Source of the DNA: Campylobacterota bacterium
GTDB lineage: Bacteria > Campylobacterota_A > Desulfurellia > JAADFJ01
Assembly (NCBI GenBank): GCA_013152955.1
Contig: JAADFJ010000039.1
Location: 1-47,587 of the forward strand
DNA: 47,587 bases
Reading direction: 5' to 3'
Notes under the pieces: model-generated
Told to the model about the DNA's origin: nothing
What the model saw: the letters and a program-made list of their open reading frames with translations, nothing else
Database searches by the model: none
In this document: positions 1 to 47,587 of the stretch, in pieces
Numbering within the stretch: the stretch's first letter is position 1
Layout of the letters: every line of letters begins with the position of its first letter
Made by a program: the position numbers and the translations under genes

Positions 1-2
1 CA

Positions 3-983
3 CATAATCGCACTGCCTTTATACTGTTTCTCGGAATGATCGGACTTTTTTCAAGTATCTGCCATCCGGCCGTTATGGGTTTGATATCTGTAGGTATAAA
101 AAATATCGGTACAGCACTCGGAATAAACGGAGTATCAGGAGCAATCGGTTTAACATCGGCACCCTTTATAGGAGCTTTGCTGAACTGGATCGGAGGTTGG
201 CGATTTGCGTTTATCGTCTCAGGCATTGTCGGCCTACTATCCGGAATAATGATGATCATGAGCAAGGTGGAAGAAAGGTCAATTAGGGAAATAAGCGTTC
301 CCAAAACCGGCAATACTTCAAAAAATAACCGTATCAAACAATTTATAATTCTGAGTATAATTATGACCTTAGGCGGATTGGCATACAGAGCAAACTCTCT
401 TGTTCTGCCTTCATATATAGAAATTCATGCTGACTTTTTATCCGGCCTTTTGAACTCGCTTTCATCCGGTCTTTCCGCTGCAAATATAATGGCAGCTTCG
501 GTTCTTGTATCAATTGCATATATATTCGGGATGGCCGGAGCTCTTTTCGGAGGAAAATTAGCCGATCGTTATGAACTGAAACGACTCTATCTGATTTTCT
601 ATTTTATTGTGTTCCCGACAAGCCTTCTTATGGCATCGACCTCAGGATTTCCGTTTGTTATACTTGCCTCAGTTTATCTATTTTTTACACTCGGAACGCA
701 GCCGATCGAAAATAGTCTTGTAGCAAAATATACACCGGAAAAATGGCGTTCAACTGCCTATGGAATAAAATTTATTCTTGTTTTCGGAATCGGTTCCACT
801 GCGGTCTATATTGTAGGATGGATAAAGAAAGCGTACAGTCTTGCGGCAGTTTATAACGCCATAGCTATTGTAATGATAAGTATATCTATTTTGATTGTTA
901 TGCTGATAGCTGTTGCCAAAACGGAAGAGAGCCGCCTTAAAAACAGACTGTCTGCATCCGGCAGTCTGCACCGGTCATTGTAG
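3..983 (+). CDS. MFS transporter, C-terminal part (5' end beyond window)
   Basis: Frame is open upstream of the ATG at 36 to the window edge (HNRTAFILFLGMIGLF...); many TM segments and an MFS-like GGKLADRYELKR loop. Confidence 0.8.
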   Translation, partial: HNRTAFILFLGMIGLFSSICHPAVMGLISVGIKNIGTALGINGVSGAIGLTSAPFIGALLNWIGGWRFAFIVSGIVGLLSGIMMIMSKVEERSIREISVPKTGNTSKNNRIKQFIILSIIMTLGGLAYRANSLVLPSYIEIHADFLSGLLNSLSSGLSAANIMAASVLVSIAYIFGMAGALFGGKLADRYELKRLYLIFYFIVFPTSLLMASTSGFPFVILASVYLFFTLGTQPIENSLVAKYTPEKWRSTAYGIKFILVFGIGSTAVYIVGWIKKAYSLAAVYNAIAIVMISISILIVMLIAVAKTEESRLKNRLSASGSLHRSL

Positions 984-1223
984 GAAACAAAGGATAAATA
1001 TCCTGATTGCGGAGAAAAAAACAACTCCGGTAGACTGAGTAATTGACGGAGGACATGAAATCTGCAGACTTTACCAATTCTGCCCGGCTTCTTAAACACC
1101 ATATTAGCTCTGCATGCGCCATTACAAAAAAGTTTTACAGATTGATGCTCATGATAAGACCTCTGCACAATAAACAGATGATAATCTTGTCTATAAAAAT
1201 ATAGGTTATTTTTAGAGATACCT

Positions 1224-1937
1224 TTAATTTTTTATAAAAATCGGTTTTGATAACAAAAGAAAACAGGCTGAAGAAAGACCTGCGGCACCAAAAATCATCA
1301 GCATTACCATTATCTGATAACGAGCTGCCATAAAAGGCTCCACTCCGGAGAGAATTTGACCCGTCATCATTCCAGGTATCGACACAAGACCTACTGCAAA
1401 CAGAGCATTCATAATTGGGATCAAAGATGCGGAAAATGCAGCTGCGCGCGCCTTTTCGTAAGGAACATCTCTTTGAATCTCCACACTAAACCGTTCTGCT
1501 GCAAGACTGACGCTGTTCATAGCACTTGCAAAAATCATTCCTGCAAGTGGAATAGCATATTGCGGCTTAAACCATGGTGAAAGATCAAGAACAAATTGGG
1601 TAACAATTAGCAAAACTATCCCTCCCCCGAAAGCAATGGATAATATGGCCTTTTTATAAAGGACTGCCCGTTTGTGCTTCACTGTACGCAAAGCTATCCA
1701 GCTGGAAGAGGCAACCATAACAGCAAAAATTATCATCACCACCCACGCACTATTCGATTTGAATATATAGACTAAAAAATAGCCTATAAGCAAAAGCTGA
1801 AGAAGCATTCGAATTATAGCATAAAGCGGATTGGTAAATTTAAGATGCCATTTATAAAATATTCCGACAACGGCCATAACCGGAATGACAATAAGAGTTA
1901 AATTTGCAATCGGTATTGCCTGAACCAGATCAGTCAT
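1224..1937 (-). CDS. fetB: FetB/YbbM-like ABC transporter permease (UPF0014 family)
   Basis: 237 aa; polytopic; ...SIPGMMTGQILSGVEPFMAARYQIMVMLMIFGAAGLSS... is characteristic of the UPF0014 family. Confidence 0.85.
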   Translation of the reverse strand: MTDLVQAIPIANLTLIVIPVMAVVGIFYKWHLKFTNPLYAIIRMLLQLLLIGYFLVYIFKSNSAWVVMIIFAVMVASSSWIALRTVKHKRAVLYKKAILSIAFGGGIVLLIVTQFVLDLSPWFKPQYAIPLAGMIFASAMNSVSLAAERFSVEIQRDVPYEKARAAAFSASLIPIMNALFAVGLVSIPGMMTGQILSGVEPFMAARYQIMVMLMIFGAAGLSSACFLLLSKPIFIKN

Positions 1938-1963
1938 AATATATTTTTATTTTTCTCAAGGAT

Positions 1964-2008
1964 ACCTCTGTCAATTCATGGTGTTTCAGATCGAAAGCCC
2001 GAATCTGT
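1964..2008. repeat. Copy of repeat family B (ACCTCT-type end)
   Basis: acctctgtcaattcatggtgtttcagatcgaaagcccgaatctg closely matches 29261-29302. Confidence 0.55.
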
Positions 2009-2219
2009 CTCATCAAAATCGCAACATAAGGAAAACTGTTTGTGGGGCTCAAGTAAGCACTCATAGATCGACAACAGTGCCGTTAATCATCATTTTCCAG
2101 ATAAGCATACAACCAAATCAATACCGCAAAATATGGAAATGTCAAATCCGGTTTAGATAAATTTCTCGTATTGAGTTTAGAAGGTGTTGGGATTTATAGG
2201 CTCTTTTTTTATACTCCTG

Positions 2220-2513
2220 TTAATTATAGACTCAATTAAAAAATGCAGCGTCTATCCTGACAGAGCAGGACGCAGCAAAACAGATGCTCTCAAAGAAAAC
2301 CTTACTGCTCAAACCGCTTATGACAAATATAAAGATCTATCAAAAATATAGCGTTCGCATTGAAAAAGATACTGCCGATATTTGTACGAAAAAACATGCA
2401 GGAAGGCATGTGCTTGCAGCAATGTCGGCCTATATGATTGCAAAGCACATTACAAATAGATTAAAGAGATTAAACTTCACCCGTCAGTTTATAACAGAAA
2501 GTCTGTATTCATA
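2220..2513 (+). pseudogene. Frameshifted transposase remnant (IS1634/IS4-like C-terminus)
   Basis: Two frames together read KENLTAQTAYDKYKDLSKI... then ...ADICTKKHAGRHVLAAMSAYMIAKHITNRLKRLN, resembling the conserved C-terminal block of IS4-superfamily transposases; broken by a frameshift and stop. Confidence 0.55.
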
Positions 2514-2623
2514 AGGAAATGCAGGCTTTTTCTGTCACTTTCTCTGCGGAAGTCTCGCTGCAAAAAATAGGTTCGCTTTGTTGATTAATGAACTATTTTT
2601 GGTAGTATTGTAGCGGAGGTAAT

Positions 2624-3406
2624 GTGAGAACTATTTTTATTGGTGATATTATAGGCGGAAAAGGAAGAAGGACTGTAAAAAGACTCTTGGGAAGCATTAA
2701 AGAAAAATTTAAACCTGATTTTATCATAGCAAATGGTGAAAATGCTGCCGGAGGTTTTGGAATTATACCAGATATTGCAGATGAGCTATTTATGTGTGGT
2801 ATTGACATAATTACATCAGGAAACCATATATGGGACAAGAAAGAGATAAATAGTTACCTTGATTCTTATAAATTGATATTGCGGCCGGCCAATTATCCTG
2901 ACGGCATTCCAGGCAAGGGAATAATAAGTTTGACAAAAAATAATAAAACTATCACTGTGATTAATCTTCAGGGAAGAGTATTTATGAATAATCTGATCGA
3001 TTGCCCGTTCAGAACCGCGGATAAATTGCTCTCTTCAGAAGATATATTGAAAAACTCTCCAATTTTTATAGATTTTCATGCAGAAGCTACATCCGAAAAA
3101 CGCGCAATGGTTCATTACCTGGACGGACGTGTAGCAGCGGTTATAGGAACTCATACACATGTTCCAACTGCAGATGCAGAAATTACAAATAATGCAACCG
3201 CTTTTATAACAGATGCAGGTATGACCGGAAGCTTTGACTCTGTTATAGGCTTTAGAACAAAAGAAGCAGTAAATCGGTTTCTATACGGGTTGCCGCAAAG
3301 ATTTGTAACAAACGGAATTGATAAAAGACTATGCGGAGTATTAATTGATACGGAAAATAACAAGGCAAAGTCTATAATACAGCTTATAATAAAAGACAGC
3401 AATTAG
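2624..3406 (+). CDS. YmdB family metallophosphoesterase (TIGR00282-like)
   Basis: GTG start; MRTIFIGDIIGGKGRRTV, NGENAAGG, GNHIWDKKEI, GTHTHVPTADAEI motifs. Confidence 0.9.
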   Translation: MRTIFIGDIIGGKGRRTVKRLLGSIKEKFKPDFIIANGENAAGGFGIIPDIADELFMCGIDIITSGNHIWDKKEINSYLDSYKLILRPANYPDGIPGKGIISLTKNNKTITVINLQGRVFMNNLIDCPFRTADKLLSSEDILKNSPIFIDFHAEATSEKRAMVHYLDGRVAAVIGTHTHVPTADAEITNNATAFITDAGMTGSFDSVIGFRTKEAVNRFLYGLPQRFVTNGIDKRLCGVLIDTENNKAKSIIQLIIKDSN

Positions 3407-3443
3407 ACAAATATACCGAGTGCATCTCTTGCATAAATAAACT

Positions 3444-3467
3444 ACCACCGTCAAAGACGGTGGTTTT
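3444..3467 (+). terminator. Rho-independent-type hairpin after ymdB-like gene
   Basis: accaccgtc-aaa-gacggtggt perfect 9-bp stem followed by ttt. Confidence 0.6.
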
Positions 3468-3741
3468 ATATGTTGAAATAAAATAGCGAAAAAAGCTATA
3501 CCAAATTATGAAGAGCAGATTATGTCTATCTTACCCAATTGAGACCAAATAGTTTAAGACTGTTTAAATGGAAGAGGGTAGCTAAACTGAAAACTTGAGC
3601 AGCAACCGGACCGGATGCTCTCGGACCAAAATTTGCGGGAAGAAATCAAATTTGACGGTTGGATATATAAGAAAAAGCTTTTACGCCATACTATACTAAA
3701 AAACAGGAGACTATTATGCATAAAACAATATTTTAATATAT

Positions 3742-3774
3742 GAGACCACTGCACAATAAGCAAATCCACAGAAG
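3742..3774 (+). repeat. MITE family A, left-end fragment
   Basis: gagaccactgcacaataagcaaatccacagaag matches the TIRs of the copies at 24393 and 44595. Confidence 0.75.
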
Positions 3775-3866
3775 CACCCTAGGGTTGCAATATTTACAAA
3801 AATACTATAAAATAGAACGGGCAGCGTAAAGAAATTTAGTATATACGAAAATGATTAAAGGTTAAA

Positions 3867-4445
3867 ATGACAGATAAGCATATTTCAAAAAGTGTAATAG
3901 AAGCAGTTAAAAAGGTTGATCGAGGGCTTTTTCTGCCTGATCTCGAAAAACGCTATAAGGATATAGATGAACCGATTCCTATAGGTTTCAACCAGACAAC
4001 ATCTCAACCTTCCCTAATAGCTCTTATGATTGATCTCATATCTCCCGCTAAAAGTATGAAAATTCTAGAGATAGGATCTGGATGCGGTTATATGAGCGCT
4101 ATATTATCACAACTTGTCGACAAGGTTTATTCAATTGAGAAAATTCCTCAATTAGCCAAACAGGCAGAAGAAAATTTAAAAAAAGCGAATTGCAAAAATG
4201 TGTATATAAAGGTCGGATCAACTCTCGAAGAATGGAATAAAAAAGCTCCGTTTGATGGTATTATTGTTTCAGCGGCAGCCGGAAAAATTCCGGATCAACT
4301 TTTGAATCAACTTGCCGTAGGTGGAAAAATGGTTATTCCGGTAGGTAATACTCTGAATCAAAAACTTATGCTCATAGTAAAAACAACTGCAGGAAATGAA
4401 GCCCGGTTTGTAACTTACTGTCGCTTTGTACCACTTGTTATGTAA
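3867..4445 (+). CDS. pcm: Protein-L-isoaspartate O-methyltransferase
   Basis: 192 aa; QPSLIALMIDLI, KILEIGSGCGYMSAILSQL, FDGIIVSAAAGKIP, RFVPLVM. Confidence 0.88.
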   Translation: MTDKHISKSVIEAVKKVDRGLFLPDLEKRYKDIDEPIPIGFNQTTSQPSLIALMIDLISPAKSMKILEIGSGCGYMSAILSQLVDKVYSIEKIPQLAKQAEENLKKANCKNVYIKVGSTLEEWNKKAPFDGIIVSAAAGKIPDQLLNQLAVGGKMVIPVGNTLNQKLMLIVKTTAGNEARFVTYCRFVPLVM

Positions 4446-4748
4446 TTTATCTTTCCCAATGAACAATTACTATACATTTAACTGACGTTCTGCTTACCAA
4501 ACAACACGAAAACGGATCGCCGGAAGCAGCTGTCTTGATATGGAGAAACGGTTCTAATGGAAGAAATTTCACCAAAACCGTTTGAGATGAATACAATGAG
4601 TGTGTTAAATGGAAAATCCAAGTCTAACGAAAAAAGGTGAATTTACGGTAGATTGCGGGATATAATCTGACGAAAAATTGATTTTCAGAGATGTTCTGCA
4701 GTCTGAAAACAATATCGCGATCGCGCGCAAAAGACTCAACGCAACAGT

Positions 4749-4798
4749 TTATTAGAGACACTTTTTTATATATGTTATATGTAAAGCGCCTCTAATAA
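4749..4798. terminator. Imperfect inverted repeat between convergent pcm and acyl-CoA ligase (bidirectional terminator or small repeat)
   Basis: ttattagagacacttt ... aaagcgcctctaataa, 14/16 complementary. Confidence 0.45.
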
Positions 4799-4814
4799 CT
4801 AACTATTGGACAAA

Positions 4815-6473
4815 TTATTGCTTTCTTAAGATTCTTCTAAGCAATTTTCCAGTTACTGTTCTGGGAAGCGAATCTGTGTATTCTATTTCTCTGGGTAATT
4901 TATAAATAGCTATATATTCTTTACAAAAATCTAAAATATCTTTTGTCAGATCGTCAGATGGCTCAACTCCATTTTCCAAAACAACAAAAGCCTTCGTTTT
5001 TTCTCCTATAATAGAATCCGGAACCCCAACAACACCACAATCTTTGACTTTGTCATGTTTTTTTATGATATCTTCAACTTCAGCAGGTCCTATTCTATAT
5101 CCTGAGCTCTTTATAACATCACTGTCCCTTGCCACAAAATAGACAAATCCATCAAGATCCTGATAAACTGCATCTCCTAAAATATTCCATCCATTCTGCA
5201 CTCTTGACTTCTGTTCTTTCAACAATCTTCCGTTGTCAATATATGGTCTCCAGTAAAGAGCGCCTGTCGGGCCTTTCATTCCAAGCAGACCTATTTCTCC
5301 CGGATGAGTGCAAGTGGTGCATATCTCACCACTCTCTTTAAAGATAGCGAGTTTAAATCCAGGAAGAGCTAAACCGATCGATCTCGGATTAGGTGATTTG
5401 GCAACGGCATTAGATGTTACCAGATGAACCATTTCGGTTGCACCTAAACCTTCAATAATCTGAATTCCTGTTTTTTTCTTCCATGCATCAAAAGTTTCCA
5501 CTCCCAGTGCATCTCCGCCGGTTGTGCACATTCTGAGAGATGAAATATCATAAGAATCAAAGTCTTTCATCTCCAAAAGTTTTCTATACGCAGTTGGCAA
5601 ACCGGTAAGAATAGTGATTTTGTGATTCTGAATTGTACTCATCATCTCGTCAGGCTTAAACTTTCCAATAAGAGAAATCGTACCGGAGTGCCTGAACGGA
5701 ATTAGAGCAAATGTCCCATAGCCTGCAGCAAAACTTACCGGAGCTGCACCTCCAAGCACATCAGTCTCTCCAAATTTCCACACATATTTACCTACAATAT
5801 CCGATTCATATATCAGCTCTCTTGCAAAATGAACGGCTCCTTTGGGAGCCCCGGTGGTACCTGAAGTGTAAAGTAAAACGCCTACATCATCAGGTGAAAC
5901 ATAAGTATACTCGAAATTCTCAGACTCAGCATCGATAAGTTTTTGATACGAGTAAAATCCTTTTGATTCTGCATCAGAAGCGTTGCCGCCAATTATGATA
6001 ACCGGGATTTTGCTGTCATCAAATGACAGTGCTGCCTGCTCTACTGCCGGAGCCAGCGGAACTGAAACAAAGATAGCTGAACTAACAGAATTGTTCACCG
6101 CATAAGCAATCTCATGATGAGACCACAAAGGTGATATCGGAACCGGTATTGCGCCTATTTTCATTATTGCAAAATTTGTCACAATAGATTCCGGAGTATT
6201 GGCGCCTCTCAGAGCAACTCTATCTTGTTCACCTATGCCTAATCTCCTAAGGCTGTTTGCCAGTTTATCGGAATCACGCTTTAGAGCGTTATATGTAACT
6301 TCTATGTTCTGAAATTTAATTGCTACTTTGTCTCCAAATCCTTTTTCAATGTTTCTGTCAAGGAACTCATAACCCAAGTTAACCTTTTCGGGCAGCTCGC
6401 CAAATTCCTCAGGAATGGTATAGTCAGGCCACATCTCTTTTGGCGGCAGAAATTCTTCCGGAATCTTTTTCAT
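4815..6473 (-). CDS. Benzoate/2-aminobenzoate-CoA ligase-like AMP-forming acyl-CoA synthetase
   Basis: 552 aa; LLYTSGTTGAPKGAVH, GLGATEM, PRTVTGKLLRRILRKQ. Confidence 0.85.
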   Translation of the reverse strand: MKKIPEEFLPPKEMWPDYTIPEEFGELPEKVNLGYEFLDRNIEKGFGDKVAIKFQNIEVTYNALKRDSDKLANSLRRLGIGEQDRVALRGANTPESIVTNFAIMKIGAIPVPISPLWSHHEIAYAVNNSVSSAIFVSVPLAPAVEQAALSFDDSKIPVIIIGGNASDAESKGFYSYQKLIDAESENFEYTYVSPDDVGVLLYTSGTTGAPKGAVHFARELIYESDIVGKYVWKFGETDVLGGAAPVSFAAGYGTFALIPFRHSGTISLIGKFKPDEMMSTIQNHKITILTGLPTAYRKLLEMKDFDSYDISSLRMCTTGGDALGVETFDAWKKKTGIQIIEGLGATEMVHLVTSNAVAKSPNPRSIGLALPGFKLAIFKESGEICTTCTHPGEIGLLGMKGPTGALYWRPYIDNGRLLKEQKSRVQNGWNILGDAVYQDLDGFVYFVARDSDVIKSSGYRIGPAEVEDIIKKHDKVKDCGVVGVPDSIIGEKTKAFVVLENGVEPSDDLTKDILDFCKEYIAIYKLPREIEYTDSLPRTVTGKLLRRILRKQ

Positions 6474-6491
6474 TTATCCACACTCCATGCT

Positions 6492-6917
6492 TTAAGTTTC
6501 GAACACGTCTTTATCTACTTCTGAATACTCGCTGACATTGAGCAGGGTATTAAGCGCTTGTTCGACGCCTATCATTTTCGATGTTGTTTTATCCATTCTC
6601 GGAAAAACCTCTTCCGGATAGCTATCCTTCTTGTTTTTATAACATAACAAAGCCGGAGCTGTTCTTCCAAAATCGGGTGCCAATGCTCCTTTGGTTCCGA
6701 ACACCGGACGAATTGATGCAGCAGGTCCATTGCCTGCACGATGATAATCCATAAATGTGTCATCTTCACTTTTGCCGGCAACATCAATTGCTTCCGTTTC
6801 AATTCCTTTTACCTTTAATGCCTCTAAAAGCTCAATAGCCTTGCTGTTGTTGCATGCAAACTGCTTGGCCGGAGAAACATCACTGCTGTAAAAAAATCTG
6901 ATCTTCTCAAATTTCAT
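6492..6917 (-). CDS. Uncharacterised 141-aa operon protein
   Basis: ORF packed in the same operon; no family recognised. Confidence 0.7.
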   Translation of the reverse strand: MKFEKIRFFYSSDVSPAKQFACNNSKAIELLEALKVKGIETEAIDVAGKSEDDTFMDYHRAGNGPAASIRPVFGTKGALAPDFGRTAPALLCYKNKKDSYPEEVFPRMDKTTSKMIGVEQALNTLLNVSEYSEVDKDVFET

Positions 6918-6930
6918 CTCATCCTCCTTT

Positions 6931-7293
6931 TTATGTCTTTCTTTGTGCTATATTTTCTATTTCTTTTTCTACAAGCTCTTTATACGCAAAATCAACTCGC
7001 CAATCCATTTTACTATCAAATGCAACCATCATAATTTGATTATTGGTACTCAACTGTTTTTGAAATGTCACGCAAACTTCATGTTTATTCTCACAATAAT
7101 GCACGCCTCTGTAGGCTCCAAAAATTCCAGCATAGCCTGTATCAAGCAATACTTCCCATGCTTTGTCTAAAAATTCTACAATTTTATCATCTTTGTAACA
7201 CTTTTCCCGATATAAGAGCCAAATCTCAGTTTGAGAGTTAGTTTGAGAGGAAGAAGATTTCTCTCCCCCTTCCTCTCGCTTTTTAGAGTTCAA
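6931..7293 (-). CDS. Uncharacterised 120-aa operon protein
   Basis: ORF overlaps the 3' end of the upstream gene; no family recognised. Confidence 0.65.
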   Translation of the reverse strand: MNSKKREEGGEKSSSSQTNSQTEIWLLYREKCYKDDKIVEFLDKAWEVLLDTGYAGIFGAYRGVHYCENKHEVCVTFQKQLSTNNQIMMVAFDSKMDWRVDFAYKELVEKEIENIAQRKT

Positions 7294-7472
7294 TCGTCTT
7301 TTTCGTATTTATCACATTTTTTCGGTGCAACAAAAGCTCCCAATTCCGCATCCTGAAAAATTCCTTTAGAGAAAGGAAAATCCAGCTTATCGCAGTAACC
7401 ATAAACATGAGGAATCATCTGCGGAGCTAATGCCGGACGAAAATTTTTACAAGATTTGCAAAGTATATCCAT
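7290..7472 (-). CDS. Small (60 aa) Cys-rich protein, possible metal/Fe-S binding
   Basis: MDILCKSCKNF...GYCDK...PKKCDKYE: CxxC plus two further Cys; translationally coupled to next ORF. Confidence 0.65.
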   Translation of the reverse strand: MDILCKSCKNFRPALAPQMIPHVYGYCDKLDFPFSKGIFQDAELGAFVAPKKCDKYEKDD

Positions 7473-7484
7473 CTGTTCCTCCCT

Positions 7485-7865
7485 TTATTCTAAAATTTCC
7501 TTCCAAATTCCAGCCTTGAGTTCCTCTGGTTTTAAAGGTCTGCCGGCAACTAAATTACCTCTCACGCTTTTTTCCATATCAATAGGTTTTCCCTGAAAAT
7601 CAGCCCTCGCCTTGGCCGGAGGAGAAACCTTGCCCAAATCATTCATAGGAGTAAAGTTGTTACCTTCTCTTTTTTCAGCATAACCGGGCAGTCTGTATTC
7701 ACTGCCTTTCGCCGCAGTCGGGCCATTCTTGATCTGCCCGTTAACCTTTTTTACAAAATAAAGCTCTCCGCAACCTGCACATTTAAAATTACCTTCATAA
7801 TCCCAAAAAGTATAAGGATCAAGATAATTTGTTACTCCGCACTTTTCACAAGTTAAAATAGACAT
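7485..7865 (-). CDS. Zinc-ribbon protein, 126 aa, uncharacterised
   Basis: CEKC...CAGC pair at N-terminus; operon context. Confidence 0.7.
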   Translation of the reverse strand: MSILTCEKCGVTNYLDPYTFWDYEGNFKCAGCGELYFVKKVNGQIKNGPTAAKGSEYRLPGYAEKREGNNFTPMNDLGKVSPPAKARADFQGKPIDMEKSVRGNLVAGRPLKPEELKAGIWKEILE

Positions 7866-7880
7866 TCATACCTCCGGTCT

Positions 7881-9242
7881 TTAGATAATACCTTTATCTT
7901 CATAGTCGGTGATCTTTCCATCGTCAAACCCAAGAAGCTTCTGATAAATATAATGATTGTCGGCACCAACAGGTTTGAACGCCCATTTTATTCTTGGAGG
8001 AGTATCGGACATATGAACAAATGCACCCTGAGTCAACACATCACCGAATGACGGGTCATCAATCCATGTAATAGCACCTCGTTCTTGCCAATGAGGATTT
8101 TCAGCAACCTCTTTAGAATTGTAGACCGGCTGACAATTAATACCATGACCGTGCAATATTTCAGCAGTCTCTTCTTTTGTTTTATCAACTGTCCATTTTT
8201 CAATTTCACCATAAAGATATTTCTGACCTTCAGGAGAAACACGCGCGCTATGGCCGGCATAATCATCCAAAAGATCAGTTCTATTCATAAGTTCAGCCAA
8301 ACGGGCAAAATCAGCGTCTTTGTACGCACTTATCAGTATAAAACCTTCTTCCTGCTCTTGAGGATTGTCTGAATCGGGATATGAAGACTTTCCGCACATC
8401 ACAATGCCATGAATGGATAACTCGGTATCCCAATTTCCCCATCTCTGGCGCACTATACCAAATTTGCCCCACATAGGCAACGAATATTCAAGCTGTCTTT
8501 GTACTCCATGAACCTGAGAATACTCTATCATCTGTCCTTCGCCCGATCTGGTATTTCTCCAATAGAGTGCACCCAAAGCTCCTATTGCTCCCATCATTCC
8601 GCCCCAATAGTCGGCAAGCCAAATTGTGTGTTTAGACGGATGTCCACCCATTGTGGCAGGTTGTCCGGTTATTGAAAAATTGCCGCCCTGAGACTGACCA
8701 AGAATATCATACGATGCTCTCGATCTTCCGGGTCCGAATCCGCCGAATCCGCCTTCCCACAAATAGACGAGTCTAGGATTAACTTCTTTTAGCTGACGAT
8801 ATCCGATACCCCATCTATCGAATGTTCCGGGACGATAATTCTCAACCATTAGATCTGATTTTGCGGCAAGGGCACGCATAATTTCCTTGCCCTCTTCCTT
8901 ATGAAAATCTAATCCGACAAAATACTCGTTTGGGTTCGCTCCGAAAAAGCCAAGTCCGGTACCTTTATCAGGATACCATCGTGAAAGAGGGTATAAAAAA
9001 GGCTCGTTAAACGGAGTTGTGTGTCTCATTGGTTCGCCAGCCTTGGGCAGCTCTATTTTGATTACCTCAGCACCAAGTTCGGCAAAATAGCTCGCAGCCG
9101 CAGGTCCCAGAATATATTGCGTACATGACAAAACACGGTATCCTTTAAATGCTTCCGGTTTTTCAAAAACATTCTTGATTCCGAATGTCTTTTCGCAGTA
9201 TTTCTCAAAACTTTCTTTACCATATTCTATATTATTACTCAT
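7881..9242 (-). CDS. CaiB/BaiF family (class III) CoA-transferase, subunit B
   Basis: GYRVLSCTQYILGPAAASYFAELGAEVIKIELP, DLMVENYRPGTFDRWGIGYRQL; contains YDILGQSQGG with catalytic-type Asp. Confidence 0.9.
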   Translation of the reverse strand: MSNNIEYGKESFEKYCEKTFGIKNVFEKPEAFKGYRVLSCTQYILGPAAASYFAELGAEVIKIELPKAGEPMRHTTPFNEPFLYPLSRWYPDKGTGLGFFGANPNEYFVGLDFHKEEGKEIMRALAAKSDLMVENYRPGTFDRWGIGYRQLKEVNPRLVYLWEGGFGGFGPGRSRASYDILGQSQGGNFSITGQPATMGGHPSKHTIWLADYWGGMMGAIGALGALYWRNTRSGEGQMIEYSQVHGVQRQLEYSLPMWGKFGIVRQRWGNWDTELSIHGIVMCGKSSYPDSDNPQEQEEGFILISAYKDADFARLAELMNRTDLLDDYAGHSARVSPEGQKYLYGEIEKWTVDKTKEETAEILHGHGINCQPVYNSKEVAENPHWQERGAITWIDDPSFGDVLTQGAFVHMSDTPPRIKWAFKPVGADNHYIYQKLLGFDDGKITDYEDKGII

Positions 9243-10642
9243 CAGATTACCCCCTCTTTCGAAAGGTTGCCCAAATCTTTCTTTGTATAACCTAATAATC
9301 TCGGATATACATCCCTGTTATCATATCCAATAGGTCTACCAATCCATTTCAAACGTGCCGGAGTTTTTTCGGCAAAAATCGGACTTGTCCCGTAGAGAAC
9401 TTTACCATAAAGTGCATCGTCTATGGCATTGACATGCCCTCTATATTTGAAATGTGCATATTCTGCAACCTCATCTATGAAAAGAACTCCTCCTGAGGCA
9501 ACCTCTTCAGCTAACAACTTATCTTCCGCTTCCTGTCTTGTATTATCTTTGCCCCATTCGCATAGAGCAGTATAGGTTTTTACCTGAGCATAATGAGGCA
9601 GTCTTCCCGTTACGACACGAAGCGATTTATCCAAAACTATCAATTCCTCAATATCGGGTCTATCTTTACCGACCGTTTTCCAGATACGATACCAAAGTCT
9701 GTCATGTCCTCCGCCAACCATTAGATATCCGTCAACAACAGGGTTAACACCATAAATATTGATAGCAAGATCCCAGTTGCCATATCTTGGTCTTATGCTG
9801 CCGTCCATTCCGTGCCATGCCCAATTGTAATCAATAATACGAATAATTGCTTCTGCGCCGGTAGCCTCAATAAACTGACCTTTTCTGGAAATCTGTTCTC
9901 TATATATAAGTGCTGTTATGATACCCATAGCAGCAGTTGTTCCCCCTACATGATCGCACATCCACAAACCGGAACGAGTAGGAATACCTCCGAACGATTT
10001 AGGAAAACCGGTTCCATGCGTAAATCCGCAAGCACATTGGGCAGTAGGTTCAAGCTCCCCAGGTCTATCTTTATCCGGACCCCATTGTCCTTTCTGTCCT
10101 ACCCAGCAATAAATAAGTCTTGGATTTGTTTTTGATAGCTGGCGATAACCTATTCCCCATGCGTCAAATTGCCCCGGTGCTGCATTTTCAATCAAAACAT
10201 CAGCTTTTAGAGCAAGTTTTTTTAGAATCTCTCTCCCCTTTTCTGTTTCGAGGTTCAATGTTATAGACTGTTTGTTTCTCATTTCATGAAGAAAATGCAT
10301 TCCAATCTCTTCTCCACGTTCTTTGTCCTTGAAATACCAATCTTTTCTTCCAAAAGGTGTGAGTTTCCGCAGTTCATCGCCTTCTGGAGGCTCAATTTGT
10401 ATTGTTTCAGCTCCAAGCTCTGAAAGCATTGAGGATGCCCAATGCCCAATAATCATTCCTGTTGAGCAGTCAAGAACTCTTATTCCATCGAGAGCTTCAG
10501 GCTTTTTGCCCGATTCTCTTGGATGCATCACCGATTCAAGAAAACGATTATACTCTATTTCTTGCTCAGGCGCACCCTGATATACCTCATCAAATGTTGG
10601 TGCCGGCGACAAAGGCCACAAGCATTTACCATTATCCCCCAT
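9242..10642 (-). CDS. CaiB/BaiF family CoA-transferase, subunit A (likely non-catalytic)
   Basis: GIRVLDCSTGMIIGHWASSMLSELGAETIQIEPP; ADVLIENAAPGQFDAWGIGYRQL. Internal ATG at 10642 preferred (GAGGAGG just upstream) over 10666. Confidence 0.88.
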   Translation of the reverse strand: MGDNGKCLWPLSPAPTFDEVYQGAPEQEIEYNRFLESVMHPRESGKKPEALDGIRVLDCSTGMIIGHWASSMLSELGAETIQIEPPEGDELRKLTPFGRKDWYFKDKERGEEIGMHFLHEMRNKQSITLNLETEKGREILKKLALKADVLIENAAPGQFDAWGIGYRQLSKTNPRLIYCWVGQKGQWGPDKDRPGELEPTAQCACGFTHGTGFPKSFGGIPTRSGLWMCDHVGGTTAAMGIITALIYREQISRKGQFIEATGAEAIIRIIDYNWAWHGMDGSIRPRYGNWDLAINIYGVNPVVDGYLMVGGGHDRLWYRIWKTVGKDRPDIEELIVLDKSLRVVTGRLPHYAQVKTYTALCEWGKDNTRQEAEDKLLAEEVASGGVLFIDEVAEYAHFKYRGHVNAIDDALYGKVLYGTSPIFAEKTPARLKWIGRPIGYDNRDVYPRLLGYTKKDLGNLSKEGVI

Positions 10643-10766
10643 TTTTCCTCCTCTATGATCATTCATCTGTGCAATAAATTAACCATCTATCACTACTTTT
10701 CACTTGTTGGTGCATCACCTCCTTATTAATATGGTTTATAGCCTTTAGGTAGCTTACGTAATTGAA

Positions 10767-10795
10767 ATTCTAACATAACTAATTATTTTTGTCAA
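10767..10795 (-). promoter_or_regulatory. Sigma70-type promoter of the CoA-transferase operon
   Basis: Minus strand TTGACA-N17-TAGAAT. Confidence 0.6.
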
Positions 10796-11178
10796 GGAAT
10801 GTAGCAGCAAAATGATAATGTCCTATTTTGAGCAGAGCAGAACCATACGAAAAAGAAGATTGAAAATGAAAGTAAAGTTATGTGGTAATTAAAGGTGAAA
10901 TGCTGCCGAATATTGTGTATGAGAATTGTGCCCCCTTATGCTGCTGCTTTCTGTTAAAATAGGGGAGTCTTGTCTCAACAACATTGGACATTCCTCTTTT
11001 TTTCAATGCTTTTGCTATTGTTTCGTCCATTTCTGAAACTGTTCTGTCTTCTTCGATCTTCTTTTCAAATCTCCCAACAGCTTTAGAAACGGCGGCATAA
11101 TACATATCAAACAGCTTTCCTATCTGATTTAATTATAATGAGGCTGTTGAAAAACCCTTCTTTCTGTATTTTCTGCTA

Positions 11179-12696
11179 TCAAATAAAGGCATATTTTTTG
11201 ATAAATACCAAAGCAATTCTGCGGCAGGTTAATAAGGAGCGGAAAACAGCGTTGCCGGCAGGCAATGCTGTTTGGTTCTTGCTCTTTATTCTGTTTTCTA
11301 CTGTATCATTTCTGTTCTTATTGAGCAGCTTTACCATTCTTTTTATGTTCTGGATAGCGGCAGTCAAAAGAAACTGCTCTTCTATGTTCCATCGTCTTCT
11401 GAATTTACATACTCTTAAGCCCATCTGCTCTTTGGCTTCGCCAAATAGAGACTCTATTGTCTTTCTCTTTTTTATGGATGTGAGGTAGGCTTTAGTTTTT
11501 GAAAGCCCTCTTACTCTGTTTATCTGCTCCTCATATATATGACGGCTTAGCGATCTTGCTCTGTCTTTTGTACATTCCTGTTTGAGTCGACAGGCTTTAC
11601 AGCTTTTTATTGATGCACGCCATACAAACTGTCTGCTTGATTTATTTATACCGTGATATTTCAATATCTTATTATCCGGGCATATATATCTGTTGTTTTC
11701 CTCATCCCATCTGAATCTATCTATAGGAAATATTCCTCTCTCGTTTGCAGCTCTTGAGTCAACTATCGGTATATGGGGAGTAATACCTAAGCTGAGGAGG
11801 TTGTGTATAAACTCACCGGAGCAGTAGCCTTTATCTGCTCCTATGGTTTCAGGCTTCATCTTGAATTTAAAGATAAACTCTTTAATCATATCAAAAGCAG
11901 AGTCAACCTCACCCTTCTTACCGGGTATACTTGCTTTTACTCCTACTATAATTCTGTTCTTATTGTCCATAAGATAGTTATCAAGATGGGATAAGACAGC
12001 AGCTGTGTGTGACTTTCTTGCAAGTCTGGCATCAGGGTCTGTTTTTGATCTATGTGTCTTATTGGCTATCTTTTTGCCTGTCTGCGTGCAACGCACAGGC
12101 AGGCTTTTTTGTTTCATATTACTTTGAGGATCTGCTGCATCGGAATCATCTTCATCTGTTCTGTTTTCTCTTTCCAAGGTATTGGCATATTCAGTTGTGC
12201 TCATCTTGAGGACTATAGGTTCCATGCTGTCCATTGATGCATTGGCTTTAACCTGACTTCCGTCTACACTTAGATGAGCAGCACTTATCAATCCTTTATC
12301 TATACATCTTTTTACAATCTCATCGAATATATCCTGGAATATACCGCTCTCTTTGAATCTGTTGTGTCTGTTTTTGGAGAATACAGAATGATCCGGTACC
12401 TTATCATCTAAACTTAAACCTATAAACCATCTGTATCCTATATGCATACTTACCTCTTCGCATAATCTTCTCTCTGATGTTATGCCGTAGAGATAACCTA
12501 CAAGAAGCATCTTTATCAAAACCTCAGGATCTACAGACGGTCTGCCTGTATTACTGTATAGATGCTTCGTCTTTTTGCGTATGAAAGAAAGATCAATATA
12601 TTTGTTTATCAATCTTAAGATATGATTCTCCGGTATCATATCTCCTATATTGATATAGTAAAACAGAGGAGATTGTTTTGTCTTCTTTCCCATCAT
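11179..12696 (-). CDS. IS1182 family transposase
   Basis: GRPSVDPEVLIKMLLVGYLYGITSERRLCEEVSMHIGYRWFIGLSLDDKVPDHSVFSKNR; ATG at 12696 preceded by AAGGAG. Confidence 0.92.
   Translation of the reverse strand: MMGKKTKQSPLFYYINIGDMIPENHILRLINKYIDLSFIRKKTKHLYSNTGRPSVDPEVLIKMLLVGYLYGITSERRLCEEVSMHIGYRWFIGLSLDDKVPDHSVFSKNRHNRFKESGIFQDIFDEIVKRCIDKGLISAAHLSVDGSQVKANASMDSMEPIVLKMSTTEYANTLERENRTDEDDSDAADPQSNMKQKSLPVRCTQTGKKIANKTHRSKTDPDARLARKSHTAAVLSHLDNYLMDNKNRIIVGVKASIPGKKGEVDSAFDMIKEFIFKFKMKPETIGADKGYCSGEFIHNLLSLGITPHIPIVDSRAANERGIFPIDRFRWDEENNRYICPDNKILKYHGINKSSRQFVWRASIKSCKACRLKQECTKDRARSLSRHIYEEQINRVRGLSKTKAYLTSIKKRKTIESLFGEAKEQMGLRVCKFRRRWNIEEQFLLTAAIQNIKRMVKLLNKNRNDTVENRIKSKNQTALPAGNAVFRSLLTCRRIALVFIKKYAFI
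11244..11273. terminator. Palindrome overlapping 3' end of transposase ORF
   Basis: aaacagcgttgcc-ggca-ggcaatgctgttt, 12/13 stem pairs. Confidence 0.55.
12076..12104. repeat. GCCTG...CAGGC palindromic repeat within the transposase ORF
   Basis: gcctgtctgcgtgcaacgcacaggcaggc; encodes SLPVRCTQTG in frame; related to 29302-29321. Confidence 0.5.
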
Positions 12697-12727
12697 TGTA
12701 AAATAACTCCTTTGAAAGATATTAGAA

Positions 12728-12767
12728 ATAATAGCAGTGGTTTTGTTGCCAAAACCACTGCTATTAT
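12728..12767. terminator. Perfect 17-bp-stem palindrome at the IS 5' (transposase-proximal) end
   Basis: ataatagcagtggtttt-gttgcc-aaaaccactgctattat. Confidence 0.65.
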
Positions 12768-12896
12768 ACCATTTTTGATGGTTCAAGGCAAGCAAGTTAG
12801 GGGAGTTTTTCAACAGGCTCTAATGATGCGGAATATTTTTTAAGGAAGTATAAGATCATCGGTTTAATGCCGGTTACAAAGTATCCGGCACTTTTT

Positions 12897-12972
12897 TGGC
12901 TCCCCGGGAGGGACTCGAACCCCCGACAAGGCGGTTAACAGCCGCCTGCTCTACCAACTGAGCTACCGAGGA
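12897..12972 (-). tRNA. tRNA-Asn(GTT), CCA encoded
   Basis: TCCTCGGTAGCTCAGTTGGTAGAGCAGGCGGCTGTTAACCGCC...GGTTCGAGTCC...CCGGGGAGCCA; acceptor stem pairs 7/7. Confidence 0.96.
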
Positions 12973-12992
12973 ACACTCAATTAACAGTGCCT

Positions 12993-13020
12993 AATATATT
13001 CAGGAGTAATTGGATGTCAA
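12993..13020 (-). promoter_or_regulatory. Promoter of tRNA-Asn overlapping the 3' end of dctM
   Basis: TTGACA-N16-TATATT on minus strand. Confidence 0.55.
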
Positions 13021-14285
13021 GCAGATAAATGGAATATTTTTGGAATCATAAGCGCCATTTCCGGAACAAAGACAAGAATTGTCAGAGCTAAAATCGCCGC
13101 TACGATAAAAAACAGCTCATATTTGGAAATATCTTCAACGCTGACATTAGCCATTCTGGATGCCACAAAAAGATTGATTCCCATAGGCGGGGTAACCTGC
13201 CCAATTGCCAAATTAACTACCATCAACATTCCAAACCAGATAGGATTGAATCCAAACTGTCCCATTATGGGTATAAATATTGGTAAAAAAATATAAAAAA
13301 TCGATATTGCATCAAGAAACATTCCTGCAAACAAAAGCAGCACATTTATCATACCTATCATTTCCAGTCTTGAATGAACCGAACTAATAAAAAAATGTGT
13401 AATGGCGCCCATCGTACCTACAGTTGAAGCAGCCCATGACATGATACCTGCAAACGCTACAATGGCCATAATCATAGAACTATTCAAAAGCGATTCTACC
13501 AAAATATCGTATAGAAGCTTCCACGTCAGGCTTTTATAAATAAAAGTACCCACAAAAAGACCATAGACAACGGCAACTACAGCAGATTCGGTAGGAGTGA
13601 AAATACCGGCATATATTCCACCCATTATAATAAACGGCGTAACTATAGCCCACAAAGCTCCTTTATGTGACTTTTTGACAGTCAGGTCTTTTTGAATTTC
13701 CTCAGTGATTTTGAAACGTTTTGATACCCAATAAGATGTTATCATAAGAAACAGACCGACTACAATACCTGGAATAATACCTGCAGCAAAAAGAGCTGCC
13801 ACGGAAGTATTTGTTATATCTCCATATATAATAAGCGCTATGCTCGGAGGAATAATAATACCAAGCGAACCGCTCGCAGCAATCAAGGCAGCAGAAAACG
13901 GCTTCGGATAACCTGATTTTTCCATTCCGGGGACAAAGATAGATGTAAGTGTTGCGGTATCGGCAGGCCCGGATCCCGAAACTGCCGCCCAGAACATTCC
14001 GGCAATAACGGCAACGATCGAAAGTGAACGGTTAATATATCTTCCTAACAAAGCTGCTATACCTACAATCTTTTCAGCCATTCCAACCTTTTCCATAATC
14101 TTTCCGGCAAGAATAAAAAACGGTATGGCAAGCAGCGGGAATTTGGCAATGTTAGAATAAAAATTGGGTGAAAGCATGCTTATTCCAAGATGATGAGTGA
14201 TAATTATGAAAACACCGCTTACTCCCAAAGAGACTGCTATCGGAACACCCAGCACAATAAGACAGAGAAACAGAATAAATATCAT
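13017..14285 (-). CDS. dctM: TRAP transporter large permease (DctM-like)
   Basis: FLCLIVLGVPIAVSLGVSG, AVSGSGPADTATLTSIFVPGM, FGMLMVVNLAIGQVTPPMGINLFVAS; start ATG overlaps stop of the upstream gene. Confidence 0.92.
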   Translation of the reverse strand: MIFILFLCLIVLGVPIAVSLGVSGVFIIITHHLGISMLSPNFYSNIAKFPLLAIPFFILAGKIMEKVGMAEKIVGIAALLGRYINRSLSIVAVIAGMFWAAVSGSGPADTATLTSIFVPGMEKSGYPKPFSAALIAASGSLGIIIPPSIALIIYGDITNTSVAALFAAGIIPGIVVGLFLMITSYWVSKRFKITEEIQKDLTVKKSHKGALWAIVTPFIIMGGIYAGIFTPTESAVVAVVYGLFVGTFIYKSLTWKLLYDILVESLLNSSMIMAIVAFAGIMSWAASTVGTMGAITHFFISSVHSRLEMIGMINVLLLFAGMFLDAISIFYIFLPIFIPIMGQFGFNPIWFGMLMVVNLAIGQVTPPMGINLFVASRMANVSVEDISKYELFFIVAAILALTILVFVPEMALMIPKIFHLSA

Positions 14286-14773
14286 CTGACAGTGCGAAGT
14301 GCGGATTGAATAATTCTGAAGATTATAAGCAGCGATAAAACCGGTATAAAAGCAATATAGATCCACTCGGGCAGATTGAGAGAACTTGAAGTAACCTGAA
14401 GTTCTATCTCATCGGAAAGCTGCCCTAAACTTTCATAAAAAAGTATTGAAAATAAAGTCAAGCTCAGAAAAACGGCTGCAAATTCCAATAATTTTCTCAA
14501 AACCGGTGGAAATTTCTTTACCAAAAAAAGAACTCTGATATGAGTGTTTCTTTTAATTCCGGCTGAGATCCCTAAAAGCGTAATCACAACAAAAGCGTTT
14601 GTTTCGAGTTCCTCGGTAAAAGCCAGCGGATAATGAATCAGATATCTTGCCAGCACATTAAGAAAGGCAAGCAACACCATCAGAAGCAGAATAACGGCGC
14701 CGCTTACCTCTTCTAAATTATTTAAAAACCAGAGTGCCCTATCTTTCTTGCTTTGCAATATCTTTTTCAGCAC
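14282..14773 (-). CDS. dctQ: TRAP transporter small permease (DctQ-like)
   Basis: NVLARYLIHYPLAFTEELETNAFVVITLLGISAGIKRNTHIRV. Confidence 0.88.
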   Translation of the reverse strand: MLKKILQSKKDRALWFLNNLEEVSGAVILLLMVLLAFLNVLARYLIHYPLAFTEELETNAFVVITLLGISAGIKRNTHIRVLFLVKKFPPVLRKLLEFAAVFLSLTLFSILFYESLGQLSDEIELQVTSSSLNLPEWIYIAFIPVLSLLIIFRIIQSALRTVR

Positions 14774-15755
14774 TCTTTACGATATTCTTCCCTACAATTT
14801 TTGTCCATTTCAGCATAACCGGAGCAGTTTTTTGTTTGAACAGTTTACGCTGAGAATCAGTTAATACCGTTACCTTCATTCCCTTCGATTTGAGATAGCT
14901 AAGCGCCTTTGTGCTCCCTTCAAGTCCATTGCGAGCCCTTATTTTTTCCCAATCCATAACTTCTCTTGCAGTTCTTTTCAAAATTCGTCTGTCTTTTTTG
15001 CTGAAGCTTCTCCAGTCAGCTTTGTTTATGCCTAATATCAACGGATCAATCGCATAGTGCCAAATCGTTATATAAGGTTGAAAATTATAAACTTTATAAG
15101 GAATTATCACAACATTGACCGGATTTTCTTCTCCGTCCACAACCTTTTGGCGAAATGCGGGAACTGCATCAGCCCAGTTCATAGATACTGGATTTGCGCC
15201 AAGAGCTCTGAATATATCTATAAAAATGGGGCTTCCTACAACTCTTATTTTTAAACCTTTCAGATCATTCGGAACTCTTATAGGCCGCTTGCTGTTTGTC
15301 AGCGCCCTGAATCCGTTTTCACCCCATCCGATACCTATTACGCCTTTTCTTCTTAATATCGCAAAGAGTTTTTTTCCTGTTCTACCTCCGGTTACAGCAT
15401 CAACCTCCTGATAGTTTTTGAAAAAGAACGGAAGCGAAAAGAGATTTAACGGTTTTATTATCGTCGACCAGTTAATAGTTGAGCCGAGTGCAAAATCGGC
15501 AACCCCGCGCCTTAATAGCAAAAATTCATTTGTTTGATTTCCGGCAAAAAGCTGTCCTGCAAAATACGGTTTGATGCTTATCCTTCCGTCGGTTCTCTCC
15601 CTAACCAAATTGGCAAATTTTGTTGCCGCTTCACCCCATGGACCTTTTGGTCCCACAACAATGCTCATCTTGTACTGAGATTTGTATGCAAATGACGGTA
15701 TCGTCAGTAACATAGCAAACAGAGCTACAAGCAGACTCTTGAAGATATTGCTCAT
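14739..15755 (-). CDS. dctP: TRAP transporter substrate-binding protein (DctP-like)
   Basis: Signal peptide; LFSLPFFFKNYQEVDAVTGG, KGLKIRVVGSPIFIDIFRALGANPVSMNWADAVPAFRQKVVDGEENP. Confidence 0.92.
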   Translation of the reverse strand: MSNIFKSLLVALFAMLLTIPSFAYKSQYKMSIVVGPKGPWGEAATKFANLVRERTDGRISIKPYFAGQLFAGNQTNEFLLLRRGVADFALGSTINWSTIIKPLNLFSLPFFFKNYQEVDAVTGGRTGKKLFAILRRKGVIGIGWGENGFRALTNSKRPIRVPNDLKGLKIRVVGSPIFIDIFRALGANPVSMNWADAVPAFRQKVVDGEENPVNVVIIPYKVYNFQPYITIWHYAIDPLILGINKADWRSFSKKDRRILKRTAREVMDWEKIRARNGLEGSTKALSYLKSKGMKVTVLTDSQRKLFKQKTAPVMLKWTKIVGKNIVKSAEKDIAKQER

Positions 15756-15793
15756 ACTTTCCCCCTAAGTTTATTATGGTTGCCCACTACTTT

Positions 15794-15821
15794 ATTATAA
15801 TTTAGCGCTTATAGCTGTCAA
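15794..15821 (-). promoter_or_regulatory. Promoter of dctPQM
   Basis: TTGACA-N16-TATAAT on minus strand. Confidence 0.65.
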
Positions 15822-15893
15822 GCACTTTACATGCCGCATTACGGTGTTATATTATTTTGTCAATCCTGTATTTGAGATAATGAAGGTGTAATT

Positions 15894-16901
15894 ATGAAAA
15901 AAGAAAGTTATAGTGTTGCAGTGGCAGGAGCCACAGGTGCAGTAGGCGGAGAAATACTCAAAATTCTTGATGAGAGAAATTTTCCGATCAAAGAGCTGAG
16001 GCTTCTTGCTTCTTCAAGATCGGCAGGAAAATATATTAATTTCAAAGGTAAAGCATACAAGGTAGACGAATTAAAAAAAGATTCATTTGAAAATATCGAC
16101 ATAGCTCTGTTTTCAGCGGGAGCATCAAGAAGCAGAGAGTTTGCCTCTGCAGCTGTTGCTTCCGGAGCGATCGTTATAGACAATAGTTCTGCCTTCAGAA
16201 TGGATAATAATGTTCCCCTTGTGATACCTGAGGTCAACTCCAAAGATGCGTTTAAGCATAAAGGAATAATAGCGAATCCAAACTGTACGACGATAGTAAT
16301 GTTAATGGCGCTGAAACCCCTTTACGATTATTCAAGAATAAAACGAATTATTGTGTCAAGTTATCAGGCGGCTTCCGGAGCAGGATTAAAAGCCATGAAT
16401 GAACTCTCTGACCAAGCAGCCTGCTGGGCGGAAGGCAAAGACATTAAAGTAAATAAATTTCCTTATCAGCTTCTATTCAATGTTATTCCGCAGGTAGATA
16501 TTTTTATGCCGAACCACTATACTAAAGAAGAGATGAAGATGGCAGATGAGACAAAAAAAATGCTTCATGATCCTGATTTGAAAATTTCCGCAACATGCGT
16601 CAGAATTCCGGTATTCAGGGCACATTCTGAATCGGTAACAGTTGAGTTTGAAGGCGAAATAACACCGGAAAAAGCAATAGAGCTTATTGAAAAATTTCCC
16701 GGAGTGCGGCTCGTAGATAATACAGAAAATTCAATATATCCGATGCCGCTTTTTGCAAGCGGTAAAGATGACTGCGAGATAGGCAGGATCAGGCAGGACT
16801 TAAATGGTAAAAACTGGCTCTCTATGTGGGTCGTAGGTGATCAGATAAGAAAAGGTGCAGCATTGAACGCTGTTCAGATTGCAGAACTTCTGATAAGCTG
16901 A
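15894..16901 (+). CDS. asd: Aspartate-semialdehyde dehydrogenase
   Basis: VAGATGAVGGEILKIL, NPNCTTIVMLMALKPL, SSYQAASGAGLKAMNEL. Confidence 0.95.
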   Translation: MKKESYSVAVAGATGAVGGEILKILDERNFPIKELRLLASSRSAGKYINFKGKAYKVDELKKDSFENIDIALFSAGASRSREFASAAVASGAIVIDNSSAFRMDNNVPLVIPEVNSKDAFKHKGIIANPNCTTIVMLMALKPLYDYSRIKRIIVSSYQAASGAGLKAMNELSDQAACWAEGKDIKVNKFPYQLLFNVIPQVDIFMPNHYTKEEMKMADETKKMLHDPDLKISATCVRIPVFRAHSESVTVEFEGEITPEKAIELIEKFPGVRLVDNTENSIYPMPLFASGKDDCEIGRIRQDLNGKNWLSMWVVGDQIRKGAALNAVQIAELLIS

Positions 16902-17137
16902 TGATTATGGCAACGGCAATCACAAAAGATAGAAATGGTAAAATCAAAACAAAAGATATGGTAATTTACAGAAATTTGCTATTTGCGGCTCGAGATAATC
17001 GTTTACGGAACAATAGAGATGCTATTTATTAATCCAAACAAAAAAAAGAGTAGCAGATGATAATCCTGATAAAAGTCTGCAGGATAAATTTGCCCGGGAG
17101 CAGTCCGGCCTAAAGAATTTCTTAAGCAGAGGAGTTT

Positions 17138-18265
17138 ATGAAAAAAAGAATCGGTTTAATAGTAGTAATTACGCTAATCATACTATTTTTGATAGTTGGC
17201 TACAGATATGTTCACCACAGAATGGTTTATGCGGTTACAGATGCTGTGTTTACCGAATCAGACAGCTTGACCAATCTCTCGTTTCAACTTGTCGGCGGCA
17301 AAATCATAAAAATGCCTTATGAAGAGGGAGACGTCGTCAAAAAAGGAGTATTGCTGGCACAAATCGACCCTACAGTACTTCAAAATTCAAAAAAGAGAGC
17401 TGTTTTCAACCTGAATGCTCTTAAAGATAAACAAGACTCTCTTAAAAAAAGTCTTGCAAGAATCAGAAGTGCGATTCAAATTAACAAAAAGATTGCCGGA
17501 CTTTCGGTTTCATCAACCAATTTTCAAATTGCGTCGGCAATAAGTATGCTTAAAAGCAAAGAGGCTATATTGAAAAAAGTGAGACGTGATTTCATAAGAG
17601 CAAAAACACTTTACATTCATCACGCTTTCTCAAAAATGAAATATCAGGATGCCCGCACTGCTCTTGTATCTACCAAAAACGAGATTTTGTCATTAAAAGA
17701 GAAAATAGAAGGATTAAAACTTGCGATGCCCATTTCAAAACAAAAGCTCAAAGCAGCCGACAATGAACAAAAGCGTGTTAAGGAAATCGGCGCTCAAATA
17801 GCTGCCCTGAGCAACCAAATTAAGGCAACAGATGAACAGATAAAATCGATAGTCTACAGAATTTCTCAAACCAAGCTCGATAGCCCGTTTGATGGAATCA
17901 TTGCAAAAAAATATCAGAACGTGGGTTCGGTTGTGGCTCCCGGAATGTTTGTCTACTCAATAACAGATCCTCGCTCCATCTATGTATATGCACTTCTTGA
18001 GGAGCAAAAACTTGAGGGCATAAAAGTTGGAAACCCTGTAAATATAACAATTGATGCATATCCGAATAGAAAATATCAAGGAATTGTAGAATCGATTCTT
18101 CCGACTACTGCCGCCAAATTCTCACTTGTACCAAGAGATATTGCAGCAGGAGAATTCACAAAGGTTTCTCAGAGAGTCGGCATTAGAATTAAAATTACAA
18201 AAGGAAACAGCTCAGATCTAAAGGTTGGACTCAGCGGAGAAGTTGAAATAAAACGCTCAAAATGA
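17138..18265 (+). CDS. HlyD/EmrA family periplasmic adaptor
   Basis: N-terminal TM, biotinyl-lipoyl-like halves, coiled coil, LDSPFDGIIAKKYQNVGSVVAPG. Confidence 0.9.
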   Translation: MKKRIGLIVVITLIILFLIVGYRYVHHRMVYAVTDAVFTESDSLTNLSFQLVGGKIIKMPYEEGDVVKKGVLLAQIDPTVLQNSKKRAVFNLNALKDKQDSLKKSLARIRSAIQINKKIAGLSVSSTNFQIASAISMLKSKEAILKKVRRDFIRAKTLYIHHAFSKMKYQDARTALVSTKNEILSLKEKIEGLKLAMPISKQKLKAADNEQKRVKEIGAQIAALSNQIKATDEQIKSIVYRISQTKLDSPFDGIIAKKYQNVGSVVAPGMFVYSITDPRSIYVYALLEEQKLEGIKVGNPVNITIDAYPNRKYQGIVESILPTTAAKFSLVPRDIAAGEFTKVSQRVGIRIKITKGNSSDLKVGLSGEVEIKRSK

Positions 18266-19818
18266 GCGAACCTATCTATAAGACCATCTCGAATTCGGAA
18301 CGATGGCTGATTACCGTCTCAGTTATGATGGGAACATTTCTTGCAATCCTGAACACAACAATCATCAATGTTGTCATTCCGGATATGATAGCACCGCTTG
18401 CAACAGATCTATACGGAATTCAATGGGTAATAACCGGATATATGATGAGTGCGGCAGTCGGTCTTCTGCTTGTTAATCATCTAACCAAGAAATATGGATA
18501 CAAGACGGTGTTTGTCTTCGGGCTTATACTTTTTACGCTGGCCAGTATTTTGTGCGGAATGAGCAAAACGCTTGAAACAATGATTGCCTCACGTGCGCTG
18601 CAGGGTACGGCAGAGGCCATGATAGTCGCAACTGCCCAGACTATTATGTTTACGATATTCCCGCCGAGAAAAAGAGGACTTGCTATGGGTATTTATGGAC
18701 TTGGAGTCAGTTTTGCTCCTGCCATAGGTCCTCTGATAGGAGGATGGGTAACAGATAATATGGGATGGCGCATGGTGTTTTTCATCGGTGTTCCGGTTGG
18801 AATTATAGATTTAGCTATCTCTCTTGCCTATATTCCCGCTATAAAAAACACAAGCAATTCAAAAAAATTCAACTATGCGAGCTTTCTGTTTATATCATCA
18901 TTTACCGTATCACTGCTTCTTCTGCTTTCAAAAGGTCAGCAGAAAGGCTGGTTTCAGTCAAGTTATATCGTTGTCCTGCTCCTTCTAACTATTATCTTTC
19001 TTTTGCTCTATGCCGCATCAGAGTTCTACTCCAAAAATCGGCTAATCGATTTTTCCGTTTACAAAATTCCCGAATACAGATATTCGATGCTGACATTTTT
19101 TTTCGTATTGGGATTTTCACTGTATCAGATTTTCTTTCTTTCGCCTCTCTACTTTGAAAATATTAAACATCTGACGACATTCCAAGCCGGCCGCGACTTG
19201 TTCTTCATGGGAATTTTTATAGCTATCACAGCTCCTTTTGCCGGAGCAATTTCAGATAAGATCGGCGCACTCAAGGTACTGACTTTTACGGCGGCAATAT
19301 ATATATTCACAACAATTTTTCTGATACCTCAGATGAACTATTATACACCTGAGTTAAAATCGATCAGCTATCTCATACCAATGGGCATAGCTATGGGAGC
19401 ATTCTTTGCACCGGTGAGCATACTGGCGTTAAGAGATATGCCTGCCGATAAAATGGGAATTGCGGTTAATATGCAGCAATATCTTAGATTTACCGGAGCA
19501 TCTTTTGGAACTGCCGTTGCCACTAATACACTTCAGTCCAATGCCTCCTTGCATTACGATCTGATGGGAATACAGCAGAATTATGCATACGCAGAAAACT
19601 GGCTCAGAAAAATAGCAGATTTATCATCGGTAATTATGAATCACTCTGCGGCAATGCAGAAAGCAGAAATCCTGCTGGGAGGAGTCAAACAGCTTTTTTC
19701 ACTATCGTTTGCCTTTCAACACAGTTTCTTATATGCAGGATATTGGGGAATTTTTGGGCTTTCTTTTCTTATTTTGATTGCCTTTCACAAAAAAAAGAGG
19801 GCAAACGAATCTTCCTGA
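18262..19818 (+). CDS. DHA2 family MFS drug efflux permease (EmrB-like)
   Basis: 14-TM-like; LNTTIINVVIPDM, QWVITGYMM, GLGVSFAPAIGPLIGGWV; overlaps the adaptor gene. Confidence 0.92.
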   Translation: MSEPIYKTISNSERWLITVSVMMGTFLAILNTTIINVVIPDMIAPLATDLYGIQWVITGYMMSAAVGLLLVNHLTKKYGYKTVFVFGLILFTLASILCGMSKTLETMIASRALQGTAEAMIVATAQTIMFTIFPPRKRGLAMGIYGLGVSFAPAIGPLIGGWVTDNMGWRMVFFIGVPVGIIDLAISLAYIPAIKNTSNSKKFNYASFLFISSFTVSLLLLLSKGQQKGWFQSSYIVVLLLLTIIFLLLYAASEFYSKNRLIDFSVYKIPEYRYSMLTFFFVLGFSLYQIFFLSPLYFENIKHLTTFQAGRDLFFMGIFIAITAPFAGAISDKIGALKVLTFTAAIYIFTTIFLIPQMNYYTPELKSISYLIPMGIAMGAFFAPVSILALRDMPADKMGIAVNMQQYLRFTGASFGTAVATNTLQSNASLHYDLMGIQQNYAYAENWLRKIADLSSVIMNHSAAMQKAEILLGGVKQLFSLSFAFQHSFLYAGYWGIFGLSFLILIAFHKKKRANESS

Positions 19819-19825
19819 TCTCTTC

Positions 19826-21454
19826 TTAAAATCTCCCATGGCTCTTTGCAATCGGGTAGCGTCTGCCGTAGCCGAACGCCTTAACACTTATTTTAATTCC
19901 GGGCGGAGCCTGGCGGCGCTTATATTCATTTCTGTCAACTAACTCCACCACCTTTCTCACTGTAGCCGAATCCATACCCGAATCAATGATCGTTTTGGGT
20001 ACCTTCAGCTCCTCAAGATAAAGTTCAAGTATTCTGTCCAAAATTTCATATTCAGGCAGCGTATCCTGATCCTTTTGATTAAAGGCAAGTTCTGCGGACG
20101 GAGCCTTTTTAATAATATTCTCAGGTATAATATTTCTGTCTCTATTTAAAAAATTTGCCAACCGATACACCTCTGTTTTATAAAGATCCGATATAAGCGC
20201 CAGTCCTCCCGCAAGATCACCGTAAAGGGTTGTATATCCAACGGCTATTTCAGATTTATTGCCTGTAGAAAGCAAAAGCCATCCAAAATTGTTCGAAAGA
20301 GCCATAAGAAGAACGCCTCTTATGCGAGCCTGAAGATTTTCGTTCGTAATCTCTTTTGTCTTATTCTCAAATATGGGATTGAGAACAGATAAAAACTGAG
20401 TAAAGATTTCTTCAATCGGCAGATTAAACAGTTCAAGCTCAAGATTTTCTGCAAGTGCCTTAGCATCTTTTGTGCTTTCATCGGACGTAAAACGGCTTGG
20501 CATCATAATGGCTTTTACATTATCGCTTCCAAGAGCTGCCGTCGCAATCGCAGCTGTAACAGCTGAGTCTATGCCTCCGGACAGCCCCACAAGTACTTTT
20601 CCGAAACCGGTTTTTCTACAGTAGTCGGATAATCCGAGAATCAGCGCATTATAGATATCTTCAATTTCCGTATGCTTAAGCGATACAGTCTCCGATTTAT
20701 CCGAATCGTATATGAAGCAACCTTCTTTAAATGCCGGACAGATTTTTACCGGCCTGCCGTTGTCAATAACAAAACTTCTTCCATCAAATACAATCTCATC
20801 ATTGGCTCCCACAGTGTTGACATAAATCAATGTTGTTTCCAGCTTTTGAGTAAGTTTGGAGAAGACTTTCATTTTGCCGTCAAACTTCTTTTTGCTGAAA
20901 GGTGATGCCGAAATATTTATCAAATAATCGATCGAACCCGGTTTAATTTCTGAAAGCGGGTCGGTTTTGTATCTGCCCGCGAATCCAAGCAGCTCGGTTT
21001 TAGCCCAAATATCCTCACAAACCGTTAGCGCAATTTTTTTGCCCATAAACTTAAAAATCGACAGCATGTTTCCCGGCTCAAAATAGCGATTTTCATCAAA
21101 GACGTCATAATATGGAAGCAGCATTTTATCATGTATATGGCATATCTTTTCGTTATGGAGAAAAAATGCGCTGTTAAATAAAGATCGCCCCGCATGAGTA
21201 TTTTTTCTTACGGCTCCGAGAACAACCGCTAATTTCTTCGATAATTTAAGAATTTTAGAAATATATTCATCAATTGCATCAACAAACTCAGGACGCTCTA
21301 AAAGATCTTTAGGCGGATAGCCCAAAAGCGACATTTCGGGCAAAATCGCCAGATCCGCCTTGTCTTCCAAAGAGTTCAAAGCCGAAGCTATCTTTTTATA
21401 ATTGCCTTCCAAGTCCCCAATTGTAGGATTGAGCTGAATAAATGCAAACCTCAT
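19826..21454 (-). CDS. nadE: Glutamine-dependent NAD+ synthase
   Basis: Nitrilase N-domain (AILPEMSLLGYPPKDLLERPEF) and synthetase domain (VGLSGGIDSAVTAAIA; STGNKSEIAVGYTTLYGDLAGG). Confidence 0.95.
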   Translation of the reverse strand: MRFAFIQLNPTIGDLEGNYKKIASALNSLEDKADLAILPEMSLLGYPPKDLLERPEFVDAIDEYISKILKLSKKLAVVLGAVRKNTHAGRSLFNSAFFLHNEKICHIHDKMLLPYYDVFDENRYFEPGNMLSIFKFMGKKIALTVCEDIWAKTELLGFAGRYKTDPLSEIKPGSIDYLINISASPFSKKKFDGKMKVFSKLTQKLETTLIYVNTVGANDEIVFDGRSFVIDNGRPVKICPAFKEGCFIYDSDKSETVSLKHTEIEDIYNALILGLSDYCRKTGFGKVLVGLSGGIDSAVTAAIATAALGSDNVKAIMMPSRFTSDESTKDAKALAENLELELFNLPIEEIFTQFLSVLNPIFENKTKEITNENLQARIRGVLLMALSNNFGWLLLSTGNKSEIAVGYTTLYGDLAGGLALISDLYKTEVYRLANFLNRDRNIIPENIIKKAPSAELAFNQKDQDTLPEYEILDRILELYLEELKVPKTIIDSGMDSATVRKVVELVDRNEYKRRQAPPGIKISVKAFGYGRRYPIAKSHGRF

Positions 21455-21482
21455 ATGATTTTCTCCTTTAGAGTGTTCTCCA

Positions 21483-22328
21483 TTATCCGATTAACTTCGG
21501 CATTAATACGGTTAATGATTCAGGCTCTACTCTTATACTAAACGGCGTTTTGCCTATCCAGTCACCATCAACATGCACATCCGCACCGGATTGATTTATA
21601 ATAATATTCTTTGCCTTTAGATAGACAGCATCTTTCGATCTTTTAGATAACATTATAGCCGCCATATATTTTAGAACAAATCTCTTTTTAAATATTGCGA
21701 CATCAAGCGTATCAGAAAACAGGTCGGCGTCGGGAGTGGCTGAAAACCAGCCTCCGTATCGCCTTCCGTTCCCTATAACTGCAGAATATCCCTTGATCTT
21801 TCTGCCATCAACAATAAACTCAATCTTTCTGCTGTTTAACTTGAGACAGCCCAAAGCAGATGCAATATATGCAATTTTTCCCGTTAACCGTTTTAATCGC
21901 TCATCAACCATACGTACTGCGGCCGCATCAAGTCCGATACCTGCCATTTGAGCAAAATAGTGTCCGTTGGCGTTACCCAAAGTTATTCTTTTTTCAACAC
22001 CGCCATCAATCAGCTGTAACGCCTTTACGGGATTTCTTGGAATTCCGGCTTCCAGGGCAAAAACATCACTTGTTCCGCAAGGCAGCACAAGAAGGGCCGA
22101 CTTTTTGCCGGCCAAAAGATTTACGGCAAAATTAACAGCGGCATCACCGCCATATACCGGCACAAGATCGTAATCTTCTATGTTATTATCATTTTTATGT
22201 TCGCCTATAATTTCAATAACCGGATCAATGCCTCTTTTTCTTATATTGTCGGTAACTGTTTTTAGCATAGATTCGCTGAATCGTCTCGAAAAAGGATTGA
22301 TAATTAGAAGTACTTTTTTATATCTCAT
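21483..22328 (-). CDS. Diacylglycerol/lipid kinase family protein (YegS/LCB5-like)
   Basis: LLIINPFSRR, GGDAAVNFAVN, LPCGTSDVFALEAGIP. Confidence 0.85.
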   Translation of the reverse strand: MRYKKVLLIINPFSRRFSESMLKTVTDNIRKRGIDPVIEIIGEHKNDNNIEDYDLVPVYGGDAAVNFAVNLLAGKKSALLVLPCGTSDVFALEAGIPRNPVKALQLIDGGVEKRITLGNANGHYFAQMAGIGLDAAAVRMVDERLKRLTGKIAYIASALGCLKLNSRKIEFIVDGRKIKGYSAVIGNGRRYGGWFSATPDADLFSDTLDVAIFKKRFVLKYMAAIMLSKRSKDAVYLKAKNIIINQSGADVHVDGDWIGKTPFSIRVEPESLTVLMPKLIG

Positions 22329-23076
22329 CTATCTTTAGCTGCATGCCGTCATACGCCGCTATTACCTCTATTCCAAATTTAGACAGTTCGGAAGCTATTT
22401 TGTCGGGATCTTCCCTGAGTACTTCTGTGCTGAAGTGCGTGATAACAACCTTTTTCGGTTTTACTGTCAATGCAATAGGTATAACATCATTAACAGAAAG
22501 ATGATATATATTTTCTCTTGAATGAACAAACACGGTATTTATTATCAATATATCAATATTGGTAAAAACTTTTTTTAAGGGTTCAAAATAGAGTGTATCC
22601 GAAATATAACCGACGGAGCACAAATTTCCATCAAATCGAACCGCAAAATTTTCTACAGGATGCATAAGCTTTAGCGGAGTTGAAATTTTTATATTACCCA
22701 CCGACCATGTTCCTCCGGTGCCGGTTCTGATATTGTCATAGTTGTTTCTATTATATTTCAATATCACCGGGTCATCATCCCATGCATCATCAGGAGCAAA
22801 AACAGCACCGTGATGTTTTCTTCCGCCGCTTGTCATAGATTCAACAATACTGTTGATATCAGCAGAATGATCAAGATGGCGATGCGAAAGATAGACCGCA
22901 TCAATGTCTCTTGCAGACCTTCCGGACTCAATCAGTTTGATCAGGCTGCCGGGTCCGGGATCAACAAGAATATTTGTTCCCGAAAGAGAGAGCCAGATAC
23001 CTCCTGAGGCGCGTATTTGATTAAATACCGAAAATCTCCCTCCTGCCGTTCCAAAAAATTTGATATAGTTATTCAT
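22318..23076 (-). CDS. MBL-fold metallo-hydrolase
   Basis: LSHRHLDHSADINSIVE; VVITHFSTEVL. Confidence 0.88.
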   Translation of the reverse strand: MNNYIKFFGTAGGRFSVFNQIRASGGIWLSLSGTNILVDPGPGSLIKLIESGRSARDIDAVYLSHRHLDHSADINSIVESMTSGGRKHHGAVFAPDDAWDDDPVILKYNRNNYDNIRTGTGGTWSVGNIKISTPLKLMHPVENFAVRFDGNLCSVGYISDTLYFEPLKKVFTNIDILIINTVFVHSRENIYHLSVNDVIPIALTVKPKKVVITHFSTEVLREDPDKIASELSKFGIEVIAAYDGMQLKIDEI

Positions 23077-24329
23077 AAAATAGCAGCTCCGGTATCATGA
23101 TCGGTCACATTGCAGATGGTAGTATCATAAAAATTTCCTCTTTTTAAGCGGTCTTGCAGAAAAACCGGAAAATAGTAGCTTGTTCTGCCGCTGTGTTCAT
23201 CCTCAGCCAATATTCTTACCTGCTTGCCCAAAAACTGCTTTCTATATTTGATGTTTTTTTTATTTACAATACCCTTAAGAAGTTTCACGCGCTTTTTTTG
23301 AGCCGATTTTTCAAAGGGCTGATCGTAACTATTAGTGCCTTTCCTGGGCGAATAAGAAAATGGGTGAAGATATACAAACGGCATATCCATGACAAAAGAG
23401 ACGGTTTTGAGAAATTCTTTATCATCTTCACCGGGAAATCCCACAATTATATCTGTCCCAATTGCAATATCAGGTATCTTATTTATAAGGTTTTCTATCT
23501 TTTTTTTATACACAGCCGTATTGTACGGTCTCCTCATTAGAGATAATATTTTGTCCGATCCGCTCTGAAGAGATATATGAAGATGTCTGCATATCTTAAC
23601 ACTGTCCAAAAGTGATATTAGATCTCTGTCTAAGGCGGTTATACCGATTGAGCTTATTCTTATTCTGAACTCCTTATCAATGGCAATCAGCTGTCTTAGA
23701 AGCTCATAGAGAGAAGTCCCCAAGTCCTTTCCATAAGAGCCGATGTCGGTGCCGGAAAGAACGATCTCTCTATAACCGCCCGATAAAAGATTTTCTACAT
23801 CATCTATTACCATCTCAATCGGTCTGCTTATAATCTTTCTACCTCGTACAACCGGAATTATGCAATAGCTGCAGCTGCCGGAACATCCTTCTTCAATTTT
23901 TAGAAATCCTCTTGTTCGCCCCTTCATACCGGTTATGCCGGAGAACTTCAAATCGGCATTTTCAGTCCATTGCTGAACATCCGACCCTGATGCAATCTGC
24001 CTCAAAGCAGTCACAATTCTTTTTCTGGCTCCTCCAAAGAGAAACGCCGAAACACCATATTCTTCTCTTAGCTTGTCGGCATAATCTTTTGTGATGCACC
24101 CCGCAACAATTACGTCCTTTTCCGCATTCACCGCCTTTCTAACCCATCTGGCAACATCCTTCTCTGCTCCGCTTGTAACAGCACACGAATTGATAACGGC
24201 AATTGTGGAACTTCTAAGATCATTCGCGACAAAGATACCGCTGCTCTCACATTGTTCCCTCATCCATTCGGTATCAACCTGATTCATCTTGCAGCCTACA
24301 GTTGCGAAAAAAAGTTTGAGGCTATTCAA
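23073..24329 (-). CDS. mtaB: tRNA (t6A37) methylthiotransferase MtaB-like radical SAM
   Basis: TVGCKMNQVDTEWM, INSCAVTSGAEKDV, EGCSGSCSYCIIPVVRGRKIISRP. Confidence 0.9.
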   Translation of the reverse strand: MNSLKLFFATVGCKMNQVDTEWMREQCESSGIFVANDLRSSTIAVINSCAVTSGAEKDVARWVRKAVNAEKDVIVAGCITKDYADKLREEYGVSAFLFGGARKRIVTALRQIASGSDVQQWTENADLKFSGITGMKGRTRGFLKIEEGCSGSCSYCIIPVVRGRKIISRPIEMVIDDVENLLSGGYREIVLSGTDIGSYGKDLGTSLYELLRQLIAIDKEFRIRISSIGITALDRDLISLLDSVKICRHLHISLQSGSDKILSLMRRPYNTAVYKKKIENLINKIPDIAIGTDIIVGFPGEDDKEFLKTVSFVMDMPFVYLHPFSYSPRKGTNSYDQPFEKSAQKKRVKLLKGIVNKKNIKYRKQFLGKQVRILAEDEHSGRTSYYFPVFLQDRLKRGNFYDTTICNVTDHDTGAAIL

Positions 24330-24392
24330 TCTTTATCTGTCCAAAGTAAATAAAAAGATGAGCAGCATATTACAGAAATTTTCACTAATTAT

Positions 24393-24655
24393 GAGACCAC
24401 TGCACAACAAGTACTTCCACAGAAACCAAAGAGCCGGCGAGATTTAAAAATTAAAATTTGAAGGGTTAACCGGTCAGCTTGAAAATTGTAATTTCTTAAA
24501 GATTGCCGGTTATTTGGTTTCCCTGCGGGCTTTATTATGTTTCCCGTACGCTGCGTTGAACTTCTTTGAACCAACCGGTTAGTTCTGCAGAAGTTCGTTT
24601 TGCCTGTGGAAAAAACCCGATAAAGTTGTGAAGACGCTTATTGTGCAGTGGTTTC
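24393..24655. mobile_element. MITE family A, complete copy (263 bp)
   Basis: TIRs gagaccactgcacaacaag / gaaaccactgcacaataag (revcomp of right end); ATTAT direct repeats at 24388-24392 and 24656-24660. Confidence 0.8.
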
Positions 24656-25243
24656 ATTATCGTTAAAAATCATACCTTTTGTAGATAAAACCATGCCTGA
24701 AAGCGGTCTGCTTGCAATCTGCAGGCTGTGGGCCACGGATTTAAATATAGCTTCCGCAACATGATGCTTGTTCCCTGAGGATTCAATCTTGATATGAAGG
24801 GTAATTTCAGCATTAAGAGCAAATGCTCTGAAAAATTCAGGTACAAGATCGAGGTCAAAATCAGTTATCTTTCCTTTTATATCATATCCGTTCAAATAAA
24901 GTCCGCCTCGTCCGCTAATATCAACTGCTGAAACTACGGCAGCCTCATCCATAGGGAGAATAAAAAATCCATATCTGCTTATTGCTTCCGAATCTGCACA
25001 GAGAGAGCGGAAAAGTCTTCCAAGTGCAATTCCAACATCTTCAACAAGATGATGAGCTCCGGTTTGAATATCTCCGGATGCTTCAATAGAAAGATCAAAC
25101 CCGCTGTGTCTGGTAAATGCTTCAAGCATATGGTTAAAAAATCCTATAGCTGTTTTTATACTGCAGATTCCTTTTCCATCAAGATTCAAACTTATGGCGA
25201 TATCGGTTTCGGATGTTTTTCTCTTTATTGATTTAGCTCTCAT
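24638..25243 (-). CDS. hisB: Imidazoleglycerol-phosphate dehydratase
   Basis: GIGFFNHMLEAFTRHSGFDL, HHLVEDVGIALG, SGNKHHVAEAIFKS; last codons derive from the MITE. Confidence 0.93.
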   Translation of the reverse strand: MRAKSIKRKTSETDIAISLNLDGKGICSIKTAIGFFNHMLEAFTRHSGFDLSIEASGDIQTGAHHLVEDVGIALGRLFRSLCADSEAISRYGFFILPMDEAAVVSAVDISGRGGLYLNGYDIKGKITDFDLDLVPEFFRAFALNAEITLHIKIESSGNKHHVAEAIFKSVAHSLQIASRPLSGMVLSTKGMIFNDNETTAQ

Positions 25244-26067
25244 TATTCCTCCAGCCTGTTTCTGATTAGCTCTGTAAAACGGATCAAAAATCCATTTTCA
25301 ATTTTGAGTTTTCTCAAACAATCCTCTGCTTTTTCCAAAAGCTCTTCAGTCCGTCCTATTGCACGTTTTTTACCCATAAAAGATGCAATGTTCAGTCTGT
25401 CTTTTTTTATATCTTTAATATCATCGGAAATTTGATATGCGAGCCCAACCGCACCGCCGTAACGATTCAACAGCCCAAGTTTAATTTTATCGATACGGCC
25501 GATCAGCGCTCCTGACAATACGGACGCTTTGATAAGCTCTCCGGTTTTTTTTAGTGCAATCTTTATCAGCTGTTCTTCACCAATATCATATTTATTAATC
25601 AATACATCACTAATCTGACCCTCAACCATTCCGCCTGAACCTGCCGCCGCCGCTATTGTCAGCACAATATTTTTAAGTACACCGGCATCAATTCGGCTAT
25701 TTGCCAAAATATAAAAAGCATCGGTCAAAAACGCATCTCCCGTCAATATTGCAGTAGCCTCTCCGAATTTTTTATGCAGTGAAGGAATGCCTCTTCTCGT
25801 ATCATCATCATCCATACTTGGAAGATCGTCATGAATCAGTGAATATGTGTGAATATATTCAATCGCTGCAGCTACAGGCACTATTTCTTCTTCATCTGCA
25901 TCGAACAGCGAAGCAGTTTCCCAACAAAGCTGAGGGCGCAGTCGCTTGCCGCCCTGCAGAATTACATATTGCATTGCTTCCTTCAACTTATTTTGAGGAA
26001 CCGCCGCAATTCTGTCTTTTATAAATAGATTTAATTTTTCAGATCTATTTTTTGTCGTCGTTTTCAT
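25243..26067 (-). CDS. ispA: Polyprenyl (farnesyl/geranylgeranyl) diphosphate synthase
   Basis: GGKRLRPQL, HTYSLIHDDLPSMDDDDTRRG, DDIKD. Confidence 0.92.
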   Translation of the reverse strand: MKTTTKNRSEKLNLFIKDRIAAVPQNKLKEAMQYVILQGGKRLRPQLCWETASLFDADEEEIVPVAAAIEYIHTYSLIHDDLPSMDDDDTRRGIPSLHKKFGEATAILTGDAFLTDAFYILANSRIDAGVLKNIVLTIAAAAGSGGMVEGQISDVLINKYDIGEEQLIKIALKKTGELIKASVLSGALIGRIDKIKLGLLNRYGGAVGLAYQISDDIKDIKKDRLNIASFMGKKRAIGRTEELLEKAEDCLRKLKIENGFLIRFTELIRNRLEE

Positions 26068-26260
26068 TGGGAATTTCTACTGTTTTTATCTCTTCTTCAG
26101 CCTCTTTAAGTTTAGACAGACAGATACGTGAAAGATCGGCTCCCTCTTTGTACAGCTTCAATGCTTCATCAAGCTTTACATCTCCGCTGTTTAATTGATT
26201 TGCTATTTCTTCGATTCTCGACAAAGCATCTTCAAAAACAATCTTATCCGCCATCTTCAA
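26045..26260 (-). CDS. xseB: Exodeoxyribonuclease VII small subunit
   Basis: FEDALSRIEEIANQLNSGDVKLDEALKLYKEGADL, 71 aa. Confidence 0.92.
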   Translation of the reverse strand: MKMADKIVFEDALSRIEEIANQLNSGDVKLDEALKLYKEGADLSRICLSKLKEAEEEIKTVEIPNENDDKK

Positions 26261-26666
26261 TCTCTATCTGTTTTGCCTTAGAACTTGCCATCTTGTTTCC
26301 GGCCTCATCATACACATACGCTGTCGAGTATGTAATCTTTCCACGCTTCTTCTCTATTTCTGCAGTTATATAATATTTCTTTCCGACCCTAAGCGGCTGA
26401 TGATATCTAATCGCAAGCTCCGCAGTCATAGCAATCCTGTTTTTTTGATAAAACAGATTTGCAACCGCTTCATCCAGAAGAGTTGCGGTAATACCCCCAT
26501 GCACCACACCGTCAAAACCCTGATGATATTCTTTCGGAGTAAATTCAGCTTTGCAGATTTCCCCGTCAAAACTAAATTTAAGTTTCAGACTAATAGGATT
26601 TTTTATGCCGCACCCAAAACAAAACTTTTTTGTATCTCTAAGATTTTCAATTTTTTCGCTTGACAC
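26244..26666 (-). CDS. PaaI-type hotdog thioesterase
   Basis: CFGCGIKNPISLKL; HQGFDGVVHGGITATLLDEAVANL. Confidence 0.85.
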   Translation of the reverse strand: MSSEKIENLRDTKKFCFGCGIKNPISLKLKFSFDGEICKAEFTPKEYHQGFDGVVHGGITATLLDEAVANLFYQKNRIAMTAELAIRYHQPLRVGKKYYITAEIEKKRGKITYSTAYVYDEAGNKMASSKAKQIEIEDGG

Positions 26667-26687
26667 TTGCTCCTCCGTTATTATAAA
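26660..26687 (+). promoter_or_regulatory. Promoter of tRNA-Leu
   Basis: TTGACA-N16-TATAAA, about 10 nt before the tRNA. Confidence 0.65.
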
Positions 26688-26697
26688 TAGAACTGTT

Positions 26698-26786
26698 GCC
26701 GAAGTGGCGGAATCAGGTAGACGCGCTAGATTCAGGATCTAGTGGGGATTATCCCCGTGCCGGTTCAATTCCGGCCTTCGGCACCA
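26698..26786 (+). tRNA. tRNA-Leu(CAG), CCA encoded
   Basis: gccgaagtggcggaatcaggtagacgcgctagattcaggatctagtgggg...ggttcaattccggccttcggcacca. Confidence 0.96.
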
Positions 26787-26857
26787 AAACAGTTATATCA
26801 TTTTTAGATATGCTATAAGAAAGGTTGATTTTGTCAATAAAGTAAAAGGAGTTTTAT

Positions 26858-28009
26858 ATGTCAAAAACATTTTATTTTACTTCCGAATCTGTAACGGAAG
26901 GGCATCCGGACAAGGTAGCGGATCAAATATCCGATGCCGTACTGGACGAGGTTATAAAAAATGATAAAAACTGCAGGGTCGCCTGCGAAACAGTGCTCTC
27001 AAGGGGCATTGTCTTTTTGTCAGGAGAAATAACAACCAGTTCATATGTCTCAATAGCCGATATCGCAAGAGATACGATAAAAGAGATCGGATATATAGAT
27101 CCTACCTACGGGTTTGATTATCGCACATGCGGCGTCTTATCGGCAATAACCCCGCAATCACCCGATATTGCAATGGGTGTAAACAGAGCCGGTGAAATTG
27201 GAGCAGGTGATCAGGGAATGATGTTTGGCTATGCAACCGATGAGACGCCAAATTTTATGCCTATGCCTATATCTCTCGCCCATTCACTTGCTATGAGACT
27301 GGCACAGGCAAGAAAAGAAAGACTGCTTGCGTATCTGCGGCCTGATGGAAAAACTCAGGTTACCGTAAGATACAATAACAGTATGCCGGATAAGGTTACA
27401 GCCGTAGTAATATCAACTCAGCACAGCCCGAGAGTTGACATGGATCAGCTGAAGCATGATGTTAAGGAAGAGATTATAGATTATGTAATATCCCCTGAAA
27501 TGGCCGATGAGAATATGAAAATTTATATAAATCCAACCGGACGTTTTGTCATTGGAGGACCCCAGGCGGATACCGGATTGACCGGACGAAAAATTATTGT
27601 TGATGCCTATGGCGGTGTGGGGTCTCACGGAGGAGGCTGTTTTTCCGGAAAAGATCCGACAAAGGTTGATCGTTCGGCAAGCTATATTGCCAGATATATC
27701 GCAAAAAACATTGTAGCTGCAGGCATCGCCAAAAGATGTGAGATACAGCTGGCCTATGCAATAGGTGTATCTGAACCGGTGTCTCTTATGGTTCACACAT
27801 ATGGAAGCTCAAAGGTTCCAAAAGACAGGATCAGAAAGATGGTTCAGGAAGTATTTCCGTTGACGCCGAAAGAAATCATCGAGCATCTTGACCTTTTGAG
27901 ACCTATCTATAAAAAAACCGCTGCATACGGACATTTCGGCAGAGAGCTTCCGGAGTTCAGCTGGGAGAAAACCGATATGACAGATATAATAAGGAAAAAA
28001 CTGTTATGA
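26858..28009 (+). CDS. metK: S-adenosylmethionine synthetase
   Basis: [59 protein letters not shown]. Confidence 0.98.
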
Positions 28010-29256
28010 ACTATGATATAAAAGACGTCGGTCTTGCCGGCAAAGGAAAACTGATGATTGAATGGGCAGAGATGAGTATGCCTGTTCTGAAAAATATAAA
28101 AAATGATTTCGAAAAGAGAAGGCCGCTTGACGGAGTAAAAATAGGATGCTGCCTCCATGTTACCACAGAAACTGCCGCTCTCATGAGAACACTCAAAGCC
28201 GGAGGAGCCGTCGTAGGACTCGCGGCATCAAATCCGCTTTCAACAAAAGATTATGTTGCAGCCGCGCTTATCGAAGACGGAATACCTGTTTTCGCAATCA
28301 ACGGAGAAGACAGGCAAACTTATTACAGGCACCTTGAATCGATTCTTGAAATGAGGCCGAACATCACTATGGATGACGGAGGAGATCTTATATCATTGAT
28401 CCACTCCAAACATCAGAATCTAACCGAAACAATGCTCGGCAGCACGGAAGAAACCACAACCGGAGTAATACGACTTCAAAGTATGGAGAAAGACAAAGCA
28501 CTTAAAGTACCGGTTATAGCGGTTAATGAGGCCGAGACAAAACATCTGTTCGACAACCGCTACGGCACAGGACAATCTACCCTTGACGGTATACTGCGCG
28601 CAACAAACAGGCTGATTGCCGGAAGCTGCTTTGTGGTTTCGGGATATGGATGGTGCGGAAAAGGAATGTCGATGAGAGCAAAAGGGATGGGCGCAAAAGT
28701 TATTGTGTGCGAAATAAACCCGGTTAAAGCGCTCGAGGCGGCTATGGACGGATTCTCTGTTATGCCGATTAATGAAGCTGCGGCAATAGGAGATTTTTTT
28801 GTAACAGTTACGGGAAATATAAATGTGATTGATAAAGAAGCAATGGAAAAGATGAAAAATGGGGCAATGCTGGCAAATTCAGGTCATTTCGACAGTGAAA
28901 TAAATACAAAATTGCTTAAGGAAACCGCTGTCTCAGCAAGAAACATTCGCCCTGCCCTTGATGAATATCGCATGTCTGATGGTAGAAAAATCTATCTACT
29001 GGCTGACGGAAGACTTGTTAATCTGTCATCAGCAGAAGGACATCCCTCCTCAGTTATGGATATGAGTTTTGCCAATCAGGCACTTTCGGCTCAATATTTA
29101 AATGAGAACAAAGATTTGGAACATAAGGTATACATTGTTCCGACTGAAATTGACAACAAGGTGGCATCTCTAAAGCTTAAAGCAATGGGAATAACAATTG
29201 ACACACTTACAAAAGAGCAGGAGCGATACCTTTCATCATGGAATATAGGCACTTAA
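28006..29256 (+). CDS. ahcY: Adenosylhomocysteinase
   Basis: [45 protein letters not shown]. Confidence 0.97.
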
Positions 29257-29260
29257 GAAC

Positions 29261-29302
29261 ACCTCTATTAGTTCAGGGTGCTTAATTGAAAGCCCAAATT
29301 TG
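29261..29302. repeat. Copy of repeat family B
   Basis: acctctattagttcagggtgcttaattgaaagcccaaatttg, near-identical layout to 1964-2008. Confidence 0.55.
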
Positions 29303-29321
29303 CCTGCCCGCACAGACAGGC
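29302..29321. repeat. GCCTGCC...CAGACAGGC short palindrome
   Basis: gcctgcccgcacagacaggc; shares both ends with the revcomp of 12076-12104. Confidence 0.45.
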
Positions 29322-29430
29322 ACGCATGCAGATCTTATTAAGGTGCAAATTGTACAGGCAGCAATTAAGTTCAGGATTGGCAATACAAATGGTGCTAATA
29401 CCGAGCTGAATAAGTATGAAGCAATAAATA

Positions 29431-29733
29431 ATGAATACTAATAACAGCAGCTGCAAGCCGTATCTTTCTGATAAAAGTATTGAAAATCTTCAAAGCAGAC
29501 TTTCAAAAATAGAAGGTCAGGTAAGAGGTATTTCAAAGATGCTGCAGGAGAAACGAAACTGTAACGAAATTCTTGTACAGATCTCTGCGATTAAATCGGC
29601 AATTAATCAGGTTGCGATAAGACTCCTTCAGGAACATTTTAAAAGCTGCGTAAAACCTGAGATAAATGCCGGAAGACAGGATATCATCGATGATTTGATG
29701 CTTGCCGTTGAAAGATTGATTAAAATAACATAA
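29431..29733 (+). CDS. csoR: CsoR/RcnR family metal-sensing repressor
   Basis: RLSKIEGQVRGISKMLQEKRNCNEILVQISAIKSAINQ...HFKSC. Confidence 0.88.
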   Translation: MNTNNSSCKPYLSDKSIENLQSRLSKIEGQVRGISKMLQEKRNCNEILVQISAIKSAINQVAIRLLQEHFKSCVKPEINAGRQDIIDDLMLAVERLIKIT

Positions 29734-29879
29734 TGAGATCACTCCGCAGATAGGTACCAGACCTGTTCCAGTATAGTAGTTATGAAAGGCTGGAAGTTGC
29801 ATATAATCATCAAAGAAAAATCCCGAATTGTATATAATAGCTGATATAATAAGACATAAGACAAACTGTTGAATGATGA

Positions 29880-29969
29880 TGGCGGAGGAGGTAGGATTCG
29901 AACCCACGGTGGAGAGGTCCCCACAACGGTTTTCAAGACCGCCGCCTTCAACCACTCGGCCACTCCTCC
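29880..29969 (-). tRNA. tRNA-Ser(TGA)
   Basis: GGAGGAGTGGCCGAGTGGTTGAAGGCGGCGGTCTTGAAAACCG...CTCCTCCGCCA. Confidence 0.96.
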
Positions 29970-29976
29970 CTGTATT

Positions 29977-30066
29977 TGGCGGAGAGGGCGGGATTTGAAC
30001 CCGCGATAGGAGTAATCCTATACTCGCTTAGCAGGCGAGCGCCTTCAGCCGCTCGGCCACCTCTCC
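29977..30066 (-). tRNA. tRNA-Ser(GCT)
   Basis: GGAGAGGTGGCCGAGCGGCTGAAGGCGCTCGCCTGCTAAGCGAG...CCTCTCCGCCA. Confidence 0.96.
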
Positions 30067-30100
30067 GGAGCCTTTAGTTTATATTAGAAAAACCGCTTTT

Positions 30101-31360
30101 TCAAGGGATAATATCGCTTCCCATATATGAGATCAAAGCCTCGGGAATCTTTATTGAGCCATCCTTTTGCTGATAATTTTCTATTACTGCAACCAGCGTT
30201 CTACCAACTGCAAGACCGGACCCGTTCAATATGTGCACGAAACGATTTTCTCCGTTCTCCCTGTATCTTATTTTCGCCCGTCTTGCTTGAAAATCACCTG
30301 TATTTGAACATGAGGAAATCTCCCGATAACGATTTTCTCCCGGCAGCCATACCTCTATATCGTATGTTTTTTTTGCAGAAAATCCGATGTCGCCTGTTGA
30401 TAATTCCATCACCCGATATGCAATGCCCAACGCCTGAAGTACACTTTCCGCATCCTTCACAAGCAGCTCAAGCTCGCTATCGGATTCATCAGGCCTGCAG
30501 AATTTTACAAGCTCCACTTTGTTAAATTGATGCTGGCGTATAATTCCCCTTACATCCTTTCCGTATGATCCCGCCTCCTTTCTAAAGCACACAGAATACT
30601 CCTGATATTTAATAGGCAGATCATACGCCTCAATTATTTCACCTGCATGAAGATTGACCAATGTCACTTCTGCAGTCGGTATAAGAAACAGTTCATCATC
30701 GGTTCGGTAAAGATCATCTATAAATTTAGGAAGCTGCCCGGTACCCATAAGTGCCTCCGCCTTTACAAGAACCGGCGTCAATATCTCCTGATAACCTTGC
30801 TTCAAATGAATATCAAGCATAAAATTTATCAACGATCTTTCAAGTTTCGCTCCCTTGTCTTTATGCACCACAAATCTGCTTCCCGAAAGTTTGGCAGCCC
30901 TATCAAAATCAAGCATTCCAAGCTGCTTCGCCAGCTGCCAATGATTTTTTGGTTTAAAGTCAAATACGGTCGGTTCTCCCCACTTTTTTACTACTCGGTT
31001 TGTCGACTCATCTTTACCGACCGGAATCGTCTCATCGGGCAGATTAGGTATCTCCATAAGCAGCCCTTTAAGTACAGCCTTTTTTGACACTGCCTGCTCT
31101 TTTATCTGCCTGATCTGCTCTTTTATCTGTTTATTGTTTTGTTTCAACTCATCAATCTTTTTCCTGTCGCCTGCAACCCGCTTAAACAGCTTTGCATTAA
31201 CTTTAGCCTTATGCTGAAGTTGTTCAAGCGTCCCGTTTATCTCAAGAAACTCTTTATCAAGCTCAACAATTCGGTCCCAATCAATTTTGTAGTGAAAGCG
31301 TTTCTCTATCTGTTTTTTAACATAGTCAATATTCTTTCTTATAAGTCCTATTGCGATCAC
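30101..31360 (-). CDS. serS: Seryl-tRNA synthetase
   Basis: FLIPTAEVTLVNLHAGEI, CFRKEAGSYGKDVRGIIRQHQFNKVEL, EISSCSNTGDFQARRAKIRYR. Confidence 0.97.
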   Translation of the reverse strand: MIAIGLIRKNIDYVKKQIEKRFHYKIDWDRIVELDKEFLEINGTLEQLQHKAKVNAKLFKRVAGDRKKIDELKQNNKQIKEQIRQIKEQAVSKKAVLKGLLMEIPNLPDETIPVGKDESTNRVVKKWGEPTVFDFKPKNHWQLAKQLGMLDFDRAAKLSGSRFVVHKDKGAKLERSLINFMLDIHLKQGYQEILTPVLVKAEALMGTGQLPKFIDDLYRTDDELFLIPTAEVTLVNLHAGEIIEAYDLPIKYQEYSVCFRKEAGSYGKDVRGIIRQHQFNKVELVKFCRPDESDSELELLVKDAESVLQALGIAYRVMELSTGDIGFSAKKTYDIEVWLPGENRYREISSCSNTGDFQARRAKIRYRENGENRFVHILNGSGLAVGRTLVAVIENYQQKDGSIKIPEALISYMGSDIIP

Positions 31361-31803
31361 TTCTCCTCCTTAGCAAGAGACTTTTCAATTTCATAACAAC
31401 CGTATCGTAGAGATTTTATTTTTATAGTCAATTTCGGCAGCAAAAGTTTTCCTATCTCCTCGATAACTCTGAGCGATTCTTCAACCCTTTTAAAATTACC
31501 GGCACTAACATCGCTCAACCCGGCCCTTGAGACCTCATCCTTCAGTGTTATTTCGGTACCGCAGTCGTTTTCGGTGTCTCTTGACTGAAGCAGAGGCAGC
31601 CTGATTCTATACTCCTTTTCACATTCGGTCAGACTATGTCTGAATTTTTTGAGAATCAGAATATTCTCTTGCTGACTTTCATAACAAAAGCGGTAAATAT
31701 CCTCAATAACACGCATTCCTTCTCTTGCTCTGTTGAAATTTGCATCCAGAAGCCTCAAAAGTTTTTCATTGCTACTGTTGCTGGAATATTCCTTCAAGTC
31801 CAT
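31357..31803 (-). CDS. thiD2: Stand-alone ThiD2-domain protein (putative HMP-P kinase)
   Basis: LRLLDANFNRAREGMRVIEDIYRF...AGNFKRVEESLRVIEEIGK; no ThiE domain fused. Confidence 0.75.
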   Translation of the reverse strand: MDLKEYSSNSSNEKLLRLLDANFNRAREGMRVIEDIYRFCYESQQENILILKKFRHSLTECEKEYRIRLPLLQSRDTENDCGTEITLKDEVSRAGLSDVSAGNFKRVEESLRVIEEIGKLLLPKLTIKIKSLRYGCYEIEKSLAKEEK

Positions 31804-32548
31804 ACCTGTTGCTTTTTTCTATTAAAACAAGAAATTTTACGCTGTCGCCGGCTTTCCATTGAACATCTTCCCTATTAAAAACAACTATCTTGAAGCGTCC
31901 TATATTTTTAAGATAGACAAATGAGGCTCTTCGGCCTTTTCTGATTCTTCTTATTGCACCATCAAGAATAACGATTTTTCCTATATGATTTTCTATCTGT
32001 TCTTTTGTTTTTATAACATCGGGTTTTTTCCGTTTAATCTCTTTTGTTCCGTTTTTCCATAACCGGACAAACTCTTTCTCGTAAAGTGCTCCAATTCGCT
32101 TATTATGAATAATAAGCATATTTTCATTATTTCTTGAATTTGCCGATGCAGTCCAGTTGTAAGAACCGGTAAGAACGGTTTTTTTGTCTATTACGGCAAA
32201 TTTGTTGTGCATAATTCCATCTACACCATAAAGCGAGATTACGGCTGCATATTTTACATTTACCCCATGATTAGTTAGATATTTCGCCTTGCTGTATAAA
32301 TTGCCGACGGCATTCTTAGTGTCCAAAAGCACCCTAACGATTACCTTCTGTTTCGATAACTTTATTATTTTCTGCGCAAGAGGTCTATCGGTAAAGCTGA
32401 ACATCGCGATATCCGCACTTGCTCTTGCCTTATCAAGCGCACCGATTATATGGGTTCTGACATGATCATTAGGAGAAAAATAAACATCAATGGAAGAAGA
32501 ACCTGATGGGGAAAATAAAAATATGAACAGCCCCGCCACAACTATCAA
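31772..32548 (-). CDS. Phospholipase D-like nuclease
   Basis: VYFSPNDHVRTHIIGAL; HNKFAVIDKKTVLTGSYNWTASANSRNNENMLII single HKD motif; C-terminal OB-like segment. Confidence 0.85.
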   Translation of the reverse strand: MIVVAGLFIFLFSPSGSSSIDVYFSPNDHVRTHIIGALDKARASADIAMFSFTDRPLAQKIIKLSKQKVIVRVLLDTKNAVGNLYSKAKYLTNHGVNVKYAAVISLYGVDGIMHNKFAVIDKKTVLTGSYNWTASANSRNNENMLIIHNKRIGALYEKEFVRLWKNGTKEIKRKKPDVIKTKEQIENHIGKIVILDGAIRRIRKGRRASFVYLKNIGRFKIVVFNREDVQWKAGDSVKFLVLIEKSNRYGLEGIFQQQ

Positions 32549-32597
32549 AATAGCGTTATACCTAATTAACGCATAGCGGAATTTACTGCTGTTTTTA

Positions 32598-36090
<3,493 letters not shown>

Positions 36091-36933
36091 TTACGCCTCC
36101 GGCTCCACATATTTCTGAGCCGTACTTATGGCAAGTTTTCTGACACGTCTTATGTAGTTGGTTCTTTCGGTAACGCTAATTGCTCCTCTGGCATCAAGGA
36201 GATTGAACAGATGAGAACATTTTATGCAGCAATCATAAGCCGGTTTCACAAGATCGGCATCAATCAGTCTTAATCCTTCATTTTCATATTCGTTAAAAAG
36301 CCTGAAAAGCATAGCAATGTCAGCTGTCTCAAAATTATATTTTGAGTATACCTTTTCATCCTGAATATGAATATCTCCATAACTGTAATCTTTACTCCAC
36401 TTGATATCAAATACCGACTGTTTTTTTTGAAGATACATCGCAATTCTTTCTGTCCCGTATGTCAGCTCGCATGATATGGGATCAAGATTAACTCCGCCAA
36501 CCTGCTGAAAATAGGTAAACTGACTGATTTCCATTCCGTCAAGCCAAACTTCCCATCCAAGACCCCATGCTCCAAGCGTCGGTGATTGCCAATTGTCTTC
36601 CACGAATCTTATATCATGCTTTTTTGTTTCTATTCCGAGCGCTTCAAGGCTTTTAAGATAAAGCTCCTGTGAATCAATCGGTGAAGGTTTTAGAATGACC
36701 TGATATTGATAATAATGCTGCAATCTGTTGGGGTTGTCTCCGTAACGACCGTCAGTCGGGCGGCGTGAAGGCTGGACATACGCGCACCTCCACGGTTTGT
36801 TTCCCAACACTCCGAAAAATGTTGCATGATGAAAAGTTCCGGCTCCAACCTCTATATCATAAGGCTGTAATATTATACACCCGTTTTCTTTCCAATAATT
36901 ATGCAATGTTATGAGTATATCCTGATATAACAA
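36091..36933 (-). CDS. glyQ: Glycyl-tRNA synthetase alpha subunit
   Basis: [69 protein letters not shown]. Confidence 0.98.
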
Positions 36934-36942
36934 TTGCCCTCC

Positions 36943-37560
36943 TTAATATTTTCTGCTAAAAATTGCCGAAAACAGAAGTCCGTACATAAATCCGCCGATA
37001 TGAATCAGCCATCCGGTATCGGTTTTATCGGTAAACGTCATTATACTGTCTATATACTGAATTACAAACCAAATTGCAACAAAAAGTAGAATGAAAATTC
37101 TTGAAAAATGATGTACAAACGGATCCAATCTGAAATATCTGATCTTTTGGGCTGCAAAATAATATATATATCCGGCTACTATTGCACTTATTGCTCCGCT
37201 TGCTCCTATTATCGGAATTGATGAGCTGCTGTTAAAAAATGAGTAAAAGAGAACACTTGCTGCTGAAGCCGATATAAACAGTAAAAAATATTGCCTGTGT
37301 CCGATTTCCATCTCAAGATCATTGCCGAAAATATAGATAAAAACAGCATTTGTAGCAAGATGAAAAAAATCGTAATGCAGAAATGCGTAAGAGATTATGC
37401 GCCAGAAAGCCAATCTGTCAAAAAAAAGCGATGGAGAAAATGACAGACTCGCAAAAATAGAGTTTTTTTCTGCACCAACTGCATATATAACAACAAAAGA
37501 CACTATTAAAAATAGATTGACCGCAGGTAATCTATTTATTGCGGCTGCAGCATTTCTCAT
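36943..37560 (-). CDS. Rhomboid family intramembrane serine protease
   Basis: HLATNAVFIYIFG, GASGAISAIVAGY, HIGGFMYGLLF. Confidence 0.88.
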   Translation of the reverse strand: MRNAAAAINRLPAVNLFLIVSFVVIYAVGAEKNSIFASLSFSPSLFFDRLAFWRIISYAFLHYDFFHLATNAVFIYIFGNDLEMEIGHRQYFLLFISASAASVLFYSFFNSSSSIPIIGASGAISAIVAGYIYYFAAQKIRYFRLDPFVHHFSRIFILLFVAIWFVIQYIDSIMTFTDKTDTGWLIHIGGFMYGLLFSAIFSRKY

Positions 37561-37738
37561 AAATATCCGGTTTTCTTAAAGGACATTTTTATTGATCCAT
37601 AAACAAACATCCAAACTTCAAATTAGAATCTTCTTTCATTGCAAATCCAGGCAAAAAATCCAGCCGTACATATGCAATTTATGTCTTGCCTGCAAATTCG
37701 GACTCTCAATTTAAAACACTCGTAAATGATAGGCGCCC

Positions 37739-38557
37739 TCAAAAAGATCGGATAAGACGCGCTGCAGGTTCTCCAAAACGAATCTTTTCTCCCCGTTCTA
37801 CTTCAATATTGAATGTATCAGGCTGCCCGATCAGTACCACGGTAGAACCCATCATAAACATTCCAATCTGTTCCGCTTTATCCAGCCAAAGATTTTCATA
37901 TTTATAGTGAGACGGTTTGCCGCAATTTACATTTTCATGAACCCTGTTATCAAATGAAATTATTATTTTGCCAACATCAAGCGCTCCGACAAAAACAATG
38001 AAGAACAGCCTTCCTGCTGCGTCATAACATTCCATAATCACTCTCTCATTTTGTATGAACAGATTTAATCTTTTGCGGCATGAAGGAATATTTACAGGAT
38101 AAAGTTTGCCCGGCTTATAAAGCAGAGACACTATTCTGAGCTTACAAGGCGCGTGATACCTATGATAATCTTTTGGCGAAAGATAAAAATTGATGAAGTT
38201 GCCTCCGTAAATCTTTTGTGCACAGGAAGCGTAACGATCTGTCAGCAGATCATCAACGGAATACGGCATTCCTTTTATTTGAAGAAGAATATTATCTTTT
38301 ATTGTTCCGCATTCTGTTACAAGTGCATCAACAGGTGAAATCAGAATCTCATCATCTGTATTAATTGTTCTCTCATATTTAAGTTCTCTCGAAAAAAGTG
38401 CATTCAAAGTAGGATAGCTATCCGGATCATTAAACTCACTCATATCTACTCTCATAAGTTTAACATAGAGATTATTGATAATCTTTCGGATAAACGGCGG
38501 AAATTCCTTTGATGCAAAAATTCCGAATAGATGCGAAAAAAGCGCTGTCCAATGCAT
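37739..38557 (-). CDS. psd: Phosphatidylserine decarboxylase
   Basis: FINFYLSPKDYHRYHAPC, FVGALDVGKI, FMMGSTVVLI (GST cleavage site). Confidence 0.92.
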   Translation of the reverse strand: MHWTALFSHLFGIFASKEFPPFIRKIINNLYVKLMRVDMSEFNDPDSYPTLNALFSRELKYERTINTDDEILISPVDALVTECGTIKDNILLQIKGMPYSVDDLLTDRYASCAQKIYGGNFINFYLSPKDYHRYHAPCKLRIVSLLYKPGKLYPVNIPSCRKRLNLFIQNERVIMECYDAAGRLFFIVFVGALDVGKIIISFDNRVHENVNCGKPSHYKYENLWLDKAEQIGMFMMGSTVVLIGQPDTFNIEVERGEKIRFGEPAARLIRSF

Positions 38558-38763
38558 AAAATACCTCTCTGTTTTTGACAGACAAACAGTTGTTCTGCAG
38601 TTCTGCCGTACTGTCCCGTTTGAATATCCGCTGGCATATAACTTTTGTTAAAGTATAGCAAATTCAGCTGTTTTGTCCATATTAATAATACATCTTGATA
38701 TAAGGCAACAAGAAATGCACAAGTGAGCAAAATTTATAATTTTATAAAAATATATAAAAAGAC

Positions 38764-38792
38764 TTGACAGCAGATATATTTGATGCTATAAG
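38764..38792 (+). promoter_or_regulatory. Promoter of RRM gene
   Basis: TTGACA-N17-TATAAG. Confidence 0.65.
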
Positions 38793-38796
38793 TTAC

Positions 38797-38855
38797 CAAT
38801 CTTTTATATGATTAGCGTTAATATAAAAGGTTGCCGTCTGCCAAAAGACAGATGG
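38797..38855 (+). promoter_or_regulatory. Two-hairpin 5' leader of RRM gene
   Basis: caatcttttatat...atataaaaggttg followed by ccgtctg...cagatgg. Confidence 0.5.
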
Positions 38856-38879
38856 TAGAAATTTTAGAGGTAGGTGTAC

Positions 38880-39149
38880 ATGGTTAAGACGCTTTATGTT
38901 GGAAATCTTCCATACAATTGTTCGGAAGAAGACTTGAAGAATTTGTTTTCTGATTATTGTGAGGTCAACTCGGCTAAAATAATAGCTGATAGAGAGACCG
39001 GAAGATCGAGAGGGTTTGGATTTGTTGAGGTAGAATCTGATAACGTTTCTGCTGCAATTGAAGCTACAGATGGAAAGGAGTTTGGCGGACGTAATCTCAG
39101 GGTTAACGAAGCAAAGGAGAGAAAAGCAGCGGCGCACAGCAGATATTAA
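38880..39149 (+). CDS. RRM-domain RNA-binding protein
   Basis: KTLYVGNLPYNCSEEDLKNLF...GRSRGFGFVEV: RNP2 and RNP1 motifs. Confidence 0.93.
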   Translation: MVKTLYVGNLPYNCSEEDLKNLFSDYCEVNSAKIIADRETGRSRGFGFVEVESDNVSAAIEATDGKEFGGRNLRVNEAKERKAAAHSRY

Positions 39150-39162
39150 ACAAAATTAAGAT

Positions 39163-39203
39163 AAATATAGATCGTCTTTTGCAAATTAGACGGTCTATAT
39201 TTC
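39163..39203 (+). terminator. Hairpin after RRM gene
   Basis: aaatatagatcgtct...agacggtctatattt. Confidence 0.65.
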
Positions 39204-39377
39204 TATATAAATCTTATTCAAAATGACAACTGGTCGAGTTTTTCATTTGGCTGAATGATTTGGTTGATTTCTAATTAAAGTTCAGTTTGATCTGAATTCT
39301 GCAAACTTTGTCGCTTTACACAATCTTTTATTATTTCTTTATCCAATCCAACTTTTCAGCTTATGGAACAAATTAGT

Positions 39378-39505
39378 TTGAGAATTTTAATTTTTTGAAG
39401 ATTGTTTTTTCTTCGGCTTCCCTGCTAACTTTATGAAGTTTCCTATGCGTTGAGTTAAACTTCTTTGAATTTAATCCGTTAGTCCTTCATAAGTTTGCCT
39501 TAACA
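39378..39505. repeat. MITE family A, decayed inner/right half
   Basis: aattttaattttttgaagattg...ggcttccctgctaactttatgaagtttcctatgcgttgagttaaacttctttgaa...gttagtccttcataagtttgcc aligns to 24460-24605 and 44640-44750. Confidence 0.7.
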
Positions 39506-39580
39506 CTTGATTAGCAAAGATTATCAACTATATTTCTATCTAATGATAAAAAATTTTCTTCACAGCAAAAATATATCAAG

Positions 39581-40432
39581 ATGAGATTGTTAGAAAGACT
39601 GAAAAAAGGCTTATTAAAAACCAGGACAGCTATATCTATCGGAAAATTTGATCCGGAGCTTCTTGAGGAAAAGCTGCTTGCTGCGGATTTTGGATCAGAG
39701 ACATCTGATAAAATAATAGAAGCTATCAAAAAAATAGCAGATAAAAATAACTGGAAAGAAGCTGCAAGGAAGATTATTTACGAAAGCCTTATAATGGTTG
39801 AAAAACCAATCAGATACTACAAAACACCTTTTATTATGATGTTCGTAGGCATAAACGGAGGCGGAAAGACGACAACAATAGGAAAACTCGCCTATCAATA
39901 TAATCAGGCTGGAAGATCGGTAATCCTGGCAGCAGCAGACACATATAGGGCTGCGGCAACCGACCAGCTTGAAATCTGGGCAAAGCGTTCGGATTCCAAA
40001 ATCGTGAAACAACCCGAGGGAAGCGACCCGTCGTCGGTTGCATTTGATGCCTGTTCTTCGGCAAAAGCAAAAAAAACGGATATTGTAATGATCGATACGG
40101 CAGGAAGACTGCACACCAACCAAAACCTAACCCGACAGCTCATAAAGATGAAGCGGGTTATAAAAAAGATAGATGAGGATGCACCGCATGAAATAATTCT
40201 TGTTATAGACAGTACAATAGGTAGAAATAGCTTGATTCAAGCTGAACAATTCGATAAGGCTCTCGGATTAACAGGTATTGTTGTCACAAAACTTGATGGC
40301 ACCTCAAAAGGAGGTATAATTGTTGATATAGCAAAAGAGCTGAAAATTCCAATCAGATATATAGGATTCGGAGAAAAAATAGAAGACTTAAAAGCGTTCG
40401 ATGCAAAAGAGTTTTCAAACGCCTTAATTTAG
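39581..40432 (+). CDS. ftsY: Signal recognition particle receptor FtsY (short, no acidic A domain)
   Basis: VGINGGGKTTTIGKLAY, AADTYRAAATDQLEIW, DTAGRLHTNQNL, TKLDGTSKGG. Confidence 0.95.
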   Translation: MRLLERLKKGLLKTRTAISIGKFDPELLEEKLLAADFGSETSDKIIEAIKKIADKNNWKEAARKIIYESLIMVEKPIRYYKTPFIMMFVGINGGGKTTTIGKLAYQYNQAGRSVILAAADTYRAAATDQLEIWAKRSDSKIVKQPEGSDPSSVAFDACSSAKAKKTDIVMIDTAGRLHTNQNLTRQLIKMKRVIKKIDEDAPHEIILVIDSTIGRNSLIQAEQFDKALGLTGIVVTKLDGTSKGGIIVDIAKELKIPIRYIGFGEKIEDLKAFDAKEFSNALI

Positions 40433-40440
40433 GAGGGCAG

Positions 40441-41433
40441 ATGGATCAAAATCCACAGTTTGATATTAAAAATATCAATTTCAATTTCAACAAAATAAAT
40501 TTCAAGTCATTGGGAATTATAGCAATAGCAATCATTGTTGCCGTAATTCTGTTCTCTTCATGGTTTACGGTCAAAACCGATTCGGTAGGTGTTGTACTCA
40601 GATTTGGTAAATATGTCCGAATCGCAGGACCTGGACTTAATTTTAAACTGCCGTACGGTATAGAAAAGGTATATGATGTTCCTGTTCAAAGGCAGCTTAA
40701 GCTTGAGTTCGGATTCAGATCGGTACTTCCGGGAATGCGAACACAATATTCTGAAAAAGGATACAAAAGTGAATCGCTTATGCTTACCGGCGATCTTAAT
40801 GCAGTCGTAGTTCAATGGATAGTACAATATAGAATCGACAATCCGTACGATTATCTTTTCAAGGTAAAGGATCCAACACAGGTATTCAGAAATATGAACG
40901 AAGCCGTTATGAGATCAGTTGTAGGAGATAGGACGGTTGATGAAGTTTTGACCGTAGGACGCCAAGAGGTTGCCGCCACGGCAACAAAAATGCTGCAGAA
41001 GTTGTCAAACCAGTACGGTATGGGTATAAGAGTTGCTCAGGTTGTGCTTCAGGATGTTATGCCCCCCGAACAAGTTAAGCCGGCATTCAATGCAGTTAAC
41101 GAAGCTCAGCAGGAAAAAGCAAAGCTCATAAATCAGGCTCTTGCTAACTATAACAGAGCAATACCGAAAGCCAAAGGGAAAGCGGCGCAAACCATTCAGA
41201 TAGCAAAAGGATATGCGATTAATAAAATCAATAGAGCCAAAGGCAATGCTGACAGATTTGATAAATTCTTTAATGCCTATATGACCGCAAAAAATGTAAC
41301 ATACCAGCGTATCTATCTTAATACAATGGCTGATATTCTATCAAAAGCCAAAAAAGTCATAAGCGATGGGAAAGCAACCACACTTCCCATTTTGCCGCTT
41401 AAACGACTGCTTCAGAACAGAGGTGAAAAATGA
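40441..41433 (+). CDS. hflK: HflK-like SPFH protein
   Basis: SWFTVKTDSVGVVLRFGKYVRIAGPGLNFKLPYGIEKVYDVPVQ. Confidence 0.9.
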   Translation: MDQNPQFDIKNINFNFNKINFKSLGIIAIAIIVAVILFSSWFTVKTDSVGVVLRFGKYVRIAGPGLNFKLPYGIEKVYDVPVQRQLKLEFGFRSVLPGMRTQYSEKGYKSESLMLTGDLNAVVVQWIVQYRIDNPYDYLFKVKDPTQVFRNMNEAVMRSVVGDRTVDEVLTVGRQEVAATATKMLQKLSNQYGMGIRVAQVVLQDVMPPEQVKPAFNAVNEAQQEKAKLINQALANYNRAIPKAKGKAAQTIQIAKGYAINKINRAKGNADRFDKFFNAYMTAKNVTYQRIYLNTMADILSKAKKVISDGKATTLPILPLKRLLQNRGEK

Positions 41434-42383
41434 AAGGGAAAAGATCACTATTTGCAATAGCAGCGATAATTCTGGCGATAGTTGTTATTTCATCCGCATA
41501 CACGGTTAACCCGGCTGAACAGGTAATAATAACACAATTCGGAAAACCGGTGGGAAAAGCAGTTACAACCGCAGGACTTCATTTCAAAATCCCGATAATA
41601 CAAGAGGCGAATTTCTTTGACAAACGCGCCCTGGAATGGTATGGGTATCCAACGCAGGTATCTACAAAAGATAAACGGTTTGTTTGGATTGATACATATG
41701 CAATATGGAAAATAACTAATCCGCTTCTGTTCTTTAAAAGAGTCAAAAATGAAAGGGGAGCTCAATCGCGGCTTGATGACATTTTAGACGGGCAGACAAG
41801 AAATGCCGTTGCCGACCATAAACTCGTCGAACTGATACGATCAACAAACAGAAATATTAAAGACAGTGAAGCATTTGAGAACTCACCTATTGCTACACTT
41901 CCAAATATTAGCTATGGAAGAAAACAAGTCACCCGTTCAATAGTGGCTATAGCAAATAAACGTACTCAAAGGTTGGGTATGACAGTGCTCGATCTTCAAT
42001 TCAAAAGAATAAACTATGTTGAATCTGTCAGAAAAACAATATTTCAGCGTATGATAACCAGAAGAGAACAGATAGCCGACAAATTCAAATCCGAGGGAGC
42101 CGGAGAAGCTGCAAAAATTTTGGGAAACAAAGATCGTGAGCTGAAAAGGATAAACTCTCAGGCTTACAAAATAGCTCAACAGATCAAAGGTATTGCGGAC
42201 GCGAAAGCCACTCTCATATATGCAAAGGCTTATAATAAAAATGCAGATTCGCGCAGGTTCTACAAATTTCTTAAAACTATGGAAACATACAAGAAGAGTA
42301 TATCAAAGAATGACTGGCTTATGCTCTCTGCGGATTCAGGTATATATAAGTTACTGGGGAAAGAATCAATCGATAAAAAATAA
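41430..42383 (+). CDS. hflC: HflC-like SPFH protein
   Basis: TVNPAEQVIITQFGKPVGKAVTTAGLHFKIP; overlaps hflK. Confidence 0.92.
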   Translation: MKGKRSLFAIAAIILAIVVISSAYTVNPAEQVIITQFGKPVGKAVTTAGLHFKIPIIQEANFFDKRALEWYGYPTQVSTKDKRFVWIDTYAIWKITNPLLFFKRVKNERGAQSRLDDILDGQTRNAVADHKLVELIRSTNRNIKDSEAFENSPIATLPNISYGRKQVTRSIVAIANKRTQRLGMTVLDLQFKRINYVESVRKTIFQRMITRREQIADKFKSEGAGEAAKILGNKDRELKRINSQAYKIAQQIKGIADAKATLIYAKAYNKNADSRRFYKFLKTMETYKKSISKNDWLMLSADSGIYKLLGKESIDKK

Positions 42384-42401
42384 TATAATAATATAACAAA
42401 G

Positions 42402-42472
42402 ATTACCTCTGCTAATTCATAAACGCTCATCTTGAGCTCGGATGTGAAACGCTTGGAATTAATAGAGGTGAT
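42402..42472. repeat. Repeat family B, compact 71-bp palindromic copy
   Basis: attacctctgctaattcataaacgc...cgcttggaattaatagaggtgat. Confidence 0.65.
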
Positions 42473-42498
42473 CCAAATTAAAATTTACGGGAGATGAA

Positions 42499-44502
42499 AT
42501 GGCAAAGAGTGTAACATACAAAATATTGGAAAAGCATCTTACAGAAGGAGAACTTAAAAAAGGCAACGAAATAGGAATCCATATCGATACCACACTGACT
42601 CAGGATGCAACAGGAACAATGGCCGATCTTCAATATGAGCAGATGGGAATCGATAGGGTGCAAACTATGCTTTCAGTAAGTTACATTGATCACAACACCC
42701 TTCAGATGGGCTTTGAAAACGCTGATGATCATCGCTACTTGACGAGCTTTGCAAGAAAATATGGTCTTGTTCTTTCAAAAGCCGGTAACGGAATCTGTCA
42801 TCAGGTGAACATTGAGCGATTTGGTGTTCCCGGCAGAACACTTCTTGGATCGGATTCGCATACTCCTACCGGAGGCGGAATCGGAATGATATCAATAGGA
42901 GCCGGAGGGCTCGACATCGCTTCGGCAATGGCCGGACTTCCATTTTATATAAGAGCGCCAAGAATTTACGGTATACATCTTACCGGTCGACTCAAACCTT
43001 TTGTATCGGCAAAGGATCTGATTCTTAAAATACTGTCAATTCTTGGAGTAAAAGGCAATGTCGGCTGGGTGGCAGAATACTACGGATCCGGTGTTGCAAC
43101 ATTAAGCGTACCCGAAAGAGCAACAATAACCAATATGGGAGCAGAATTGGGCGTTACAACATCGGTATTTCCATCAGATAATACAACAAAGGAATTTCTA
43201 AAATTGGAAGGCAGACAGAACGATTGGAATGAAATAACAGCCGAAGATGATTCGGAATATGATAAAATTATAGAAATTGATCTATCCGAACTTGAACCTA
43301 TGGTAGCACTTCCTCACAGCCCCGGAAATGTGAAAAGAATAAAGGAAATCGAAGGAATGACTGTCGATCAGGTATTAGTGGGAAGCTGCACAAACTCATC
43401 ATATAGAGACCTTACCGTTGCAGCCGACCTTACCGCTCAGGCTTTACAAAACGGCAAAAAGGTAAACCGGAATGTCAGTTTCGGTGTTGCTCCGGGTTCA
43501 AGACAGGTGGCAATAATGACCATGACAAACTCGTCGTTTTTGACTTTTGAAAAATTTGGCGCAAGAATGCTCGAGTCGGCCTGCGGATTCTGCATAGGAA
43601 ACGGAATGGCTCCAAAAACCGATGCGATAAGTATAAGAACGAATAATCGCAATTTCTACGGCAGATCCGGTACGCTTTCGGCAAAAGTTTATCTGACCAG
43701 TCCTGAAACGGCAATTGCCTGCGCAATCACAGGCAAAATAACCGATCCGAGAGATCTTGAAAATATGGGTATCAAATATCCTGAATTCAGATTTCCGAAA
43801 CAGTTTGTAAAAGATGATACACTTTTTGAGTTTCCGCTAAGCATAGAAGAATCTAAAAAAATAGAGCTTTACAGAGGACCAAACATCGTGCAGCCTCCTG
43901 CAGGAGAAGCTCTGCCGAAATCTATTGACGGAGAGGTTTCAATAAAAGTTGACGACAATATAACAACCGACCATATAATGCCGGCAGGTGCCCGCTTGAA
44001 ATATAGATCAAATGTACCGGCGTATTCGCAGTTCGTATTTGAAACAGTCGATTCAACATTCCCAAAAAGAGCATTAAAAAATAAAAAGGACGGTCTGCAT
44101 AATATTATAGTAGCAGGAGAATCATACGGACAGGGATCGAGCCGCGAACATGCCGCACTTTGCCCTATGTATCTTGGAGTCAGAGCAGTTATTGCAAAAT
44201 CAATGGAGAGAATTCACAAGGCAAACCTGATAAATTTTGGTATTTTGCCGCTTACTTTCAAGAATCCGGATGATTATGATAAAATAACGGTTGGCGACAA
44301 AATCGTTCTGGAAAATGTGAGATCGGAACTGATTGGCAATTCCGGAACAATTAAACTTAACAACAAAACCAAAAATATATCAATTGATCTTTTATACGAT
44401 CTGTCTGAGCGAGAACGAAAAACCGTTCTTCTCGGCGGAACAATGCAAGTTGCAAAAAGCTATCGCGGGAAAAGCTTTAAGGAAATCATAATAACAGAAT
44501 AA
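42499..44502 (+). CDS. Aconitate hydratase (Aquifex-type, TIGR01342-like)
   Basis: LLGSDSHTPTGGGIGMISIGAGGLD; VGSCTNSSYRDL; ESACGFCIGNGMAP; GQGSSREHAAL. Confidence 0.95.
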   Translation: MAKSVTYKILEKHLTEGELKKGNEIGIHIDTTLTQDATGTMADLQYEQMGIDRVQTMLSVSYIDHNTLQMGFENADDHRYLTSFARKYGLVLSKAGNGICHQVNIERFGVPGRTLLGSDSHTPTGGGIGMISIGAGGLDIASAMAGLPFYIRAPRIYGIHLTGRLKPFVSAKDLILKILSILGVKGNVGWVAEYYGSGVATLSVPERATITNMGAELGVTTSVFPSDNTTKEFLKLEGRQNDWNEITAEDDSEYDKIIEIDLSELEPMVALPHSPGNVKRIKEIEGMTVDQVLVGSCTNSSYRDLTVAADLTAQALQNGKKVNRNVSFGVAPGSRQVAIMTMTNSSFLTFEKFGARMLESACGFCIGNGMAPKTDAISIRTNNRNFYGRSGTLSAKVYLTSPETAIACAITGKITDPRDLENMGIKYPEFRFPKQFVKDDTLFEFPLSIEESKKIELYRGPNIVQPPAGEALPKSIDGEVSIKVDDNITTDHIMPAGARLKYRSNVPAYSQFVFETVDSTFPKRALKNKKDGLHNIIVAGESYGQGSSREHAALCPMYLGVRAVIAKSMERIHKANLINFGILPLTFKNPDDYDKITVGDKIVLENVRSELIGNSGTIKLNNKTKNISIDLLYDLSERERKTVLLGGTMQVAKSYRGKSFKEIIITE

Positions 44503-44594
44503 AATCTTCGAAACTAAATCGCTTCCGGCATACACTCCATTGAATAGTTGCCGGAAGCGCCTGATAATCCGCTTTTTATGCGCTTTATCACTCT

Positions 44595-44800
44595 GAGAAC
44601 ACTGCAGAATAAGCAAATTCACAGAAATCAAAGAAAGAGTGAGATTTAGAAATTAAAATTTGAGATACTAACCGGTTAGAAGATTTCCCATATACTTGCG
44701 TTAAGCTTCTTTGAACTAACCCGTTAGTCCTTCAGAAGTTTGTTTTGTCTATAGAAAGCCTCATAAAAAGCTGTGAATTTGTTTATTGTGCAGTGTTCTC
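44595..44800. mobile_element. MITE family A, complete copy (206 bp)
   Basis: TIRs gagaacactgcagaataagcaaattcacag / gagaacactgcacaataaacaaattcacag (28/30); flanks actct / actat. Confidence 0.82.
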
Positions 44801-44856
44801 ACTATGTTGTTTGCTATCAGGTAAATGTCGAAACGCCGCCCGATTACATCTTTTGT

Positions 44857-45618
44857 CTAATCTTTTCGGTCATCAATCAAAACGGATGCCTGAGCTGTAG
44901 GCATTATAACCAGTTCTTCTATATCAACATGCTTCGGTCTTGTTGCGCAAAAATAGATTGCATCGGCAACATCTTCGGGAGATAGAGGCGTTATTTTCTC
45001 ATAAACCTTATCGGCGCGGACAGAATCGCCATGAAAACGCACTTTACTAAACTCTGTTTTAACCATGCCCGGATCAATTGTTGACACCCTTACACCCGTT
45101 TTAACAAGATCCATCCTAAGCGATTTAGACAGCATTCTAACAGCACTCTTTACGGCACAATACACATTTCCACCCGGATAACCTTCCAATCCAGCTATCG
45201 ACGCGATATTGATTATGATACCGGTTTTACGTTCAATCATTGCCGGCAACACAGCTCTCGTAATATATAGCAAACCTTTGATGTTTGTATCTATCATCTG
45301 ATCCCAATCCGATAGACTTCCCTTCCATAACGGTTCCAGACCTAATGCTCCGCCTGCATTGTTTATCAGCACATCTATATTTTTAAATCGCTCCGGAAAG
45401 TTGCCAAGCTTATCAACGGCATTTCTGTCTGTAACATCAAGTTTTATTGGAAGAATATCAACTCCAAACTGCTCACATATCTCGTTGCTCAACTGATGCA
45501 AACGTGTCATTCGTCTTGCAGCCGCGATTACATTGGCACCATTTTCAGCAAATTTCCTCACTGACGCCCTGCCGATTCCGCTACTCGCCCCGGTTATCAG
45601 TACAACCTTGTTTTTCAT
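44857..45618 (-). CDS. SDR family oxidoreductase
   Basis: MKNKVVLITGASSGIGRASVRKFAENGANVIAAARR; NNAGGALG; YCAVKSAVRMLSKSL. Confidence 0.92.
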   Translation of the reverse strand: MKNKVVLITGASSGIGRASVRKFAENGANVIAAARRMTRLHQLSNEICEQFGVDILPIKLDVTDRNAVDKLGNFPERFKNIDVLINNAGGALGLEPLWKGSLSDWDQMIDTNIKGLLYITRAVLPAMIERKTGIIINIASIAGLEGYPGGNVYCAVKSAVRMLSKSLRMDLVKTGVRVSTIDPGMVKTEFSKVRFHGDSVRADKVYEKITPLSPEDVADAIYFCATRPKHVDIEELVIMPTAQASVLIDDRKD

Positions 45619-45781
45619 ATCCGACTCCTTACTTTCATTACTGCATTTTAGTAGACTATTTAAGCTTCTTCTCAAATGTACCCCAACTCTTATACACCAA
45701 ACATAATCTCAGCGAAAAGAAGACGTTGGATGCAAAGGCAAAGTTCTTATCCGAACTCATGACGCAAAAGAGATAGATTTG

Positions 45782-45807
45782 GAGCTCAAGATGATCGTTC
45801 ATGAATT
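45782..45807. repeat. Degenerate family B fragment
   Basis: gagctcaagatgatcgttcatgaatt matches revcomp of 42411-42440. Confidence 0.5.
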
Positions 45808-46007
45808 ATTGGAAGTACCATTAATCTATAGTAATCATTAAAGGAATAAATTAAAAGAAAAAATATGCCGATTTTTAGCAAATCTCACCCATTGATATTT
45901 TGCATAGGAGTTTATCAGGGATATAGAAGTCTTAATGAAAAAAGTTAATTTAAAGCAGATTTCTCCATCATGATTCAGTTTACAATTTGTCAAGGCAACA
46001 TCCCTTC

Positions 46008-46041
46008 TGTCACTGCGAGGCCGAAGGCCGCGGCAGTCTCC
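46008..46041. repeat. REP-like palindrome
   Basis: tgtcactgcgaggccgaaggccgcggcagtctcc; resembles the widespread GTCATTGCGAGG...GGCAATCTC REP type. Confidence 0.7.
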
Positions 46042-46191
46042 TTTTTTTGACGGTTAATATCTAACTTGACATTCTTTCTGCACACTGTAATCGCCAAGAC
46101 TTATAGAAGCAGTAGATGTTAAAAAAATCAGCATAAAGGATAATCTTGATCAGTACACTTATTATCATTTTTCATAATTTTCTTCTTAATT

Positions 46192-46419
46192 CTATGGATA
46201 AACTTCATGATCTGCATAATATGCCTCTGCAATCGTCTGAACATTCTTCAGATCACTTAATGCCGCTGCATTGAATGCACTCTGCCTGTATTTTGCATAC
46301 TGCGGAATTGCAATTGCAGCCAGAACTGCAATAATTGCAATAACAACGAGAAGTTCGATAAGAGTAAAACCTTTTTGGCCATTGCGGTTTTCTCTAAACT
46401 TTACAACAAGTTTGTTCAT
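46192..46419 (-). CDS. Short type IV prepilin 1 (75 aa, 58 aa mature)
   Basis: [80 protein letters not shown] upstream. Confidence 0.92.
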
Positions 46420-46550
46420 AAAAGATCTCCTTCTTTTGATAACCGTTTTGTAAAATATTTTGTGCTTATCCGGACTATCTCCAATGCATACACAGATATC
46501 ATCCTTGGCTTCTTCAGCTCTTGTATCCATCTAAATCTGATACTAACTAA

Positions 46551-46579
46551 ATTATATAATTAAGTTCATAATTTGTCAA
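46551..46579 (-). promoter_or_regulatory. Promoter of prepilin 1
   Basis: Consensus TTGACA-N17-TATAAT. Confidence 0.75.
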
Positions 46580-46585
46580 GATAAT

Positions 46586-46668
46586 GCGACCGCTGCACAA
46601 TAAACAGATACACAGAAGTCAAAGAAAGGGCAAGATTCAGAAATTAAAATTTAAGGTACTGACCTCGG
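46586..46668. repeat. MITE family A, left-half fragment between the two pilin genes
   Basis: gcgaccgctgcacaataaacagatacacagaagtcaaagaaagggcaagattcagaaattaaaatttaaggtactgacc parallels 44595-44670. Confidence 0.75.
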
Positions 46669-46693
46669 TTAGTTAAAAGCGCTTCTGTTGATT

Positions 46694-46921
46694 TTATGGA
46701 TAAACCTCGTGATCTGCAAAATATGCCTCTGCGGCTGTCTGAACATTCTTCAGATCGCTCAATGATGCCACATTGAATGCATTCTGTCTGTATTTTATAT
46801 ACTGCGGAACTGCAATCGCAAGCAGAATTGCAATGATTGCAATAACAACAAGAAGTTCGATGAGGGTAAAACCTTTCCGGCCGTCACGCCTTTCTCTGAA
46901 CTTTTCAACAAGTTTGTTCAT
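46694..46921 (-). CDS. Short type IV prepilin 2 (75 aa, 58 aa mature)
   Basis: [75 protein letters not shown]. Confidence 0.92.
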
Positions 46922-47057
46922 CAAAACCTCTTTTTTTCCTTCGGTAACCATTTTGCAAATATCTTACGCTTGTCACAATCATCTCCGATACATGCACGCA
47001 AGCATTATTCTCAACCTGCTTCAGTGTTTTGTACCTATCAAATCTGATACTAAATAT

Positions 47058-47086
47058 AATTTATGATTAAATTTACAACTTGTCAA
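47058..47086 (-). promoter_or_regulatory. Promoter of prepilin 2
   Basis: TTGACA-N17-TAAATT; same layout as prepilin 1. Confidence 0.65.
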
Positions 47087-47130
47087 GACGACGCACCTTC
47101 TTTAGTTTTTAAATAACAAAAATGTTAGAT

Positions 47131-47152
47131 GAGATTGCCGCGCTCGCAATGT
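47131..47152. repeat. REP-like half copy, opposite orientation to 46008
   Basis: gagattgccgcgctcgcaatgt = revcomp-type of 46008-46041 lacking the central GCCTTCGGC. Confidence 0.5.
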
Positions 47153-47165
47153 TCCATATTAAAAG

Positions 47166-47513
47166 TCAAGCACTTTTACAACTTTTTTTAAATCTTTTTT
47201 CTGCAAAATCAGCATCAAATGCTAATTGACTCTTCAATACTCCAAATGCCTGCCTGATCAATTTGTTGGCTATTGCTATTGCAATCTGTCTCCATACTTT
47301 GCCCTTGGCCTTTAACCGCTCATATAGATCTTTACAGGGTTTGTTAAATCTAACAGCTGAAAGTGCGCACATAAAAAGCATTTTACGGATATAGGGGCTG
47401 CCCTTCTTGGAAATACTGCCTTTTGTCTTTACGGAACTGCCCGATTCAAATGGACTTGGGAGACCGCTTCCTATTTTGTGTAAGTCGTTTTTACTAATGT
47501 AATTATACAACAT
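47166..47513 (-). pseudogene. IS110-family transposase, C-terminal fragment
   Basis: GSGLPSPFESGSSVKTKGSISKKGSPYIRKMLFMCALSAVRFNKPCKDLYERLKAKGK...; in-frame TAA 6 nt upstream of the first ATG. Confidence 0.8.
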
Positions 47514-47587
47514 TTTTCCTTATATATCCATCAAGTCTATCTTTAAAAATAATAGAAAATTGAGAGATGATTTCAGCCCAGTTTGAG

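Follow-up and report, generated by a model that had tools for sequence, protein, structure and literature searches.

A conserved seven-gene cluster of paired class III CoA-transferases, unannotated small proteins and an acyl-CoA ligase in a Hippea-related bacterium: a candidate acid-activation module

The window, i.e., the whole stretch of 47,587 nucleotides analyzed here, is a contig of a 1.51-Mb genome (106 contigs, 88% complete). The host is a vent bacterium related to Hippea. Seven tightly packed genes occupy positions 4815–10666 of the minus strand behind one promoter (Table 1). All seven open reading frames (ORFs) of the original prediction were found with the types it gave, and Pfam assigns CoA_transf_3 to two of the products and AMP-binding to another. 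The prediction that the genes overlap or lie a few nucleotides apart also holds: the genes for CoA-transferase subunits A and B overlap by 1 nt and those for the 60-aa and 120-aa proteins by 4 nt, and the other gaps measure 12–18 nt. A Shine-Dalgarno-like motif precedes most of the seven genes. The proposed TTGACA-N17-TAGAAT promoter is the best of 16 promoter-like sites in the region, a number at chance level (shuffle mean of 19.2), and it aligns with a similar site that precedes the operon in each of the sister genomes, G021 and G020. Together, the seven genes look like one transcription unit. The neighboring TRAP transporter was considered as a part of the operon and rejected, as it is absent from the sister flanks that were read. 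The true start of A is probably the internal ATG at 10642 (466 aa) and not the one at 10666, because GGAGG lies directly before the former and G020 lacks the upstream ATG. In that genome, the ORF of A is 466 aa long, and only the start equivalent to 10642 is an ATG.

Table 1. Positions of the genes and signals of the cluster in the window.
Feature	Position	Strand	Remarks
Sigma-70-type promoter TTGACA-N17-TAGAAT	10767..10795	-	TG before -10 (extended); 11/12 match
Class III CoA-transferase subunit A	9242..10666	-	PF02515 E 2.8e-80; 474 aa as ORF
Class III CoA-transferase subunit B	7881..9242	-	453 aa; PF02515 E 4e-86
Zinc-ribbon protein	7485..7865	-	126 aa; C6/C9 and C29/C32 pairs; conserved NYLDP motif
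Cys-rich protein	7290..7472	-	60 aa; four invariant Cys: C5, C8, C27, C53
120-aa protein	6931..7293	-	TTG start; overlaps stop of 60-aa gene by 4 nt
141-aa protein	6492..6917	-	Predicted thioredoxin-like fold, no CxxC
AMP-forming acyl-CoA ligase	4815..6473	-	552 aa; PF00501 E 5e-71
Terminator-like hairpin 3' of last gene (weak)	4715..4730	-	1 of 6 found, 6.0 expected by chance

Alignment to D169 of formyl-CoA transferase (FRC) places the catalytic aspartate at D211 in B and at D238 in A (ORF numbering), and this residue is invariant in all module A and B orthologues compared. The Asp of the YDILGQ motif was considered as the catalytic residue, in which case A would lack it; this assignment was rejected, since the FRC alignment puts D169 in LGDSNSG and both subunits keep the Asp there. 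Other paired CaiB genes from the same and neighboring genomes (L054–L056, L073, and L074) share the A/B pairing and a common A ancestry with the module. In a tree with these pairs, the module sequences fall into one clade for A and one for B (100/100 each), and the former joins the A subunits of the other pairs with 95/97 support. The other pairs differ in that they have no such small proteins nearby and in the catalytic position of A, where all seven other paired A subunits compared carry Trp. This difference suggests that both subunits may be active in the module clade; in the other CaiB pairs, only B is probably active.

The four small ORFs are genuine proteins and not chance reading frames, as judged from their gene order, which is conserved in other genomes, and from purifying selection: dN/dS values against two congeners are 0.03–0.08 for the zinc-ribbon protein, 0.09–0.14 for the 60-aa protein, 0.08–0.09 for the 120-aa protein, and 0.05–0.09 for the 141-aa protein. 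None of them scores over a Pfam or NCBIfam cut-off, and no sequence match in Pfam, NCBIfam, PHROGs, or the PDB explains them. The Cys residues of the zinc-ribbon protein are invariant in 9 orthologues and the four Cys of the 60-aa (Cys4) protein in 10, and it is their spacing that suggests metal sites in both. The 60-aa protein was also considered as a BssC/HiPIP-like iron–sulfur subunit, an assignment rejected because it has no PDB or Pfam match and its structure model is poor. Both congeners retain the 120-aa protein, and G097, which belongs to another lineage, has a weakly conserved counterpart (E about 5e-7). The 141-aa protein has 10 orthologues, with C22 kept in nine of the ten, and yielded a confident model (pLDDT 84.9, pTM 0.80) whose best PDB matches are thioredoxins, although these matches are weak (E 0.055, TM 0.41). 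One of the ten family members also gave a weak Glrx-like match (E 0.039). A thioredoxin-like fold is thus predicted for this protein, which contains no CxxC redox motif. Profiles of the small proteins matched nothing near the other CoA-transferase pairs tested, including those of the same genome; among the loci examined, the small proteins are specific to the CoA-transferase clade of the module.

The original prediction described the product of the last gene as benzoate/2-aminobenzoate-CoA-ligase-like. Its best solved relatives are indeed anthranilate- and benzoate-CoA ligases, with which it shares the TEM-x-H substrate-pocket motif (TEMVH; GATEMVHLVTSN) and the TGK lysine (TGKLLRR). However, its TIGR02262 score of 290 bits stays under 375 bits, the curated cut-off for benzoate-CoA ligases. 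A canonical benzoate-CoA ligase (605 bits), to which the operon ligase is about 30% identical, is encoded on another contig of the host genome (C83), where it adjoins bzd-type benzoyl-CoA reductase, Had, and Oah genes. Since the host has its own benzoate-CoA ligase and the operon ligase scores below the cut-off, the latter probably serves an acid other than benzoate. Of the bzd-type benzoyl-CoA pathway of the host, BzdO, Had, and Oah score over their cut-offs, and BzdN and BzdQ just under; on this basis, the host plausibly degrades aromatic acids. Such a pathway was unexpected in a Hippea-related genus. A search of G097 for PF06050 (benzoyl-CoA reductase/2-hydroxyacyl-CoA dehydratase) gave no match; the module is therefore not consistently linked to class I degradation of benzoyl-CoA. 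Nearly all of the genomes and of the control set have UbiD, and its presence therefore does not discriminate.

All seven genes recur in the same order in two congeneric MAGs (G020 and G021), with 70–98% identity. The upstream flanks of the operon differ among the congeners, and a YmdB-like gene lies downstream of it in the window's genome and in G020. A contig scan with two peptide patterns of subunit A returned the two sister MAGs only. The 141-aa and zinc-ribbon proteins were found in none of the 22 other genomes of the class examined; the unit is therefore patchy within the class, having been either gained by transfer or lost. Plasmid searches returned only generic CaiB genes of about 30% identity; for the zinc-ribbon and 141-aa proteins, they gave no convincing match.

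A broad sample of 193 and then 386 genomes, together with two small phyla, revealed two architectures, although the frequencies are not independent because the samples overlap. Type 1, present in the window's genus and in G097, contains the ligase and has the order A-B-zinc ribbon-60 aa-120 aa-141 aa-ligase. In G097, all seven genes are found in the window's order with 33–66% identity, and an IclR regulator lies directly upstream. Type 2, which lacks the ligase, is present in eight genomes (G045, G192, G194, G195, G196, G197, G198, and G200), one of which, G194, belongs to the genus of G097 and yet is of type 2. It keeps A, B, the zinc ribbon, and the Cys4 protein as far as the contigs reach, as well as the 141-aa protein where the contig reaches it; several contigs are short, so that parts are beyond view, and G198 shows only A, B, the zinc ribbon, and the Cys4 protein. 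Where type 2 is seen whole, two other small ORFs occupy the 120-aa slot, followed by a metallo-beta-lactamase-fold (MBL)/TPR protein and a 141-aa homologue, replacing the ligase. The ligase is therefore not essential to the core. No module was present in the 2 genomes examined from the phylum of G111, a genome with many CaiB copies. The original prediction held that the small proteins are conserved and would have been contradicted by homologous operons lacking them. Comparison of gene neighborhoods revealed the opposite, with a small core kept across the congeners, G097, and the type 2 genomes. The observation is sound, and the conservation of the small proteins in distant lineages, alongside two alternative partners, makes it stronger than could be told from the original prediction. 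Since it recurs in distant bacterial lineages, the core set looks like a real, undescribed acid-activation machine.

Further known systems resemble parts of the operon. BbsEF, the succinyl-CoA:benzylsuccinate CoA-transferase, likewise consists of two different class III subunits side by side, and its chains are among the solved relatives of A and B. The likeness to BbsEF drawn in the original prediction is borne out as far as this tandem arrangement, but by sequence, the solved BbsEF chains are not nearer to A and B than formyl-CoA or HMG-CoA transferases are, and the small proteins and the ligase are extra here. No bbs or bss genes accompany the operon, and the prediction was right that no bbs-type genes neighbor it. 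PF02901, the PFL-like glycyl-radical enzyme, was found in none of the nine module-bearing genomes (incomplete drafts), whereas control genomes matched. For BbsEF, succinyl-CoA is the CoA donor (PMC10818641). Pathways that activate succinates would need no ligase in the operon. Hence, a BbsEF-type transferase of a fumarate-addition pathway for toluene or alkanes, with succinyl-CoA as the donor and an arylalkyl- or alkylsuccinate as the acceptor, is extremely unlikely. The 'Magic' cluster of anaerobic benzene degraders, with homologues from hydrothermal vents, is a conserved cluster in which an AMP-forming acyl-CoA synthetase occurs with a pair of type III CoA-transferases (PMC13101534). It thus shares the ligase and the paired CoA-transferases with the operon. 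Between them, however, it contains two FAD oxidoreductases/flavoproteins and an Fe–S protein, and it also has MaoC dehydratases (PMC13101534); all of these are missing from the operon, and the oxidoreductases and the Fe–S protein are absent from the sisters too. Conversely, the main text on the 'Magic' cluster names no zinc or thioredoxin-like protein (PMC13101534). A literature search, which covered part of the literature, found no description of this gene set, and no characterized pathway was matched, in agreement with the prediction of an undescribed module.

In the CaiB/CaiC carnitine pathway, an AMP-forming CoA ligase spends ATP to prime a family III CoA-transferase, and by analogy with this established pathway, the same arrangement may apply here. 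CaiB, however, is the product of one gene, whereas the operon encodes two different subunits and four extra small proteins; moreover, its ligase resembles aryl-acid ligases, and no hydratase such as the crotonobetainyl-CoA hydratase CaiD is found among the seven genes. With these differences in mind, we tentatively regard the operon, at somewhat under an even chance, as a self-contained carboxylic-acid activation and CoA-exchange module, CaiB/CaiC-like and equipped with accessory small proteins. This reading is favored by the recurrence of the ordered gene set and its small core, the Asp kept in both subunits, the benzoate-CoA-ligase motifs of the ligase, the bzd-type pathway of the host, the lack of small-protein matches near the other pairs, and the IclR regulator that precedes the operon in G097, which is in keeping with acid catabolism. 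Against it count the lack of a dehydrogenase, hydratase, or dehydratase in the operon that could use the product, the canonical benzoate-CoA ligase encoded elsewhere in the genome, the ligase-free type 2, and the lack of a PF06050 match in G097. In such a module, the ligase would use ATP to convert an aryl or related carboxylic acid into an initial CoA thioester. A/B would then exchange CoA between this thioester and another acid through the ping-pong mechanism of family III, with aspartyl anhydrides forming at D211 of B and D238 of A. In this way, CoA would be reused at no additional ATP cost, in the manner of CaiC and CaiB in carnitine metabolism. The zinc-ribbon, Cys4, 120-aa, and thioredoxin-like proteins would assist the transferase as accessory or scaffold subunits and might hold structural metal sites. 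In type 2 operons, the MBL protein would stand in for the ligase and perhaps free an acid from a thioester or lactone. The CoA donor and acceptor, the direction of flux, complex formation, and metal binding are what we infer for this scheme; the proteins may form a physical complex, and the module may serve degradation.

Other functions have to be weighed against this activation module. A and B might form, together with the small metal-site proteins, one new multi-subunit enzyme whose activity goes beyond CoA transfer. It could carry out a redox, condensation, or ring reaction coupled to a thioester, for instance, and its acyl-CoA would be supplied or released by the ligase or the MBL protein. 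In favor of this, both operon types keep A/B together with the zinc-ribbon and Cys4 proteins and, on contigs that extend far enough, with the thioredoxin-like protein; these small proteins match nothing known, and the operon contains no separate enzyme for the next step. However, A and B both carry the ordinary family III Asp, so that plain CoA transfer suffices; furthermore, metal binding is read from Cys spacing only, and the thioredoxin-like protein lacks a redox CxxC. On balance, such an enzyme is unlikely. Alternatively, the CoA-transferases might be an unremarkable pair belonging to an acid or terpene beta-oxidation cluster, with catalysis confined to B and the small proteins carried along as incidental passengers. 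The host genome does have other pairs beside beta-oxidation and carboxylase genes, but no beta-oxidation genes adjoin the module, its A subunit keeps the Asp that is Trp in the seven others, and the small genes are under purifying selection and retain their order in distant lineages, which makes this explanation quite improbable. In a phthalate-type route resembling SptAB-dependent phthalate degradation, the transferase or ligase would make an ortho-dicarboxylic aryl-CoA, which a UbiD-type enzyme would decarboxylate to benzoyl-CoA. The UbiD-family genes and the benzoyl-CoA pathway of the host would suit a route of this type, yet no UbiD gene lies in or beside the operon, UbiD presence is non-discriminating, and PF06050 is missing in G097; we consider it very unlikely here.

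To our knowledge, no family III CoA-transferase needs accessory subunits, and the four small families carry no annotation. A clade with the catalytic Asp retained in both chains and with its own small proteins would be a new architecture. It is possible, if doubtful, that the operon encodes a new multi-subunit CoA-dependent enzyme, whose two-active-site pair works only with the zinc-ribbon, Cys4, and thioredoxin-like subunits, is partnered by the ligase or the MBL protein depending on the lineage, and acts in an undescribed pathway. Should an aromatic or related acid be the substrate, the module would add a step to anaerobic catabolism in this Hippea-related genus.

The source genome of the window, which belongs to a Hippea-related genus, carries a bzd-type class I benzoyl-CoA pathway on another contig, C83, where it is accompanied by a benzoate-CoA ligase. 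BzdO, Had and Oah scored above the cut-off, and BzdN and BzdQ slightly below it. The comparative genomics paper on Desulfurellaceae nowhere mentions benzoate or aromatic metabolism (PMC5317093). Contig C18 of the same genome encodes a 2-hydroxyacyl-CoA dehydratase-like pair, with scores below the family cut-offs; judged from their sequences, the adjoining genes read like those of a putative DUF35-type zinc-ribbon protein, a thiolase and a phenylacetate-CoA ligase. On contig C89, a UbiD-family match lies close to an AMP-ligase gene and is split into two overlapping pieces, likely through a frameshift or an assembly error.

Features in the window, on other contigs of its genome and in compared DNA stretches (L-handles)
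Feature	Sequence	Coordinates
Conserved A-subunit start	window	10642
First ATG of A from the ORF caller	window	10642-10666 stretch
DDE transposase gene; TRAP transporter genes DctP, DctQ, DctM	window	11179-15755
bzd-type pathway	C83	L083:8566-11910 and L014:2-10139
Dehydratase-like pair	C18	L082:2391-5181
AMP-ligase gene	C89	21887-23422
UbiD-family match	C89	25003-25633
Family III CoA-transferase genes	L054	5934-11398
Family III CoA-transferase genes	L055	5045-10457
141-aa protein homologue with PIN-domain gene	L068 (genome G055)	9017-10251

Upstream of the operon, a DDE transposase gene separates it from the TRAP transporter genes. The first ATG assigned to the A subunit is probably not its true start; the conserved start is preceded by GGAGG. 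Two of the compared stretches, L054 and L055, each contain four consecutive CoA-transferase genes, i.e., two pairs, whose A members have Trp at the catalytic Asp position.

Another genome, G055, encodes a protein distantly homologous to the thioredoxin-like 141-aa protein, matching the family profile with an E-value of about 5e-13. A PIN-domain gene lies directly downstream of it, an arrangement that by analogy resembles an antitoxin–toxin pair. The 141-aa protein family may extend beyond the CoA-transferase module.
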